Below are positions 1 through 59,406 of a stretch of DNA of 59,406 bases, in pieces. Position 1 is the first letter of the stretch; the number at the start of each line of letters is the position of its first letter. The DNA lies in assembly GCF_003122325.1 (NCBI RefSeq), contig NZ_QFBC01000026.1, forward strand, positions 1 to 59,406. The letters run 5' to 3'. A model generated the notes under the pieces. The model was not told where the DNA came from. It was given only the letters and a program-made list of their open reading frames with translations, and did not search any database. Source of the DNA: Rhizobium album (GTDB lineage: Bacteria > Pseudomonadota > Alphaproteobacteria > Rhizobiales > Rhizobiaceae). The translations under genes were made by a program, and so were the position numbers.

Positions 1-125
1 TTGGGGATGAACTCCTTGGCCTGCCTATCATAACGCAATACTACAGGCATAAACACCTCTCCTGCGAGCATCCCCAAAAACGACAAACCCGCCGATAAAA
101 ATCGACGGGTTTGTCAGTAGTCTGA
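1..125 (+). mobile_element. Right terminus of an IS1182-like insertion sequence (partial)
   Basis: The last 17 bases (GTTTGTCAGTAGTCTGA, ending at 125) match the reverse complement of the IS start at 59281 with one mismatch, so this is the 3' end of a related IS copy in the same orientation. A hairpin with GACAAACCCG/CGGGTTTGTC arms (82-115) lies just inside the end. No transposase reading frame can be followed confidently here. The IS family is assigned from the transposase start at the other end of the window. Confidence 0.7.
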
Positions 126-150
126 GGCCCGGCGCTCCAAACGCCGGGCC
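126..150 (-). terminator. Terminator hairpin of the phytase-like gene
   Basis: A perfect 9-bp stem (GGCCCGGCG/CGCCGGGCC) with a 7-base loop lies 25 bases past the stop of the minus-strand gene. The IS end abuts the stem exactly, so the U-tract expected on the minus strand has been separated from the hairpin. T residues remain only on the plus-strand side. Confidence 0.75.
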
Positions 151-175
151 TTTCCATTGCCGGATGACAGCGATC

Positions 176-2374
176 TTAGTTGGTGCCCTGCAGGTTGACC
201 TGGAAGAACAGCGTCTCGCCCGAGGAGTCGTCGACGCCGTCGTTGTCGGTCACGGCGTAGGCCTTGCCGCTCTTGTCGAAGGTGAAACCTTCGAGCTTGT
301 CGACGACATATCCGTTGGTGGCCGACTTCAGGTCCGGGATGAAGTCGTGGACTTCCTGCTTGGCAACGACCGGCAGCTCGCCACCGATCGGGGCAGCCTT
401 GAGGTCGGCGATGGCGACGCGGTAGAGCTTCTTCAGCTTGGCGGCATCGCCGATCTGGTTGTCACGCTCGATGATATAGACGTATTCGCCATGCGCGGTG
501 ATCTCGGAAAGACCGACCCAGCCGCTTTCCGCCTTTTCGAGCGGATAGTGCACGGCGCCCCACTCCTTCGAAGCAGGCTTGTACGATACGAGCTTGACGA
601 AGCCCTTCTCGCTCTTGCCCCATTCGCGCTGGACGGCCATCCACAGCGTCAGATCCTCGCCCGTGCCGATTGCGGTGATGCCTTCGAAACCGAAGCGGGT
701 CTCGCCCTTCAAAAGCTCGGCCGGAAGAGCGATTTCCTGCTTGATCTCGCCCTTGGCGTTGACGTTGTAGAGAGCATGCGGGACGAGCTTCTCGCTGTTG
801 CCTTCCGACGCCAGCCAGTAGCCACCCTTGCCGTCCAGCGTGATGCCTTCGATGTCGAGCTTCTGGGCCGGCTGGCCGTCACGCTTGACGCGCAGGACAT
901 CGGTGATTTCGGCCGGCTTCCTGGTGGCGTCGATGGTGAAGATCGACGGCTGGTTGCCATAGACCGAGTCGCTGACGGCGTAGAGGATGCCGTCCTTCTC
1001 GGCGTCGCCGACGAGACCGGAGAGCGCGCCCCAGCCGATCGGAGCGCCGTCGACGATTGCCGACTGCAGCATCGGATAGGCCTTCTCGCCTTCGGCGAAC
1101 TCATACAGCATCACGTGCGAGCGGGCACCGCCATCCTCGACGAGATCCACTTCGTTGGCGGTTGCCAGCAGGTTGCGGCCCGGAATGGCAACGGCGCCTT
1201 CCGGCGAAATGCCCGAGGGCAGCAGCTGGGTCAGGACGGGCTCGGCGCCGGTATCCTTGTAGACACCGACGATGGAGGCGCGCTCGGCCAGCACGAAGAA
1301 ATACCTCTGGCCGCCGAACGTGCCGACTTCCAGGCCTTCCGGCTCGGCGCCCTTGGCCTTCGACCGCTTTTCCGGATAGTGGCCGAGCTGCGCGATGGCG
1401 TGCTCGAAGGTGTTGCCGGCTTCGTACAGGACCTTGCCGGTCTTGTCGAAGATGGTGAAGCCGCGCGAGCCGCCTTCATAGTCGCCTTCGTTGGCGACGA
1501 CGATACGATCGTTGTCGAGCCACTTGACGGCGTCAGGCTCGCGCTTGCGGCCTTCCTGCTTGTCGGTGAACTTCAGTGCGCCATCGGTCTTGGTGTCGAT
1601 GCCTTCCAGATCGACCGTGCCGGCCGAGAAGTGGCTCTTCACGTCGCCGGTCTTGCCGTCGATGATGACGATGTGGTTGTTTTCCTGCAGCGTCAGGGCG
1701 ATTTCGCCGTTGTCGTTGATGGACACGAATTCGGGTTCCGGATCTTCCGGAGCGATTTCGGTCAGGCCGGTCAGCGTGACGTGCTTGATCGACGCGCAAT
1801 CGGCAACGCCGTCCTTGACCTGGACGATGACGAGGTCACCGGCCGGCATCTGCGGCAGGATGCCGTCGTTGAGATCTTCGTCACGCTCGTTCTCGATGGC
1901 GATGGCTGCGAAGGTCTTGTCGTGCGACAGGGCGATCGAGTCCGGCTGGCCGCCGAGCTCGCAGCTTGCCTCTTCCTTCTGCGTCGCGATGTCGACGATG
2001 GAGAGCTTCCCGGACGGCTTCTGCTTGCTTTCGGAGGTGTTGACGGCAACGAGCGCCTTGGCGCCGGCGACGGTCACGGAGGTCGGCTCGCCGCCCATCT
2101 TCAGCGAACCGGCAGCCTTCGGGGCCTTTGCGTCGGTGATGTCGATGAAGCCGATCGACTTGAACGGGCTGTCGGAATAGATCAGCATGTTGCCGTCTTC
2201 GGTGGCCGTGATGATTTCAGCCGACGTGACGGATGCCTTGTCGGCATCGGCCGGGATGTTGTTGGCGACGGCAAAGGAAGAAATACGGTTGAAAACCTGC
2301 TCGGCGCTTGCCGGAACGGCGACCGATGCCAGGAGCGCGGCCGTCAGGGCTGCGTGGGAAAAACGGATCGTCAT
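176..2374 (-). CDS. Secreted esterase-like protein of the phytase family
   Basis: 732 aa. The ATG at 2374 is chosen because AGGAGG lies 9 bases upstream and the protein then begins with a clean Sec signal peptide (hydrophobic core, cleavage after VPASA). The N-terminal half has repeated beta-strand blades of a YncE-like propeller. The C-terminal half contains stretches such as GFEGITAIGTGEDLTLW and DKLEGFTFDKSG that are typical of the 'esterase-like activity of phytase' family. A periplasmic phosphoester or phytate hydrolase is the family label; the true substrate is unknown. It is monocistronic, ending at the hairpin next to the left IS. A longer in-frame start at 2464 would destroy the signal peptide and is rejected. 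Confidence 0.85.
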   Translation of the reverse strand: MTIRFSHAALTAALLASVAVPASAEQVFNRISSFAVANNIPADADKASVTSAEIITATEDGNMLIYSDSPFKSIGFIDITDAKAPKAAGSLKMGGEPTSVTVAGAKALVAVNTSESKQKPSGKLSIVDIATQKEEASCELGGQPDSIALSHDKTFAAIAIENERDEDLNDGILPQMPAGDLVIVQVKDGVADCASIKHVTLTGLTEIAPEDPEPEFVSINDNGEIALTLQENNHIVIIDGKTGDVKSHFSAGTVDLEGIDTKTDGALKFTDKQEGRKREPDAVKWLDNDRIVVANEGDYEGGSRGFTIFDKTGKVLYEAGNTFEHAIAQLGHYPEKRSKAKGAEPEGLEVGTFGGQRYFFVLAERASIVGVYKDTGAEPVLTQLLPSGISPEGAVAIPGRNLLATANEVDLVEDGGARSHVMLYEFAEGEKAYPMLQSAIVDGAPIGWGALSGLVGDAEKDGILYAVSDSVYGNQPSIFTIDATRKPAEITDVLRVKRDGQPAQKLDIEGITLDGKGGYWLASEGNSEKLVPHALYNVNAKGEIKQEIALPAELLKGETRFGFEGITAIGTGEDLTLWMAVQREWGKSEKGFVKLVSYKPASKEWGAVHYPLEKAESGWVGLSEITAHGEYVYIIERDNQIGDAAKLKKLYRVAIADLKAAPIGGELPVVAKQEVHDFIPDLKSATNGYVVDKLEGFTFDKSGKAYAVTDNDGVDDSSGETLFFQVNLQGTN

Positions 2375-2470
2375 AGGGAAACCTCCTGTTTCCGTGAAAG
2401 GGAACGGGAGGCTTGTGCGCGATGCAGATGACAGGCGGATGACAATCGCGCAACGATGCCGCATGAACGG

Positions 2471-2499
2471 AAAAAGGCCCGACGCTGCCGGCCGGGCCT
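2471..2499 (-). terminator. hupB intrinsic terminator
   Basis: On the minus strand an AGGCCC/GGGCCT stem is followed by five T residues, about 70 bases after the hupB stop. Confidence 0.75.
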
Positions 2500-2566
2500 C
2501 CTTGACGATCCAGGGTTGGCTGGCAGTCGGCCCGCATGGCCGCCACCGCCCCCACCTTGAAATACC

Positions 2567-2842
2567 TTAGCTGTTGACAGCGTCCTTCAGGCCCTTGCCG
2601 GCCGTGAACTTCGGCACGTTGCGCGCCGGGATGTCGACTTCGGCGCCGGTCGAGGGATTGCGGCCCTTCGAAGCTTCGCGACGGGAAACGGTAAAGCTGC
2701 CGAAACCCGCGAGACGGAGATCGCCGCCCTTCTTGAGTTCCGCCTGCACGGTTTCGAAAACAGCATCGATGGCGGAAGTCGCGTCAGCCTTGGTCAGTCC
2801 TGCCTTTTCGGCGACTGCGGCTACGAGTTCATTCTTGTTCAT
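2567..2842 (-). CDS. hupB: DNA-binding protein HU (beta type)
   Basis: 91 aa, the usual HU length. It opens with MNKNELVAAVAEKAGLTK and carries the FGSFTVSRREASKGRNPSTG region and the PAR(N)VPKFTAGK DNA-grasping arm. HU is a dimeric nucleoid protein that bends and compacts DNA. It sits downstream of lon in the order clpP-clpX-lon-hupB found in many alphaproteobacteria, but has its own terminator and lon has one too, so it is probably transcribed separately. It is a distinct paralogue of the IHF alpha gene at 54775. Confidence 0.97.
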   Translation of the reverse strand: MNKNELVAAVAEKAGLTKADATSAIDAVFETVQAELKKGGDLRLAGFGSFTVSRREASKGRNPSTGAEVDIPARNVPKFTAGKGLKDAVNS

Positions 2843-2972
2843 GTTTCCACCCCTTTCTGATTGGTTGAAACGTCTTGGGTATCAGGGCGCGCAGAATAGC
2901 CAAGCATCGGCGCGCCGCAACTCTAAAGCCCCGCAAAACCCTGAAAAGCAAGCACATCCGGTTATTTTTCAC

Positions 2973-3001
2973 AAAAAAAGGCCGGCAAAAATGCCGGCCT
3001 T
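2973..3001 (-). terminator. lon intrinsic terminator
   Basis: A ten-base stem (AAGGCCGGCA/TGCCGGCCTT) with an A/T loop is followed on the minus strand by a run of seven T residues. It lies 45 bases beyond the lon stop. Confidence 0.9.
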
Positions 3002-3046
3002 CCGGGGTTTTGATGCCATTTTGGCATTAGTGTGGCCAAATGCCCG

Positions 3047-5464
3047 TCAATGCGCGATTAGCTGGCCGTCATCGGCGCCTTCGACGGTGGCGATGACGGG
3101 CGTCTCGACGACGCCGTCCCACTCGATCGGCTCGGGCATACGGGTCAGGGCATGCTGGAGAACTTCACCCATGCGCGACACGGGAATGATCTCCATGCTG
3201 TTCTTGACGTTGTCCGGAATGTCGGCCAGGTCCTTGGCGTTCTCTTCCGGGATCAGCACCTTCTTGATGCCGCCGCGCAGTGCGGCAAGCAGCTTTTCCT
3301 TCAGGCCACCGATCGGCAGGACACGACCGCGGAGCGTGATTTCGCCGGTCATCGCCACGTCCTTCGAAACCGGGATGCCGGTCATGATCGAGACGATGGC
3401 GGTTGCCATGGCGACACCGGCCGACGGACCGTCCTTCGGCGTCGCACCTTCCGGCACGTGCACATGGATGTCCGACTTGTCGAAGCGCGGTGGCTCGATC
3501 CCGAAATCGACGGCGCGGGAGCGGACATAGGATGCCGCAGCCGAGATCGATTCCTTCATCACGTCCTTCAGGTTGCCGGTCACGGTCATGCGACCCTTGC
3601 CCGGCATCATGACGCCTTCGATGGTCAAAAGCTCGCCGCCGACTTCCGTCCAGGCGAGACCGGTGACGACACCGACCTGATCCTCGCGCTCGGCTTCGCC
3701 GTGGCGGAAGCGCGGAACGCCGAGATAGTCGTGGATGTTCGCCGCCGTGACCTCGACCGACTTCGTCTTGCCCTTGATGATCTCCGTCACCGCCTTGCGG
3801 GCGAGCTTCATCAGTTCGCGTTCGAAGCTGCGGACGCCGGCCTCACGGGTGTACTGCTGGATGACCGCCATGAGCGCGTCGTCGCTGACCGAAAATTCAT
3901 GCGGCTGCAGCGCGTGCTCCTTGATGGCCTTCGGCAGCAGGTGCCGCTTGGCGATTTCCTTCTTCTCTTCTTCGGTGTAGCCGGCAATACGGATGATCTC
4001 CATGCGGTCCATCAGGGGCGCCGGGATGTTCAGCGTATTGGCCGTCGTCACGAACATGACGTCCGACAGGTCGTATTCGACTTCCAGGTAGTGGTCCATG
4101 AAGGTCGAGTTCTGTTCCGGATCCAGCACCTCCAGCAGAGCGGACGACGGGTCGCCACGGAAGTCCATGCCCATCTTGTCGATCTCGTCGAGCAGGAAGA
4201 GCGGGTTGGACTTCTTCGCCTTCTTCATCGACTGGACGACCTTGCCGGGCATCGAGCCGATATAGGTGCGGCGATGGCCGCGGATTTCGGCTTCGTCACG
4301 AACGCCGCCAAGTGCCATGCGGACATACTCACGGCCGGTCGCCTTGGCGATCGACTTGGCGAGCGAGGTCTTGCCGACGCCCGGAGGGCCGACGAGGCAC
4401 AGGATCGGGCCCTTGATCTTCGTCGCACGCGCCTGGACGGCGAGATATTCGACGATACGCTCCTTGACCTTGTCGAGACCGAAATGATCCAGCTCAAGCA
4501 CCTTCTCGGCGGCATTGAGGTTGGTCTTGATCTTCGACTTCTTGCCCCACGGAATGCCGAGCAGCCAGTCGAGGTAGTTGCGCACGACCGTGGCTTCCGC
4601 CGACATCGGGCTCATGCTGCGCAGCTTCTTCAGCTCCGCATCGGCCTTTTCGCGGGCTTCCTTGGAGAGCTTGGTCTTGGCGATGCGCTCTTCCAGTTCG
4701 GCCATCTCGTCACGGCCGTCCTCGCCGTCGCCGAGCTCCTTCTGGATCGCCTTCATCTGCTCGTTCAGGTAATATTCGCGCTGGGTCTTCTCCATCTGGC
4801 GCTTGACACGCGAGCGGATGCGCTTCTCGACCTGCAGGACGGAGATTTCGCCTTCCATGAAACCGAGCGCCTTTTCCAGGCGGCCCTTGATGCTGGTGGT
4901 TTCCAGCATTTCCTGCTTCTCGGTGATCTTGATGGAGAGATGCGAGGCGACCGTGTCGGCGAGCTTCGAATAATCCTCGATCTGGCTGGCGGCGCCAACC
5001 ACTTCCGGAGAGATCTTCTTGTTGAGCTTCACATAGCTCTCGAACTCGGAAACGACCGAACGGGCCAGCGCCTCGATCTCGACCGGATCGTCTTCCGGCT
5101 CTTCGAGAACCTGTGCATGAGCTTCGTAAAACTCTTCGCGTTCGCTGTAACCCTCGATGGTGGCGCGGGCGCGGCCTTCGACGAGGACCTTGACGGTGCC
5201 GTCGGGCAGCTTCAGCAATTGCAGGACGTTGGCGACCGTGCCGATCTTGTAGATTTCGGAAGGCGACGGATCGTCGTCACTCGCATTGATCTGCGTCACG
5301 AGCATGATCTGCTTGTCGGATCCCATCACCTCTTCGAGAGCGCGAATCGACTTCTCGCGGCCGACGAACAGCGGCACGATCATGTGCGGGAACACTACGA
5401 TGTCGCGCAGCGGCAAGACCGGATAGGCGGCGCTTTCCTTGGCGACAGACGCTTTTTTCGTCAT
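3047..5464 (-). CDS. lon: ATP-dependent protease Lon
   Basis: 805 aa. The start [20 protein letters not shown] is chosen because a purine-rich GGAAAGGAAA lies just upstream and rhizobial Lon proteins begin this way; the 22-residue extension from 5530 is discarded. Domains in order: LON N-terminal substrate domain ([19 protein letters not shown]), coiled-coil region, AAA+ module with Walker A GPPGVGKT and Walker [10 protein letters not shown], then the S16 protease domain with catalytic Ser in [12 protein letters not shown] and a Lys further on. This is the cytosolic quality-control protease for misfolded and short-lived regulatory proteins. It stands between its own terminator and a 413-base upstream region and is therefore probably monocistronic. 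Confidence 0.98.
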
Positions 5465-5706
5465 TATCATTTCCTTTCCATAGACCCGTTTCCGGGCTGC
5501 TTTGCCGAATGGTCGAAACCTCACCGGCAAAATTCTGTCCGCTTACAGGTGGAGTGCAGCTGCCCTGTTTTCAAGGCTCGCCCGACCCCTCGTCCGGTCT
5601 TTGTGACAGTCATTTTACAATGGGAACGCAAATTACAAATTACGCATAAAACCTGTCGCGTGGCTTACGGGAACGACTGAAAGACAAACAATTTTAGCCT
5701 TTCCTC

Positions 5707-5735
5707 ATAAAAAGCGGAAATCCCTGCACTTCAAC
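5707..5735 (-). promoter_or_regulatory. Candidate sigma-70-like promoter of lon
   Basis: On the minus strand GTTGAA and TTTTAT are separated by 17 bases. This would give a leader of about 240 bases before lon. The 5465-5811 gap is otherwise AT-rich, with several weaker candidates nearer the gene. No convincing heat-shock sigma-32 promoter was recognised. Confidence 0.3.
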
Positions 5736-5811
5736 CGCCTGACTCGACGCAGGCCCGCGAGTCTAGCATCTCAGAAAAGCGAGCACCACGAAAAGGACGG
5801 AAGCATCAAAG

Positions 5812-5838
5812 AAAAAGGGCCTGCACAGGCAGACCCTT
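5812..5838 (-). terminator. clpX intrinsic terminator
   Basis: A stem pairing AAAGGGTCTGCC with GCAGGCCCTTT (one bulge) is followed on the minus strand by TTTTTC. It lies 40 bases after the clpX stop and separates clpX from lon. Confidence 0.8.
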
Positions 5839-5877
5839 TCGGTTTCTCGTTCGATGCCGGGCGCGCAGGCGCCGCGA

Positions 5878-7155
5878 TCAGGCCGAAGCGTTGGCCTTTT
5901 CTTCGAGGCGCTCCGCATAGATGTACAGCGGACGGGCATTGCCGCGCACGACATCCTCGGAGATCACAACTTCGCGCACGCCTTCCAGTTCCGGCAGTTC
6001 GAACATGGTGTCGAGCAGGATCTTTTCCATGATCGAGCGCAGGCCGCGCGCGCCGGTCTTGCGGATAATCGCCTTCTTGGCGATTTCGCGCAAGGCATCC
6101 TCGTGGAAGGTCAGCTCAACGTCTTCCATCTCGAACAGGCGCTGGTACTGCTTGACGAGCGCGTTCTTCGGCTCGGACAGGATCTGGATCAGCGCATCCT
6201 CGTCGAGGTCTTCGAGCGTCGCCAGAACCGGCAGACGGCCGATGAATTCCGGGATGAGGCCGAACTTGACCAGGTCTTCCGGCTCCAATTCGCGCAGCAC
6301 TTCGCCGACGCGGCGATCTTCCGGTGACTTCACCGTAGCACCAAAGCCGATCGAAGTCTTCTCGCCACGGGCGGAGATGATCTTGTCGAGGCCGGCAAAG
6401 GCGCCGCCGCAGATGAACAGGATGTTCGTCGTATCCACCTGCAGGAATTCCTGCTGCGGATGCTTGCGGCCGCCCTGCGGCGGAACCGAAGCGACGGTGC
6501 CTTCCATGATCTTCAGCAGCGCCTGCTGCACGCCTTCGCCCGACACGTCGCGGGTGATCGACGGGTTGTCGGACTTGCGCGAGATCTTGTCGACTTCGTC
6601 GATGTAGACGATGCCGCGCTGCGCCCGCTCGACATTGTAGTCGGCAGCCTGCAGCAGCTTCAGGATGATGTTCTCGACGTCTTCGCCGACATAACCGGCT
6701 TCGGTCAGCGTCGTCGCGTCGGCCATGGTGAACGGCACGTCGATGATGCGGGCGAGCGTCTGGGCGAGATAGGTCTTGCCGCAGCCGGTCGGGCCGACGA
6801 GCATGATGTTCGACTTCGCCAACTCGACATCGCCGCCCTTGGAGGCATGGGCGAGACGCTTGTAGTGGTTGTGCACCGCCACGGAGAGAATGCGCTTGGC
6901 CTGCTTTTGGCCGATGACGTATTCATCGAGGACCTTGATGATGTCCTGGGGCGTGGGGACGCCGTCGCGGGACTTGACCATCGAGGACTTGTTTTCCTCA
7001 CGGATGATATCCATGCACAATTCGACGCATTCATCGCAGATGAAGACTGTCGGTCCGGCGATCAGTTTCCGGACTTCGTGCTGGCTCTTGCCGCAGAATG
7101 AACAATAGAGGGTATTCTTCGAGTCCCCTCCGTTGTTGCCGCTGACCTTGCTCAT
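5878..7155 (-). CDS. clpX: ATP-dependent Clp protease ATP-binding subunit ClpX
   Basis: 425 aa. An N-terminal zinc-binding domain (CSFCGKSQ ... CDECVELC, four Cys) binds adaptors and substrates. The AAA+ core has Walker A GPTGCGKT, Walker [10 protein letters not shown], the substrate-gripping pore loop GYVGEDVE, and the RKTGARGLR sensor-2 region. An FGFG-like GFGA (IGFGATVK) is present in place of the usual IGF ClpP-docking loop context. ClpX hexamers unfold tagged proteins and feed them to ClpP, encoded just upstream on the same strand; in alphaproteobacteria ClpXP controls cell-cycle regulators. The 305-base gap to clpP contains dyads, so clpX probably has its own promoter. Confidence 0.98.
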
Positions 7156-7330
7156 ATCACTTTCCTTCCAGCACGCCGTCGTTTCGCCTGTCGCGAAACG
7201 CGGTCCACTCTATCGCTTGCCGGCGAAACCTCGTTCCAAGCCGCCGGCAGAGCTATCAGGGAGACTGTTCGTCGGACCGGGCAACACCGCACGACCCATA
7301 TCCAGCGACAATCAGCACCCACCGAATACG

Positions 7331-7375
7331 ATGCTATGTCATAAAAATTCAACATAGCATTAATAGGTACTATTA
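7331..7375 (-). promoter_or_regulatory. Two adjacent dyads upstream of clpX (operator candidates)
   Basis: ATGCTATGT (7331-7339) and ACATAGCAT (7352-7360) form a perfect 9-bp inverted repeat with a 12-base AT-rich spacer, so the half-sites are two helical turns apart. Immediately after comes TAATAG-GTA-CTATTA (7361-7375). Both lie 175-220 bases upstream of the clpX start. No regulator is recognised; a binding site for a dimeric factor is inferred. Confidence 0.45.
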
Positions 7376-7460
7376 CAGCCCTTCCCGCCAGTTTAAACCC
7401 ACCCATTCATCACAAATGGGATAGAACTGTGGCGGGCGGGACGCATTTCACATGCAATAC

Positions 7461-8090
7461 TCAGGCCGAATCGCCTTCGAGTTCGACGCGTGACGTCAGA
7501 ACCTTGTCGATCAAACCCCACTTCAGCGCCTCGTCGGCATCCATGAAATGGTCGCGATCGAGAGTCTGGTCGACTTCGTCGTAAGTGCGGCCGGTGTGCT
7601 TCACATAAACTTCATTGAGGCGGCGCTTCATCTTGAGGATGTCGCGGGCGTGGCGTTCGATATCCGAGGCCTGGCCCTGGAAGCCGCCGGAGGGCTGGTG
7701 CACCATCACCCGCGCGTTCGGCGTCGCAAACCGCATGTCCTTGTGGCCGGCGGCGAGAAGCAGCGAACCCATGGATGCGGCCTGGCCGATGCAGAGCGTC
7801 GAGACGGCAGGCTTGATGAACTGCATCGTGTCGTAGATCGCCATGCCAGCGGTGACGACCCCGCCCGGGGAATTGATGTAGAGCGCGATTTCCTTCTTGG
7901 GGTTTTCGGCCTCGAGGAACAGCAACTGGGCGCAGACGAGCGTCGCCATGTGATCCTCGACCGGGCCGGTGAGGAAGATGATGCGCTCTTTCAGCAGGCG
8001 AGAATAGATATCGTACGACCGTTCGCCGCGGTTCGTCTGCTCAACAACCATTGGCACCAGTGCCATGGCGGTATCGACTGGATTGCTCAT
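7461..8090 (-). CDS. clpP: ATP-dependent Clp protease proteolytic subunit ClpP
   Basis: 209 aa. The start at 8090 ([20 protein letters not shown]) is preceded by AAAGGA at good spacing; ATGs at 8096 and 8132 are too close to or without a Shine-Dalgarno. The Ser-His-Asp triad is visible as Ser in [11 protein letters not shown], His in VMVHQPSGG and a later Asp in the [11 protein letters not shown] region. This is the tetradecameric barrel protease that pairs with ClpX (next gene) or ClpA. The CTATGT/ACATAG dyad upstream resembles the one before clpX. Confidence 0.97.
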
Positions 8091-8149
8091 GTCCATCCTT
8101 TGTATGCTCTTTCCCGCAGCGGCCCGCCGCAAAAGGAATCATTTGGAAA

Positions 8150-8169
8150 CTATGTCAACCCTTACATAG
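8150..8169 (-). promoter_or_regulatory. Dyad with TTGACA-like box upstream of clpP
   Basis: CTATGT and ACATAG arms are separated by 8 bases, 60-80 bases upstream of clpP. On the minus strand the right arm overlaps GGTTGACATAG, a good -35 element, although no clear -10 was found. The hexameric half-site is the same as in the clpX dyad. Confidence 0.4.
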
Positions 8170-8501
8170 AGTGTCCACGCACCGCACTTCAAGACGGAGC
8201 CGTCTTTATCGTTAAACCCCACCCCGGCCGGCCTGCCGGTGCAGGCGACGCATGCGCGCTTTGTGGCAGGCGCGACATTAATTCCCAGTTATGGCAAGGG
8301 ATACCCCCATGTTTTCGTGGTGGTAAGGTGAAGGATGTATGAAGCGGCGGCTGCCGCCGTACCATCCCGGCGAAGGCGTCTTGACAAGCGTCAGGACAAA
8401 ACTCCCGAACATTCAAAAAATCAGCGTCTTATCGCAACAGGAATTTAAGCACTGGCAGCGTACTGCTAGTCCGAACCGCACGCCAAGGGAGGCCCAGGAC
8501 G
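8170..8501. other. Divergent intergenic region between clpP and the diguanylate cyclase gene
   Basis: About 330 bases with no convincing gene. It holds small dyads (GACGGAGCCGTC near 8191 and GGCGGCTGCCGCCG near 8345) and presumably both divergent promoters. Short frames here have no ribosome-binding site and were not accepted. Confidence 0.5.
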
Positions 8502-9770
8502 GTGATAGACGTGAAGACCGGCCTGATATTTTGGTCGGTAGAATCCCTCGCCCTTTCCGCGATCCTGTTGTTCGCGTGGCTCCATGACCGTGGCGCCAGG
8601 GCCTACATTCTCTGGAGCGCCGCATTCACGGCGCATGCCGTCGGCGTGCTGCTTATCGCCGCGCGGGGGCAGATTCCGGATTTCCTTTCGATCGAGATCG
8701 GCAACGCTCTGGCCCTGGCGTCCTATTCCTTCGGCGTCTCCGGTATACGCAGCATCGACGGCCGGGCCATTCGGCCGATCGTGGCGCTGCCGACAGCCAT
8801 CTGGATCGCCGGCATGTTCGTTCCCGTCATCCGCGAAAACCTGGGTTACCGCGTCAGCCTGTACAGTATCGCTTGCGCCAGCGGCTGCCTTTTGCTGATG
8901 CTTTCCTTGTTGCCGCCCGGCATTGGCACGCCGCGGACGAGACGCTCCCTCGCCAGTGTCTTCGCGCTGCAGGGGGCCATCTCCGTGATCGCCAGCATCG
9001 AGATGTCGCTCCGCCCGGCACTCACGCTGCAGGAAATCAGCACCGCGCCGCTTACCGGCTTCACTGCCGCCTTGAGCGTCGTGCTCAGCGTGATGTTCGG
9101 TGCCAAGATGTTGATCGAGCGCTCCGAGCAGCGGCTTCGCGACCTTGCCGCCGCCGACATGCTCACCGGGGTGCTGAACCGGCGCGGCTTCTTCGACCGC
9201 TTCACCTCCATCAAGGCGGAAGCCGAACGCGGCAACCGGCAACTTTCGCTGCTGCTTTTCGATCTCGACCATTTCAAGCAGATCAACGACCGCCACGGCC
9301 ATCAGGCTGGCGACGAGGTCCTGATCGCCTTCTCGCGGCTGGTGACCCGCAGGCTGGCCGGACGCGGCGCTTTCGGACGGCTCGGCGGCGAAGAATTCGC
9401 GGCTGTCATGCCGATCGATGACGTGGCGGAAGCGAAACAACTGGCCGAAAACATCCGTGCCGAATTCGACGCCTCGCCGGTCCCCTGCATCGGCGGTGGC
9501 GTTTCCGCCACCGTCAGCACCGGCCTGATGTCCTGCGACGCGCAGGACGCAACGATAGACCGGATGATCCGCGACGCCGACAAGGCGCTATACGGTGCCA
9601 AGAATGCCGGCCGTAACCGCGTGGTCCTCGCCTCCGGCGCCGCCCCAGACATGGGAGAACCGCCGATGGACACGGATGCCCAGGTGGCCGCGCTGCAGCG
9701 GGTCGCGAAGGCAGCAAACAACACCAAGGTTTCCAGGCGGCGGACACGTTCCTCTTTAACCGGGCGTTGA
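8502..9770 (+). CDS. Membrane-bound diguanylate cyclase (GGDEF)
   Basis: 422 aa with a GTG start behind AAGGGAGG. Roughly residues 5-200 form a seven-helix hydrophobic sensor region. A GGDEF domain follows: DMLTGVLNRRGFF, FDLDHFKQINDRHGH, and the active-site loop GRLGGEEF, so the catalytic GG(D/E)EF signature is intact. The allosteric RxxD inhibitory site that normally sits a few residues before GGEEF is absent (GRGAFGRL), suggesting no c-di-GMP product inhibition through the I-site. It makes c-di-GMP from two GTP at the inner membrane. The P450 gene starts 21 bases downstream and may be co-transcribed. Confidence 0.92.
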   Translation: MIDVKTGLIFWSVESLALSAILLFAWLHDRGARAYILWSAAFTAHAVGVLLIAARGQIPDFLSIEIGNALALASYSFGVSGIRSIDGRAIRPIVALPTAIWIAGMFVPVIRENLGYRVSLYSIACASGCLLLMLSLLPPGIGTPRTRRSLASVFALQGAISVIASIEMSLRPALTLQEISTAPLTGFTAALSVVLSVMFGAKMLIERSEQRLRDLAAADMLTGVLNRRGFFDRFTSIKAEAERGNRQLSLLLFDLDHFKQINDRHGHQAGDEVLIAFSRLVTRRLAGRGAFGRLGGEEFAAVMPIDDVAEAKQLAENIRAEFDASPVPCIGGGVSATVSTGLMSCDAQDATIDRMIRDADKALYGAKNAGRNRVVLASGAAPDMGEPPMDTDAQVAALQRVAKAANNTKVSRRRTRSSLTGR

Positions 9771-9791
9771 AATCCGCTAGGGATGGCGATC

Positions 9792-11039
9792 ATGTCGATA
9801 TCCCCCTCCCTTCTCTCCATCGATCCCGCCACGCGACACGTTTCGCTCGACGGCCGGGACCCCGCATTCTATTCCGACCCGAACCGGGTCTATGCGGCAT
9901 TGCATGCGCAATGTCCCACCTTCTATTGGCAACAGCAGCGCAAATGGTTCTTCACCGGCTACGACCATGTGAACGCCCTTCTGCGAGACCGGAGTTTCGG
10001 CCGGCAGATCCTGCATATCGCCACGCGTGAAGACCTCGGCATGCCGGCGCCGCTACCCCACACACGGCACTTCGATGCCGCCGAAGCCTATTCGCTGCTG
10101 GAACTGGAGCCGCCGGACCACACCCGCCTGCGCACGCTGGTCAACCGTGCCTTCGTGTCGCGGCATGTGGAAAGGATGAAGCCGGAAATCGCAGCGCTTT
10201 CGCACACCCTGATCGACCGCTTCGAGAAGGACGGCGAAGTCGAGCTGCTCTCGGCCTTCGCCGACGTCATCCCGGTGACGATGATCGCCCGGATGATCGG
10301 CATTCCCGAAGAGATGGGGCCGCAGTTGCTGAAGTGGTCGCATGCCTATGTGCGCATGTACATGTTCGGGCGCACCGAGGCGGATGAATACGCCGCCGAC
10401 CAGGCTGCCAAGGAATTTGCCGACTATGTGCGCAGCATGATCGCCAAGCGCCGCGCCGATCCGCAGGACGACCTGCTCAGCCACATGATCCATACGGAGC
10501 ACAAGGGGCAATATCTCACCGACGACGAGTTGATCTCGACGACGATCGTGCTGCTGAATGCCGGCCACGAGGCGACGGTGCACCAGATCGGCAATTCCGT
10601 CAAAGTCATCCTCGACAGCGATTATGATCCGGCAAAACTGTTTGCCGACGAACAGAGCACCGAGCGCACCGTGGAAGAATCGCTGCGGATCTGCGCCCCG
10701 GTGCACATCTTCCAGCGTTATGCCCTCGAAGACGTGGAACTGGATGGCATCAGCTTCAAGCGCGGCGACACGGCGAGCCTGATCCTCGCCGCCGCCAATC
10801 TCGATCCGCAGAAATTTTCCGATCCGCTGACCTTCAAGCCGGACCGCAAGGAAGCGCCGAACCTGTCCTTCGGCGCCGGCATCCATTTCTGCATTGGCGC
10901 GCCGCTCGCCCGGCTCGAGCTGAACATCGCCCTGCCGATCCTGTTCGAACGCCTGCCGGGGCTGAAACTGGCGGGTACGCCGACGGTCAAGGACGTCTAT
11001 CATTTCCACGGCCTCGACCGGCTCGACCTTCGCTGGTAA
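9792..11039 (+). CDS. Cytochrome P450
   Basis: 415 aa, a soluble bacterial-type P450. The ATG at 9792 is preferred because AGGG lies 9 bases upstream; the in-frame ATG at 9783 touches the Shine-Dalgarno. Hallmarks: I-helix oxygen-activation motif AGHEAT, ExxR as EESLR, and the heme-thiolate loop FGAGIHFCIGAPLARLE with the axial Cys. It inserts one oxygen atom into an unknown substrate using electrons from a ferredoxin/reductase that is not encoded nearby. It follows the diguanylate cyclase with only 21 bases between them, an uncommon pairing. Confidence 0.95.
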   Translation: MSISPSLLSIDPATRHVSLDGRDPAFYSDPNRVYAALHAQCPTFYWQQQRKWFFTGYDHVNALLRDRSFGRQILHIATREDLGMPAPLPHTRHFDAAEAYSLLELEPPDHTRLRTLVNRAFVSRHVERMKPEIAALSHTLIDRFEKDGEVELLSAFADVIPVTMIARMIGIPEEMGPQLLKWSHAYVRMYMFGRTEADEYAADQAAKEFADYVRSMIAKRRADPQDDLLSHMIHTEHKGQYLTDDELISTTIVLLNAGHEATVHQIGNSVKVILDSDYDPAKLFADEQSTERTVEESLRICAPVHIFQRYALEDVELDGISFKRGDTASLILAAANLDPQKFSDPLTFKPDRKEAPNLSFGAGIHFCIGAPLARLELNIALPILFERLPGLKLAGTPTVKDVYHFHGLDRLDLRW

Positions 11040-11082
11040 GGCGGGCCCGAGCTCGGAAACCTCACCGCGAACGTGACCGGCT

Positions 11083-11427
11083 CTACAGCCGGATGACGTA
11101 GTCCTTGCGAGTCGTTTCAATGACTTCCCAGGTTCCCTTGAAGCCGGGCTTGACGATGAGGCGGCTGCCTGCCTTGAGGTGGATCGGCTCGCCGCCCTCC
11201 TCGGTCAGCACCGAATGGCCTTCCATGACGTGGAAATACTCCCATTCGTCATAAGAGACATGCCATTTGCCGGGGGTCGCCTCCCAGATACCGGCATAGA
11301 CGCCGCCTTCCGCTTCGTCGATGTTCCAGGTGCGGAACTGCGGCGTGCCGGAGATCACTTTTTCCGGCGCCGGCGCACCGGCTTCGACGGCAACGCCGGC
11401 GAGGTCGAAAGTCAGGAACGTGGTCAT
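11083..11427 (-). CDS. Small cupin-domain protein (EutQ/DUF861-like)
   Basis: 114 aa starting MTTFLTFDLAGV with GGAG upstream; the longer frame to 11565 runs into the preceding gene and lacks a start signal. A single cupin barrel is indicated by GKWHVSYDEWEYFHVMEGHSVLT and GSRLIVKPGFKGTWEV. Such monodomain cupins bind a metal or small acid and are often of unknown function. It lies 88 bases downstream of the O-acetylhomoserine sulfhydrylase gene on the same strand, past a hairpin and a 14-bp tandem repeat. Confidence 0.85.
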   Translation of the reverse strand: MTTFLTFDLAGVAVEAGAPAPEKVISGTPQFRTWNIDEAEGGVYAGIWEATPGKWHVSYDEWEYFHVMEGHSVLTEEGGEPIHLKAGSRLIVKPGFKGTWEVIETTRKDYVIRL

Positions 11428-11441
11428 GAAAACTCCATCGG

Positions 11442-11483
11442 GATGAGGCGGGCGGGATGAGGCGGGCGGGATAAGGCGGGCGG
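11442..11483. repeat. Three tandem copies of a 14-bp unit
   Basis: The unit GATGAGGCGGGCGG is repeated at 11442-11455 and 11456-11469, and with one change (GATAAGG...) at 11470-11483. The array lies between the sulfhydrylase stop and the cupin start, just before the cupin ribosome-binding site. Confidence 0.9.
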
Positions 11484-11506
11484 AACTGCTTCGCGGATCC
11501 GCCCGC
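11476..11506 (-). terminator. Hairpin between the sulfhydrylase and cupin genes
   Basis: Perfect 9-bp arms GCGGGCGGA (11476-11484) and TCCGCCCGC (11498-11506) lie 10 bases after the upstream stop. No U-tract follows, so it may attenuate or stabilise rather than terminate. Confidence 0.5.
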
Positions 11507-11515
11507 GATTGGGGA

Positions 11516-12799
11516 TCAGAGCTTGCCGAGGGACTGCTCCAGGTCGGCGATGATGTCGGCGGCATCCTCGATGCCGATCGACAGGCGCACCACGTCGGGG
11601 CCGGCGCCGGCGGAGGTCTGCTGGTCCTCGGTCAACTGGCGATGGGTCGTGGAGGCCGGATGGATGACCAGCGACCGCGTGTCGCCGATGTTGGCAAGGT
11701 GCGAGAACAGTTGCAGGCCCTCGACCAGCTTCTTGCCGGCCTCGTAACCGCCCTTGACACCGAAGGTGAAGACGGAACCGGCGCCGTTCGGCGAATAACG
11801 CTGCTGCAGGGCGTGGTTGGGATCGTCTTCGAGACCGGCATAATTGACCCAGGCCACCTGCGGATTGCCTTTCAGCCATTTGGCTACGGCGAGCGCATTG
11901 TCGCAATGGCGCTGCATGCGCAAGGGAAGCGTCTCGATGCCGGTCAGCAGCAGGAAAGCGTTGAACGGCGAGATCGACGGCCCGAAATCGCGCAGGCCCA
12001 GCACCCGGCAGGCGATGGCGAAGGCGAAGTTGCCGAAGGTGGCATGCAGCACCATGCCGGCATATTCCGGGCGCGGTTCCGACAGCATCGGATAGTTGCC
12101 GGATTTCGACCAGTCGAAGGTGCCGCCATCGACGATGATGCCGCCCATGGAATTGCCGTGGCCGCCCATGAACTTGGTCAGCGAATGCACGACGATGTCG
12201 GCGCCGTGTTCCAGCGGACGGATGAGATAAGGGCTTGCCATGGTGTTGTCGACGATCAGCGGAATGCCGTGCCTGCGCGCCACCTCGGCGATCGCCGCGA
12301 TATCGACGAAGGTGCCGCCGGGATTGGCGAGGCTCTCGATGAAGATGCCGCGGGTGCGCTCGTCGATCTGGCTTTCGAAATTGGCCGGATCGGCGGGGTC
12401 GGCCCAGCGCACCTGCCAGCCGAAATTCTTGAAGGCATGGCCGAACTGGTTGATCGAGCCGCCGTAGAGCCTTCGCGCCGCGATAAAATTGTCGCCCGGC
12501 TGCATGATCGTGTGGAAGACGAGCAACTGCGCGGCATGGCCGGAGGCGACGGCAAGCGCCGCCGTGCCGCCTTCGAGCGCCGCAACGCGCTCTTCCAGCA
12601 CCGCCTGCGTCGGGTTCATGATCCGGGTGTAGATGTTGCCGAACTGCTGCAGGCCGAACAGCGCCGCCGCATGGTCGGCGTCGTTGAAGACGAAGGACGT
12701 GGTCTGATAGATCGGCGTCGTCCGCGCGCCGGTCGTGGGATCGGGCTGGGCGCCGGCATGGATGGCGAGCGTGCTGAAACCCGGACTGTCTTTCGGCAT
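11516..12799 (-). CDS. metY: O-acetylhomoserine sulfhydrylase (aminocarboxypropyltransferase)
   Basis: 427 aa, the usual length. The start at 12799 is fixed by GGGAGG nine bases upstream. It belongs to the Cys/Met-metabolism PLP family: [12 protein letters not shown] near the N-terminus, [15 protein letters not shown], the PLP lysine in [13 protein letters not shown], and the C-terminal [14 protein letters not shown] region that separates the O-acetylhomoserine branch from cystathionine enzymes. It converts O-acetylhomoserine plus sulfide to homocysteine in methionine synthesis. The CoA-binding gene lies 88 bases upstream on the same strand, an arrangement common in alphaproteobacteria. No SAM riboswitch was recognisable in the short leader. 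Confidence 0.93.
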
Positions 12800-12887
12800 G
12801 GAATCCTCCCTTTTTGTCGGGCGGATATTAGCCAATTCGATCCGGATGTGAATCGCTAAGTTGCCGGCATCCGCCGCCGCTTCCCCG

Positions 12888-13316
12888 TCAGTTCACGAGG
12901 CGCGGATATTCGATGGCCGGGCAGCGGTTCATGACCACCTGCAGGCCGGCAGCTTCCGCCTTTGCGGCGGCAACGTCATCACGGACGCTCAATTGCCCCC
13001 AGATGACTTTCGGTTTCTGCGGCAGCGCCAGCACGTCGTCGACGATCGCCGGCAAGTATTCCGCCGCCCGGAAGACATCCACCATGTCGACCGGTCCGGG
13101 AATATCGGCGAGCGTCGCATAGACGGTCTGGCCGAGGATTTCCTTGCCGGCCTGCCCCGGATTGACGGGGATGACCTTGTACCCGCGGCCGAGCAGGAAC
13201 TTCATGACCCCGTAGCTCGGGCGCTCGGCATTCGGCGATGCGCCGAGCAAGGCAATCGTCTTCACCGACGTCAGAATGCCGCTGATATAATTATCGTCAT
13301 AACGATCATGGTTCAT
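12888..13316 (-). CDS. CoA-binding (YccU-like) protein
   Basis: 142 aa starting MNHDRYDDNYISGILTS, with GAGG before the ATG. A single Rossmann-fold CoA-binding domain is visible: TIALLGASPNAERPSYGVMK, then KVIPVNPGQAGKEILGQ, VDMVDVFRAAEYLP and VIWGQLSVRDDVA. Members bind CoA but their function is poorly defined. Co-orientation with the sulfhydrylase gene suggests a link to sulfur or acyl metabolism. The C-terminal VVMNRCPAIEYPRL is conserved in this small family. Confidence 0.9.
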   Translation of the reverse strand: MNHDRYDDNYISGILTSVKTIALLGASPNAERPSYGVMKFLLGRGYKVIPVNPGQAGKEILGQTVYATLADIPGPVDMVDVFRAAEYLPAIVDDVLALPQKPKVIWGQLSVRDDVAAAKAEAAGLQVVMNRCPAIEYPRLVN

Positions 13317-13397
13317 GAAACTTTTTCCTCGCCGCCTTCGTTGAGTCGCAACCTTGTGGAGATATAAGTGCCTCCCCCCGGGAAAAGGACCCGTCCA

Positions 13398-13730
13398 ATG
13401 AAAAAAATCGCCGTTGCCAGGGCGTTTGCCGTCGCCGTCTCCGCTCTCTCCGTCTCGGAACAGGCGCATGCGATTTCCCGTTACAATTCACTGTCGATGA
13501 GTTGCGCCGAGGCGCGGGCGACGGTGCAGCGCGAGGGTGCGGCGATCCTGCGTTATCCGTCGAAGCGTGTCGCCGGCATGACGCTTTACGATCGCGCCGT
13601 GCGCAACAGCGCCCAATGCGGCAACTACGAGTTCGCCGACCTGAAATCCCTGCCGACGTCGGACGATCCCAAATGCGTGATACGCGTCTGCGTTCCGAAG
13701 ACCGACGATGACTGGTGGCTGCGCCCCTGA
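13398..13730 (+). CDS. Small secreted cysteine-containing protein of unknown function
   Basis: 110 aa. The ATG at 13398 follows AAAGGA. A signal peptide of about 25 residues (MKKIAVARAFAVAVSALS..., cleavage after AHA) precedes an 85-residue mature chain with four cysteines (SCAEAR, SAQCGNYE, DPKCVIRVC) that could form two periplasmic disulfides. Short basic or cysteine-rich secreted proteins of this kind are widespread in rhizobia without known function. It is divergent from the CoA-binding gene. Confidence 0.75.
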   Translation: MKKIAVARAFAVAVSALSVSEQAHAISRYNSLSMSCAEARATVQREGAAILRYPSKRVAGMTLYDRAVRNSAQCGNYEFADLKSLPTSDDPKCVIRVCVPKTDDDWWLRP

Positions 13731-14004
13731 GTTGAAAGTTCTATGTAAGTCCTGTGTTTGTATCCTTATTGTTCCCTGCATTATTAGAATCATCTTATGG
13801 TTGCCCTCAGGAAATTAGATCGACTTATGGATGTATTTTCATTTTGATTCTAAGGTAGCGTGCAGCGAATCGCCCCCTGGCCCGGCAGTAAAACTGGTGG
13901 TTCGGCGAGATCCTTAGAAATCCGATTGCGCCCGTACAGATTTTAGGCCAAACCTGCGCCGATTTTCGGCTTCCGGGCGTTCGCCCCCTTGAGGTTTTCC
14001 CTCC

Positions 14005-14841
14005 ATGTCTGCGGACGTCATCGTTCTTGTGCTGTTCGGCGCATTGTTGCACGCGACGTGGAATGCCATCGTCAAGGCTGGTAGCGACAAGTCGCTGGGC
14101 GCTGCGATGATCTCGGCCGGCGCCGGCGTCTCGGCATTGCCGTTCGTGTTTTTCCTGCCGCTTCCGAATGCAGCGGCGGTGCCGTTCATCCTCGCATCCG
14201 CCGTGCTGCAGTTCGCCTATTTCCAGCTTGTGGCTGCCGCTTACAAGGCCGGCGATATAGGCCTCGTCTATCCGCTGATGCGCGGCGTCGCACCCTTGAT
14301 CGTCGCCGCCACCAGTGGGCTGATCCTGAAGGAACATCTGAGCCTCGGCACCTATGTCGGCATCGCGACGATTTCCGCCGGCATCCTGACGCTCGCCTTC
14401 GAAGCACGCGCCGGCGGCCGGACGGCGATCCTGCTGGCTCTCGCCAATGCCGTCGTCATCGCCACCTATACCTTCGTCGACGGCATCGGCGCCCGCGCCG
14501 CCGGGAACGCGGTGTCCTATACGTTGTGGATGTCGCTGCTGCCGCCGGTGCTGCTGTTCGCCTGGGCCTTCTCCCGGCGCGGCGTCGGCCCGGTGCTGAT
14601 CTATGTGCGCTTCAACTGGGGGCGCGGCCTGCTGGGCGGCGCCGGCTCCATCGCCTCCTACGGGCTTGCCCTGTGGGCAATGACCAAGGCGCCGGTCGCC
14701 ACCGTCGCGGCGCTGCGCGAAACCGCGATCCTGTTCGCCATCGTCATCTCCGTCGTCTTCCTGAAGGAGAAGGCGAGCATCTGGCGCTACGTCGCCGCCG
14801 GCGTCATCGCCTGCGGCGTGCTGATCATGCGGCTCGGCTGA
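14005..14841 (+). CDS. EamA/DMT-family permease
   Basis: 278 aa, with about ten hydrophobic helices in two homologous halves (EamA repeats), ending in VVFLKEKASIWRYVAAGVIACGVLIMRLG-type sequence where the acidic ILKEH/VFLKEK motif recurs in both halves. This is an inner-membrane drug/metabolite-transporter protein; the substrate cannot be predicted. It ends exactly one base before the stop of the convergent enoyl-CoA hydratase homologue, with no space for a separate terminator. The 274 bases upstream are AT-rich and hold no gene. Confidence 0.9.
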   Translation: MSADVIVLVLFGALLHATWNAIVKAGSDKSLGAAMISAGAGVSALPFVFFLPLPNAAAVPFILASAVLQFAYFQLVAAAYKAGDIGLVYPLMRGVAPLIVAATSGLILKEHLSLGTYVGIATISAGILTLAFEARAGGRTAILLALANAVVIATYTFVDGIGARAAGNAVSYTLWMSLLPPVLLFAWAFSRRGVGPVLIYVRFNWGRGLLGGAGSIASYGLALWAMTKAPVATVAALRETAILFAIVISVVFLKEKASIWRYVAAGVIACGVLIMRLG

Positions 14842-15675
14842 TCATTCGCCTTTCCATTCCGGGTGCCGCTTTTCGAGGAAGGCACCGATGCCTTCTTCCG
14901 CATCCCGGGCCAGCATGTTCTCGACCATGACGCTGGCGGCGTAGTCGTAGGCCTCCTCCAGCGGCATGTCGATCTGGCGGTAAAAGGCCTCCTTGCCGAT
15001 CTTCAGCGTCAGCGGCGACTTGCCGGCGATCACCGAGGCATATTTGTTCACCACCTGCGTCAGGTACTGCTTCGGCACGATGCGGTTGACGAGGCCGAAA
15101 TCCTTGGCGGTGGAGGCGTCGATCGTCTCGCCGGTCAACAGCATCTCCATCGCCTGCTTGCGATGGGCGGCACGCGACACGGCCACCATCGGCGTCGAGC
15201 AGAACAGGCCGATATTGACGCCCGGCGTGCAGAAGGCCGAGGTGTCGGTGCAGATCGCCAGGTCGCAGGAGGCGACGAGCTGGCACCCCGCCGCCGTCGC
15301 CAGCCCGTCGATCTCGGCGATCACGGGTTTCGGCAGGTGGGTGATCTTCAGCATCAGCGCGGCGCACAGGCGCATCGTCCGTTCGAAGAAGGCACGACCG
15401 CGATCGGCATCGTCGCGATGCGCCGTCATCTCCTTGAGGTCATGACCGGCCGAAAACAGTTTTCCCGCAGCGGCGATGATCACCACCCGGACCTGCCTGT
15501 CGGCGCCGGCACGGTCGAGTTCGGCGGACAGGGTTTCCATCAGCGCGATCGACAGGACGTTGGCCGGCGGATTGTTGAGCGTCAGCCGCAGGATGCCATC
15601 GGCAAGATCGGCCGTCACCAGCGCCCCGATCGTTTCCGATGCACCATCCTTCTTGAACGAAACAACTTCGGCCAT
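14842..15675 (-). CDS. Enoyl-CoA hydratase/isomerase family protein, ECHDC3-like
   Basis: 277 aa. The start at 15675 has a perfect AAGGAGG; the longer frame to 15714 does not. It has the crotonase fold with oxyanion-hole segments SAGHDLKEMT and GLATAAGCQLVASCD. The two glutamates of true enoyl-CoA hydratases are not conserved: the first is Gln in GCQLV and the second is Gly in CTPGVNIGLFCSTP. That second motif is characteristic of the ECHDC3-type subfamily. It is probably a CoA-thioester-binding protein whose reaction is not classical hydration. It is divergent from the thioesterase gene, which may act on related CoA esters. Confidence 0.88.
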   Translation of the reverse strand: MAEVVSFKKDGASETIGALVTADLADGILRLTLNNPPANVLSIALMETLSAELDRAGADRQVRVVIIAAAGKLFSAGHDLKEMTAHRDDADRGRAFFERTMRLCAALMLKITHLPKPVIAEIDGLATAAGCQLVASCDLAICTDTSAFCTPGVNIGLFCSTPMVAVSRAAHRKQAMEMLLTGETIDASTAKDFGLVNRIVPKQYLTQVVNKYASVIAGKSPLTLKIGKEAFYRQIDMPLEEAYDYAASVMVENMLARDAEEGIGAFLEKRHPEWKGE

Positions 15676-15749
15676 ACCGTCTTCCTCCTTGAGCTTTGCC
15701 TTTCTTACTGCCATGGAAAGCCGAAAGGAAGCCAGAACGGAGCCGCGGC

Positions 15750-16175
15750 ATGATACCGGTGATGACCATCGACGAACTCCACGCCTTCCTGGAGACGGAT
15801 TTTCCGCAGATCCACACGGACGGTCGCGTCTTCACCATCATCGCTATCGAGCCCGGTGTCGTGCGCATGCGTTTCGACCCGGCCGAACGCCACCTGCGCC
15901 CCGGCGGCACGGTGTCCGGCCCGGCCCTGTTCACGCTTGCCGACGTCGCCGCCTATGCCGCCGTGCTCGCCCATATCGGCCCGGTGGCGCTGGCGGTGAC
16001 GACAAACCTCAACATCAATTTCCTGCGCCTGCCGAAGCCGGAACCCGTCACCTGCGCATGCCGCATCCTCAAACTCGGCAAACGTCTGGCCGTACTGGAT
16101 GCCTCGATCTACCAGCAAGATGCCGGCAAACTGGTGGCACATGCCACCGCCACCTATTCGATTCCGCCGCGATAA
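15750..16175 (+). CDS. PaaI-type hotdog-fold thioesterase
   Basis: 141 aa. The ATG at 15750 is preferred (GGAG at 8 bases); another ATG lies four codons on. The hotdog core is seen in HLRPGGTVSGPALFTLADVAAYAAV and VALAVTTNLNINFLRLPKPE, with the PGGTVSGP turn typical of acyl-CoA thioesterases of the PaaI family. It probably hydrolyses acyl- or aryl-CoA esters. It is divergent from the ECHDC3-like gene with 74 bases between starts. Confidence 0.88.
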   Translation: MIPVMTIDELHAFLETDFPQIHTDGRVFTIIAIEPGVVRMRFDPAERHLRPGGTVSGPALFTLADVAAYAAVLAHIGPVALAVTTNLNINFLRLPKPEPVTCACRILKLGKRLAVLDASIYQQDAGKLVAHATATYSIPPR

Positions 16176-16179
16176 TTTG

Positions 16180-16195
16180 TGGTATCAATATACCA
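16180..16195. promoter_or_regulatory. Short dyad upstream of the ribosomal protein promoter
   Basis: TGGTAT-CAAT-ATACCA lies 5 bases after the thioesterase stop and about 60 bases before the -35 box. It could be an operator or a weak terminator; there is no U-tract. Confidence 0.35.
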
Positions 16196-16252
16196 TACAT
16201 TCAAGCCATTGATTTTACTTGTTTAATTTTTCGACATGCAAAATCGGCAAGC

Positions 16253-16281
16253 TTGACGGTTCCAAGCCGCACCAGTATAAG
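16253..16281 (+). promoter_or_regulatory. Sigma-70 promoter of rplM-rpsI
   Basis: TTGACG and TATAAG are separated by exactly 17 bases, giving a leader of about 120 bases before rplM. This is the best promoter seen in the window. Confidence 0.75.
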
Positions 16282-16410
16282 CCGCGATGAATTGCTAACC
16301 CTCGCCTTCGGGCGTCGTCGCATTCGTTTTGGATCGGTTCTTCCCTCCAATCAAGCAACAAGAAACGCCCCTCGCCTCGCGGTGACGGGGTCCAGATAGA
16401 GAGTAACACA

Positions 16411-16875
16411 ATGGCTACCTTCGTTCAGAAGCCCGCTGAGGTGGAAAAGAAGTGGATCATCATCGACGCCGAAGGCCTCGTTGTCGGTCGCCTCGCCACC
16501 ATCATTGCCAACCGTCTGCGCGGCAAGCATAAGGCAACCTACACCCCCCACGTCGACGACGGCGACAACGTCATCGTCATCAACGCGGAAAAGGTTGCTC
16601 TGACCGGCAACAAGTATGCCGACAAGAAGTACTACTGGCACACCGGTTATCCGGGTGGCATCAAGGAGCGCACGGCTCGCCAGATCATCGAAGGCCGCTT
16701 CCCGGAGCGCGTCATCGAGAAGGCCGTCGAGCGCATGATTCCGCGCGGCCCGCTCGGCCGTCGCCAGATGAAGAACCTGCGTGTCTACGCCGGCACCAAT
16801 CATCCGCATGAAGCCCAGCAGCCCGCCGTCCTCGACGTCGCCAAGCTGAACACCAAGAACGTAAGGAGCGCCTGA
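16411..16875 (+). CDS. rplM: 50S ribosomal protein L13
   Basis: 154 aa, the usual length. It shows the L13 signature [21 protein letters not shown] and the N-terminal [18 protein letters not shown]. It is an early-assembling 23S rRNA-binding protein of the large subunit. First gene of the conserved rplM-rpsI operon, with two bases between the stop and the next start. A strong promoter lies upstream. Confidence 0.98.
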
Positions 16876-16877
16876 TC

Positions 16878-17342
16878 ATGGCCGATCTTTCTTCCCTGAA
16901 GGACCTTGCCTCGACCGAGACTGCCGCTCCGGCTCACGTCCGCAAGGTTGATGCACAGGGCCGTTCCTATGCGACCGGCAAGCGCAAGAACGCCGTCGCC
17001 CGCGTCTGGGTCAAGCCGGGTTCCGGCAAGATCACGGTCAACGGCAAGGAATTCGCCGCTTACTTCGCACGCCCGGTGCTGCAGATGATCCTGCGCCAGC
17101 CGATCGTCGCTGTTGCCCGTGACGGCCAGTTCGACATCGACGCGACCGTTGCCGGCGGCGGCCTTTCCGGCCAGGCCGGTGCCGTTCGTCACGGCATCTC
17201 CAAGGCACTGACCTACTTCGAGCCGGGCCTGCGCTCGGTGCTGAAGAAGGGCGGCTTCCTGACCCGCGACAGCCGCGTCGTCGAACGCAAGAAGTACGGC
17301 AAGGCCAAGGCCCGTCGTTCGTTCCAGTTCTCGAAGCGTTAA
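16878..17342 (+). CDS. rpsI: 30S ribosomal protein S9
   Basis: 154 aa. After an N-terminal extension of about 25 residues common in alphaproteobacteria comes the S9 core ([28 protein letters not shown] is the conserved opening, in shorter pieces [13 protein letters not shown] and [15 protein letters not shown]). The C-terminal basic tail [17 protein letters not shown] reaches the P-site tRNA. Translated together with rplM; an intrinsic terminator follows. Confidence 0.98.
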
Positions 17343-17368
17343 TCGCTTCAAGACTATGGACTATCGAA

Positions 17369-17394
17369 AAGGCGGGGCTCGGCTCCGCCTTTTT
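17369..17394 (+). terminator. rplM-rpsI terminator
   Basis: An AAGGCGG/CCGCCTT stem is followed by TTTTTG, 27 bases after the rpsI stop. Confidence 0.9.
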
Positions 17395-17478
17395 GTTTTG
17401 GGCACCGCCGCTTGCGTGTCCTGCATCGCTCGCTTAACAAATCTCCGACCATTCGTTTCGAAGAGAGTGAGAAGCCTG

Positions 17479-18429
17479 ATGGCCAAGACCATTGATCACG
17501 CCTTCACCGCCAAGACGCTGACCTCGGCGGCCACGGACCCCACCTATGCCGGCACGCTGTCCTTCATGCGGCGGAAATATTCCAAGCAGGTGAAGGGCAC
17601 GGATGCCGTGATCTGGGGCATACCCTTCGATGCCGCCACCTCCAACCGTCCCGGCGCCCGTTTCGGGCCGCAGGCGATCCGCCGTGCTTCGGCGATCTTC
17701 GACAACGATCCGCAATATCCGTTTTCGCGCGACCTGTTCGAGGCGATGTCGGTGGTCGACTACGGCGACTGCCTGCTCGACTACGGCAACCACTGGAAGA
17801 CGCCCGCGACGATCGAGAAGGAGACGGCCAGGCTGCTCTCCGGCACCGATTTCCTGCTGACGCTCGGCGGCGATCATTTCATCACCTGGCCGCTGCTGAA
17901 AGCGCATGCGGCCAAGCACGGTCCCCTCGCCCTGGTGCAATTCGATGCCCATCAGGATACATGGTTCGATGACGCCAAGCGCATCGACCACGGCTCCTTC
18001 GTCGCCCGCGCCGTGCGTGACGGCATCATCGATCCGGCCCGCTCGATCCAGATCGGTATCCGCACCCATGCTCCGGAAAATTTCGGGGTGAGGATCGTCT
18101 ACGGCCACGAGGTCGAGGACATGTCGGCTGCCGATATCGCCGCGACGATCCTGTCGCACACGGCGGGTGCGCCCGCCTACCTCACCTTCGATATCGACTG
18201 CCTCGATCCGGCCTTCGCGCCGGGAACCGGCACGCCGGTCGCGGGCGGGCCGTCCAGTGCCAAGATCCTCTCGGTGCTGCAGCGGTTGAAGCAGCTCGAT
18301 ATCCGCGGCGCCGACGTGGTGGAGGTGGCACCGGCCTACGACCACGCCGACATCACCGCCATTGCCGGGGCGACGGTGGCGATGTATATGCTCGGCCTGC
18401 GCGCCGAGCGGCTGGCCCGCTTCCGGTGA
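17479..18429 (+). CDS. speB: Agmatinase (ureohydrolase family)
   Basis: 316 aa from the ATG at 17479; a longer frame from 17356 would overlap the rpsI terminator and is rejected. The manganese-binding motifs of ureohydrolases are all present: LGGDHF, QFDAHQDT and FDIDCLDP. SNRPGARFGPQAIR in the substrate loop fits agmatinases. Predicted reaction: agmatine to putrescine and urea, linking arginine to polyamines. argC lies 80 bases downstream on the same strand, so arginine synthesis and catabolism genes are adjacent. Guanidinobutyrase or proclavaminate amidino hydrolase remain possible, because this family is hard to split by sequence. Confidence 0.88.
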   Translation: MAKTIDHAFTAKTLTSAATDPTYAGTLSFMRRKYSKQVKGTDAVIWGIPFDAATSNRPGARFGPQAIRRASAIFDNDPQYPFSRDLFEAMSVVDYGDCLLDYGNHWKTPATIEKETARLLSGTDFLLTLGGDHFITWPLLKAHAAKHGPLALVQFDAHQDTWFDDAKRIDHGSFVARAVRDGIIDPARSIQIGIRTHAPENFGVRIVYGHEVEDMSAADIAATILSHTAGAPAYLTFDIDCLDPAFAPGTGTPVAGGPSSAKILSVLQRLKQLDIRGADVVEVAPAYDHADITAIAGATVAMYMLGLRAERLARFR

Positions 18430-18509
18430 CAGCGTTAAGAAAATGAATCAGAGGCTTGTTATCCTGATTCCGGAACCTTTCCCAAACCCTTGAAAAGGCA
18501 GGAGCTCAT

Positions 18510-19442
18510 ATGAAACCGAAGATCTTCATCGATGGCGAACACGGAACCACGGGCCTGCAGATCCGCACGCGCATGGCCGACCGCCGCGATGTCGAACTTC
18601 TGTCGATCCCGGAAGCCGAGCGCCGCAATGCCGCCTTGCGGGAAGACCTGCTGAACAGCGCCGACATCGCCATCCTCTGCCTGCCCGACGACGCGGCGAA
18701 AGAGGCCGTCGGCATGTTGTCGGGCAACAACAAGGTGCGGATCATCGACACGTCGACGGCGCATCGTGTCGATCCGGACTGGGCCTACGGGTTTGCCGAA
18801 ATGGACAAGGCGCAACCGGCGAAGATCCGTGCGGCCCGGCTGGTCGCCAATCCCGGCTGCTATCCGACCGGCGCCATCGGCCTCCTCCGGCCGCTGCGTG
18901 CCGCCGGCCTGCTGCCGGCCGGCTATCCGGTGACGGTCAACGCCGTGTCCGGTTATACCGGCGGCGGCAAGCAGATGATCGCCCAGATGGAAGACCCGGC
19001 AAACCCGGACGCGATATCCTCGCCGCATTTCCTCTACGGCCTGCCCTTGAAGCACAAGCATGTTCCGGAGATGACGACGCACGGGCTTCTGAACCGAGCG
19101 CCGCTGTTTTCCCCTTCCGTCGGGCGTTTCCCGCAGGGCATGATCGTGCAGGTTCCACTGTTTGCCGGTGATCTCGGCGAGGATGCCACGCTCGAAAAGC
19201 TGCATGCTGCCCTTGCCGACCATTATGCCGGCCAGAACATCGTCACCGTCGTGCCGCTGGCCGAAAGCGCCGCGATGCCGCGCGTCGATGCCGTCGAACT
19301 GGCGGGCAAGGATACGATGAAACTTTTCGTCTTCGGCACGCCGGGCGGCGCGCACATCAACCTCGTCGCCCTGCTCGACAATCTCGGCAAGGGTGCGTCG
19401 GGTGCGGCCGTGCAGAACATGGACCTGATGCTGTCGGCGTAA
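18510..19442 (+). CDS. argC: N-acetyl-gamma-glutamyl-phosphate reductase (type 2)
   Basis: 310 aa, the short type-2 form. N-terminal NADP-binding [16 protein letters not shown], the catalytic cysteine in [14 protein letters not shown], and [14 protein letters not shown] are diagnostic. GGAG precedes the ATG. It reduces N-acetylglutamyl phosphate to the semialdehyde, third step of arginine synthesis. In rhizobia argC is typically near rpsI, as here. It ends at a strong bidirectional terminator shared with the convergent ctaA. Confidence 0.96.
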
Positions 19443-19446
19443 TACG

Positions 19447-19475
19447 AAGGCGGCCGCGACGGGGCCGCCTTTTTC
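19447..19475 (+). terminator. argC terminator (bidirectional with ctaA)
   Basis: An AAGGCGGCC/GGGCCGCCTT-type stem is followed by TTTTTC and lies between two convergent genes with only 35 bases between their stops. Confidence 0.9.
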
Positions 19476-19477
19476 TC

Positions 19478-20560
19478 TCACGAGCGCGGATATTCCCCGT
19501 AAAAGCCGCGCCAATGTGCGACGGCAAAGCCCAGAACCAGCAGCGCCCCGCCCTGATGCAGCAAGGCCCAGTGCAGCGGCACCTGCATCACCAGCGTGAC
19601 GATGCCGATTGCGGCCTGTGCTGTCACCAGCAGGAACAGCACGACGGAGCGGCGGGCATGCGTCGTCTGCGGCGCGGCCCGCAGAGAGCCGATCATGTGC
19701 AGCAGCACCAGCGCGAACAGCACATAGGCGCCGAGGCGATGGACGTATTGCACCGTCTTCGGGTTTTCGAACAGGTTGATGAAAGCAGGTTTCTGGATGA
19801 ACAGGTCACCCGGAACGATGGCGCCATCCATCAGCGGCCAGGTATTGTAAGCGAAGCCGGCATCGAGGCCGGCCACCAGCGCGCCGAGATAGATCTGGAA
19901 CATGGCAAAACAGGCAATAACCATCGCCATCGTCCGTGAACCGCCGGTCGGTGCCCGGTCGGCGCTGTGCGGTGAAAGCCCGCGCATGATCCACATGCAG
20001 CCGGCAAAGATCAGGCAGGCGATGACCAGATGCGTCGCCAGCCGGTACTGGCTGACATCGGTGCGCACGGCAAGCCCGGACGACACCATCCACCAGCCGA
20101 TGAACCCCTGGAAACCGCCCAGCGCCAGAAGGCCGACCAGCGGCCAGCGCAGCCGGCGCTCGATGCGCCCCGTTGCCCAGAAGAAGATCAGCGGCAGGGC
20201 GAAGACGACGCCGATGCCGCGTGCGAGCAGCCGGTGCGACCATTCCCACCAGAAGATCGTCTTGAACTCGTCGACCGTCATGCCCTTGTTGATTTCCTGG
20301 TACTGGGGAATACGCTGGTAGAGCGTGAATTCCTCGTCCCATTCCTCAGCCGACAGAGGCGGAATGACGCCGTGGATCGGTTTCCATTCGGTGATCGACA
20401 GGCCGGACTCGGTCAGCCGCGTCGCGCCGCCGACCAGCACAAGACAGAAGAGCGTCATCAGCACGACACCGAGCCAGATGCGCACGGCCAGGCGGCCGCG
20501 CGGCTGCCGTGCGTTGACGTCCAGAATGGGGCTTTCGTTTGCCGGATGTGAGACTGCCAT
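19478..20560 (-). CDS. ctaA: Heme A synthase (COX15/CtaA)
   Basis: 360 aa starting MAVSHPANESPILDV, with GAGGAA upstream; the longer frame to 20722 overlaps the divergent DUF2842 gene and is not used. About eight transmembrane helices; the paired heme-ligand histidines are seen in WWEWSHRLLARG, RLATHLVIA, YVHRLGAYVLF and WALLHQGGA. The RLTESGLSITEWKPIHG opening is a signature of the type-2 COX15 family. It oxidises the C8 methyl of heme O to give heme A for aa3-type cytochrome oxidase. Confidence 0.96.
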   Translation of the reverse strand: MAVSHPANESPILDVNARQPRGRLAVRIWLGVVLMTLFCLVLVGGATRLTESGLSITEWKPIHGVIPPLSAEEWDEEFTLYQRIPQYQEINKGMTVDEFKTIFWWEWSHRLLARGIGVVFALPLIFFWATGRIERRLRWPLVGLLALGGFQGFIGWWMVSSGLAVRTDVSQYRLATHLVIACLIFAGCMWIMRGLSPHSADRAPTGGSRTMAMVIACFAMFQIYLGALVAGLDAGFAYNTWPLMDGAIVPGDLFIQKPAFINLFENPKTVQYVHRLGAYVLFALVLLHMIGSLRAAPQTTHARRSVVLFLLVTAQAAIGIVTLVMQVPLHWALLHQGGALLVLGFAVAHWRGFYGEYPRS

Positions 20561-20690
20561 GATCTTCCTCGTTTCTGGCGGTTGATTTGCCTGACCCGCC
20601 TGTGCAAAACAAGGCCCAAGCCTTTGCGGCATCCCGTCGCGGCCGGTTTCGGGCGCTTCAATGGCCGCCGTTCCTGACGAAAGATAGACC

Positions 20691-20900
20691 ATGCCCCTTC
20701 GCCTGCGCAAATTCATCGGCACAATCCTGCTGATCGTGCTGGTTCTCGGTTACGCCCTGCTGGCGACGACCTTTGCCTCGCTGCTGCTCGGCCGGTCGCC
20801 GTGGTGGGTGCACCTTCTCTATTTCACGCTCACCGGCTTGTTGTGGATTCTTCCCGCCATGGTCCTGATCAAGTGGATGGCGGGGCCGATCAAGAAATAG
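20691..20900 (+). CDS. DUF2842 small membrane protein
   Basis: 69 aa with two transmembrane helices separated by GRSPWWVHLLYFT and a short basic tail MAGPIKK. It matches the DUF2842 family, which in alphaproteobacteria is a neighbour of ctaA. It may have a role in cytochrome oxidase or heme biogenesis, but this is only inferred from position. It is divergent from ctaA, with 130 bases between starts. Confidence 0.85.
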   Translation: MPLRLRKFIGTILLIVLVLGYALLATTFASLLLGRSPWWVHLLYFTLTGLLWILPAMVLIKWMAGPIKK

Positions 20901-21015
20901 ACCTCTTTAACCGTGCGATAACTGCATTATGCGGAAAAGACGGCCTGGCCGGTCGGCTTAAACCATTTTTCCGGCATCCCTGCCTAGCATCGCGCCACAA
21001 GCGCCAACGCCAGGG

Positions 21016-22266
21016 ATGTCCGCCGTGCAGCCAGACAGGATCGACCTATCGCCCATGGGATCGCAAGAAAGCACCATGCCGGCTGCGCCGCAGGGCGCGA
21101 GCGGACCGACGCTGCCGATGATAGTCGAGGTCCACCACCGCATGGAGCCGCTGGAGCGTGAATGGCGCAGCCTAGAACGCAACAACGGCAACTCGCTTCA
21201 CCAAGGGTATGACTGGTGCGCGGCCTGGATCAAAACCCACGACACGCAACCGGCCATCGTCCGCGCCACCGATGGCGACAAGACGCTTTTCATCCTGCCG
21301 CTCGAAATCGTCCGCCACAACATGGTGCGCACGGCGCAATTCATCGCCGGCCGTTTCAGCAACATCAACACCGGCCTGTTTTCGCCCGAGTTCCGAAGCC
21401 TCACGGATGAAATCACAATGCGGTCGATCGGCGGCCGGCTGATCGAAAGCCTCAGGGACAAGGCGGATATCGTCACCTTGCGGAATGTGCCGCTGCTGTG
21501 GCGCGACGAGCCCCACCCGTTTCGATACCTGCCGTCGATCGTCAACCAGAACCACGCCTTCCAGCTGCCGTTGCTCGAGACCTTCACGGCGACGATCGCG
21601 CAGTTGAATGCCAAGCGGCGGCGCAAGAAATTTCGCTCACAGGTCAAGCGGCTGGAGGTCTCGGGTGGTTTCGACCACATCGTCGCCCGAACGCCGGTGG
21701 AACGCAGCGCACTGATGGAATTGTTCTTTCAACAGAAAGCGGTGCGGTTCAAGGCGCTCGGCCTGCCCAATGTTTTTCACGCGCCGGAAACGCAGGCCTT
21801 CTTCCACCTGCTGCTGGAAACGGATGGCGGTGGCCGGGACACGCCGCTGCAACTGCATGCGATCAGGCTGAAAGGCGAGCATGAGGGAAAGATTGCCGCC
21901 ATTGCCGGCCTGTCGCGCAAGGGCGATCACATCATCTGCCAGTTCGGCTCGATCGACGAAAGCGTGGCGGCCGAGGCGAGTCCGGGCGAACTGCTGTTCT
22001 GGCTGATGATCGAGCAGGCCTGCGCCGAAGACGCTACCCTGTTCGATTTCGGCATCGGCGACCAGGGCTATAAACGCAGCTGGTGCCCGGTGGAAACGGT
22101 GCAGCACGATATCCTGCTACCGATCAGCGCCGTCGGGCGGTTTGCGGTGGTGGCGCAACGCGGCGTCACGCGGACCAAGGCCGCCATCAAGGGCAATCCG
22201 CGCGTCTATGCGCTGTTGCAGCGGCTGCGTGCCAAGACAGGCCCTTCGGAAAGCACCGACGACTGA
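21016..22266 (+). CDS. GNAT-fold acyltransferase (CelD/BcsL-like), polysaccharide cluster
   Basis: 416 aa if the first ATG is used; it lacks good Shine-Dalgarno spacing, and ATGs at 21055, 21076 or 21118 are possible. It belongs to the BioF2-like/FemAB acetyltransferase superfamily: NGNSLHQGYDWCAAW near residue 55-70, a central KRRRKKFRSQVKRLE, and the C-terminal ATLFDFGIGDQGYKRSWCPV motif that closes the acyl-CoA pocket. Members acetylate or otherwise acylate surface polysaccharides. Position at the head of the export/glycosyltransferase cluster supports that. It converges with the co-polymerase gene, with 16 bases between stops. Confidence 0.82.
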   Translation: MSAVQPDRIDLSPMGSQESTMPAAPQGASGPTLPMIVEVHHRMEPLEREWRSLERNNGNSLHQGYDWCAAWIKTHDTQPAIVRATDGDKTLFILPLEIVRHNMVRTAQFIAGRFSNINTGLFSPEFRSLTDEITMRSIGGRLIESLRDKADIVTLRNVPLLWRDEPHPFRYLPSIVNQNHAFQLPLLETFTATIAQLNAKRRRKKFRSQVKRLEVSGGFDHIVARTPVERSALMELFFQQKAVRFKALGLPNVFHAPETQAFFHLLLETDGGGRDTPLQLHAIRLKGEHEGKIAAIAGLSRKGDHIICQFGSIDESVAAEASPGELLFWLMIEQACAEDATLFDFGIGDQGYKRSWCPVETVQHDILLPISAVGRFAVVAQRGVTRTKAAIKGNPRVYALLQRLRAKTGPSESTDD

Positions 22267-22282
22267 GGCTGGTCAGGCGGCC

Positions 22283-24490
22283 TCAGGCCGCCTTGTTCTG
22301 ACGTCCCGCCTGCGGCAGTTCGCCCGACAGGAAGACGAGGTCGCCGAAACCGGCCTTTTCGAAATCGCCGACGACCGTCATCATCAGGTCCTCGGTCGGC
22401 TGCGGGATCGACAGGATGATCTCCGCCTTCCGGGAGCCCAGCAGACGCGCCACTGCCGGCGCCGGAGCAGGGCCGCATTCGACGAGGACGAGATCGTAGA
22501 CCTCGGACAGCGAGTCGATCACCATCGACAGCCGGTCGGCTGCCCGCATGGCCTTGCGGATGTCGGCGCCGCCCTGCGGGATCAGGTGCACTTTCGAGGC
22601 GCGGTCCGAATGGATCGTGTCGGCGAAAGCCACCTCTCCCGTCAACAGGTTGGTGATGCCGGCCAGGCCGGTCGACGACGCCATCAACCGCGTCGGCCAT
22701 GCCGAGCCGGTCAAATCGATCAGGATGACGCTCTGGCCGCTCTCGGAAATCTTGCGGGCAAGATGCACGGTCGCTTCCGAGCCGTCGTCGCCCGTCGGCG
22801 AGATGCTGACGGCGATCAGCGGCATGCGCTCAGCCAGGAACGCTGCAACGGTATCCAGGGAATATTCGTTTTCCGTTGCGGTCGCCGCGGCAGGTTCATC
22901 CGCTGTCTCGGGTGCTACCGGCTGCAAGGCGAGCAGGCTCTGCGCGACATTGGTCGTTGGCGCCGGGTTTTCACGCCTGACAGCCGGTTTTTCCCCGGCC
23001 TGCGCCGGTTGCACCGGTTCTTCTGCCACGATCACGTCTTCCTGCCTCGCCGTGACGACGGTTGCGGTCGCACCGGTGACGACAGGTCGCAATGCCCGGC
23101 CGCTGAAAAGCTCCATCAGCATGATGACCACGGCGCTGACGACGAGCGCCGCCATGGCCGCGACGATGACGATCGGGACAACTTTCGGGAAATACGGTTC
23201 CTGCGGCAGGATCGCACGCGAGATGATGCGCGCATCCGCCGGGCTGGACCCCTTGTCGATGCGGGAAGCCGCCTCGCGGTAGCGGGAGAGATAGGTTTCG
23301 AGCAGCTGACGCTGGGCAGCAGCCTCGCGTTCCAGCGACTTCAGCTCCACTTCTTCTCCGCCGGCCCGGGCGGTATCCGCCTTGGCGACGTTCAGCTGCT
23401 GCAGCAGCTGCTGTTCGCGCAGCTGCGACACGCGTGCTTCGTTTTCCAGGCTGGAGAGGATTTTCTGTGTTTCCCGCTCGCGCTGCGCGCGGATATCGGC
23501 CAGTTGCGCCCGCAGGCCCTTCAGGCGCGGATGCCCCTCGAGCATCGAGGTCGACAGATCGGAAATCTGCGCCTGCACCGCCGATTCGCTTTCCTTCAGC
23601 CGCTGGATCATCTGGGAACCGACGACATCGGTCAGCGTGTCCAGAGAACGGCCGTCCTTCAACGCGGCACGCACGCTCTGCGCCCGCGCTTCCGCCGTCG
23701 CACGCTCGCCGCGCACCCGGGCCAATTCAGCGGAAATGTCGGTAAGCTGCCGGTTGGCGAAAGTGCCGCCCTGCTCCTCGCCGACCAGCAGCAGGTCGCG
23801 GGAGGCGCGGTAGTCGGCGACCTTCTTTTCGGCGTCGCGAACCTTTTCGCGCAGGTTGGCGATTTCCGGCTCCAGCCAGCGCGTCGCGTCGGAATTGGAA
23901 TCGAGCTTGGCGCCGCTCTGCAACGCCAGATAGACGTCGACGATCGCGTTCGGCACCTCTGCCGCCAGCTTCGGATCCTTGGAGGTGAACTGGATACCGA
24001 TCACCCGGGATTTTTCCACCTGGTAGACGACGAGCTTCTCGGTGAATTCCTTGATGACGCGTTCTTCCGGCAGCAGGTCCAGCGGGTTCTTCTTCAGCCC
24101 GAAGAGCACCATGACATCGGAAAGGATGGAAGGATTGACGGTCGGATCGAACTCCTCGCGCTCATAGAGCTTCATGTCACGCGCCACCTGCTTGATCAGG
24201 TCGACGGATTGCAGCACCTGCACCTGGCTGGCGATGTTCAATTCGTCGAGCAGCGGCTGGTTTTCCGGCGTGGCGCCCTTTTCGGCGCCGGTATAGGCCG
24301 GCGTGCGCTGTTCGATGAGAATGCGCGTCTCGCTGCGGTAGGTCGGCGAGATCAATTGCGCGGCGCCGAACGCCAGCGCGGCGGCGGCGGCGGTGATGAG
24401 CAGCACCCTGCCCTTTCTCTGCCAGATCGCGCCGAACAACTGGCCGAGATCGATATCCACATCCTGCTGGTGATTGTTTACGCTCGCCAT
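22283..24490 (-). CDS. Polysaccharide co-polymerase (Wzz/GumC-type) with degenerate kinase domain
   Basis: 735 aa from the ATG at 24490 (GGAG upstream). N-terminal helix (LLITAAAAALAFGAAQL) and a second helix near residue 440 enclose a large periplasmic coiled-coil region (alanine/glutamate heptads, PxxP-like IFPKVVP after it): the Wzz/PCP-2 layout. The C-terminal cytoplasmic BY-kinase-like domain lacks a Walker A motif: where GEGKST is expected the sequence reads SPTGDDGSEATVHLAR. There is no tyrosine-rich tail. It probably controls chain length without kinase activity. It is encoded opposite to the rest of the cluster and divergent from the export lipoprotein gene. Confidence 0.88.
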   Translation of the reverse strand: MASVNNHQQDVDIDLGQLFGAIWQRKGRVLLITAAAAALAFGAAQLISPTYRSETRILIEQRTPAYTGAEKGATPENQPLLDELNIASQVQVLQSVDLIKQVARDMKLYEREEFDPTVNPSILSDVMVLFGLKKNPLDLLPEERVIKEFTEKLVVYQVEKSRVIGIQFTSKDPKLAAEVPNAIVDVYLALQSGAKLDSNSDATRWLEPEIANLREKVRDAEKKVADYRASRDLLLVGEEQGGTFANRQLTDISAELARVRGERATAEARAQSVRAALKDGRSLDTLTDVVGSQMIQRLKESESAVQAQISDLSTSMLEGHPRLKGLRAQLADIRAQRERETQKILSSLENEARVSQLREQQLLQQLNVAKADTARAGGEEVELKSLEREAAAQRQLLETYLSRYREAASRIDKGSSPADARIISRAILPQEPYFPKVVPIVIVAAMAALVVSAVVIMLMELFSGRALRPVVTGATATVVTARQEDVIVAEEPVQPAQAGEKPAVRRENPAPTTNVAQSLLALQPVAPETADEPAAATATENEYSLDTVAAFLAERMPLIAVSISPTGDDGSEATVHLARKISESGQSVILIDLTGSAWPTRLMASSTGLAGITNLLTGEVAFADTIHSDRASKVHLIPQGGADIRKAMRAADRLSMVIDSLSEVYDLVLVECGPAPAPAVARLLGSRKAEIILSIPQPTEDLMMTVVGDFEKAGFGDLVFLSGELPQAGRQNKAA

Positions 24491-24677
24491 ACCCGCACTC
24501 CGAATACTCGTTTGAAACAAGCGTAAAGGAACATGGTAACCCAACCGTTAAGAGCAAAAACGATGGGACCGGGCCGCGACCGCTGCTTTTTTCGAATTCC
24601 CCGCCCGGCATTTACCGAGCATTAACCCTAACGGATCGATAACAGCGACATACGAACCGAGTTGGAGCGGCCGACGG

Positions 24678-25253
24678 ATGTCATTCGCGAAGTCAAAACA
24701 TGTCATGGCACTGGTGTTCGCTGCATCCGCAGCGATCCTGCCGGGCTGCTCGACGTACAAACCGGCACCGAAGGCCTTTCACGAAGTGACGATCCAGCCC
24801 TACACGCTGGATGCCGGCGACCGACTGCGCGTCACCGTGTTCGAACAGGAAGGACTGACCAACACCTATACCGTCGACCAGGCCGGCTACATCGCCTTCC
24901 CGCTGGTCGGACAGATCCCGGCGCGCGGCCGCACGCTTCAGCAGCTGGAGGGCCTGCTCGCCCAGAAGCTGAAGCAGGGTTATCTGCGGGATCCGGACAT
25001 CTCGGTAGAGGTGGATCGCTACCGGTCCGTCTTCGTCATGGGCGAAGTGGGACAGGCCGGGCAATATTCCTACGTGCCGGGCATGACCGTCCAGAACGCC
25101 ATCGCCATGGCGGGCGGCTACAGCCCCCGCGCCTATCAGGGGAATGCAGATATAACACGAAGAATAAACGGAGAAATTCTGACCGGCCGGGTCCCGATCT
25201 CGGACCCGCTGATGGCCGGTGACACCATCTATGTCCGAGAGCGGTTCTTCTGA
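24678..25253 (+). CDS. Polysaccharide export outer-membrane lipoprotein (Wza/GumB-like)
   Basis: 191 aa. A lipoprotein signal ends in ILPGCST (lipobox Cys). It is followed by the Poly_export domain (LDAGDRLRVTVFEQEGLTNTYTVD, GYIAFPLVGQIPARGRT) and an SLBB repeat (VFVMGEVGQAGQYSYVPGMT). It is shorter than E. coli Wza (no C-terminal barrel helix), as in GumB/ExoF-type rhizobial proteins. It forms the outer-membrane part of the export channel with the co-polymerase encoded divergently. GT4 gene starts 6 bases downstream. Confidence 0.92.
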   Translation: MSFAKSKHVMALVFAASAAILPGCSTYKPAPKAFHEVTIQPYTLDAGDRLRVTVFEQEGLTNTYTVDQAGYIAFPLVGQIPARGRTLQQLEGLLAQKLKQGYLRDPDISVEVDRYRSVFVMGEVGQAGQYSYVPGMTVQNAIAMAGGYSPRAYQGNADITRRINGEILTGRVPISDPLMAGDTIYVRERFF

Positions 25254-25259
25254 CCGTCC

Positions 25260-26420
25260 ATGCAGACCCCCCATCGCCCGCTACGCATCCTCCACTGCTT
25301 CAGGTCCCCCGTCGGCGGAATTTTCCGCCACGTGCGCGATCTTGCGGAAGAGCACAGCAAGGCAGGCCACGAGGTCGGGATCCTCTGCGACAGCTCGACG
25401 GGCGGCAGCTACGAAGATCGGCTTTTCGATCAGATCCGGCCCTATCTGGCGCTCGGGCTGACACGGCTGCCGATCCAGCGTTCGGTAACGCCCTCGGACA
25501 TTGCTGCGCTCTGGCACAGCTACAAGGAGATCAAAAGTTTGCGGCCTGATGTTTTGCACGGGCACGGCGCCAAGGGTGGCGCTGTTGCCCGCATCATCGG
25601 CTCAGCCCTGCGGGTGAACAGGTATAGCGTAGCCCGCCTCTATTCGCCGCACGGCGGCAGCATGCATTTCGACCGGCGTTCGCTCGCCGGCCAGTTCGTG
25701 CTGCGCCTGGAGCGGTTCCAGGAAAGACTGACCGACGCCCTGGTCTTCGTCTGCAACTACGAGCAGAAGACCTATGAAGCGAAGGTCGGCAAGCCGCGCC
25801 CGGTGGCGCGGATGATCTATAACGGCATCGCCGACAGCGAGTTCGAGACCGTTCCGACCCGATCGGATTGCGTCGATCTCCTTTATATCGGCATGTTGCG
25901 AGACCTGAAGGGGCCGGACGTCTTCGTCGAAGCCTTCGCCGGGGCGGAGCGGCTTGTCGGCCGGCCGCTTTCCGCGCTGCTGGTCGGCGACGGCCCGGAT
26001 CGCGACCGGTACGAACAATTGATCGTCCAGAGCGGCCTCGGCCGGCGTATCCATATTCTGCCGGCGATGAAGGCGCGCGATGCGTTCACGATGTCGCGCA
26101 TCGTCGTCGTGCCGTCGCGGGCCGAATCCATGCCCTATATCGTGCTGGAGGCGCTGGCCGGCGGCAAGACCGTCATCGCCTCACGTGTCGGCGGCATTCC
26201 GGAAGTGCTGGGAGTGGAAAGCCAGGCACTCGCCGCGCCCGGCGACCCCGGCGATCTCGCCCGCATCATGGCGACGGCGCTGACCACGCCGGGCTGGCAT
26301 GATGCCGTCATGCCGCGGCCGGAAGCCTTCAAGGCGGCCTTTTCCGCCAAGGTGATGGCGGAAAACGTGCTGAAACTGTACGGCGAGTTGCTCGGGGACG
26401 ATCAGCCTTCACCCCACTGA
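25260..26420 (+). CDS. Glycosyltransferase family 4
   Basis: 386 aa with two Rossmann domains. N-terminal acceptor domain: LRILHCFRSPVGGIFRHVRDLAEEHSK (shortened: GGIFRHV loop) and VLHGHGAKGGAVAR. C-terminal nucleotide-sugar domain: LLYIGMLRDLKGPDVFVEAF, LLVGDGPDR and the ESMPYIVLEALAGGKTVIAS segment with the EX7E-type glutamates. It is a retaining transferase adding one sugar to the lipid-linked repeat at the cytoplasmic face. The substrate is unknown. It follows the export lipoprotein by 6 bases. Confidence 0.92.
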   Translation: MQTPHRPLRILHCFRSPVGGIFRHVRDLAEEHSKAGHEVGILCDSSTGGSYEDRLFDQIRPYLALGLTRLPIQRSVTPSDIAALWHSYKEIKSLRPDVLHGHGAKGGAVARIIGSALRVNRYSVARLYSPHGGSMHFDRRSLAGQFVLRLERFQERLTDALVFVCNYEQKTYEAKVGKPRPVARMIYNGIADSEFETVPTRSDCVDLLYIGMLRDLKGPDVFVEAFAGAERLVGRPLSALLVGDGPDRDRYEQLIVQSGLGRRIHILPAMKARDAFTMSRIVVVPSRAESMPYIVLEALAGGKTVIASRVGGIPEVLGVESQALAAPGDPGDLARIMATALTTPGWHDAVMPRPEAFKAAFSAKVMAENVLKLYGELLGDDQPSPH

Positions 26421-26489
26421 CGGCTCAGCGTAAGCGTTTTTTAGGGCCTTTCTGGTATTCGCTATTCACTCGAGGGCAGGGTGAACGCG

Positions 26490-28058
26490 ATGAACCATTT
26501 TCACAGACCGGAAAACTTCGACCTTGAAGCCGTCCGGCGGAAGGTTTCCGAGATCCAGTCACGCGATCGCGCCGCGGCGACTGACGACGAAAATTCCGGA
26601 AGTCCCGAACTGAATTCGTTCGCCCGGCGCATCGCCGCCCAGTTCCGCGAAACCAGCTATTCGCCCAGCATGATCCTCGGGCAGATCAGGTTGCTGGAGT
26701 TTCTCGTGCTTTTCGCGATCGGCCTGGGCGTGCACACCTTCTACTGGGGCCGCGATGTCCTGGGGTCGCCGGTTTCGCTGGGCGTGATGGCGCTCGGGAC
26801 CGCGCTTGCCGTGCTCCTGCTGCAGATCGTCGATGCCTACCAGGTGCAATCCTTGCGCGGGCCGCTGCGCGCCCTGCCACGCATCCTCGGCGCCTGGGCG
26901 ATCTCGTTTGCCTTGATGGCGTTGGCGCTGTTCCTGCTGAAATCCGGCGACCAGTATTCGCGTCTCTGGTTCGTGACCTGGTTCGGTGTCGGTGCGGTCT
27001 ATCTCATCGTCGAGCGCAAATTGCTTGGCGACGCTTTTTGTCGCTGGGGCCGCAACGGCATCATGGAGCGGCGCGCCGTCATCATCGGCGGCGGCGATCC
27101 GGCGAAAAACCTCATCCGGGCGCTGGAACAGCAGCCGGACAACGATATCCGCATCTGCGGCATCTTCGACGACCGCGACGACAGCCGCTCGCCGTCGATG
27201 GTCGCCGGATACCCCAAGCTCGGCACCATCGCCGAACTGGTGGAGTTCGCCCGGCTGGCAAGCATCGACATGCTGATCATCTCGCTGCCGCTCAGCGCCG
27301 AAGGCCGCATCCTGCAGATGCTGCGCAAACTCTGGGTGCTGCCGGTCGATATCCGCCTGGCGGCGCATGCCAACAAGCTGCGTTTCCGGCCACGCTCCTA
27401 TTCGCATGTCGGCGCCGTGCCGATGCTGGACATCTTCGACAAGCCGATCCGCGACTGGGATTCCGTCGCCAAGCGCATCTTCGACATCACCTTCAGCCTG
27501 ATCGCGCTCGCGCTGCTCTGGCCGGTGATGATCGGCGCGGCGATTGCCGTGAAGGCGACCTCCAAGGGGCCGGTCTTCTTCATCCAGAAGCGCCACGGCT
27601 TCAACAACGAGATCATCAACGTCTTCAAGTTCCGCTCGATGTACACGGACATGGGCGATCCGACCGCCCGCAAGGCCGTCACCAAGGGCGACCCGCGCGT
27701 CACGCCGGTCGGACGTTTCATCCGCAAATCCTCGATTGACGAATTGCCTCAGCTCTTCAACGTGCTGCGCGGCGAACTGTCGCTCGTCGGCCCGCGTCCG
27801 CATGCGGTGCTGGCCCAGACGCACGACCGGCTGTTCGTCGATGTCGTCGAGGGCTATTTCGCCCGCCACCGCGTCAAGCCGGGCGTCACCGGCTGGGCAC
27901 AGATCAACGGCTGGCGCGGCGAAGTCGACAATGACGACAAGATCAAGTTCCGCACGGCCTATGATCTCTACTACATCGAGAACTGGTCGCTGCTGTTCGA
28001 CCTGAAAATCCTGTTCCTGACGCCGATCCGGCTGCTCAACACGGAAAATGCCTATTGA
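26490..28058 (+). CDS. Undecaprenyl-phosphate sugar-1-phosphate transferase (WcaJ type)
   Basis: 522 aa from the ATG at 26490, preferred over the GTG at 26481 on Shine-Dalgarno spacing. About four N-terminal transmembrane helices are followed by a Rossmann-like CoA-binding-type domain (AVIIGGGDPAKNLIRAL). A further helix at about residue 335 precedes the C-terminal bacterial sugar transferase domain (FKFRSMYTD, IRKSSIDELPQLFNVLRGELS, SLVGPRPHAV, KPGVTGWAQINGWRG). It starts the repeat unit by moving a hexose-1-phosphate to undecaprenyl phosphate. Its stop overlaps the next start by 3 bases. It corresponds in type to UppE/GmsA-class initiating enzymes. Confidence 0.93.
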   Translation: MNHFHRPENFDLEAVRRKVSEIQSRDRAAATDDENSGSPELNSFARRIAAQFRETSYSPSMILGQIRLLEFLVLFAIGLGVHTFYWGRDVLGSPVSLGVMALGTALAVLLLQIVDAYQVQSLRGPLRALPRILGAWAISFALMALALFLLKSGDQYSRLWFVTWFGVGAVYLIVERKLLGDAFCRWGRNGIMERRAVIIGGGDPAKNLIRALEQQPDNDIRICGIFDDRDDSRSPSMVAGYPKLGTIAELVEFARLASIDMLIISLPLSAEGRILQMLRKLWVLPVDIRLAAHANKLRFRPRSYSHVGAVPMLDIFDKPIRDWDSVAKRIFDITFSLIALALLWPVMIGAAIAVKATSKGPVFFIQKRHGFNNEIINVFKFRSMYTDMGDPTARKAVTKGDPRVTPVGRFIRKSSIDELPQLFNVLRGELSLVGPRPHAVLAQTHDRLFVDVVEGYFARHRVKPGVTGWAQINGWRGEVDNDDKIKFRTAYDLYYIENWSLLFDLKILFLTPIRLLNTENAY

Positions 28059-29287
28059 GCGCGATCGTTCACCAGAATGTCGTTCTTCGGCCGCAGCTTG
28101 CGACCCTGCGGCTGCTCGGTTCGGCGCTGACGACCTTCGGCGTCTTCCTGTCCGGCTTCGTGATTTCGGAACCTGCGCCCTACGAAGTGGTGATGGTGGT
28201 GCTCGTCGCCATCAGCTTCCTCTGCGGACTGAAGATCTCCCGCAGCGTCGGGCCGCTGCTCGCCCTTCTGCTGCTCTTCAATGTCGGCGGCATCTTCTCG
28301 CTAACGGTCATGTCCGATCTCAACGACGGGCCGATGTATCTGGCCGTGTCGCTGTTTCTGGCGCTGACATCGGTCTTCTATGCCGCGGCGATCGAAGACA
28401 ACGCGTCACGGTTGCGGCTGATCTTCCGGGCCTGGGTAGCGGCGGCGGTGATCACCTCCGCGCTCGGCATCCTCGGCTATTTCCATGCGGTGCCCGGCTT
28501 CGAGGTCTTCACGCTCTATGACCGCGCCAAGGGTGCCTTCCAGGATCCCAACGTCTTCGGGCCGTTCCTGATCGCCCCCTCCCTCTACCTGATGCACGGG
28601 CTGCTCAACGACAGGATCTCGAAATCCCCCCTGAAGATCGCCGGACTGCTGGTCATCGCGCTCGGGGTGTTTCTCTCCTTCTCGCGTGCGGCCTGGGCGC
28701 TGTTTCTGTTTTCGGCCTGCGCCCTGGTGTTCATCATGCTCCTGAAGGAGCGTACCGGCGCCTTCCGCCTGAAGATCCTGGTCCTGTCGCTCGCCGCGGT
28801 GCTGATACTGGTCGCAGCGCTGATCGGCGCCCTGCAATCGGAAAAAGTGTCGAGCCTGTTTTCCAGCCGCGCGCAGCTGGAGCAGGATTACGATGCCGGC
28901 CATCTCGGGCGCTTCGATCGCCACCGCATCGGCTTCCTGATGTCCATGGAGGCACCGCTCGGCATCGGCCCGATGGTCTTCAGCCAGATCTTTCCCGAAG
29001 ACGAGCACAACATCTGGCTGAAATCGCTCACCACCTACGGCTGGCTCGGCTTCGTCACCTATGTGTCGATGATGATCTGGACCCTGTCGATGGGTTTCCG
29101 CAACATGCTGCGCCACCGGCCATGGCAACCCTACCTGATGATCGCCTGGATCGTCATCGTCGGCCACGTCGCCATCGGCAATGTCATCGATACCGATCAC
29201 TGGCGGCATTTCTATCTGCTGCTCGGCATCGTCTGGGGCTGTGGCGCACTCGAAAACCGATATCAAAGAACGGTACGGCAATCATGA
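28055..29287 (+). CDS. O-antigen ligase/Wzy-type polymerase
   Basis: 410 aa starting at a TTG inside the ATTGA overlap with the previous stop; this coupling is the reason for the choice, but a later start cannot be excluded. About eleven hydrophobic helices and a large periplasmic loop (RAQLEQDYDAGHLGRFDRHR region) with the Wzy_C-type conserved LGIGPM and EDEHNIWLKSLTTYGW pieces. It polymerises or ligates lipid-linked glycan in the periplasm. Linked by an ATGA overlap to the next glycosyltransferase gene. Confidence 0.85.
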   Translation: MSAIVHQNVVLRPQLATLRLLGSALTTFGVFLSGFVISEPAPYEVVMVVLVAISFLCGLKISRSVGPLLALLLLFNVGGIFSLTVMSDLNDGPMYLAVSLFLALTSVFYAAAIEDNASRLRLIFRAWVAAAVITSALGILGYFHAVPGFEVFTLYDRAKGAFQDPNVFGPFLIAPSLYLMHGLLNDRISKSPLKIAGLLVIALGVFLSFSRAAWALFLFSACALVFIMLLKERTGAFRLKILVLSLAAVLILVAALIGALQSEKVSSLFSSRAQLEQDYDAGHLGRFDRHRIGFLMSMEAPLGIGPMVFSQIFPEDEHNIWLKSLTTYGWLGFVTYVSMMIWTLSMGFRNMLRHRPWQPYLMIAWIVIVGHVAIGNVIDTDHWRHFYLLLGIVWGCGALENRYQRTVRQS

Positions 29288-30489
29288 TGCAAAGGGTCTC
29301 TCCCAACCGTCTTTCCATTCTGCAGGTGCTGGAGCCAAGTGGCGGCGGATCCGGACGGCATTTCATCGACCTGTGCGGCGCGTTGAAGGAGCGCGGCCAT
29401 CGCGTCACCGCGGTCTATTCGCCGCTGCGTGCCGAGGATCGTTTTCTCGATGAGTTGCAGGCGCTGGGCCTTCCCGCTGTCCATGCCATAAGCATGAGGC
29501 GCGCGCCGGGATTGTCGGATCTCCACAGCTGGCAGCAGCTTGCCGGCATCCTCCGCCGCGAAGGACCGTTCGACGTCGTCCATGCGCACAGCTCGAAGGC
29601 AGGCGCGCTCAGCCGCATCCGCCTGCCGGGGTCGCATGTACCGCGTGTTTATACGCCGCACGCCTTCCGCACCATGGATCCGACGCTCGGCCGGGCCGGC
29701 CGGCTCGTCTTCGGCGGGATCGAATCCCTGCTCGGCCGCCATCTCTCCGACTGCATCATCTGCGTCTCGCAGGATGAATACGACCATGCCGTTTCGCTCG
29801 GCATCCCGTCCAGGCGGCTGCGGACCGTCATCAACGGCACGACCCCTCCCCCGGAGGGCCGGCGCGGCGACCTGCTGCAGCGCTTCGACATTCCGCAGGA
29901 GGCCCTGGTCTTCGGCTTTATCGGCCGCCTCTCGCAGCAGAAGGCGCCGGAGCGGCTGATCGAGGCCTTTGCCAGGATGGCCGGGGCCTTGCCGGCCGCC
30001 CATCTGCTGATGATCGGCTTCGGAGAGCTGGAAACGGAGGTGCGCGCCATGATCGCCGCCAGCGGCTTTGCCGACCGTATCCGCCTGACCAGCGAGATTA
30101 CCGGACGGGATGCAATTTCCTGTTTCGACGTGCTGGTGATGCCGAGCCGCTACGAGGCGATGTCCTACGTCATGCTGGAGGCCGCCGCTGCCGGCAAGCC
30201 GATGATCCTCAGCCGTGTCGGAGGCGCCGGCCGCGTGCTCGAAGACGGGCGCAACGGCATCCTCATCGAAAACAACGACGACCCTACGGCGCTGGCGCAG
30301 GCGATGGCCAGCTTTGCCGACGGCGAGCGCCGTCGCGCCTTCGCCGAGGAAGCGGACACCCGCAAGGACCGCTATGCCCTCAAGACGATGGTCGACGGCA
30401 TCGAAGCGATCTATTGCAACCTTATCGATCCGAAAGGCGCACGCCGGACATTGAACACGTCCATCGGCGCACTAGCTTTCGAATCATGA
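29284..30489 (+). CDS. Glycosyltransferase family 4
   Basis: 401 aa starting at the ATG that overlaps the previous stop (ATGATG; the second ATG is equally possible). GT4 signatures: EPSGGGSGRHFIDL near residue 17, VVHAHSSKAGALSRI, FGFIGRLSQQKAPERLIEA and MPSRYEAMSYVMLEAAAAGK with the donor-binding glutamates. It is clearly related to the GT4 at 25260 (same HAHSSKAGA/HGHGAKGGA and EAMSYVMLEA/ESMPYIVLEA layout), probably an old duplication within the cluster. It is translationally coupled to both neighbours. Confidence 0.92.
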   Translation: MMQRVSPNRLSILQVLEPSGGGSGRHFIDLCGALKERGHRVTAVYSPLRAEDRFLDELQALGLPAVHAISMRRAPGLSDLHSWQQLAGILRREGPFDVVHAHSSKAGALSRIRLPGSHVPRVYTPHAFRTMDPTLGRAGRLVFGGIESLLGRHLSDCIICVSQDEYDHAVSLGIPSRRLRTVINGTTPPPEGRRGDLLQRFDIPQEALVFGFIGRLSQQKAPERLIEAFARMAGALPAAHLLMIGFGELETEVRAMIAASGFADRIRLTSEITGRDAISCFDVLVMPSRYEAMSYVMLEAAAAGKPMILSRVGGAGRVLEDGRNGILIENNDDPTALAQAMASFADGERRRAFAEEADTRKDRYALKTMVDGIEAIYCNLIDPKGARRTLNTSIGALAFES

Positions 30490-30779
30490 CCACACCAGCA
30501 CAGATCCGCGCTGCCCGTGCCATGCTCGGGCTCACCATCGGCGAAGTTGCAGCCATAACCGGCCTCTCGGAAGCTTCGGTCGAAGAGGCCGAACGGCCAG
30601 GCGGCAGTGGCGACCCCGCAGTCCTGCGCATCCTCACCGATGCACTGGAAGGCAGGGGCGTGCTGTTCCTGTCGGCGGGCGACGAGGAAGGCGGCGGCCC
30701 CGGCATCCGGCTGAAGCGTCCGCCGCATGCCGACGACGGAACCCGGCCGGAAAATCTCAACGCCGCCAACGACGACTGA
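30486..30779 (+). CDS. Small XRE-type helix-turn-helix protein
   Basis: 97 aa, starting at the ATGA overlap with the glycosyltransferase stop. The N-terminal 65 residues form a Cro/CI-like HTH (AARAMLGLTIGEVAAITGLSEASVEEAE and a following LRILTDALEGRG helix). The acidic/proline tail is disordered. Similar short HTH proteins occur beside many rhizobial genes; the tight coupling to a polysaccharide operon suggests co-regulation or autoregulation. Target unknown. Confidence 0.8.
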   Translation: MTTPAQIRAARAMLGLTIGEVAAITGLSEASVEEAERPGGSGDPAVLRILTDALEGRGVLFLSAGDEEGGGPGIRLKRPPHADDGTRPENLNAANDD

Positions 30780-30818
30780 AGCGCGCCCGCAAAGCGATCC
30801 CCGGACGCTGCTTTCGCT

Positions 30819-31862
30819 TCATGCCGGCCGGCGCGGGCTCGATGGGCGCTTCAACCCCCACAATTGCATCAATTCCAGCGGCGCCGAAATATCCGTTTCC
30901 AGAATGAAGCGGTCGGATTTTACGCCTTTACGGCGATCGGCCGTTCGCACCGGCAGGCCGTGCCCCATGCCGTGGATCCGATAAAAGCTCAAAGCCGGCC
31001 GTCCAGCGGCGCTCCAGCGGCGGATTTCCCCCCATGAGCGGCTGATGGTGGTGCCGTCCTCCAGCTTGAGGCCGCGAACGTCGAGCCATTGATCGCGGCA
31101 AGCCACGGCGTTGACGGGACTGACGACCCTGTCGTTATCACCCTGCCAGATGGAGAGATCGGGCCAGCGCCGCGGCTGCGGCGAAACCGCCCTGACGAGG
31201 TCACCCCATTCCTGCGGGGTGCGGTTGGCGCCGGAATTCATCACCGAAAGGGCGGTCATCGCATCCCGGGCGGAACCGACCGGCAGGCCCGCGACGATCG
31301 CGCCGGCGGCAAAACTCTCCGGATAGGTCGCCAGCAGCGCGTTGGCCATCGCCCCGCCCGCCGACAACCCGACGATATAGACCCGCGCGGCATCGAGCCG
31401 GTATTCGGCACAGGCATGGTCGATCATCTGCCGGATCGACAGCAGTTCGCCGCGGTCACGGGCGACGGCGCTCGGGCGGAACCAGTTGAAACAGAAGTTG
31501 GGGTTGTTGCTGTGCGTCTGCTGCGGATAAAGAACGGCAAACCGCCGCTCCGCCGCCAGCCTGGCAAAACCGCTCGCATCGTCGAAACCCTGCGCCGTCT
31601 GCAGGCAACCGTGCAGCACCACCACCAGCGGCGCGCGGGCCGGCAATTGCGACGGACGGTAGAAGTGCATGGCCAGCCGGCCCGGATTGCTGCCGAAGCC
31701 GTCGATCTCGACCAGTTTTCTCGGCGTGACGCTACGCGCCCGGTGCACACGCTTCGGTTTGATTGCCGGCCGGGTCGCGCGCACGGCCTTCTCGATCAGG
31801 CGGCGAAGCTGCTTCTGGCGTTTGAACAGGCGGGAGAGCGAAATCGGCAATTTCAGCGTCAT
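30819..31862 (-). CDS. PHB-depolymerase-family esterase (LpqC-like)
   Basis: 347 aa from the ATG at 31862 (GAAGGA upstream); the longer frame to 32114 lacks start signals. It has an alpha/beta hydrolase fold with an oxyanion segment VVVLHGCLQTAQGFDD, nucleophile elbow GLSAGGAMANALL (Ser), an Asp in the QGDNDRVVSP turn, and a C-terminal His in HGMGHGLPVR. The N-terminal 70 residues are basic and not part of the catalytic domain. The family includes esterases and poly(3-hydroxybutyrate) depolymerase-like enzymes; no lipobox is present, so it could be cytoplasmic. It converges with the polysaccharide cluster. Confidence 0.87.
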   Translation of the reverse strand: MTLKLPISLSRLFKRQKQLRRLIEKAVRATRPAIKPKRVHRARSVTPRKLVEIDGFGSNPGRLAMHFYRPSQLPARAPLVVVLHGCLQTAQGFDDASGFARLAAERRFAVLYPQQTHSNNPNFCFNWFRPSAVARDRGELLSIRQMIDHACAEYRLDAARVYIVGLSAGGAMANALLATYPESFAAGAIVAGLPVGSARDAMTALSVMNSGANRTPQEWGDLVRAVSPQPRRWPDLSIWQGDNDRVVSPVNAVACRDQWLDVRGLKLEDGTTISRSWGEIRRWSAAGRPALSFYRIHGMGHGLPVRTADRRKGVKSDRFILETDISAPLELMQLWGLKRPSSPRRPA

Positions 31863-32084
31863 CGATGGTTCCTTCACACATTCGGTATCGACGCTCGCTC
31901 CTGCGGCCTCCCAACCACCCATCGATGCAATTCTGCTTAGTTCAATAGCGTGGCAAAGCCTTGACAGCCACTCACGATTTCCGGCGCAACGGCGTTGTGG
32001 ATCGGTTCGATGCAGCCACGGACAGCGTGAAATCGTAAGGCACATCGTCCGGATGCAGACTGTCGATACCAGCGACCGGCATGG

Positions 32085-32109
32085 AAAAACGGCGGGCTGC
32101 GCCCGCCGT
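32085..32109 (-). terminator. Terminator of the BA14K-like gene
   Basis: ACGGCGGGC/GCCCGCCGT arms with a 3-base loop are followed on the minus strand by TTTTTCC, 22 bases after the stop. Confidence 0.88.
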
Positions 32110-32131
32110 CTCATTAAGGAATTTCAATCGC

Positions 32132-32518
32132 TTAGTACGGCGAATTGCAGCGATGGCGACGACCGTCGTTACCGAGATAGGTGTCGGTGCGAACACTGTA
32201 CGAACGATAGCGGTTAGCGCACCATTCCTGATGCGAACCGCCGTCGTTCCGGCCATTTGCGATGGCGCCGCCGATAATCGCTCCGGCGCCGAAGGCTGCC
32301 AGCGGATACCAGTAACCATCGCTGTGGCGGCGATAGCCGCGGCGGCGTTCGCGATAGCCGCGATGCCCTCTCCAGTGGCCACGGCGCTCATTGTACTGAA
32401 CACCCTGAACATCCGAGCCGGTACTAAAGGATTTGACGGCGATCGGCGCCGCTTCGACCGGAAGCAGCGAAGTCAGGCCGATGACGGCGCCCATGGCGCA
32501 GGTGGTGAAGAATTTCAT
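32132..32518 (-). CDS. BA14K-family secreted protein
   Basis: 128 aa. The ATG at 32518 follows AAAGG and gives a signal peptide MKFFTTCAMGAVIGLTSLLP with cleavage after VEA. The mature part has an Arg/Gly/His-rich stretch (RRGHWRGHRGYRERRRG), a short hydrophobic GAGAIIGGAI segment, and the BA14K ending (WCANRYRSYSVRTDTYLGNDG, RHRCNSPY) with two cysteines. BA14K is a surface-exposed lectin-like immunoreactive protein of Brucella; rhizobia encode many paralogues. Single gene with its own terminator. Confidence 0.88.
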   Translation of the reverse strand: MKFFTTCAMGAVIGLTSLLPVEAAPIAVKSFSTGSDVQGVQYNERRGHWRGHRGYRERRRGYRRHSDGYWYPLAAFGAGAIIGGAIANGRNDGGSHQEWCANRYRSYSVRTDTYLGNDGRRHRCNSPY

Positions 32519-32717
32519 GATATAACCTTTCACGAGACCTTTCCGTTTCTCAGGAGTGACGGAAACGTCATATTTCCTTGTGTTTACAGCGGAGCTTTGG
32601 CGCATGCCGGCGGTGCTGCAGACCAGTGTTAACGTCGTCTGGAAGGGATTGTTCCTTGCCTTGTTGATGCCTGCAGCATATCGATCACCACAGCGCTACC
32701 GGTTTGCGCGACGATCT

Positions 32718-32906
32718 TCAGTTCTGCTGCTTGGTACCGGCGCTCTTGCCGTCGGAGCTTCTGGAACGTTCCTCGAAACGGTCGGCGCCCTTTGCGAGGG
32801 CCGACCCCTTCTCCGCCTCGACCTTGCGCTCCTCGGCGGCGGCTTCTTTCCGAAGACCCCTGGCGCCTTCCTTGCCCTGCGGTGTTGGTGCATTCTCGAT
32901 ACCCAT
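32718..32906 (-). CDS. Small charged protein of unknown function
   Basis: 62 aa, MGIENAPTPQGKEGARGLRK at the start and rich in Lys, Glu, Ala and Ser throughout; probably helical or disordered. The GGAGG six to seven bases before the ATG argues for real translation. No family is recognised. It is the last chromosomal gene before attL and in the uninterrupted chromosome would lie just downstream of tRNA-Pro. Confidence 0.6.
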   Translation of the reverse strand: MGIENAPTPQGKEGARGLRKEAAAEERKVEAEKGSALAKGADRFEERSRSSDGKSAGTKQQN

Positions 32907-33028
32907 GGCTGTTCCTCCGTGAAATAAACGGACAAACAGCCGGGACCGCGGATTTGTTCCGCCGGCAGGCGACATCACGCTGCCGATTCGACGAGGGGGA
33001 TACGTATCACGATGAAGATATTGAAGAA

Positions 33029-33077
33029 AATGGTCGGAATGGCGGGATTCGAACCCACGACCCCTTGACCCCCAGTC
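33029..33077. repeat. attL: 49-bp direct repeat, 3' part of tRNA-Pro
   Basis: 49 bases identical to 53816-53864. They span tRNA-Pro positions 31 to 77 (anticodon loop, T arm, acceptor 3' strand, CCA) plus two bases. After 33077 the sequence departs from a tRNA, so this is a remnant and not a functional gene. Confidence 0.93.
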
Positions 33078-33224
33078 TTGTTGAGTACGTTTTATAGCCA
33101 TTCCTCGCGTTGCACAATACGCCCACAAGCCGCATGTTTCCAGCACTGTCTAACCGATGCCCGCTTGACTGATTAAATCGCTCGCCTACTATGCTGGCTA
33201 TATTCTGGCTACAAAGGAATGGGC

Positions 33225-34466
33225 ATGGCTAAAATTCGTATCACCGCGGCGACTGTGACAAGCCTTATGGAAAGTCCCTCACCGCCCAAGACGACTTTTT
33301 ATTTCGATGCCGATCTTGCCGGCTTCGGCCTCTACAGAACCTCTGGTGGGACCGGCACGTATTTCGCCGAATTTCGCCCAATCGCTGGCGGATCAAAGAA
33401 GAGAATCAAACTTGGCCGCGTTGGAACCCTCAAGCCTAGCGAAGCTCGCGAAGCGGCGCGGAAAGCCATCGCCCACGCGGGCCTTGGGAAAGATCTTTCC
33501 AAAGATCGCTCGGACGCACGCGCTAGCTTAACGGTAAAGGATCTGGCTTCTAGATATATCGAGGAGTTTGTCGCGACGAATAAGAAGGAGTCGTCGGCGG
33601 AATTCTATCGGATGATGCTCCGGAAGCATATCGAGCCCCATATCGGCACGAGCAAAGCTTCAGTGCTTACGCGCGTTGAAGTGCAGCGAGCGCACTCCGC
33701 CATGTCCAAGGTCGCTCGCATATCCGCGAATCGCTCCATGAAGCTCCTCGGCGCCGCGTTTGTCTGGGGGGCAAAGAATGGATTGGTGCCAGAAAATTTC
33801 AATCCTGCATCAGGCGTTGATTTGAACAGGGAACAAGGTCGCGAGCGTTTTTTAACGCAGGACGAAATGGCTCAACTTGGTGAGGCGATGCGAGAAGCTG
33901 AGACTGTCGGCTTCCCTGCCAAAGTAACCGAAGCCAAGCACGCACCGAAGGGGCAGCTGCATGTTATGCATCCGTCCATCACCGGCGCCATCCGACTTTA
34001 TATGCTGACTGGCATGCGGCTCCGAGAGGTTCTTCATCTGCGATGGGACGACGTCGATGTAGATCGCGGCTTCTTGTTTCTGCCCGATTCAAAAACTGGC
34101 CGAAAAACAGTGGTGCTTTCTGCTGCGGCCACCGAAGTCTTGAAGGCCATCCCGAAAGTCGGCGTGTATGTCATTGCGGGTGAAAGTGCCGGTCTCGATA
34201 ATGAGAGGCCAAGAGCTGACCTTAAGCGGCCCTGGGCGGCAATAACTAAGCGGGCCGGCCTGGATGGGCTACGCATACACGATCTGAGGCATTCGTTCGC
34301 GTCAGTCGGGGCCTGGTCGGGGCTGGGGTTGCCAGTGATTGGAAAGCTACTCGGTCATGCTGATGCGAAGACAACCGCTCGATACGCGCACGTTGACGCT
34401 GAGTCTTCGCGGCGGGCGGCAGACGCCATAGCGTCCCAAATCGCTATTGCGATGGGAGAAAAATAA
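33225..34466 (+). CDS. int: Tyrosine recombinase/integrase
   Basis: 413 aa. The ATG at 33225 is preferred (AAAGGA six bases upstream); the ATG at 33219 overlaps that site. N-terminal arm-binding/DUF4102-like part (DADLAGFGLYRTSGGTG), core-binding SAM-like domain (about 100-180), then the catalytic domain with Arg near 265 (TGMRLREVLHL), Lys near 290 (SKTGRKTVV), HDLRHSFAS near 352-358, LLGHADAKTTARYAHV with His near 378 and the nucleophile Tyr near 387. All catalytic residues are present. It lies 148 bases from attL and reads into the element, so it should mediate integration at tRNA-Pro. Confidence 0.96.
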   Translation: MAKIRITAATVTSLMESPSPPKTTFYFDADLAGFGLYRTSGGTGTYFAEFRPIAGGSKKRIKLGRVGTLKPSEAREAARKAIAHAGLGKDLSKDRSDARASLTVKDLASRYIEEFVATNKKESSAEFYRMMLRKHIEPHIGTSKASVLTRVEVQRAHSAMSKVARISANRSMKLLGAAFVWGAKNGLVPENFNPASGVDLNREQGRERFLTQDEMAQLGEAMREAETVGFPAKVTEAKHAPKGQLHVMHPSITGAIRLYMLTGMRLREVLHLRWDDVDVDRGFLFLPDSKTGRKTVVLSAAATEVLKAIPKVGVYVIAGESAGLDNERPRADLKRPWAAITKRAGLDGLRIHDLRHSFASVGAWSGLGLPVIGKLLGHADAKTTARYAHVDAESSRRAADAIASQIAIAMGEK

Positions 34467-34852
34467 TGGCTCCCTTGCCGAAACCGATGAGTAGAGCAGC
34501 ATTTGTTATCGAAGCTGCGATAGCTGAAGGCCGGACAGCCGAGGCGCTGCAAAAGCTCGTTCATGCTCTCCGCCAAGATCAAGACGACAAGGCGGTCAGA
34601 CGATTGGCCGCGGATTGGATCGAACGCATAGGCCTTCCACCTGGCGCCCCGAAGGCATTGCGCCAGGGAGCGCCAGCACTTCGGGAAGAATGGCTAGAAA
34701 TCGCAGACATGGTCGCCGGCCTTCAGGCGCAGAGCAAAACTTACACGGAGGCTGTGCAAGAGACTGCTGCGCATTTTGGTTATTCTGAGCGCCACGTCCA
34801 GGCCTGCGTTGCCGACTGGAAATCGGCTGTAAGCCAAAGTCAAACAGACTAG
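34466..34852 (+). CDS. Element protein of unknown function with C-terminal HTH-like segment
   Basis: 128 aa, starting at the ATG that shares its A with the integrase stop, so translation is probably coupled. It is helical; residues 92-120 (YTEAVQETAAHFGYSERHVQACVADW) look like a helix-turn-helix in which HFGYSERHVQ would be turn and recognition helix. The N-terminal half (AIAEGRTAEALQKLVHALRQD) resembles small regulatory proteins of integrative elements. Possible recombination directionality or control factor; not recognised further. Its stop overlaps a 30-bp perfect palindrome. Confidence 0.65.
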   Translation: MAPLPKPMSRAAFVIEAAIAEGRTAEALQKLVHALRQDQDDKAVRRLAADWIERIGLPPGAPKALRQGAPALREEWLEIADMVAGLQAQSKTYTEAVQETAAHFGYSERHVQACVADWKSAVSQSQTD

Positions 34853-34880
34853 CCGCACGAAGTTCGAACTTCGTGCGGCT
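34851..34880. promoter_or_regulatory. Perfect 30-bp palindrome
   Basis: AGCCGCACGAAGT-TCGA-ACTTCGTGCGGCT: 13-bp arms around a 4-base centre, with no mismatch. It begins on the stop codon of the gene before. There is no U-tract on either side, so it could be a bidirectional transcript end, a regulator site or a recombination/replication dyad. Confidence 0.85.
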
Positions 34881-34937
34881 GATAACTAGGTCGGGTTTGG
34901 CTATCTACCGTCATGCAACAACGAACATGGAGGTAAG

Positions 34938-35138
34938 ATGGCAAACTATCGAGTAAAGCAGGCTGCGGAATACATCGGCGTATCGAAATCCCTGCTCGAC
35001 AAACTAAGGTGCTATGGGGGTGGGCCGGCCTATGCCAAACTCGGATCGAGCGTGATTTATTCGACAATCGACCTCGATGCGTGGGTCGCATCGAAACGAG
35101 TTGCGGCGAACAGCAATGAAGCAGCCGCACGCGCATGA
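34938..35138 (+). CDS. AlpA-like/excisionase-family DNA-binding protein
   Basis: 66 aa with GGAGG seven bases before the ATG. It is a single winged HTH of the HTH_17/AlpA type: YRVKQAAEYIGVSKSLLDKLRCYG, then the wing PAYAKLGSSVIYSTIDLDAWV. In phage and satellite elements such proteins act as excisionase or as activator of the integrase/replication genes (AlpA, P4 Vis). ATGA overlap with the next gene. Confidence 0.85.
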   Translation: MANYRVKQAAEYIGVSKSLLDKLRCYGGGPAYAKLGSSVIYSTIDLDAWVASKRVAANSNEAAARA

Positions 35139-36157
35139 CCATGCTGGCCCCTCTTTTTGAAATTCCGGTCGCTGCGAACCAGAATTCAGCAAGCTTAAAT
35201 CCACATTCAAAATCTGCAGAATTTCAATTCGAGCGACCTGATTGGGCGCTTTTCCGTTCCATCGGAACCCTCTCGCAAAAGGCTGGAGTGCCAACAAAAC
35301 TCTTGCGTCGTCTGGTCCTGAAAGAGCTTGTCGATAATGCCTTGGACGCAGGCGGCGACTCGATGATTGGGCAGAAGGGCGAAACCTACTTCATAGTAGA
35401 CACAGGTCCGGGCATCGATGGAGGCCCGCAAGACATCGCCCGTATGTTCTCGATCAATCGTCCCATGGTCTCCTCGAAGCTCTGGAGACTGCCGAAGCGC
35501 GGCGCCCTTGGTAACGGTCTACGCGTCGTCGCCGGCGCCGTACTTTCATCTGGCGGTAGGCTAGTCGTCACCACCCGGAACACGCGACATGTGCTGACCC
35601 CTCGCGAAGATGGCGGCACGGACGTCATGCCGGAACAGGTGGATTTCCCCGTCGGCACGATGATCGAGATTGAATTTGGCTCGGACATGCCGGCCGATCC
35701 TCTTGCTATGCGCTGGGGCGAGGATGCAATCCGCATGGCATCCGGCGAAACTTACATCGGGAAGCCTTCACCCTTCTGGTATGACGCTGACCATTTTTTT
35801 GAACTGCTTCAGGCAGGCAAAGATCGGCCCGTCCGGGAACTGGTGGCTCAGCTCGACGGTTGTACGGGAGCCAAGGCGGGTCAGATATCGGAAGCATTCA
35901 AAGGAATGTCCTGTCAGGCTCTCGACCGTGACCAAGCTGTCGCCTTGCTCGGCGCTGCACGGGCGCATGCAAAGCCGGTTTCGGCCCGTCGACTTGGATC
36001 AGTCGGCAAGTCGTCATTCCTACCAGAATGGTACGCCTCCGAAAGCGGCAGCGTGCAGATCGGCGTTCGGAATCCAAAAGCCGAAATTCCGTTTGTGATC
36101 GAGGCATGGTGCGACTTTCACGGAAGCAGAGATGACGATGTTAGCATCAGTTCATAG
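35135..36157 (+). CDS. GHKL ATPase (topoisomerase VI B-like), C-terminally truncated
   Basis: 340 aa, coupled by ATGA to the AlpA-like gene. The three GHKL ATP-binding boxes are present: N-box LKELVDNALDAGG (about 64-76), G1 VDTGPGIDGG, and G2 GALGNGLRVVAGAV. A transducer-like part follows (residues 200-320). The frame stops at 36157 right after FVIEAWCDFHGSRDDDVSIS. In the full-length proteins of this type that I recall, this N-terminal module continues into a Toprim/TopVIA-like part. Here an apparent internal deletion joins this point to a C-terminal piece in another frame (next entry). Probably inactive as a topoisomerase; ATP binding may remain. Confidence 0.75.
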   Translation: MTMLAPLFEIPVAANQNSASLNPHSKSAEFQFERPDWALFRSIGTLSQKAGVPTKLLRRLVLKELVDNALDAGGDSMIGQKGETYFIVDTGPGIDGGPQDIARMFSINRPMVSSKLWRLPKRGALGNGLRVVAGAVLSSGGRLVVTTRNTRHVLTPREDGGTDVMPEQVDFPVGTMIEIEFGSDMPADPLAMRWGEDAIRMASGETYIGKPSPFWYDADHFFELLQAGKDRPVRELVAQLDGCTGAKAGQISEAFKGMSCQALDRDQAVALLGAARAHAKPVSARRLGSVGKSSFLPEWYASESGSVQIGVRNPKAEIPFVIEAWCDFHGSRDDDVSISS

Positions 36158-36447
36158 CCTGGCTTGACGGCAAGATGGAGGAGCATGGCGTTTGCAAGGT
36201 CGTTCCGCCCGTCGACGTCGTCCGGGAAACCTTGAAGGCCGATATGGAGGAAAACATCCGGACGGCCCTCACACTCGAGATCCTTTTCAATGCGGGCCTG
36301 GAAGATAAGGTTACGGCAGCGTCTGACCAACTCGTTCTGCCAGATGACGATGAGATCCAGACCCAGTTGCCGGCTTACCTCGACGAGCACCCTGTTGATC
36401 ACTGGACGGACTGGGTATCGCGGACCGCCAAGGACATCGCAGCTTAA
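36145..36447 (+). pseudogene. C-terminal remnant of the GHKL/topoisomerase-VI-like gene
   Basis: The frame is open from 36145 (reads QFIAWLDGKMEEHG) and contains an ATG at 36175 that would give a 90-aa protein. It is in a different frame from the GHKL part. VCKVVPPVDVVRETLKADMEEN followed by an acidic end (HPVDHWTDWVSRTAKDIAA) resembles, from memory, the extreme C-terminus of the long fused family, where FIAWLDGKM...PP.DV occurs. I therefore read it as the tail left by an internal deletion with frameshift. An independent small gene starting at 36175 is the alternative; GATGGAGGAG upstream offers only a poor start. Confidence 0.5.
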
Positions 36448-36537
36448 AATTCGAGGATTTCGCATCGCGAAATAAGCAAGCTGAAGAACTGACTGAAAAT
36501 CTCAGAATTTCAATATCAGCTCCGATTGGATACATCC

Positions 36538-36801
36538 ATGCGCATCAGATCAGCGCGGCCGGTGCATTTCGCGCCATCGCCGCGGGGATTTCGCACGCTC
36601 GCGAAGTTTAACATCCAAATCAATGACGACGTCATGGTCTGCGACTGCACGCTCGTGCAGGCGCCAGACGGGCGCATTATCCTTTATGGGCCAGGGCGCG
36701 AGGGAAACACCCTTTCCTGCTCGCCTGAGACCCGCCGTGAAATCGTTGAGATGGCGCTCGCCGCCGTGGAGTTGAAAAATGAACGTGCAGCCGCAGCCTG
36801 A
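36538..36801 (+). CDS. Small element protein, possibly SpoVG-like fold
   Basis: 87 aa from the ATG at 36538. The sequence is beta-rich: LAKFNIQINDDVMVCDCTLVQAPDGRIILYGP, then a helix (SPETRREIVEMALAAVELK). The order of strands with an ...IRLYGP turn and final helix recalls small SpoVG-like nucleic-acid-binding proteins that sit before phage primase genes. This is a weak resemblance. Its last 23 bases overlap the start of the primase-helicase gene, so they form one translational unit. Confidence 0.65.
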   Translation: MRIRSARPVHFAPSPRGFRTLAKFNIQINDDVMVCDCTLVQAPDGRIILYGPGREGNTLSCSPETRREIVEMALAAVELKNERAAAA

Positions 36802-38782
36802 ACCCGTCTATCTCAACCCGCACGCCGTCGCGAAAGCGATCGGTGGTAAGGTCATCACCGGCACCAACAAGGTCGTCGCACATGCCCCAGGCCACAAGAA
36901 GGGCTCGCCCGAGATTTCCATCACCGTCGATCCGTCCGCTCCTCGCGGGCTACTGGTCAATTGTTTCAGCGGCGAAGATCCGGTGGCTATGAAGGACTGG
37001 GTTCTTGAGCGTTGCGGCGAGCCAGCCTTTACGCCCGGTCAGAAAGCCGAGGAACCGATCGCGCATGCCGGCCTGCTGAAATCCAAGGATACCCCGAAAG
37101 CGTTCTACGACGGTCACCTGACGCGACAGGGCTATTCGACCGTGGCGGAATACGACTATGCCACGCCTGATGGCGAGATCCTTTTTCAGGTGCTGCGCTA
37201 CGAGGGCGCGGGTCTTAGCAAGACGTTCCTACAGCGGCAGCCTGACGGCAAGGGCGGCTGGCTCTCCGGCCGTCCGGATCCAATCATCTATCGCTGGCCG
37301 GAAGTTGCTTCACGGCCTGGCGAGCCGGTTTATGTCGTCGAAGGTGAGAAGGACGTCGACACGTTGATCATCGCTGGCCTGCTTGCAACGACCGCGCCTA
37401 ATGGCTCATGGCCGACGGACCTATCATCCTTGAAAGGTCGAACGGTCTTCGTCATTCCAGACAACGATGCCCCCGGTGCTGAGAAGGCCGACAAGGTGAT
37501 CGCGCTCCTGCAGGGCATCGCCACGGTCAAGCGCGTCGTGCTTCCGGGGCTGCCGGACAAAGGCGACGTGACCGACTGGCTGGCGGCCGGCAACGCGGTT
37601 GAGCAGTTGCAGGCTCTCGCCAAGGCCGCGATGCCTGCACCGGCCAATGATAACCGTCCCGCTGGTCCCGAACTCATCCACAGTGGTGATTTCGTGAGGG
37701 GATTCGTTCCGCCCGACTACGCGGTCGACGGCATCATGCAGTCAGGGTTTCTGTATTCGCTCACCGGCCAGACCGGGTCCGGAAAGACGGCCGTGGCGCT
37801 GCTGCTTGCCCTCTGCACCGCTCTCGGATCGCCGTTTGCAGGGCGTGAGACCAAGGGCGGCAGGGTGTTCTACTTCGCCGGCGAGAACCCCGACGATGTC
37901 ACAATGAGGTGGATCGGCCTCCTTCACGAACACGCTCTCGATGCAGACGAACTCGATGTGCACTTTATCCGTGGCGTGTTCTCGGTGTCGGAATTCCTCG
38001 GCCATATAACCGAGCGTGCCCGCGATCTTGGTGGCGTCGATCTCATCGTCGTGGATACCACGGCCGCCTACTTCACCGGTTCCGATGAAAACTCGAACGT
38101 GGAGATGGGGAACTATGCCCGCCAGCTCCGGGAACTTGCCAAGATGGAGTGGCGGCCAGCCGTGCTGGCGGCCAGCCATCCGGTCAAGAATGCCGGTGCC
38201 GATAACCTGCTGCCTCGAGGTGGCGGTGCCTTCCTGAATGAAGTCGACGGCAACCTCACCCTGGCGAAACGTGGCGAGATGTCGGTGCTGCATTGGCAAG
38301 GGAAACATCGCGGGCCGGATTTCCTGCCACTGACCTTCGACTTGAAGACCATCAACGCCCCAGCGCTGGTGGACAGCAAGGGGCGGCCGATCCCGACCGT
38401 CATGGCGGCACCAGTCGGCGACGATGAGGTGGCGCAGCGTGCCGATTCCGACAACGGCGACGACAAGGTCATGCTCCTCGCCATCCGGCAGAACGGCAAT
38501 CGGTCTCTGCGGGACCTTGCTGAATTCCATGGCTGGACGAACACAAAGGGGGAGCCCGACAAGAAGCGGGCGCAGAACTCCACCGATCGGCTGAAACGGG
38601 CGCAATACGTCTTGTACGAGCTGCAGCAATGGAAGCTGACCAAGAAGGGAGAGGAAGCAGCGTCATCAGCCGCCGCCGATCTCCACGAGCAGCGAAAGTG
38701 GGCGGGTGTCGTCCAGGGCATGGCCGAGAAGGCTGGTCGAAAACAACGCCGTACTGGCTCAGATCGTACCGCGAGGGAATGA
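36779..38782 (+). CDS. Toprim-AAA primase-helicase (replication protein of the element)
   Basis: 667 aa. N-terminal region about 1-150 has a zinc-less CHC2-like part (VAHAPGHKKGSPEISITV; LLVNCFSGEDP). The Toprim domain at about 183-270 has VYVVEGEKDVDTLI (acidic Glu), VFVIPDNDAPGAEKAD (Asp pair) and DVTDWLAAG. The AAA_25/RepA-type helicase at about 305-520 has Walker A LTGQTGSGKTAVALLL, Walker B VDLIVVDTTAAYF, and ASHPVKNAG, GGGAFLNEVDG sensor motifs. The C-terminal winged-helix-like tail (NRSLRDLAEFHGW) may bind DNA. Same functional layout as satellite replication proteins such as P4 alpha, though not homologous over the full length as far as I can tell. Nine repeated boxes lie at and beyond its 3' end. 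Confidence 0.9.
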   Translation: MNVQPQPEPVYLNPHAVAKAIGGKVITGTNKVVAHAPGHKKGSPEISITVDPSAPRGLLVNCFSGEDPVAMKDWVLERCGEPAFTPGQKAEEPIAHAGLLKSKDTPKAFYDGHLTRQGYSTVAEYDYATPDGEILFQVLRYEGAGLSKTFLQRQPDGKGGWLSGRPDPIIYRWPEVASRPGEPVYVVEGEKDVDTLIIAGLLATTAPNGSWPTDLSSLKGRTVFVIPDNDAPGAEKADKVIALLQGIATVKRVVLPGLPDKGDVTDWLAAGNAVEQLQALAKAAMPAPANDNRPAGPELIHSGDFVRGFVPPDYAVDGIMQSGFLYSLTGQTGSGKTAVALLLALCTALGSPFAGRETKGGRVFYFAGENPDDVTMRWIGLLHEHALDADELDVHFIRGVFSVSEFLGHITERARDLGGVDLIVVDTTAAYFTGSDENSNVEMGNYARQLRELAKMEWRPAVLAASHPVKNAGADNLLPRGGGAFLNEVDGNLTLAKRGEMSVLHWQGKHRGPDFLPLTFDLKTINAPALVDSKGRPIPTVMAAPVGDDEVAQRADSDNGDDKVMLLAIRQNGNRSLRDLAEFHGWTNTKGEPDKKRAQNSTDRLKRAQYVLYELQQWKLTKKGEEAASSAAADLHEQRKWAGVVQGMAEKAGRKQRRTGSDRTARE

Positions 38783-39071
38783 GGGCGGTACGGCATTCAG
38801 AAAAACATATGAATATCAATGACTTGTAATCGTACCGGGCCATTTTCGTAACAAAACCAAACCAAATTACTTGGACAGAGGGGGGACTTCGTCCCCTCCT
38901 GTCCAATGGTCGAAATCATACCGTACCGTACTTACCCTTTCTCTAGGGGGGTGGCTTTCATGGTACGGCATTGATTGAGCAATATTATCAATTAGATACG
39001 CCGTACCGCATCAGGATTTTGACGGTACGGGTACGGACATGAAGGGAGCACACCATGATGCAGATCGTACC
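38765..39071. repeat. Iteron-like array: nine CGTACC/GGTACG boxes (candidate replication origin)
   Basis: Hexamer CGTACC or its complement begins at 38765, 38787, 38831, 38922, 38962, 39002, 39024, 39030 and 39066. Most are extended to CGTACCG/CGGTACG, and GGTACGGCATT occurs twice. By chance about 0.15 copies would be expected in 307 bases. Two AT-rich stretches (38801-38830 and 38977-39000) lie between the boxes. The array directly follows the primase-helicase gene, where an origin would be expected; an operator array is the alternative. Confidence 0.75.
38871..38906. other. Long hairpin inside the iteron-like array
   Basis: TTGGACAG (38871-38878) pairs with CTGTCCAA (38899-38906), and the interior GGGGAC-TTC-GTCCCC adds a second stem with small bulges. 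No U-tract follows. It may be an extruded origin structure, a primase start site or a transcript end for the primase gene. Confidence 0.7.
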
Positions 39072-39342
39072 AACAGCCCCAGGCTATTCGGCTCTTGTCC
39101 TCGAGGCCGACTTCGCTGCCGAGTTGCCTATCGTAGCATGGGAGCACTCGGCCGGCGCCACGCTTCCTCTCGTCATCGGCCATCTGCCCGGGGGCGAGAC
39201 GTCGTTCGATGCAGTTAAGCTGCCCGATGGCCGTGTCTACGATTGCTGGAAGAGGGAGATGTATCGCGATCAGGTTGAGTGGACCCGCGTCGTCGGCGAG
39301 TCGAAGGGTCTTAGCATTTTTGGCACGACGGAGGCAGCATGA
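39055..39342 (+). CDS. Element protein of unknown function
   Basis: 95 aa (ATGATG start; GAAGGGAG upstream suits either). Mixed alpha/beta sequence with AAELPIVAWEHSAGATLPLVIGH and PDGRVYDCWKREMYRDQVEW. No family recognised; it looks like a small phage-type protein related to host DNA or antirestriction functions only in size. The start overlaps the last CGTACC box, so the gene could be controlled by whatever binds the array. ATGA overlap with the next gene. Confidence 0.65.
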   Translation: MMQIVPTAPGYSALVLEADFAAELPIVAWEHSAGATLPLVIGHLPGGETSFDAVKLPDGRVYDCWKREMYRDQVEWTRVVGESKGLSIFGTTEAA

Positions 39343-40451
39343 TCACCATCGGAAACGCCAGATTCGCATCCAGCGCCACCCATACCGGCGAACCGTGGCA
39401 CGGCTGGCCGATCTCGAAGACCCTTCAGCCCTACCGTCCCAAACCGGCCAACGACAACAAGCCTGAGCGCTTCCGCGGCGGCTATCCGGCACTGTCCTGG
39501 CTCGCCGAACAGGACCCAGACGCAGTCGTGGCCATCGCCACCATCATGGCCGACTTCCGCCCCGTCTATCGGGATAAGGACGATCAGGGTGACGACTTGG
39601 ACAGCAGCGACGATCGCATGCGCATCCATCCGGATCCAGACGACCTCGTGGAAGCAGCCAGCGATGGGCGGGCTATCGGCCCCAAGGGCAGGCTAGCTGC
39701 CCGTACCGGTGCATTGCGGTCCGGCTTCCCGGCAACGGAGAAGCAATACCGTCTCGGTGGCACCCGCTACCGTCTCGGCCGCGCCGTGTTCACAGTGGAC
39801 TCCTCTGAAACGCAGCAGGGCCTGCTAACTTACTGGCTCGACGAGAAAGGCACCGTCCAGATTCCACGCGAACAGAGTTCCCAGCGGAAGGGCAGCCGAA
39901 TTCCCATCGTCTGGGCCGTCGAGCGCTACATGCGATTCCGGAACGACCGTCCGCGCAACGATCGCGATGCGGCGATGGAGAAGCTCTACGACTCCGAGTG
40001 CCTGGCGTTCCACCTTCGTCGTCGCGGCACGCCACTGCCTGCACAAGTGTACGGCCCGGCCGGCCATTCTCGCATTGATATCTCGGAAGAGAAGGCGACG
40101 CTGCGCGCCTGGCTGGCGGAGCAGACGGACGGCCACGCTTTCACTCGCCTTCCGGATGGCGTTGCTAGCTCAACGACTTGGCTCGGCCGCGTCGGTGGCA
40201 ACAAGCAAGGCCTTTCGGTTCCGGAAATCTGGCGTGAGCCGGAGGCCGCGCCAGAACTACCGGTTGATGTCTTGCTGACAATCGAGACCATGCTCGCGCG
40301 CGGTGACCTGACTGACGTCGCCGAGGCCCACAGGGTCGAGACCACGCGTCCCGATCGTGTTGGCAAGCGTCTGGTACTCAAGGCTGGAAATGCCGCGCTG
40401 GCCCTGATGCCGGCCAACGACAACAAAAAAACGAAAAAAGTTGCGGCATGA
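39339..40451 (+). CDS. Element protein of unknown function (370 aa)
   Basis: Starts at the ATGA overlap with the preceding gene. The sequence is soluble and hydrophilic, with a PANDNKP stretch near residue 37 and a PANDNKK stretch at the C-terminus, an acidic DKDDQGDDLDSSDDRM segment near 80, and a basic RFRNDRPRNDRDAAMEKLY segment near 200. The middle (RYRLGRAVFTVDSSETQQGLLTYW) is beta-rich. No catalytic motif or known domain was recognised. Position between the replication module and the structural-type genes suggests a replication accessory or element-specific function. Confidence 0.65.
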   Translation: MITIGNARFASSATHTGEPWHGWPISKTLQPYRPKPANDNKPERFRGGYPALSWLAEQDPDAVVAIATIMADFRPVYRDKDDQGDDLDSSDDRMRIHPDPDDLVEAASDGRAIGPKGRLAARTGALRSGFPATEKQYRLGGTRYRLGRAVFTVDSSETQQGLLTYWLDEKGTVQIPREQSSQRKGSRIPIVWAVERYMRFRNDRPRNDRDAAMEKLYDSECLAFHLRRRGTPLPAQVYGPAGHSRIDISEEKATLRAWLAEQTDGHAFTRLPDGVASSTTWLGRVGGNKQGLSVPEIWREPEAAPELPVDVLLTIETMLARGDLTDVAEAHRVETTRPDRVGKRLVLKAGNAALALMPANDNKKTKKVAA

Positions 40452-40616
40452 GTCCATATCGTGGCGCGCCGTTCGCTTTCTGTATGAAGAGATAGTTTCC
40501 CAATCGCCGCCGGTTTATCCTTTGTCTGGCGGTGGTCTCCCTGTTGGCGCTGCACAGCGACGCGGGGCCAGTTTCTGAAATTCTGGGGTTTAACACCAAC
40601 GCTACCCAGAACTCCT

Positions 40617-40643
40617 GGCCGTCCTTCGGGACGGTCATTTTTT
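40617..40643 (+). terminator. Intrinsic terminator in the middle of the element
   Basis: GACCGTCC-type stem (GGCCGTCC/GGACGGTC) with a TTCG loop is followed by ATTTTTTT. A second, weaker hairpin (TCTGGGGT/ACCCAGA, 40582-40611) sits just before it. It separates the replication block from the regulator gene downstream. Confidence 0.85.
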
Positions 40644-40694
40644 ATCACCACAATCGTGACGCCCATCGCCCGTCACCAAACGAAAGGAGGCCGA

Positions 40695-41048
40695 ATGACC
40701 TTCGCCACCAGCGACCTAGCAGGCCTCCTCGGCCTCTCGGAAGCTGCCATTCGCCAATGGCTTTGCCGCGCACCAGCATTCCATATCGGGGCAGTTCGCG
40801 GTCACGCGCGCATCTACAACCGTGTCGAGGCCCTCTGCATCGCCATCGCAGCCGAACTCTTCCGCCATCGTCTCGGTCGACCGCATGAGGTTCTACCCAT
40901 CGCCCGCCAGATCGCTGCGTCCGGCGCCGACGCCATCTGGGTTTATCGCCCGCAAGGCGGCCCGATCACCACCGCTACCGACCAACCCGCCGATACTGCC
41001 GTACATCTTCCGCTCGCGGAACTGCGGCGCCGGCTCTCGAAGCAATGA
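40695..41048 (+). CDS. MerR-like helix-turn-helix protein
   Basis: 117 aa; the ATG at 40695 has a strong AAAGGAGG. The N-terminal 50 residues resemble a MerR-type winged HTH (TSDLAGLLGLSEAAIRQWLCRAPAF, wing GHARIYNRVEALCIAIAAEL). The C-terminal half is helical with no obvious effector domain. It could be the transcriptional regulator of the downstream block, to which it is coupled by an ATGA overlap; it lies after a terminator, so a promoter must be near 40645-40690. Confidence 0.78.
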   Translation: MTFATSDLAGLLGLSEAAIRQWLCRAPAFHIGAVRGHARIYNRVEALCIAIAAELFRHRLGRPHEVLPIARQIAASGADAIWVYRPQGGPITTATDQPADTAVHLPLAELRRRLSKQ

Positions 41049-41998
41049 AAGGAATCCCGTTGGGAAAACTGATCAATAAAATCCTCGGCAAGCAGTCGTC
41101 CAGCGACATTGCCGCCGCAATCACCAAAGCCCAGGCCGAGCTAGAGGCTGCCGAAGCGGCCGTCGCTGCCGCGGAAGAGCAATACGACGCCCACTTGCTG
41201 ACCGCCGACAAGAAGTCATTGCGCGGTTTTCTGGACGCGAAGACGGAAGCGGGCATTGATGTAGACCAGGCGCGCGCTCGCATCCAGCGTCTCGAGCGGG
41301 ACCACGAGGCCGCCGTTGAGTCCGAAGCCGAGTCCGAGCGCCAGGCCGCCTACGATCGTGCGAAGGAACTGGCGGCTACTGCCCGGAAAAAGCTCGGAGA
41401 CTATGAGAAGGCGGCCATGGCGATCCGCGACGTTCTGCGCGCCATCGCCGAAGCCGACGTGGCCGTCGAAGCCGCGAACGCCGATCTGCCCGACGGCGCG
41501 GCCCGCATCGAGAAGCCGGAGGAATGCCGGTCTTCGCCAAATTTATATAAGAAAGTCCTGAAGGAAGAGGTCGTCGAACTCTGGGCCGGTATCGGCGACC
41601 AGTCCCGGCCCGTCGAGCATCAACACCGTGTACGTGTTGAGCATGTCGGCAAGCGCGTCCGAAGCCGATGGAGCGAGGAAGACTTCGACGAGGGCGGCTG
41701 GGAGAAGGGCTACTACGCCACAGACGGCGGCGGGACGATCGAGGTGGTGAAACGCCGGTTCATCAAGCGCACGTACCTTCCGGACGACACGGGCCAGTAT
41801 GCTGTTTCTCTGGCGAGCGCCGTCAGCCTGCCGCCAGCCATCGTAGGTGGTCCCGTGTTCTTCGAGCCGGGCAGCTACCATGCCCCCGGTCTCCTAGCGA
41901 AACTGGATCAGCCCCTGCCACCCTGTCGTATCCGTGCGGAGCGCAAGCCTGAGATCGAATATGTGCTTGCCCCCAAGGAGGTTGCCCTTGCGTCTTGA
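41045..41998 (+). CDS. Coiled-coil protein of unknown function, upstream of the ClpP-like protease
   Basis: 317 aa, coupled to the regulator by ATGA. Residues 18-150 are strongly coiled-coil (Ala/Glu/Arg/Lys heptads: AQAELEAAEAAVAAAEEQYD and a later RIQRLERDHEAAVESEAESE). The C-terminal half is globular with a WEKGYYATDGGGTIEVVKRR and PGLLAKLDQPLPP. Immediately followed by, and overlapping, the phage-type protease gene. A scaffold-like or protease-partner role is conceivable but unproven. Confidence 0.65.
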   Translation: MKGIPLGKLINKILGKQSSSDIAAAITKAQAELEAAEAAVAAAEEQYDAHLLTADKKSLRGFLDAKTEAGIDVDQARARIQRLERDHEAAVESEAESERQAAYDRAKELAATARKKLGDYEKAAMAIRDVLRAIAEADVAVEAANADLPDGAARIEKPEECRSSPNLYKKVLKEEVVELWAGIGDQSRPVEHQHRVRVEHVGKRVRSRWSEEDFDEGGWEKGYYATDGGGTIEVVKRRFIKRTYLPDDTGQYAVSLASAVSLPPAIVGGPVFFEPGSYHAPGLLAKLDQPLPPCRIRAERKPEIEYVLAPKEVALAS

Positions 41999-42722
41999 TC
42001 TGTTTGGCGTCGTCGGGGAGGACTTTACCCCGACGACCGTCCGCGCCGCGCTGCCGTACAGCGGGGACATCACGGTCACCATAAACAGTGGTGGCGGCAT
42101 CGCCGTCGATGGCAGCGCCATATACAACATCCTTGCCGCTCACCGCGGCAAGGTTGCGGTCGAAATTATCGGCATTGCAGCTTCGGCCGCAAGCCTGATT
42201 GCCATGGCCGGTCACACCATCACAATGCTGGACGGATCGATTTTAATGATCCACGAGCCGCAGAACATCACGGTCGGCGACTCGGCGGCGCATCAGAAGA
42301 CGGTGGAGCAATTGGAAGCACACGCGGTTGCATATGCCAAGGTGTATGCCAAGCGCGCCAGAATTTCCGAGGCAGCGGCCCGCCAGGTCATGAAGGCCGA
42401 GACCTGGTATACGCCGGACGAAGCAGTAGCCGCGGGATTCGCAACCGCCGTGGTGGACCGCCGCGCCGTGCCTTTCGCCTCCGTTGATAAGCGATATGAG
42501 GCGCGGATGCACGCCGTGCATGCTCGCGCCGCAGCCTCGCCTCGTGGCCTGAAGAAGGTTGCGGACGCCAAGGCGTCGTGGGCTCGGGTTGTCGCCTCTA
42601 TGAATAAATCGATGGGCTACGCGCCTGCCGTGAAGCCGGAGGAGGCGAAGCCGAGAGTCGAGCTGACCGGTTGGTCGAAGGTCATCGAGGAGCACAACTC
42701 GTTCGTCCGACGGCACCGGTAG
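41988..42722 (+). CDS. ClpP-type protease, phage head-maturation class
   Basis: 244 aa from the TTG at 41988, chosen because AAGGAGG lies seven bases upstream; the preceding frame shows no other start signal. The fold core is conserved: ITVTINSGGGIAVDGSAIYN, catalytic Ser near 66 in IGIAASAASLIAMAG and His near 89 in LMIHEP. It is clearly distinct from the chromosomal ClpP (low identity, no ClpX-docking features) and has a C-terminal basic extension after residue 165. In phages such proteases trim capsid and scaffold. No portal or capsid gene is beside it here, which is odd. Confidence 0.88.
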   Translation: MRLDLFGVVGEDFTPTTVRAALPYSGDITVTINSGGGIAVDGSAIYNILAAHRGKVAVEIIGIAASAASLIAMAGHTITMLDGSILMIHEPQNITVGDSAAHQKTVEQLEAHAVAYAKVYAKRARISEAAARQVMKAETWYTPDEAVAAGFATAVVDRRAVPFASVDKRYEARMHAVHARAAASPRGLKKVADAKASWARVVASMNKSMGYAPAVKPEEAKPRVELTGWSKVIEEHNSFVRRHR

Positions 42723-42848
42723 GCCCCCATCATAGGGACCGTACACCGCAAAACAGTACCAGCGGGTACGCAGCCGCGAAATCTCCGACATTGCGCAGTC
42801 AAAAAACAGGTTGACAGTGCGGACAGGTAACAAATTGGAGTAAAATCT

Positions 42849-43049
42849 ATGGTTGCACAGTTTCTGTCGCAAACAGACTACGCCGAACATCAGCATGTTA
42901 GCAAGCAAATGGTAACCCATTGGAAAAAAAAGGGTTTAGTGTCTTTTGGAGTAAATGGGCTTGTCAATGTCCAAGCCACCGACAAGCGCCTTAGGGATTA
43001 TTATGGACCTGTTACCCGCACCCGGAACGGTGTTACCCGGTCGCTTTGA
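42849..43049 (+). CDS. Small HTH DNA-binding protein (Nu1/small terminase-like)
   Basis: 66 aa with GGAG eight bases before the ATG. The sequence FLSQTDYAEHQHVSKQMVTHWKKKGL is a winged-HTH N-terminus like the DNA-binding domain of lambda Nu1 and related small-terminase proteins; VNVQATDKRLRDYYGPV follows. Only the DNA-binding part is present, without an oligomerisation or ATPase-interaction tail. It may be a relic or the satellite-type packaging-specificity factor. AT-rich relative to neighbours. Confidence 0.7.
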   Translation: MVAQFLSQTDYAEHQHVSKQMVTHWKKKGLVSFGVNGLVNVQATDKRLRDYYGPVTRTRNGVTRSL

Positions 43050-43059
43050 GGTAACAGAT

Positions 43060-43080
43060 TGCGGACACCTATTGTCCGCA
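43060..43080. other. Perfect hairpin with TGCGGACA arms
   Basis: TGCGGACA and TGTCCGCA enclose a 5-base loop. A third TGCGGACAC copy follows at 43093. It lies between the Nu1-like stop and the next terminator. Confidence 0.6.
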
Positions 43081-43120
43081 CGGCGTCCGCGCTGCGGACA
43101 CCCATTCCTACCATCTACCC

Positions 43121-43149
43121 AGCCGCTCGGCGGGCGCCGGCGGCTTTTT
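43121..43149 (+). terminator. Intrinsic terminator before the DUF7483 gene
   Basis: AGCCGC/GCGGCT outer arms and CGGCG/CGCCG inner arms form a near-continuous stem followed by TTTTC. The downstream gene begins 19 bases later, so it may act as an attenuator for that gene. Confidence 0.8.
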
Positions 43150-43167
43150 CATATGGAGAAACAAAAT

Positions 43168-44121
43168 ATGTGGACTGGATCAATGATGATGTCGCCGCAG
43201 CCGAGCGGGCCGACGATCGCAGATTATTTTTCTGCCACGACATACGCCGGCACAGGAGCGGGCCGCAATCTGGTGACCGGCATCGACGCCGACCTGCACT
43301 GGATCAAGCGCATGGATGTTACGGCCAACCACGGTCTCTACGACAAACTACGCGGCACGACGAAGGCGCTCGCTACCAACAACATCTCAGCAGAGACTAC
43401 TCTGGCGCAAGGCGTGACTGCGTTTTTGACGGATGGCGCCACGCTCGGGACCGATGCTACGGTCAATGCGAGTGGCGGAACTTATATCGACTGGGCATTT
43501 AAGAATGCGCCCGGTTTCTTCGAGGCTGTCGCGTACACTGGTAACGGGGCTTCCGGCCGAGCTATTGCGCATTCTCTGGGTGTGGCTCCTGGTCTGGTCA
43601 TTATCCGCGAGCGTGGCGGCGGCCCGTGGCTTACCTATGCTCCGGCGGCAACGAACAAGTGCGGGGTTTTGAGCAGTAATGTCGCCTTTACGGCTTCTGC
43701 GACCAGCGCTGTAACGGCTGTTTCGAGCAGCACGTTCACTGTGAATGGCGGTAGCGAGATCAACCAGAATGGCCAACAATACATAGCCTACCTCTTCGCC
43801 CACGACACGGGGCCGGACGGTATGGTTCGCTGCGGCATCTATACTGGTACTAGTGGTACCCAATACATTGATATTGGTTGGCAGCCACAATTTGTGATGA
43901 TCAAAGGCACCAGTCTGACTGCCCACTGGTACATTTCCGATGCGGCTCGAGGCTTTTTCCCAACGGCGAGCTATGGCGCCTTACAGGCTAATTCTGATGT
44001 GGCTCATCCAACTAGCGGGGCAGCACGAACGGATGGGACGCCGACCAGCTTCGGGGTCACCACGAATGTCGTCAACACCTCCGGCGCTGAGTATTTCTAC
44101 CTCGCCATAAGGAAGCCCTGA
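43168..44121 (+). CDS. DUF7483-type phage virion/tail-associated protein
   Basis: 317 aa. The ATG at 43168 has GGAG nine bases upstream; an in-frame ATG at 43153 lies before that site. It carries the repeated beta-sandwich typical of DUF7483: FKNAPGFFEAVAYTGNGASGR, AIAHSLGVAPGLVIIRER, YIAYLFAHD, CGIYTGTSGTQYIDIGWQPQFVMIKG, ending DAARGFFPTASYG...YFYLAIRKP. Proteins of this type sit among tail-fibre genes of phages infecting marine and rhizobial hosts. In this element it stands alone with no other tail genes, either an orphan or the host-range module of a satellite. Confidence 0.82.
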   Translation: MWTGSMMMSPQPSGPTIADYFSATTYAGTGAGRNLVTGIDADLHWIKRMDVTANHGLYDKLRGTTKALATNNISAETTLAQGVTAFLTDGATLGTDATVNASGGTYIDWAFKNAPGFFEAVAYTGNGASGRAIAHSLGVAPGLVIIRERGGGPWLTYAPAATNKCGVLSSNVAFTASATSAVTAVSSSTFTVNGGSEINQNGQQYIAYLFAHDTGPDGMVRCGIYTGTSGTQYIDIGWQPQFVMIKGTSLTAHWYISDAARGFFPTASYGALQANSDVAHPTSGAARTDGTPTSFGVTTNVVNTSGAEYFYLAIRKP

Positions 44122-44257
44122 CCATGGCGATTACGGCGCGGCCAGATGGATCTGAGTGACGCGTCAGAACGGTGCCGTCCCCGCACCCATTGATGTACGG
44201 CAGCACTGATAATAACTGAGGCACACCGTGATAGTGATGCCGGAAGCGTGTTGACCT

Positions 44258-44305
44258 GGTAAGGCGGGTGCGGGCTTTTAGGGGGCACTAGCCCGCACCC
44301 TTACC
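44258..44305. other. Long stem-loop downstream of the DUF7483 gene
   Basis: GGTAA plus GGGTGCGGGCT (44258-44275) pair with AGCCCGCACCC plus TTACC (44290-44305), giving 16 base pairs with a 3-base bulge. The loop is G-rich. It may be a transcript end or structured RNA. Confidence 0.65.
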
Positions 44306-44320
44306 GCGTGGGGAACCGAT

Positions 44321-44431
44321 ATGAACCACCGCGGCATTACGGCGATATCCGGCAGATCAAATGGAAGCAACCCTAAACAGTTAGGGAAGCGCGAGGCTAA
44401 GCGCGTCAAAATACCTTACCGTGAGCACTGA
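44321..44431 (+). CDS. Possible 36-aa basic peptide
   Basis: ATG preceded by GGGGAA at six bases; MNHRGITAISGRSNGSNPKQ then a basic tail. It overlaps the tiny membrane-protein gene on the other strand. The start signal is the only support. Confidence 0.25.
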   Translation: MNHRGITAISGRSNGSNPKQLGKREAKRVKIPYREH

Positions 44432-44518
44432 CGCCAAAGCCAGCAAAGCGCTGCTGGTGATGACTACCTTCGCAAGCATCTTGCGTCTCGTTTTTCTTCC
44501 AGTCCAGTCGTAAACCAT
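44381..44518 (-). CDS. Tiny membrane protein, copy A (45 aa)
   Basis: MVYDWTGRKTRRKMLAKVV followed by one hydrophobic helix (ITSSALLALASVLTV) and a short tail. Below the length usually annotated. No good Shine-Dalgarno. Kept because the N-terminus (YDW.GR..RR) matches copy B at 44930 and both lie in the duplicated block. It lies downstream of a minus-strand terminator at 44563. A holin-like or toxin-like role is possible but not shown. Confidence 0.4.
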   Translation of the reverse strand: MVYDWTGRKTRRKMLAKVVITSSALLALASVLTVRYFDALSLALP

Positions 44519-44562
44519 AAGGCAGGCAAAGCATTCGAAGCTTGCGTCAAACTGAAGCCGGC

Positions 44563-44588
44563 AAAAAAAGAGGCGCCCGAAGACGCCT
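44563..44588 (-). terminator. Intrinsic terminator between the two tiny genes
   Basis: On the minus strand AGGCGTC-TTCG-GGCGCCT (7 pairs including one G-U) is followed by C and seven T residues. It would end transcription coming from copy B or from the beta-helix gene. Confidence 0.82.
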
Positions 44589-44929
44589 TTAGTCTGTGCC
44601 GCCCAGATGGATCCAGGGACGGATGACTTCGATCTAACGTCACATCCTTGCGCAGGGCTGACCTGCCCACTGCAATTCCAACCACCCAGCCGCCAGCGAC
44701 ACCGAGCGGGTGGGCGTCTGCGGCTCGCAACGGCAGCACTGATAGTAATTAAAGTCAGCCGCCTACGCTTGTGAGGGCAGCATGAACGTATGGGATGACT
44801 GCCCCTACAGCTGACAGCGAGAGACATGCGGCGGCAAGAAGAAATCTGGCTTGGTCAGACACATTACCCATCCCTGATGAGTGGTCCCCCTTATATGTCA
44901 ATTTTGTAAAAAATTGGGCGGCCCAGCGT

Positions 44930-45058
44930 TCAGCCGATGGCGCTCACGACCATCCAGACCGGCACGCCTGATGTGACGATTGTCGCTATAACAACGAGAC
45001 AGACCCTAAACATATAAGAGCGCCGCGCTCGATCGCCATCCCATTCATAAGCCATCAT
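44930..45058 (-). CDS. Tiny membrane protein, copy B (42 aa)
   Basis: ATG at 45058 (second ATG directly after), with GAGGAA five bases upstream. MMAYEWDGDRARRSYMFRVC then one strong transmembrane helix (LVVIATIVTSGVPVWMVV) and SAIG. Cytoplasmic side is probably the charged N-terminus. It is a paralogue of copy A. Small single-helix proteins near phage structural genes are often holins, spanins or superinfection-exclusion peptides; none of these can be chosen from sequence. Confidence 0.6.
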   Translation of the reverse strand: MMAYEWDGDRARRSYMFRVCLVVIATIVTSGVPVWMVVSAIG

Positions 45059-45360
45059 GCTTCCTCATTTCGAATCGGATCACCCGATTGGGGAATGCTG
45101 CGTGGTTCGCGCTGAGTTGTCGACTGCAAAATCTTGTCATTTATCATTGCTCATGCGCAGGTATCGATAGATAGATTGCGCTAGTCGAACTGCTAACTCA
45201 ATGTCACCTTCGCCGAGATAAGCTCGATCAGCAATTCTGGGATTACCTTGGGGCGAAGATCCCGATCAAAAGGGAGAGATGTGAGTTTGCGAATTTATTT
45301 CATCCGCAACTTTTGCAAAATGCGCATTTCATGAGCCGCCGGCTCAGTAATAGGATAGGA
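45059..45360. other. AT-rich gap between the tiny gene and the beta-helix gene
   Basis: About 300 bases without a recognisable gene. It presumably contains the promoter of the tiny minus-strand gene. Nothing else was seen. Confidence 0.5.
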
Positions 45361-45393
45361 TGACTCCGGAACAGACCCACCACTCCGGAGTCA
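45361..45393 (-). terminator. Hairpin after the beta-helix gene
   Basis: TGACTCCGGA and TCCGGAGTCA are perfect 10-bp arms with a 13-base spacer, 9 bases beyond the stop. No U-tract follows, so termination strength is uncertain. Confidence 0.6.
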
Positions 45394-45401
45394 AAATTCA
45401 C

Positions 45402-47906
45402 TTAGACAAAGTCGTCATTTGCCAATTCAGCTACGCCTGTCAAAACCAGCGTCGCGTCTGGAGAAAGCAACCATGTTATGGTTCCGCCAGAGACGGAGAC
45501 GTTGGTATCGCCAACGCCAATAACATTGTCGTTATTGGAATCGGCTGCGCCGAAGTCGAAACCGATAGCACGGAGATCGAGTTTATCGGAGCCACGAGCA
45601 AACCCGGAAATTGTGTCCGTGCCATCAACTAGATTGCGAACGACGAAGATATCCGCACCGGTGGTCCCATTGAGATTGTCGGGGCCTGCGCCTCCAGATA
45701 TTTGATTCTCGTCGAAGAATATATCCGTCGAATCCGACTTAACATTGAAGGGACCAGTGAATTTCGAATTATTGTTGTCGAATACAACGTTGCCGATAAT
45801 ATCGACATTGTTCACTTCTTTGCTTGCTACCGGTTCATACCCGTTCTCACCTACGGAAATTCCATAGAGTTTGGCCCCCGACACCGTATTGCCGCTGACA
45901 GTCACATCCGATTGAAAAACAGATATACCGGTGTGACCCACTCTTTCAATCGTATTGCCTGTAATGGTGCCACCGTCTCCAACATTGTTATCAGCGCCTT
46001 TACGCTCACCAAGCATTATACCGCTTCGGACGTAGTCGTGAATGTAATTGCCCTCGATAGTCGTGTTGGTCGAGTAATACGCATAGACACCGCCGTGCCC
46101 GTCGCCCTTGCCGTTGTGCATCTCGTTGTTTGAAATCGACGTGTCGTTCGCCCCTTCACTAACGGTGACACCATCCTGGGTATCGTAAATTCTATTGAAT
46201 TCAACAACAGCACCCTCGTGGTTCTGAATCACGATCCCATCGTCGTTTGCATTATGGACAATATTGAATCGTATTTGCGCGCCTGAGTTCGAAGTATCAC
46301 CATCGGTAATAATCATGTCGGCCTTGTCGCCTGTCGCGCCGGTCAGTTCAAACCCATTTATTTCCACATTGTTTGCTTGGATCTTGATGAAACCCGTTGC
46401 GCCATCGGCATTTACGATACTCTCTTCTCCTCCGCCTTGGGTTCTCAAATGCGCCGCTTGTCTTGGATCAATGTCCATTTGCGCGCCGAGCAACCTTAAA
46501 CCATCTTGGTCGATTACGATGGGCGCGCCTGCAGTATGATAACTTCCGGAACCAACCACGATAGTATAGTTTGCGCTGGCGGCATCGACCGCGGCATTGA
46601 TGGGATTAGCGTTTTGGTGCCACAGCGGATTGTCATTAGGGTTTGCTTTAGCGCTGTAGATGGCCACGAGCGTACCAGTCGCGTTGAAAACGTGCACCTC
46701 ATCGGCCGGCGGAATGACGACGATGTCCAAGCCTGTGGTTGGTGCGATGGTTGCGGCATTGCCTGCATTATCCTCAATTGTACCGCTGTACCCCGCAACC
46801 TCAAGATCGGATGCTGACTCGGCGCCTACAGTATATGAGAATTCAAGTGTATTTGTACCGGTGCCGCCGGTCAATTCTGCTTCACGACCACCAGTCAAAA
46901 GTAGCTTAGCGTCCGCTCCAGCGTCAACCGATTCTGCAAAGGTCACGGTAAAGACAATTGTTTCGCCTGAGCTAAACGAACCATCACCAGAAGCAGCGAC
47001 CGCTCCCTCTGGAGCGATAGTATCAATAACAATGTCGAGATCTGTCGTAGGGGTGATACTTCCGACATTACCAGCTGTGTCTTTTATCTCCCCGCTACCC
47101 ACGACAATACCCTGGATTTCCACATCCGTGGCATTCTCTGAAGCCGGTGCGAAATAGGAAAAGGTAACATGTTGGGTACCAGACCCACCTTCATAATTTG
47201 CGGTTCCACCGTTTGATAGCGATAGCTGAAGTGTCGCGGGGACAATTACGTTTTCTAAAAAGTCCACGCTAAATGTGATCTTTTCGCCCGCTTTAAAAGT
47301 ATGGTCTCCGGCTGAAGAGGGATTGACGGTCCCGATTGGTGCTACAGTGTCTGGGTTGGACCCGCCGCTGCTACTTCCACCGCCAGGTTGCTGACCTTGA
47401 TCGGTAAAGAGTTGGAGAATAGCTGCATCCGCTTCTGTTTCTGTACCCGGGTCGTCCTTGGTAACCGCGTCCAGGAAACCTCGACCGATCTCTGCAGCTT
47501 CGTCTCCACGATACGCTTCTATCTCAATGTCGAGGTCAAGATGTGACGTAAAGATATTGGCAGCGGCAATCTTTGCGTTGACTGTGTCGAGATCTTCGTT
47601 CTTGGCACCATCAAGGATGGCAATCGCGATGTTGTTGATGGTCAGACGGCCGGCTTCAAGTTCGCCGACATAGAAGTCAACGCCTTCAGCTTCGCCGTCG
47701 CGCTCGAACAGAGACTGGTAAATCGAGTTGATGATCTGCTCATTGGTCATGCCGGTAAAACGGCTCTGGTATTCTGTGGTAGAAGCCAGATCGCCGATTG
47801 CCGTCAGGTCGGCGCCATTGTTCGTGGCTTCATTGAAGAATGCAAGGCCGGCCGGGTCGGCCGGACGACCGAAGAGCGCGACATAAATGCCTTGGATGGT
47901 AGCCAT
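45402..47906 (-). CDS. Large secreted DUF4214 / Ig-like / beta-helix / RTX-type protein (element cargo)
   Basis: 834 aa, with GAGGGAG before the ATG. Order: DUF4214 repeats (about 1-150; IQGIYVALFGRPADPAGLAFF, IINSIYQSLFERDGEAEG); a Gly/Ser linker; two Ig-like repeats of about 100 aa (GTVNPSSAGDHTFKAGEKIT and GAVAASGDGSFSSGETIVFT) each ending in DTAGN/DNAGN; a right-handed parallel beta-helix with PbH1-type rungs (about 440-720; SNNEMHNGKGDGHGGVYAYY, EGNYIHDYVRSGIML); then one RTX-like GPDNLNGTTGADIFV and the TISGFARGSDKLDL motif with a C-terminal DDFV end. This is a type-I secretion substrate layout. No classical signal peptide. The beta-helix suggests polysaccharide binding or cleavage. Lower GC than neighbours; no secretion ABC genes in the window. 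Confidence 0.88.
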   Translation of the reverse strand: MATIQGIYVALFGRPADPAGLAFFNEATNNGADLTAIGDLASTTEYQSRFTGMTNEQIINSIYQSLFERDGEAEGVDFYVGELEAGRLTINNIAIAILDGAKNEDLDTVNAKIAAANIFTSHLDLDIEIEAYRGDEAAEIGRGFLDAVTKDDPGTETEADAAILQLFTDQGQQPGGGSSSGGSNPDTVAPIGTVNPSSAGDHTFKAGEKITFSVDFLENVIVPATLQLSLSNGGTANYEGGSGTQHVTFSYFAPASENATDVEIQGIVVGSGEIKDTAGNVGSITPTTDLDIVIDTIAPEGAVAASGDGSFSSGETIVFTVTFAESVDAGADAKLLLTGGREAELTGGTGTNTLEFSYTVGAESASDLEVAGYSGTIEDNAGNAATIAPTTGLDIVVIPPADEVHVFNATGTLVAIYSAKANPNDNPLWHQNANPINAAVDAASANYTIVVGSGSYHTAGAPIVIDQDGLRLLGAQMDIDPRQAAHLRTQGGGEESIVNADGATGFIKIQANNVEINGFELTGATGDKADMIITDGDTSNSGAQIRFNIVHNANDDGIVIQNHEGAVVEFNRIYDTQDGVTVSEGANDTSISNNEMHNGKGDGHGGVYAYYSTNTTIEGNYIHDYVRSGIMLGERKGADNNVGDGGTITGNTIERVGHTGISVFQSDVTVSGNTVSGAKLYGISVGENGYEPVASKEVNNVDIIGNVVFDNNNSKFTGPFNVKSDSTDIFFDENQISGGAGPDNLNGTTGADIFVVRNLVDGTDTISGFARGSDKLDLRAIGFDFGAADSNNDNVIGVGDTNVSVSGGTITWLLSPDATLVLTGVAELANDDFV

Positions 47907-48072
47907 GATTTACTCCCTCTTACACCTTGATCATGCGAAGTCCAACTTAACCTTATTTTTACCCTTCAATGCAAATCGAAAGTTAATGAAAGGTTAATTT
48001 CGTAACTCCTTCCAATAGGCACGCTAACTCTCATGCGTGCGCCGTCCGCAGTTCCGGAGCAGCGCTTCAAAT

Positions 48073-48356
48073 ACATCCCTATGCCACGAAGGCCGTGCTT
48101 TCAGAACGGACGGCGCAGATCATGAAGGCGATTGAGGTGGTCGGCACGAAAATCGACCGCACCAACGAACGTTTCGACAACCTGATGTCGGCAAGTCGGG
48201 TGGCGGATCAGGTTCCGGGGTGGGCACCGGTGCCGCGGCGAAAGACAACACGACGGCAGCTGACAAGGTAGCGCCGAATATAGTCGAGGGCACGCCGGCC
48301 ACGCCATCGACGTGGACCTTGAATGTGCGCAACGGCAGGCTGCCGGGTCGGGTGTG
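48073..48356 (+). pseudogene. Phage gene remnant, frameshifted
   Basis: One frame encodes ...AQIMKAIEVVGTKIDRTN then ERFDNLMSAS. After about 48199 the sensible reading moves to another frame (GGGSGSGVGTGAAAKDN ... STWTLNVRNGRLPGRV) that ends in TGATG at 48356. The first part is repeated, more intact, at 49030. A frameshift or recombination junction between two phage genes is inferred. No function known. Confidence 0.5.
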
Positions 48357-48369
48357 ATGAAGATTACCG

Positions 48370-48714
48370 TTGCCGGCGCGCAGGATCGAGGCGAACACCA
48401 GCTTCTTGCCTTCGAGCAACGGTCGAAAGAAGCGGGGCTTCCGCCCCTCACTATCCCGCAACGGCAAGGGCGACGGACATCGCCCGCCGGCGCTGCCACC
48501 AGCGAAGGAGCAGGAGCTAATCTGCGCCACTGTCACCGACCTTACGACCCTCTTCCTCAAGCACTCGACGCACCAACTAGCTCGTTACGCCGCAGATTGC
48601 ATTTCAGGTCTTACTGAGCGTGAGTTAATCAGCCTGCATGATCGAATGTTCGGTACGAACGCGGGGTCGGTCTTGGATCCGATCGTGCGCTGGACTTTCT
48701 CGGCTAACGCCTAG
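48370..48714 (+). CDS. Doubtful gene of unknown function in the remnant region
   Basis: 114 codons. The C-terminal 65 residues (ICATVTDLTTLFLKHSTHQL ... SLHDRMFGTNAGSVLDPIV) read like a real protein. The N-terminal half is arginine/proline-rich out-of-frame-like sequence and there is no clear Shine-Dalgarno. Probably the surviving 3' end of a gene joined to foreign sequence. Confidence 0.3.
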   Translation: MPARRIEANTSFLPSSNGRKKRGFRPSLSRNGKGDGHRPPALPPAKEQELICATVTDLTTLFLKHSTHQLARYAADCISGLTERELISLHDRMFGTNAGSVLDPIVRWTFSANA

Positions 48715-48805
48715 CGATGGCCGCGTGCAAGTTGGCGTGAGCAGCTCGTCGAGCAGGAAGTTCTACGCAGCCTCGCCAAGTGTTCTGCCTTAAGATAAGG
48801 CGGGC

Positions 48806-49048
48806 TTAGAGTCGCCGCTTCCCACCATGCCAGTCGTTGACGCACGCCATCTCTTCGCGGCCGACGTCCGTCACGGTCCAAGTCCGATCGTCTTGAGTGT
48901 CCTTGCGGCCTTCCACGACTGCTGCCTTTGCCGCCAGTTGCTCTAAGGTGAAGTCCCTTGCGCCCGGTATTTCAGCGCTCGTTCGGACCTCGGTGTGCTC
49001 TACCATGTAACGTAGAGCGCTTAGACAACGTGAACTCAGATCCAACTG
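48806..49048 (-). pseudogene. Truncated paralogue of the DUF4224-like protein gene
   Basis: About 80 codons (from PQLDLSSRCLSALRYMVEH to the stop). They match the C-terminal winged-helix-like part of the protein at 51597: RCLSALRYMVEH/RCQSVLLYMVAH, FTLEQLAAKAAVVEG/FTMNRLAEKGAIVAD, TWTVTDVGREE/EWKVTEAGIEE. The N-terminal half is missing and the open frame upstream runs into unrelated sequence overlapping the plus-strand remnant at 49030. A gene fragment left by recombination. Confidence 0.65.
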
Positions 49049-49149
49049 CGGCCTACGATCACGTGAAGGCGATCGACACGGTCGGCGCCAAGATCGACCG
49101 GACCAATGAGCGGCTGGACAATCTGATGTCGGCGCGGGCGAGGGAGTAG
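49030..49149 (+). pseudogene. Short phage gene remnant, second copy
   Basis: 39 codons from a GTG: VNSDPTAAYDHVKAIDTVGA, KIDRTNERLDNLMSARARE, stop. It repeats the segment at 48122-48190 (KAIEVVGTKIDRTNERFDNLMS) with differences. The upstream part of the gene is lost and the 5' end overlaps, antisense, the fragment at 48806. It is probably the C-terminus of a small phage accessory protein. Confidence 0.5.
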
Positions 49150-49170
49150 GGGCACTGAAAGGGACGGGAG

Positions 49171-49341
49171 GGGGGGGCTCCAATTTTGGGGAACCCCCCG
49201 TGTGCCGGAAATCCGGCATACCCCCTGTCCTTAAAATTAAGGTATCCTTGCGGATCAAGCACTTAGGTCGACCAACGCATTTTTGAGTTGGTTGTTCACC
49301 TGAAAAGTAAGGTGAGCGCGTGAACGCAAAATTGCGTTCAC
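49171..49341. promoter_or_regulatory. Cluster of four dyads
   Basis: GGGGGGGCTCC...GGAACCCCCC (49171-49199), TGCCGGA-AA-TCCGGCA (49203-49218), TCACCT...AGGTGA (49295-49313) and the perfect GTGAACGCAA-AA-TTGCGTTCAC (49320-49341). No gene occupies this gap. Operators, terminators or an old element end are possible. Confidence 0.5.
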
Positions 49342-49362
49342 GGACTTGGCCCATTTATGCGT

Positions 49363-49632
49363 TCAGTGCCGGTTCTCACTTGCAGCTTTTAGGTCCCCGT
49401 GGTCGGCTCGAAGCACTTCACCTTTTGCGATAACGCGTCCGTAAACCAGGAGGTCTTCGGAATCGGTAACGCCTGAGGCGTAGGCGCTCAAAATAGAGCG
49501 AGCGATCCTCAGAGAGGACACAGTGTCTGCTTTGATGCTGGACTCGGCCAGGAGCGAATCCAAAACGGCCTTTACCTTGTTCAGATCGGAATTGGTGAGC
49601 GGCCATGCAGAAAGTTGACGAAGGTTTTCCAT
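49363..49632 (-). CDS. Small protein of unknown function
   Basis: 89 aa from the ATG at 49632 (GAGGAGG upstream); a longer frame to 49722 exists. All-helical: MENLRQLSAWPLTNSDLNKV, a middle LLAESSIKADTVSSLRIARS and YASGVTDSEDLLVYGRVIA. No domain recognised. It stands alone between the dyad cluster and the TM-anchored protein gene, both on the minus strand. Confidence 0.6.
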   Translation of the reverse strand: MENLRQLSAWPLTNSDLNKVKAVLDSLLAESSIKADTVSSLRIARSILSAYASGVTDSEDLLVYGRVIAKGEVLRADHGDLKAASENRH

Positions 49633-49787
49633 TCCATCCTCCTCCATGAATGACCAGAAAGAAATGGGTGCGGGAGGATAAAGCTTCAAGATGCGAGATA
49701 TCGCCCCCTCGATTGAGGGCACTGTGTTAACCCTGCCACGTCCGAATTTTGCCAGAGTGCGCCGCGAATTGGTAGAAAATCGTGATT

Positions 49788-50582
49788 CTATTTAATTATA
49801 TCTATATATATTGAAATTTGACCATACAGTTCTTGGAGCTTCTCGGTAATTATATCGTAATTATTTTCGACGAATTTGCCTGCGTACGCATCAAAGAATG
49901 GCTTAGTATAATGGTCGATCGTACTAATTATTGCGCCGAGCGCAACCAATAAGCCTGTCAAAACTTTCTTTTTTGAAGTTTTCGAATTTAATTCTGTTTT
50001 GATTTCTCCGACTACTTCCGTAGTTTTGACTGCTGTGCGCTCATTCGTGTCCGGCAGAAGCTCAGGGGGGCCGTTGTGGTTCCGGCGGCGAGCAGCCCGT
50101 TCGCGCCTCTTCCACTCTCTTAAGAGTGGTTCTAGTTCCGCAATAGTTTCTAAGGCGGCGCTTTTCGCTTCCAACCTGCGGAGTCGGGTTTCCAAGTCCG
50201 TGTCATCTATCCGATCACGCCCATTCAACACAATCTTCGAAACGGGAAGCCGTCGTTTCTTTTTCCTCTGGATTGATCTCGGAATCACCTCAGCCACGAA
50301 CTCTGCTTTAGCGACAAAGCCTGTCACATTGATGGCTGCTTGCAGCGGAGGCTCGGCGACATTTAGAAGACCATCCATCTCGACACCGCCGATAAAGCCA
50401 CCCTGATCGGCGACATAATGAGCGTCAACGTAGCCCTCTTCCGAAAAACCGTTGGCCGACCGCTGGGGTTTGGTTTGAAACGCACCACTCTGGAATGCGG
50501 ATGCGGAAAATGCGCCTGTTGTACTCGTCGTTCCGTTCGGAGTTGATGATGTCCCCGCTCCGTTTTCGACTTCGTCACTCAT
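49788..50582 (-). CDS. Membrane-anchored protein of unknown function, phage-derived
   Basis: 264 aa; AGGTGG before the ATG. The N-terminal 40 residues are Ser/Thr/Gly-rich with an AFSASAFQSGAFQT motif, like the low-complexity AF-rich stretches of rhizobial phage structural proteins. Then a beta-rich part (YVDAHYVADQGGFIGGVEMD), a basic region (SIQRKKKRRLP), a helical Glu/Arg region and a NHNGPPELLP motif seen in many rhizobial prophage proteins. A transmembrane helix near residue 208-225 (VLTGLLVALGAIISTID) precedes a C-terminal tail. Possible fusion of a virion-type N-terminus to a membrane anchor. Confidence 0.6.
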   Translation of the reverse strand: MSDEVENGAGTSSTPNGTTSTTGAFSASAFQSGAFQTKPQRSANGFSEEGYVDAHYVADQGGFIGGVEMDGLLNVAEPPLQAAINVTGFVAKAEFVAEVIPRSIQRKKKRRLPVSKIVLNGRDRIDDTDLETRLRRLEAKSAALETIAELEPLLREWKRRERAARRRNHNGPPELLPDTNERTAVKTTEVVGEIKTELNSKTSKKKVLTGLLVALGAIISTIDHYTKPFFDAYAGKFVENNYDIITEKLQELYGQISIYIDIIK

Positions 50583-50797
50583 ATTGCCACCTAAAACCGC
50601 TGAAAAATGATATCGTTAGAAGTGATATCAAGTGACAGGTCACGATCGACTACGACGAGATTAAAAAAATCTGTTTTTATTGCTACCCGACTTTGCGTCT
50701 TTTTTAAGTTTAGCGATTTCGTTTTTCACAGCATTTAAGTTGTTAGTGAGCGCTTGTGGCGGAAGTGGATGTTGATAATGACTGTACAAATCTTGAA

Positions 50798-51037
50798 TTA
50801 ACCGCTTGTTTGCCGGTTGTTGTGGCCGGCGCTCTTCATGACGTCCGTCTCTGTGGCGCCCAGGTTATAGGCCTGCGTGATGGCGCCGGCACGGGCATCC
50901 ATGTTCCAGACCGTCTTCGGGATACCGCCCAGATTTGCAACCTTGCGCCAGCGCTCGGTGAACTTCCGGTTCTTGTACGGAACGCTGGTAGCCTCTGAGA
51001 TGATCGTCGGGCCAATGCGTTTGTCCGCCTTCACCAT
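50798..51037 (-). pseudogene. C-terminal fragment of a second tyrosine integrase
   Basis: 79 codons ending in a stop just after the AGHNNRQTS strand. The sequence KRIGPTIISEATSVPYKNRK, FTERWRKVANLGGIPKTVWN, MDARAGAITQA, MKSAGHNN matches the catalytic end of rhizobial phage integrases, with the R of the RAG motif present but the tyrosine lost. The N-terminal domains are missing. It is distinct from the intact integrase at 33225, so a second element has contributed this region. Confidence 0.72.
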
Positions 51038-51073
51038 CTCGCCTTGCTGCGACCGGACAGGGCGCCGGACGAG

Positions 51074-51124
51074 CTAGCGCACCTGCACAAGGTCGCCGGG
51101 CTTGTATATCACTTCGTCTGCCAT
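51074..51124 (-). pseudogene. Truncated DUF2158-like start
   Basis: 16 codons, MADEVIYKPGDLVQVR then stop, preceded by GGAGGGG. It resembles the opening of the small YodC/DUF2158 proteins (xxYKPGDLVQLKSGG). Good start signal but premature stop, so a remnant of a small gene. Confidence 0.4.
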
Positions 51125-51197
51125 CGCCCCTCCATTAAGTGCAATATCCTCGCATCGCCCCGCATGGTTGTCGAGAGAATATCTTCGTGCATCGTTC

Positions 51198-51222
51198 AAG
51201 TCGCAATTGTTGCGACTTGATC
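51198..51222. other. Perfect 11-bp inverted repeat
   Basis: TCAAGTCGCAA-TTG-TTGCGACTTGA, 11 bases beyond the stop of the minus-strand Xis-like gene. No U-tract; hairpin or protein site. Confidence 0.6.
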
Positions 51223-51232
51223 TGGCCTCGGC

Positions 51233-51535
51233 CTACTGCCCCTCTGCCTCGCGCTTCTTGCGCTCGCGGCTTCGCTGCCGAAAGATCTTGAGCGCCTCCT
51301 CCGTACTCAACCGGTCATACGCCGCTGAGGCCCGCTTTCCTAGCGGCGGCCCGGGGGCCAAGAGCAACGGGATATCGTCGATCGCGATAAACATAGATCG
51401 TCCCAGTTTTTTGGCGATTCCCAGGCGTCGTGCCTTCTCCCAGACGGTGCGTCCTGTCATCGTGACGCCTGTGGCGCGAGAGATATGCTCTGCAATGTCT
51501 TCCGGCGTCCGGAGGGTATCGAGAAAATCGGTCAT
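51233..51535 (-). CDS. Excisionase-like/HTH DNA-binding protein
   Basis: 100 aa from the ATG at 51535 (GGA upstream); a start at 51607 overlapping the preceding gene is possible. A winged-HTH segment is seen in TPEDIAEHISRATGVTMTGR, TVWEKARRLGIAKKLGRS and the wing MFIAIDDIPLLL. The basic tail (FRQRSRERKKREAEGQ) favours DNA contact. Next to the integrase fragment and the DUF4224-like gene this looks like the recombination-directionality module of the second element. Confidence 0.72.
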   Translation of the reverse strand: MTDFLDTLRTPEDIAEHISRATGVTMTGRTVWEKARRLGIAKKLGRSMFIAIDDIPLLLAPGPPLGKRASAAYDRLSTEEALKIFRQRSRERKKREAEGQ

Positions 51536-51596
51536 ATCAGGTCCATGCCTGCTAATTGTTTTCTTGCTCGAAGCGTCTTGCCTGCAGCACTCATGG

Positions 51597-52124
51597 TCAC
51601 TTTCCATGGTGCCAAAAGCTGATGAGCTTGGCCTCCTCAATGCCTGCCTCTGTGACTTTCCATTCCGTATCGCCATCACGATCAACGCCATCGGCAACGA
51701 TAGCACCTTTCTCTGCCAAGCGGTTCATGGTGAAGGCTCCGGCATTTGGTATAGCCACATGCGTCTGCGCGTCGGGATGTGCGACCATGTATAGCAAGAC
51801 GCTTTGACATCGGCCGTCGAGCCCCAATTGGGGTTTCCTAGCATTTCGCTCTTCCCGTTTCAGCCGCCAGGCCTCCCAGTTATCTTTGCCGATTTCCTGC
51901 GTCGATTGGACATAACTCTTTTCCAACCCGAGATAGAGATTGTACCATTTTCGGATGAGGGGGACCGGCCTGCCTCCATGCACTGCGTCTACCCGCGGAA
52001 AGCCGCGCGCCTCGAGGATGATTAGCGCGCCTCGCTTCCAATGCGACGCACGTTTTTTTCCCACAATAGCTATCGCGATTTCGTCGTCAGTCGCGAACAT
52101 TGGAAGTTTGGATAATGGGTCCAT
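51597..52124 (-). CDS. DUF4224-like protein with C-terminal winged-helix segment
   Basis: 175 aa from the ATG at 52124 (AAAGG upstream); the in-frame TTG at 52151 lacks a site. The N-terminal 65 residues (FATDDEIAIAIVGKKRASHWK, RGALIILEARGFPRVDAVHGG, RPVPLIRKWY) resemble DUF4224, a family usually encoded next to phage integrases. The C-terminal part (RCQSVLLYMVAH ... TEWKVTEAGIEEAKL) is duplicated in truncated form at 48806. Probably a DNA-binding factor of the second integration module. Overlaps the alternate start of the Xis-like gene. Confidence 0.75.
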   Translation of the reverse strand: MDPLSKLPMFATDDEIAIAIVGKKRASHWKRGALIILEARGFPRVDAVHGGRPVPLIRKWYNLYLGLEKSYVQSTQEIGKDNWEAWRLKREERNARKPQLGLDGRCQSVLLYMVAHPDAQTHVAIPNAGAFTMNRLAEKGAIVADGVDRDGDTEWKVTEAGIEEAKLISFWHHGK

Positions 52125-52423
52125 CAGCAACCATACCTTTAGAAAAAACAAGATGTTGCCGCCGGCAAACTGCCGACCGCATTCTTCTGGTCTCCTCAGT
52201 GTGGTGATGCGTTGGTGAAGCGCATTGGCAGATTAAAAATGTGGCCTGGCTTGGTCAAGGCGTATGAAGATCTGGCTGCGCACAAGCTTTGACTTCGACG
52301 AGGGCCGAACCTGCCGATGCTTGCCTTGGATTTAAGGGCAGTAACCTGTCGATTCCAAACGGCCGAAATTCCTCGACGCAAAAATGCGTTCAGCCCGGTT
52401 TTGGGCGCAGCAGCACAACAAAC
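52125..52423. other. Region without a supported gene
   Basis: About 300 bases with only arginine-rich shadow frames. Carries the upstream region of the DUF4224-like gene and reads into the next terminator. Confidence 0.5.
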
Positions 52424-52460
52424 AAAAAAGCCCCCGGCGCAGGGCGGCGCGACCGGGGGC
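52424..52460 (-). terminator. Terminator of the 158-aa gene
   Basis: GCCCCCGG (52430-52437) pairs with CCGGGGGC (52453-52460); the minus strand continues into six T residues. It lies about 95 bases past the stop at 52556. Confidence 0.85.
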
Positions 52461-52555
52461 AAATGGCGCCGCATGCGGTCGGCGCCGGGAAAATGCTCGC
52501 CGCAACCCATACGGCGGGCGCCAGTGGCCGGTGGTGCAACGGCGTGGATGGGGAG

Positions 52556-53032
52556 CTAGGCGGCCTCGGCGAACTCGATGACACGACCAGCAACGGTCAG
52601 GTCGAACTGCTCGACGCTGAAGGCGCATATCCGATCACCGGTCTCCTGATCGGAAAGAACAAACCATTCGTCGTCACTGTCCCATTCGACAAGCACGACC
52701 CGCCGGCCGATCGAGAAATTGAAGAGGTACGCGCCGGGACCAGAGAATTTGGTGCTGCCGAAATCGTTTGCTGGAAACGCGACGCCGGCCGCTCTCAGAA
52801 CTTGTTCTGCTCTGGTGCTCGGCTGGGGAACGTCCTGCCAGCGATTGTTCCGGGGAAAATGAAAGGCTTTGGCGAAAGTATTACAGGGCGCGAATTCTAG
52901 CTCGGGATCGAGATTCGGGCAGAGCTCCATCTGAAGAAGTCTGGCCTCCATCCGAAGCCACTCAAGGTACGCCCATCGCGGATCGGTGCGGAAAGTGTCG
53001 GCGAGAAAGGTGCTGTGGTCGATGGCGTTCAT
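52556..53032 (-). CDS. Element accessory protein of unknown function (158 aa)
   Basis: Starts at the ATGA overlap with the stop of the upstream gene. MNAIDHSTFLADTFRTDPRW and YLEWLRMEARLLQMELCPNL (helical), then a beta-rich second half (GAYLFNFSIGRRVVLVEWDS, DDEWFVLSDQETGDRICAFS). No domain recognised. The size and pairing recall small accessory genes of rhizobial prophages. It forms an operon with the 124-aa gene and has its own terminator, so it is likely expressed. Confidence 0.7.
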   Translation of the reverse strand: MNAIDHSTFLADTFRTDPRWAYLEWLRMEARLLQMELCPNLDPELEFAPCNTFAKAFHFPRNNRWQDVPQPSTRAEQVLRAAGVAFPANDFGSTKFSGPGAYLFNFSIGRRVVLVEWDSDDEWFVLSDQETGDRICAFSVEQFDLTVAGRVIEFAEAA

Positions 53033-53403
53033 TGGCAAGCCTCCGCGCGCAGGATCAACGACTGGAGCAGGCTTTCGAGCAGCCCGCACTCGACCACAGT
53101 GTCAATCAGGGCATCGCGCTCGCCTACCGTGCCGTGCACGATATACGCCAGTTTTGCCTGTACTTCATCCTCAGTCTGGCAGCGCGCGCCGACCAGCTTT
53201 TTGAAGCGCTTATGTTCCTCGGCCAGCGTGTCGCCGGCGCCCTTCTCGTCCAGGACGTTTCCATCCTCGTCGAACATAGCGTCGTCCGCCAGCACGGCCT
53301 GGCGATGCAGGTCTATCAATTCACTTATTGGCCGTCTTCTGGGGACCAGGCGGCGGGGAAGTACAAGTCTGTCGGGCAGGTGGGCAAGCGGCGTCGTTCG
53401 CAT
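53029..53403 (-). CDS. Element accessory protein of unknown function (124 aa)
   Basis: First gene of the two-gene minus-strand operon; GGAG ten bases before the ATG. The N-terminus is basic (LPDRLVLPRRLVPRRRPIS), followed by helical ELIDLHRQAVLADDAMFDED and KRFKKLVGARCQTEDEVQAK. No match known. It is divergent from the XRE regulator at 53489; the 85 bases between them should hold both promoters and operators, an immunity-region-like layout. Confidence 0.65.
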   Translation of the reverse strand: MRTTPLAHLPDRLVLPRRLVPRRRPISELIDLHRQAVLADDAMFDEDGNVLDEKGAGDTLAEEHKRFKKLVGARCQTEDEVQAKLAYIVHGTVGERDALIDTVVECGLLESLLQSLILRAEACQ

Positions 53404-53488
53404 TGTGTGCGTTCTCCGGTTGATTAAAATCGCTCAATGCGATAACTATTACCATCAACTGGGGGCGCGTCAAGCGTAAATAATCACC

Positions 53489-53722
53489 GTGAGCGAAATT
53501 AATCAAATATCGGGCTATCAGCTCGCAGCAGCGCGTGCGCTCATCGGAATCGGCCAGGTGGAATTGGCGGAGAAGGCCAGCGTATCTGCCCCTACCCTTC
53601 GACGGATGGAAAGCAGCGAGGGTGAAGTTAAGGGGATGAAAAATAATGTAGCCGCCGTCGTTCGAGCGCTTGCCGACCTTGGCGTTGAATTCATCGAAGA
53701 TGGCGTTCGGTTGAAGCGATAG
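53489..53722 (+). CDS. XRE-family regulator near attR
   Basis: 77 aa, GTG start with a weak Shine-Dalgarno. It is a Cro/CI-type HTH: QLAAARALIGIGQVELAEKA, SVSAPTLRRMESSEGEVKGM, then VRALADLGVEFIEDGVRLKR, the last part typical of short alphaproteobacterial XRE proteins. Divergent from the accessory operon, so it is a candidate repressor of it. It lies 94 bases from attR. Confidence 0.82.
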   Translation: MSEINQISGYQLAAARALIGIGQVELAEKASVSAPTLRRMESSEGEVKGMKNNVAAVVRALADLGVEFIEDGVRLKR

Positions 53723-53815
53723 ACCAGTGCCCACGCCATATTCGGCGTCTCTGGCTACATTGAGGCTATAAATTTTTTAGCCAGTAAAATCAGGGAGAGC
53801 TATGCCTTTGATTTT

Positions 53816-53894
<79 letters not shown>

Positions 53895-54004
53895 ACCCGG
53901 CCTAAAAGGCTTGGGTTGTTTATGGTTTTCGGCCCCGGAGCGCAAGGGGGAAAATGCAGCGGGACAACAATAAAATGGATTTCCGCCAACCGCCGTAGGA
54001 AGGA

Positions 54005-54547
54005 TTACCGCACCTGATCGAGCAGGCGTTTGCATTCCAGCAGGTCGTAGAGGGCTTCCTGCAGCAGGGCGCGGTCCTCCTTGTTGACGCTGCCCTTGCC
54101 GATCGACACTTCCGGCACCGCATCGTCATCACCGGCCATGAACGAAAAGAAGCGGCGGCTTGTCGGCGGCTTGGCGCGGCCGACGATCTGGTCCTCTTCG
54201 GCATGGCTGATCTTCGGTTCCGCGTGCGGTTGCGGCTCCTCTCCGGCGGCGGCCAGCGCCTCGACGGTGGCGAGATCGCCGGTGGCGATGGCGGCGCCGA
54301 ACTTGTTGCCGTTGGTCTTCAACAGCTTCTGCACGCCCTTGATCGTATAACCGTGGTCATACAGCAAATGGCGGATGCCCTTGAGGAGATCGACATCCTC
54401 CGGCCGATAGTAGCGGCGCCCGCCGCCACGCTTCATCGGCTTGATCTGCGGGAACCGTGTCTCCCAGAAACGAAGCACATGCTGCGGCAGGTCGAGATCG
54501 TCGGCAACTTCGCTGATGGTGCGAAAGGCATCCGGGCTCTTGTCCAA
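54005..54547 (-). CDS. MerR-family transcriptional regulator
   Basis: 180 aa. The N-terminal winged HTH of MerR type is clear: [60 protein letters not shown]. The rest (after residue 85) is a hydrophilic linker and a C-terminal helix ([20 protein letters not shown]) with no metal or effector site. This form is found next to ihfA in Rhizobiaceae. Target unknown. Its terminator was not clear. Confidence 0.92.
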
Positions 54548-54774
54548 GTTTTTAGATCTCCCAACGCAGCGAAAACATCATGCCGAAAACGGTGCATTCA
54601 AGATCCGGCAAAATCCGCTACGGCGCTCCTTCGCTCGAAAGGCCGCCCGGCATTGTCCACATCAAGGTGCATGGATCGAGCCCGGAACTCGAATCATCCA
54701 TATTTCAACGGCTTATAAAGACAAATTCAAGTCCCCCAGCGCCTTGTCTACGGGTTTCACCGCTCGGTCGGCTG

Positions 54775-55113
54775 TCAGGTCGCTGGATTAACCGGCTTCT
54801 GCTTGGTCTTGCGGACATTGTGCGCCTTGAGAACGCGCTGCTTCAGCACGTTGGATGCCTTGAAGGTCATGACCCGGCGCGGCGAAATCGGAACTTCCTC
54901 GCCGGTCTTCGGATTGCGGCCGATACGCTCGTTCTTGTCGCGAACCTGGAACGTGGCGAAGGAAGAGAGTTTTACGGTTTCGCCGCGCACGATGGCGTTG
55001 CAAATCTCGTCGATTACCGTCTCGACAAGTTCCGCCGATTCCGTTCGCGAAAGCCCGACTTTCCGGAAAACCGATTCCGCCAGATCCGCACGCGTCACTG
55101 TCTTCCCCGCCAT
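54775..55113 (-). CDS. ihfA: Integration host factor alpha subunit
   Basis: 112 aa. IHF/HU fold with IHF-alpha traits: [20 protein letters not shown], the arm [18 protein letters not shown] and [15 protein letters not shown]. Pairs with IHF beta, encoded elsewhere, to bend DNA at recombination sites and sigma-54 promoters. It would also serve the att recombination of tyrosine integrases such as the one at 33225. The conserved order MerR-ihfA-fabH-plsX supports the call. Confidence 0.95.
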
Positions 55114-55218
55114 GAGTTCCCGCCCATTATCTCAAATGATTTTGAAAGCCGGCAGAGAGTATTGCCCTTGGCCCGAGCGGTCAAGCTCTTGTTTGGTGTC
55201 GATTTTTTCGGTTCGCCA

Positions 55219-56190
55219 CTACCAGCGCACCAGAACGGCGCCCCAGGTGAAGCCGCCGCCCATGGCCTCCAGCATCACCAGATCGCCTTTCTTGATGCGT
55301 CCGTCGCCGGCGGCTACCGCCAATGCCAGCGGAATGGACGCCGCCGAAGTGTTTCCGTGCTGGTCGACCGTGACGACGACCTTTTCCAGCGGGATGCCGA
55401 GCTTCTTTGCCGAACCATCGATGATGCGGCGATTCGCCTGGTGCGGCACCAGCCAGTCGAGATCGTCCGGCCCGGTTCCGGTTGCCTGGAAGGCTGCGTC
55501 GATGACGTCGGTGATCATGCCGACCGCATGCTTGAAGACCTCGCGGCCCTCCATGCGCAGGTGGCCGACCGTGCCGGTGGTCGACGGGCCGCCGTCGACA
55601 TACAGCTTGTCGCGGTGTGCGCCGTCGGAGCGCAGGTGCGATGTCAGCACGCCGCGATCGGCTATGGTACCCTCGCCCTCCGCCGCTTCCAGCACGAGCG
55701 CGCCGGCGCCATCGCCGAACAGCACGCAGGTGGTGCGATCCTCCCAGTCGAGAATGCGCGAAAAGGTTTCGGCGCCGATGACGAGAACGCGCCTGGCCAG
55801 GCCGCCGCGGATATAGGCGTCCGCCGTCGTCACCGCATAGACGAAACCGGTACAGACGGCCTGCACGTCGAAGGCGAAGCCGTGATGCATGCCGAGCCGG
55901 TTCTGGATATTGACCGCCGTTGCCGGAAAGGTGTTGTCGGGTGTCGACGTGGCGACGATGATCATGTCGATATCGGCAGATGTCAGCCCGGCATTGTCGA
56001 GGGCGGCGCGGGCCGCCTGCTCTCCGAGGGACGCGGTCGTCTCCCCCTCGCCGGCGATATACCGCTGGCGGATGCCGGTGCGCTGGATGATCCATTCATC
56101 GGATGTCTCGACGATGCCTTCCATATCGCGATTGGTGACCACCCGTTTCGGAAGCGCTGCCCCGAAACCGCGAACCACTGAACGGATCAT
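55219..56190 (-). CDS. fabH: 3-oxoacyl-ACP synthase III (FabH)
   Basis: 323 aa starting [20 protein letters not shown]; the longer frame to 56250 overlaps plsX and is rejected. Thiolase fold with catalytic Cys in [12 protein letters not shown], His in [10 protein letters not shown] and Asn in [10 protein letters not shown]. It condenses acetyl-CoA with malonyl-ACP to start fatty-acid synthesis. plsX lies 19 bases upstream on the same strand, a common pairing. Confidence 0.97.
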
Positions 56191-56209
56191 TCTTGTCTTA
56201 CCCCGCCAT

Positions 56210-57256
56210 TCATGCGGCTTCCGGCCCGACAGGGGGCAAGCGCCTTGCATGATATTTTTTCAAATCGTTCTGTATTTTTTCGGTGAGCCCGTTACGCACC
56301 ATGTCGTAGCCCACATCCACGGCCGCCGCAAATCCTTCGGCGTCGGTGCCGCCATGGCTCTTGATGACGATGCCGTTGAGGCCCAGGAAGACGCCGCCAT
56401 TGACCTTGCGCGGATCGAGTTTTTCGCGCAGCCGGTCGAAGGCGCTGCGGGCCAGCAGGTAGCCGATGCGCGACAGGAGCGTGCGCGACATGGCGTTGCG
56501 CAGGAGTTCGGCGATCTGGCGCGCCGTGCCTTCGGCTGCCTTCAGCGCGATGTTGCCGGTAAAACCCTCGGTGACAACGACATCGACGGTGCCCTTGCCG
56601 AGATCGTCTCCCTCGACGAAACCGTAATATTCGATGGTGCCGAGATTGGCCTCGCGCAGCATGCGCGCCGCTTCCTTGACCTCTTCGAGGCCCTTGACCT
56701 CCTCGACGCCGACATTGAGCAGGCCGACCGTCGGGCGTTCGATTTCGAACAGCGCCCGCGCCATGGCGCCGCCCATCAGGGCAAAATCGAGAAGCTGCTG
56801 CGAATCGGCGCCGATGGTGGCGCCGATGTCGAGCACGACGCTTTCGCCCTTCAGCGTCGGCCAGATGCCGGCAATCGCCGGCCGCTCGATATTGGCCATG
56901 GTGCGCAGGCAGAACTTGGCCATGGCCATCAGCGCACCGGTATTGCCGGCGGAAACCGCGACGTCGGCCTCACCCGTCTTCACCGCCTCGATCGCCCGCC
57001 ACATCGACGAGTGGTAGCGGCCACGGCGCAGGGCCTGGCTCGGCTTCTCGTCCATGGCGACGGCGACCTCACAGTGATGGAAAACCGATTTTTCCTTGAG
57101 CTTGGGATATTTGGCCAGAATGGGCAGGCACTGCGATTCGATACCGAACAGAATGAAATTCACATCAGGATGCCGGTCCAGCGCCTTGGCGGCACCGGGG
57201 ATGACGACATCAGGACCGAAGTCGCCACCCATGACGTCAAGAGAAATTTTGATCAC
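56210..57256 (-). CDS. plsX: Phosphate acyltransferase PlsX
   Basis: 348 aa. [20 protein letters not shown] at the N-terminus and [32 protein letters not shown] and [17 protein letters not shown] motifs are typical. It makes acyl-phosphate from acyl-ACP for PlsY in phospholipid synthesis, at the membrane surface. 19 bases upstream of fabH. Confidence 0.97.
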
Positions 57257-57353
57257 GCGTTCCTGATCCTTCCGTTTCGCCGAGTGGCAAAAGTTCGGCC
57301 AAATTACCTGTTTTGCGGTTGCTTACAACTCTATTATGTCAAAAGCTCAATGC

Positions 57354-57914
57354 CTATTCGCCCTTTTTCCAGTCCTTGAGCACGGCAAAAGGGTTGGGCC
57401 GCACGTCTTTTTCGGCGCTGTCTTCGATATGCCCGGAGAAGGCTATTCCGGGCTTGCGGGGATAGGGATCGATCGCCATCGCGGCAAATTCCGTGACGAC
57501 GGCGCCGGCATCGATCGTGTCACCGATGAACATTTCCGGCATGTCGGGACCATCGGGGTCGAGCACCATCTCGCCGCGTTCGTCGGTGACGATGCGCGCC
57601 AGCTTCGAGCCTTCCGGCACGAAGATCTGGTCGACCGGCTCGTCGATTTCCGACTGGACGGGATCGAGCGTGACGACGCAGGACTGGGTGAGCCGTGCCC
57701 GGACGCGCCCCCTGATGCGCACGCCGTCCTTCTTCCACTTGCCGATCTGCAGTTCCGCCGTCAGCGCCTCGACGGAAACGACGTTCCACAGCCGGGCAAG
57801 CCCCAGCCGCTCGTCGGCATCCGCCTCCAGATGGACGGTCACCGGGTTGGCGGAAATATGCCCCACCTTGACGTCGTAGGAGAACGGAACCTCGTCCTTG
57901 GCTGGCTTTTTCAT
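57354..57914 (-). CDS. DUF177 (YceD-like) protein
   Basis: 186 aa. The family core SCVVTLDPVQSEIDEPVDQI is diagnostic for DUF177, a group tied to 23S rRNA/large-subunit accumulation and often next to rpmF or plsX. Here it lies just upstream of plsX, without rpmF. It overlaps by 4 bases (ATGA) with the chaperone gene. Confidence 0.9.
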   Translation of the reverse strand: MKKPAKDEVPFSYDVKVGHISANPVTVHLEADADERLGLARLWNVVSVEALTAELQIGKWKKDGVRIRGRVRARLTQSCVVTLDPVQSEIDEPVDQIFVPEGSKLARIVTDERGEMVLDPDGPDMPEMFIGDTIDAGAVVTEFAAMAIDPYPRKPGIAFSGHIEDSAEKDVRPNPFAVLKDWKKGE

Positions 57915-58462
57915 GGGCGTTGCTCCACGGCGGGGATGGGAAACAGGGCGGAGCCGGTGGCGATGTCGCTTTCCGGCACGTTCGCGAGCGCTGCCTCGGC
58001 GTCGAGCGCCCAGCCGGCCAGCCGCACCATCGGCGAAGCCGCATCGCCGGCCTGCGGATGCACGTTGCGCGACAGGGCGGCGGCCAGCGCTGCGGCATCG
58101 CCTGCATCGAGTGCCGCGGCATAGGATTCCAGCCGGCCGTAGAACATGCCGGCAAGCTTCTTCATGCGCTTGGGCACGCTGGTATCGCCGATGCCGAGTT
58201 CGCGGATCGAATAGTCGATATCCTGGAAGAAGGCGTCGACGATCTCCTGGGCGATTTCCTGGCCGCTGGTCTCGGATGCCCGCGTGCGGCGGAAATAGAG
58301 GATCAGCACCAGCGACAGCATCTCGAAACGGCCCATGACCGTGTCCGGCACGTCGAAATCGAGGTAGAAGACCGGCTCGCGCGCCACCGACGTCAGCGTT
58401 GCATACTGACGATCGACGATCGAGCGATTGTGATTTCTTTTGCGAAAAAGACCGAAAATCAT
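57911..58462 (-). CDS. Ubiquinol-cytochrome c chaperone family protein
   Basis: 183 aa starting MIFGLFRKRNHNRSIVDRQY; longer frames up to 58666 carry no start signal. It matches the Ubiq_cyt_C_chap/CBP3-like family: FDVPDTVMGRFEMLSLVLIL, QEIAQEIVDAFFQDIDYSIR, GDTSVPKRMKKLAGMFYGRL. Homologues assist assembly of the bc1 complex in mitochondria and are present in most alphaproteobacteria. Coupled to the DUF177 gene. Confidence 0.92.
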   Translation of the reverse strand: MIFGLFRKRNHNRSIVDRQYATLTSVAREPVFYLDFDVPDTVMGRFEMLSLVLILYFRRTRASETSGQEIAQEIVDAFFQDIDYSIRELGIGDTSVPKRMKKLAGMFYGRLESYAAALDAGDAAALAAALSRNVHPQAGDAASPMVRLAGWALDAEAALANVPESDIATGSALFPIPAVEQRP

Positions 58463-58724
58463 CAAAAATCCCAGAATAGATCCACGCGATAACCGGTTCG
58501 GCGCTCCGGCTTGTTGCATGATTGCCAAAGCTGGTTTACCGAAGCAGGCACGAATTGCAATGCCGTTTGTGCAGGGTTCCCTGCCGTCGGGAAGCTCTTC
58601 CGGCGGCTCGCCAAGACCTGTCGTCACATTCATGCCAGCCGGGCGTCGCCGTCCTTGAAAGGCCACAATGAGTGTGCAGCAGGTCTAGAGCCAAATGGGG
58701 CGTAGGTGTGGTTAAGTGGGGAAG

Positions 58725-59231
58725 ATGTCGTTGAGGACACGGTATTTCAAGTCTGAGATCAAATTTGTCAGCAGTGCCGCCCTCGCCCTGATGCTCGCAA
58801 CCGGGACACTGACCGGCTGCGCCTCGACGGGCGAAGTGCTGAACAACGGCTATATCGTCGATGAACAGTCCCTGGCGCTCGCCCCGGTCGGCGCAAGCCG
58901 GGAGCAGGTGCTCCTGTCGCTGGGTTCGCCCTCGACGACGGCGACCTTCGACGGCGAGGTTTTCTATTACATTTCGCAGAAGCGCACCCGTCCGGTCGCC
59001 TTCATGAAGCCGAAGCTGGTGGATCAGAGCGTGCTCGCCATCTATTTCGACAAGGACGGCGTGGTGACGCAGCGTTCCAACTATACGCTCCAGGACGGCA
59101 AGGTCTTCGATACGATCTCGCGCACGACGCCGACGGGCGGCAAGGACCTCACCTTCCTGCAGCAGCTGCTTTCGGGCGGCAGCGCCGCCAACCTGGCGAA
59201 GGGCATGATCGGCGGCCAGCCGCAGCAGTAA
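58725..59231 (+). CDS. bamE: Outer-membrane assembly lipoprotein BamE/OmlA
   Basis: 168 aa. The ATG at 58725 follows GGGGAAG; an upstream GTG would add three residues. A lipoprotein signal ends at ATGTLTGCAST with the lipobox Cys. The SmpA/OmlA fold follows: NNGYIVDEQSLALAPVGASR, EQVLLSLGSPSTT, VFYYISQKRTRPV. It is an accessory subunit of the beta-barrel assembly machine in the outer membrane. Its terminator hairpin abuts the right IS. Confidence 0.94.
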   Translation: MSLRTRYFKSEIKFVSSAALALMLATGTLTGCASTGEVLNNGYIVDEQSLALAPVGASREQVLLSLGSPSTTATFDGEVFYYISQKRTRPVAFMKPKLVDQSVLAIYFDKDGVVTQRSNYTLQDGKVFDTISRTTPTGGKDLTFLQQLLSGGSAANLAKGMIGGQPQQ

Positions 59232-59253
59232 CGGCAGGCCTGTACATCAAAAA

Positions 59254-59280
59254 CCCCGCGGGATGGACAATCCCGCGGGG
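59254..59280 (+). terminator. bamE terminator hairpin interrupted by IS
   Basis: CCCCGCGGGAT-GGACA-ATCCCGCGGGG, 11-bp perfect arms. The IS begins at the very next base, so the U-tract is gone from this side. Confidence 0.8.
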
Positions 59281-59406
59281 TCAGACTGCTGACAAACCCC
59301 TGGCCTTGACTGGGGGTTTATGATTCACTGGGACATGTTGAAGAAACCCGCTCCCGAACAGACGGCCCTCGAGATGGTGACGCTCGATGGGTTGGTGCCG
59401 AAAGAC
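59281..59406 (+). mobile_element. Left end of an IS1182-like insertion sequence (partial)
   Basis: Starts with TCAGACTGCTGACAAACCCC, the inverted repeat partner of the element end at 109-125. It has a hairpin (AAACCCC/GGGGTTT) before the transposase gene. Truncated by the end of the window. Confidence 0.8.
59335..59406 (+). CDS. IS1182-family transposase, N-terminal fragment
   Basis: 24 codons to the window edge: MLKKPAPEQTALEMVTLDGL, VPKD. The opening with the EMVTLDxLVPKDHLL-type sequence is characteristic of IS1182-family DDE transposases. The rest lies outside the window. Confidence 0.8.
   Translation, partial: MLKKPAPEQTALEMVTLDGLVPKD

What the first reader, a model, noticed from the sequence alone, without database searches (positions are those of the whole stretch)
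38765..39071. Iteron-like array beside a primase-helicase: a candidate satellite replication origin
Seen: nine CGTACC/GGTACG hexamers in both orientations within 307 bases, several extended to CGGTACGG, two GGTACGGCATT copies, two AT-rich stretches and a long hairpin, all directly after a Toprim-AAA gene. About 0.15 hexamers would be expected by chance. Known: P4-type satellites replicate from iterons bound by their own primase-helicase. Inference: this is the autonomous origin (or operator array) of the 20.8-kb element, with a box sequence I do not know from any described system.
Basis: partly seen in the sequence, partly recalled or inferred. Interest (0 to 1): 0.75.

Follow-up and report, generated by a model that had tools for sequence, protein, structure and literature searches.

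The report
Prophage origin read by own helicase
Next to the DNA-copying enzyme of a prophage-like element lies a cluster of short repeated DNA words that the enzyme's own tail very probably reads as the start point for copying; related elements use different words, and the enzyme's sequence largely predicts which word, which makes the reading rules directly testable.

Summary
The array is real: nine CGTACC/GGTACG in 307 bp; at most 4 in 2000 shuffles, at most 2 in any other 307-bp stretch of the window. It follows a T7-gp4-like primase-helicase (36779-38782) in a 20.8-kb element with 49-bp att repeats at tRNA-Pro. Related helicases carry such an array in the same place, but the word differs between lineages: one YGTNNN word in five or more copies just downstream in 95 of 115 dereplicated window-type loci, against 5/106 upstream, 2/111 in the gene, 2/101 at 1.5-2 kb. 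Word letters covary with four residues of the recognition helix in the protein's C-terminal winged helix: K595, Q599, K596, N600, each ranked first of 393 columns in a thinned set of 33 loci. Rules written down beforehand predicted 43 of 48 letters in 14 of 22 new loci (0 of 20000 shuffles) and 17 of 17 in five loci whose array is displaced by an extra ORF. So the primase-helicase very probably reads these boxes; that they are its replication origin is inferred. The principle is known from SaPI/PICI Rep; helicase class, setting and residue-to-base code appear new. Satellite status unproven.

The parts
36779..38782 (+). 667-aa primase-helicase: Toprim-like part, RecA-like helicase (AAA_25), C-terminal winged helix
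   Evidence: ORF; AAA_25 E 5e-25; PHROG primase/helicase E 3e-32; AlphaFold2 model pLDDT 87.5, pTM 0.64; best PDB fold match T7 gp4 primase-helicase
38420..38641 (+). codons of the C-terminal winged-helix domain, residues 548-621
   Evidence: helices 548-571, 577-583, 595-607 and wing strands 611-614, 617-620; separate CTD model pLDDT 91.6
38561..38578 (+). codons of residues 595-600, N-terminal end of the recognition helix; 595, 596, 599, 600 covary with box letters
38765..39071 (.). array of nine CGTACC boxes, inferred origin of replication
   Evidence: relatives
38765..38770 (+). box 1 (inside the end of the helicase gene)
38787..38792 (-). box 2, in GGTACGGCATT
38831..38836 (+). box 3
38922..38927 (+). 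box 4; a one-mismatch copy CGTACT starts 5 bp on, at 38927
38962..38967 (-). box 5, in GGTACGGCATT
39002..39007 (+). box 6
39024..39029 (-). box 7
39030..39035 (-). box 8
39066..39071 (+). box 9 (inside the start of the next ORF)
38801..38830 (.). A/T-rich gap between boxes (24 of 30), candidate unwinding site
38969..38998 (.). second A/T-rich gap (23 of 30)
38871..38906 (.). G/C-rich hairpin with a one-base bulge; structure kept while sequence changes in relatives
   Evidence: 7 consensus pairs in 9 chosen loci, 5 with compensatory changes; by the simple stem score the window's own hairpin scores only 6, the shuffle median
33029..33077 (.). left att copy of the element (49-bp direct repeat)
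53816..53864 (.). right att copy, overlapping tRNA-Pro 53818-53894 (-)
33219..34466 (+). tyrosine integrase of the element
   Evidence: Phage_integrase E 2e-22; PHROG integrase
39055..39342 (+). 95-aa ORF after the array, no family match; same position as the 111-aa ORF of phage RHph_Y3_1 (homology not tested)
39339..40451 (+). 370-aa ORF, no family match; same position as the 385-aa ORF of RHph_Y3_1 (homology not tested)

Best explanation
The array is the iteron part of the element's own replication origin. The 667-aa primase-helicase binds the boxes through the winged helix at its C-terminus. The N-terminal end of the recognition helix reads the word 5'-Y-G-T-N-N-N: residue 595 reads position 1 (K gives C, most others T), residue 599 reads position 4 (Q-A, R-G, E-C, H/F/N-T), residue 596 reads position 5 (R/K/D-C, A-T, W-G) and residue 600 reads position 6 (R-C/G, A-A). 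Several copies bound on both strands would assemble the helicase around the A/T-rich gap, open it, and prime synthesis with its own Toprim primase; the hairpin may be a strand-specific loading or priming site. SHOWN by computation: array, recurrence next to homologues, word diversity, covariation, out-of-sample prediction, predicted winged-helix fold. INFERRED: physical binding, unwinding, origin activity, role of the hairpin.
For: Recurrence: the commonest 6-mer in the 500 bp after the stop exceeds all 200 shuffles in 126 of 173 loci of several helicase subfamilies (near-duplicates included), against 1/162 upstream, 0/147 in the gene, 3/153 at 1.5-2 kb. Dereplicated window-type loci (window included): 95/115 against 5/106, 2/111, 2/101. 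Box density in 87 loci: 18.3 per kb in the array region, 0.5 elsewhere. Covariation: over 415 columns 595, 599, 596 rank first and 600 second; in 33 loci under 62% helicase identity all four rank first of 393; in 42 disjoint nearest pairs a letter change goes with a residue change for 599 (p 1e-5, rank 1 of 334) and 596 (p 6e-5, rank 1), and for 595 and 600 (p 0.011 and 0.002, both rank 2). Prediction: rules noted before new loci were fetched gave 43/48 letters in 14 of 22 new loci; shuffles mean 28.6, max 40, 0/20000. Displaced arrays: 17/17 letters in five loci; as a control, only 2 of 84 loci that have an adjacent array show a second cluster of six or more in windows starting +600 to +800, and 7 of 84 anywhere beyond +600. 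Structure. Origin-like anatomy. Precedent: SaPI Rep recognises iterons directly downstream of its gene with its C-terminal domain (PMC7581432, passages).
Against: No binding, replication or read-depth data exist here; origin function is inference. 10 of 116 dereplicated loci show no array (L203 has only 487 bp after the gene). The five copies counted for L155 are a TG run, not an array; it was in the training set, and leaving it out keeps 595, 599 and 596 first but puts 600 third. The code is not absolute: Q599 gives A in 20/25 and R599 G in 8/9 training loci, and 5 of 48 test letters were wrong. Position 6 is weakest: columns outside the helix (A461, A496) rank beside or above 600 in the full set. 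For position 4 M565 is close behind 599 (z 12.3 against 13.2), and 596 with position 4 fails in the pairs (p 0.048, rank 111). The YGT register was chosen after seeing the words, and for near-palindromic words the strand is ambiguous. Test loci are relatives (53-94% identity) of training loci. Upstream regions reach five copies in 5/106, once 12 (L164). The C-terminal model's PDB matches are weak (best E 0.0066).
Confidence: 0.86

Rival explanations
1. The boxes are an operator: the primase-helicase (or a separate repressor) binds them mainly to control transcription of its own operon or the genes downstream, and replication starts elsewhere.
For: The array lies between two same-strand ORFs and the last box enters the next ORF. 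Iterons often double as operators (established knowledge, recalled).
Against: No sigma-70-like promoter or terminator match in 38600-39200 (weak evidence in this group). Letters covary with the helicase's own recognition helix; other proteins of the elements were not tested for covariation. Arrays of 5-19 boxes over about 200 bp with A/T-rich gaps exceed usual operators (recalled for the comparison).
Confidence: 0.1
2. The boxes are a loading, partition (centromere-like) or packaging site used by the helicase rather than the start site of replication.
For: A winged-helix centromere-binding protein (AspA, 5k5q) is among the weak fold matches of the C-terminal domain (E 0.026). In some relatives the array lies some 0.5 to 3.8 kb away from the gene.
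Against: The reading domain is fused to a primase-helicase, the natural user of an origin; no ParA-type match among the ORFs scanned.
Confidence: 0.06
3. Chance or compositional repeats, or shared ancestry, produce both the arrays and the apparent covariation.
For: Related sequences inflate mutual information; many columns have z above 4. One counted word (L155) is a TG run.
Against: Dinucleotide shuffles, three positional controls, internal ranking of about 400 columns with the same phylogeny, a thinned set, disjoint pairs and pre-declared predictions point to the same helix residues.
Confidence: 0.01

Closest known systems
SaPI / PICI Rep and its origin (Ubeda 2007 as cited in PMC7581432; PMC6092414)
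   Same: Origin directly 3' of the initiator-helicase gene, multiple short iterons around an A/T-rich region, C-terminal domain of the helicase recognises them (passages). That iteron words differ between SaPIs is recalled.
   Different: Here the enzyme is a Toprim + RecA-like, T7-gp4-like primase-helicase, in this tRNA-integrated element, in IMG/VR viral contigs and in genomes of mostly alphaproteobacteria. [quoted passage not shown] these loci are a counter-candidate.
Phage P4 alpha protein and its iterons (recalled)
   Same: Self-encoded primase-helicase with a C-terminal origin-binding domain; the P4 iteron as I recall it (GGTGAACA) resembles the word of relative L087 (GGTGAAC).
   Different: Pfam gives AAA_25 alone and PHROGs general primase/helicase families; P4 alpha has an SF3 helicase (recalled). 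P4's second cis region was not looked for.
T7 gp4 / Twinkle primase-helicases
   Same: Best fold matches of the whole model: 5ikn, 1q57; Twinkle 8e2l at rank 20.
   Different: An added C-terminal winged helix that reads a specific word; T7 gp4 has none (recalled).
PLE RepA / origin modules and the Odn nuclease of phage ICP1 (PMC8263062)
   Same: The DNA-binding domain covaries with the origin, modules are swapped, and iteron-directed attack may select for diversification (passages).
   Different: RepA_N initiator rather than a helicase (helicase status recalled); about 30-bp semi-palindromic iterons; no residue-to-base code in the passages seen.
Rhizobium phage RHph_Y3_1 (MN988490)
   Same: Toprim half 47.5% identical over aa 1-333, similar gene order, array between the primase/helicase gene and a 111-aa ORF.
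   Different: Different helicase half and a different box, CGTTCCCA; the record's annotation shows no origin or repeat there.

Membership tests
SaPI/PICI-type rep-ori module | Iteron array immediately 3' of the initiator gene, sets of iterons around an A/T-rich region | tested here: met
   Window array 38765-39071 starts in the last codons of the gene; gaps of 34-85 bp, two of them with A/T-rich stretches
SaPI/PICI-type rep-ori module | Initiator is a helicase of the PICI Rep kind (AAA+/MCM-like, recalled) | tested here: not met
   AAA_25 RecA-like helicase with Toprim; best folds are T7 gp4, Rad51 family and Twinkle
SaPI/PICI-type rep-ori module | C-terminal domain of the helicase reads the iterons | tested here: met
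   Indirectly: by covariation and prediction only, no binding assay
SaPI/PICI-type rep-ori module | Carried by a satellite without its own virion genes, induced by a helper phage | tested here: inconclusive
   Integrase and att repeats present; a head maturation protease ORF is present; no terminase, portal or capsid match among the ORFs scanned (20 by Pfam; 10 by PHROGs), not every ORF was scanned
Phage P4 replicon | P4-alpha-type primase-helicase (SF3 helicase, recalled) | tested here: not met
   Pfam returned AAA_25 alone; PHROGs only general primase/helicase families; fold is RecA-like
Phage P4 replicon | Two cis regions (ori and crr) with iterons (recalled) | not tested
   Only one CGTACC cluster was seen in the window; crr was not searched for as such
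T7 gp4-like primase-helicase | Toprim primase core fused to a RecA-like hexameric helicase | tested here: met
   Secondary structure and Foldseek E 6.5e-14 to 5ikn; hexamer formation not testable here
Functional replication origin | Supports autonomous, initiator-dependent replication | not testable with these tools
   Needs a plasmid test or read-depth data

The most novel reading that the evidence does not exclude
A large group of prophage primase-helicases carries a C-terminal winged helix with a nearly modular recognition code, four residues to four bases, so that each lineage has a private origin word that can be read off its protein and that switches quickly (31 kinds of word among 86 loci). 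Word switching would keep co-resident elements apart (three primase-helicase loci in this one genome use CGTACC, TGTCCC and TGTGCG) and could escape nucleases or rivals that target origins.
Probability: 0.5. Interest if true: 0.92.

Novelty: new variant of a known kind. Interest (0 to 1): 0.84.

Why it matters
Replication origins of most temperate phages outside a few models are unknown (general knowledge). This suggests a way to find them from sequence in one helicase group, and a natural, fast-evolving protein-DNA recognition code in a winged helix, a fold for which simple codes are rarely available (general knowledge). It also makes testable why mobile elements in one cell keep separate origins, and it questions a published statement that this origin layout is confined to PICIs (PMC6092414, passage).

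Tried and rejected
P4 kinship: rejected on families and fold. Search for CGTACC itself in the first 27 loci: besides the window, mostly scattered copies, which looked like a refutation until each locus was tested for its own word. One exception: L021 has four CGTACC just after its distant homologue, but its commonest 6-mer is not significant (94 of 200 shuffles) and its protein seems to end without this domain. Minus-strand loci of whole genomes are not turned to the match, so the first scan missed L004, L005 and L012; repeated with orientation. In one search about half of the distant homologues had no array downstream (for example L008, L009, L010, L014, L024, L036, L039-L041). Hairpins: perfect stems gave 44 of 87 arrays with a non-box palindrome of 7 or more; with one mismatch, 26 of 115 score 10 or more against 2 of 345 shuffles and 1 of 113 in-gene stretches, some made of boxes themselves, and the window's own scores only 6. 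Annotated phages: no record covers 80% of the window-type helicase region; plasmids: one weak 25% hit. PDB by sequence: nothing at E 0.001. Widening in the order: 5 of 397 genomes, window's own included. L086 (relative of the own-genome C12 protein) shows no array and L079 only five TGTATG. Literature: ten searches listed no paper on these arrays, judged by titles and abstract starts; two searches showed 15 of 20 and 15 of 35 papers; open-licence papers only.

Full report
OBSERVATION. They follow a 667-aa gene (36779-38782) with an AAA_25 domain and a PHROG primase/helicase match. The element is bounded by a perfect 49-bp repeat (33029-33077, 53816-53864), the right copy overlapping tRNA-Pro, and starts with a tyrosine integrase.

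FIRST CLUE. The closest annotated phage, Rhizobium phage RHph_Y3_1, shares the Toprim half (47.5% identity, aa 1-333) and a similar gene order. Its intergenic region in the same place (L028 12934-13150) is also an array, but of another word, CGTTCCCA. The helicase halves of the two proteins do not align by BLASTP.

RECURRENCE. In 173 loci with enough sequence, near-duplicates included, the commonest 6-mer after the stop beat all 200 shuffles in 126, against 1/162 upstream, 0/147 in the gene and 3/153 at 1.5-2 kb. These 173 do not include the distant homologues, of which about half had no array. Of 137 window-type loci, three lack a stop in the held sequence; 134 were aligned and 116 remain below 95% identity. 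One YGTNNN word reaches five copies just downstream in 95 of the 115 long enough to score, against 5/106, 2/111 and 2/101 in the controls; for one of the 95, L155, the copies are a TG run.

WORDS. Most words fit 5'-[CT]GT-NNN, with 31 kinds in 86 loci once L155 is left out. Close relatives switch: L093, L094 and L126 have CGTACC like the window, L092 and L095 CGTAGC (63-68% identical helicase). In the subfamily of the own-genome C21 protein (relatives 64-74% identical over nearly the whole protein) the words are TGTCCC, TGTCTG, TGTATG and TGTCAC. Five further window-type loci have adjacent arrays of words outside the form (L129, L131, L134, L143, L176; 0 of 200 shuffles).

WHO READS THEM. Mutual information between protein columns and word letters, in 87 loci with an unambiguous word (9 ambiguous and 20 without were left out), peaks at window residues K595 for position 1, Q599 for position 4 and K596 for position 5; N600 comes third for position 6. 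Repeated over the whole protein (415 columns): 595 z 20.8 (next 8.4), 599 z 13.2 (next M565, 12.3), 596 z 10.8, all rank 1; 600 rank 2. In 33 loci under 62% helicase identity all four rank first of 393. Without L155, 86 loci: 595, 599 and 596 stay first, 600 is third. In 42 disjoint nearest pairs the association holds for 599 and 596 (rank 1 of 334) and more weakly for 595 and 600 (rank 2); 596 with position 4 does not stand out (rank 111). The four residues lie at the start of helix 595-607 of a predicted winged helix with pLDDT about 96; the separate C-terminal model finds MarR/MntR/CggR-like winged helices at weak E-values (0.0066 and above). The code table: K595 gives C in 62/65, other residues T in 18/21 (L137, without aligned helix, left out); Q599 A 20/25, R599 G 8/9, E599 C 4/4, H/F/N599 T 20/21; A596 T 8/9, W596 G 3/3, R/K/D596 C 19/20; A600 A 4/4. 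Pairs such as Gln-A and Arg-G are chemically familiar (recalled).

PREDICTION. The rules were written into the notebook before new loci were fetched. Of 78 new proteins 22 were under 95% identical to training. Eight were dropped: seven with fewer than five copies (L242, L245, L252, L264, L271, L275, L286) and one tie (L246). In the other 14, 43 of 48 letters were right (12/14, 7/8, 11/12, 13/14 for the four rules); shuffling the words gave mean 28.6 and maximum 40 in 20000. Misses: L240 and L248 at position 1, L293 at 4, L276 at 5, L256 at 6. A second test came from 15 loci without an adjacent array: five (L163, L186, L192, L196, L207) have one displaced by an extra ORF of 265-311 codons, and its word fits the rules in 17 of 17 letters; counting the doubtful cluster of L141, 18 of 19 (clusters of six or more copies only). 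As a control, 2 of 84 loci with an adjacent array have another such cluster in windows starting +600 to +800, 7 of 84 anywhere beyond +600. Likewise three Y3_1-type loci without an adjacent array (L060-L062) hold CGTTCC clusters 2.6-3.8 kb downstream, of 5, 8 and 4 copies in 400 bp, so clear only in L061; no chance level was computed. Ten of 116 remain without an array.

ANATOMY. Arrays run from about +13 to +219 after the stop (medians of 87), boxes on both strands; by eye often a cluster, then a gap of some 40-60 bp rich in A, then a >>..<< group. In the window the gaps are A/T-rich from 38801 and 38969. A G/C-rich hairpin (38871-38906 in the window) recurs with different sequence: in nine loci that I chose for the same gap, 7 consensus pairs, 5 with compensatory change. 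No sigma-70-like promoter or terminator was found in 38600-39200.

MODULARITY. Window-type helicases L106 and L107 carry the C-terminal domain of the C21 subfamily instead (E 6e-14 and 2e-11) and still have an array downstream (TGTACG, or CGTACA on the other strand, 10 and 9 copies), a natural domain swap.

MECHANISM. Best reading: the primase-helicase docks on its array through the winged helix, opens the A/T-rich gap and primes there. Binding specificity is strongly supported by covariation and prediction; origin activity is inferred from adjacency, anatomy and the SaPI precedent (PMC7581432, passages; PMC6092414, passages). In this genome three primase-helicase loci each have their own word: CGTACC here, TGTCCC at C21, TGTGCG at C12, as expected if words keep co-resident replicons apart. 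Attack on origins, as by Odn of phage ICP1 (PMC8263062, passages), is a possible driver of switching.

STATUS OF THE ELEMENT. It has a head maturation protease ORF and a DUF7483 protein, but no terminase, portal or capsid among the ORFs scanned; a deleted prophage and a satellite both remain possible.

Noticed in passing
L002 (own genome C21:13506-17252) and L003 (own genome C12:463935-467345): Two further primase-helicase homologues in the same genome (27% identical in the helicase part), each followed by its own dense array: 18 GGACAA on C21 and 12 CGCACA on C12. A contig of the same length as C21 (44,450 bp) with the identical protein is in IMG/VR (L068).
   Followed up: partly
L075 and L077 (C-terminal domains of the C21 subfamily): The helices RFNRAKKDL (word TGTCAC) and RFQRAKKDL (word TGTCCC) suggest a second code in a different winged-helix family; seen by eye, not tested.
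   Followed up: no
L106, L107: Natural swap: window-type helicase with the C-terminal domain of another subfamily.
   Followed up: partly
window 35135-36157: ORF with a weak GHKL-type ATPase match (E 2.6e-4, below Pfam's cut-off) upstream of the primase-helicase gene.
   Followed up: no
window 41045-42722: A 317-aa ORF without matches overlaps the start of a head-maturation-protease ORF, with no terminase or portal recognised between; may be an internal deletion of a prophage.
   Followed up: no
window 45402-47906 (-): 834-aa protein with DUF4214 and right-handed beta-helix matches inside the element, possibly cargo.
   Followed up: no
L163, L186, L192, L196, L207: An extra ORF of 265-311 codons, alike in its opening sequence by eye, sits between the helicase gene and the displaced array.
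   Followed up: partly
L164 upstream of the helicase frame: Twelve copies of one YGTNNN word also upstream of the gene, the only strong upstream case.
   Followed up: no
   Followed up: partly
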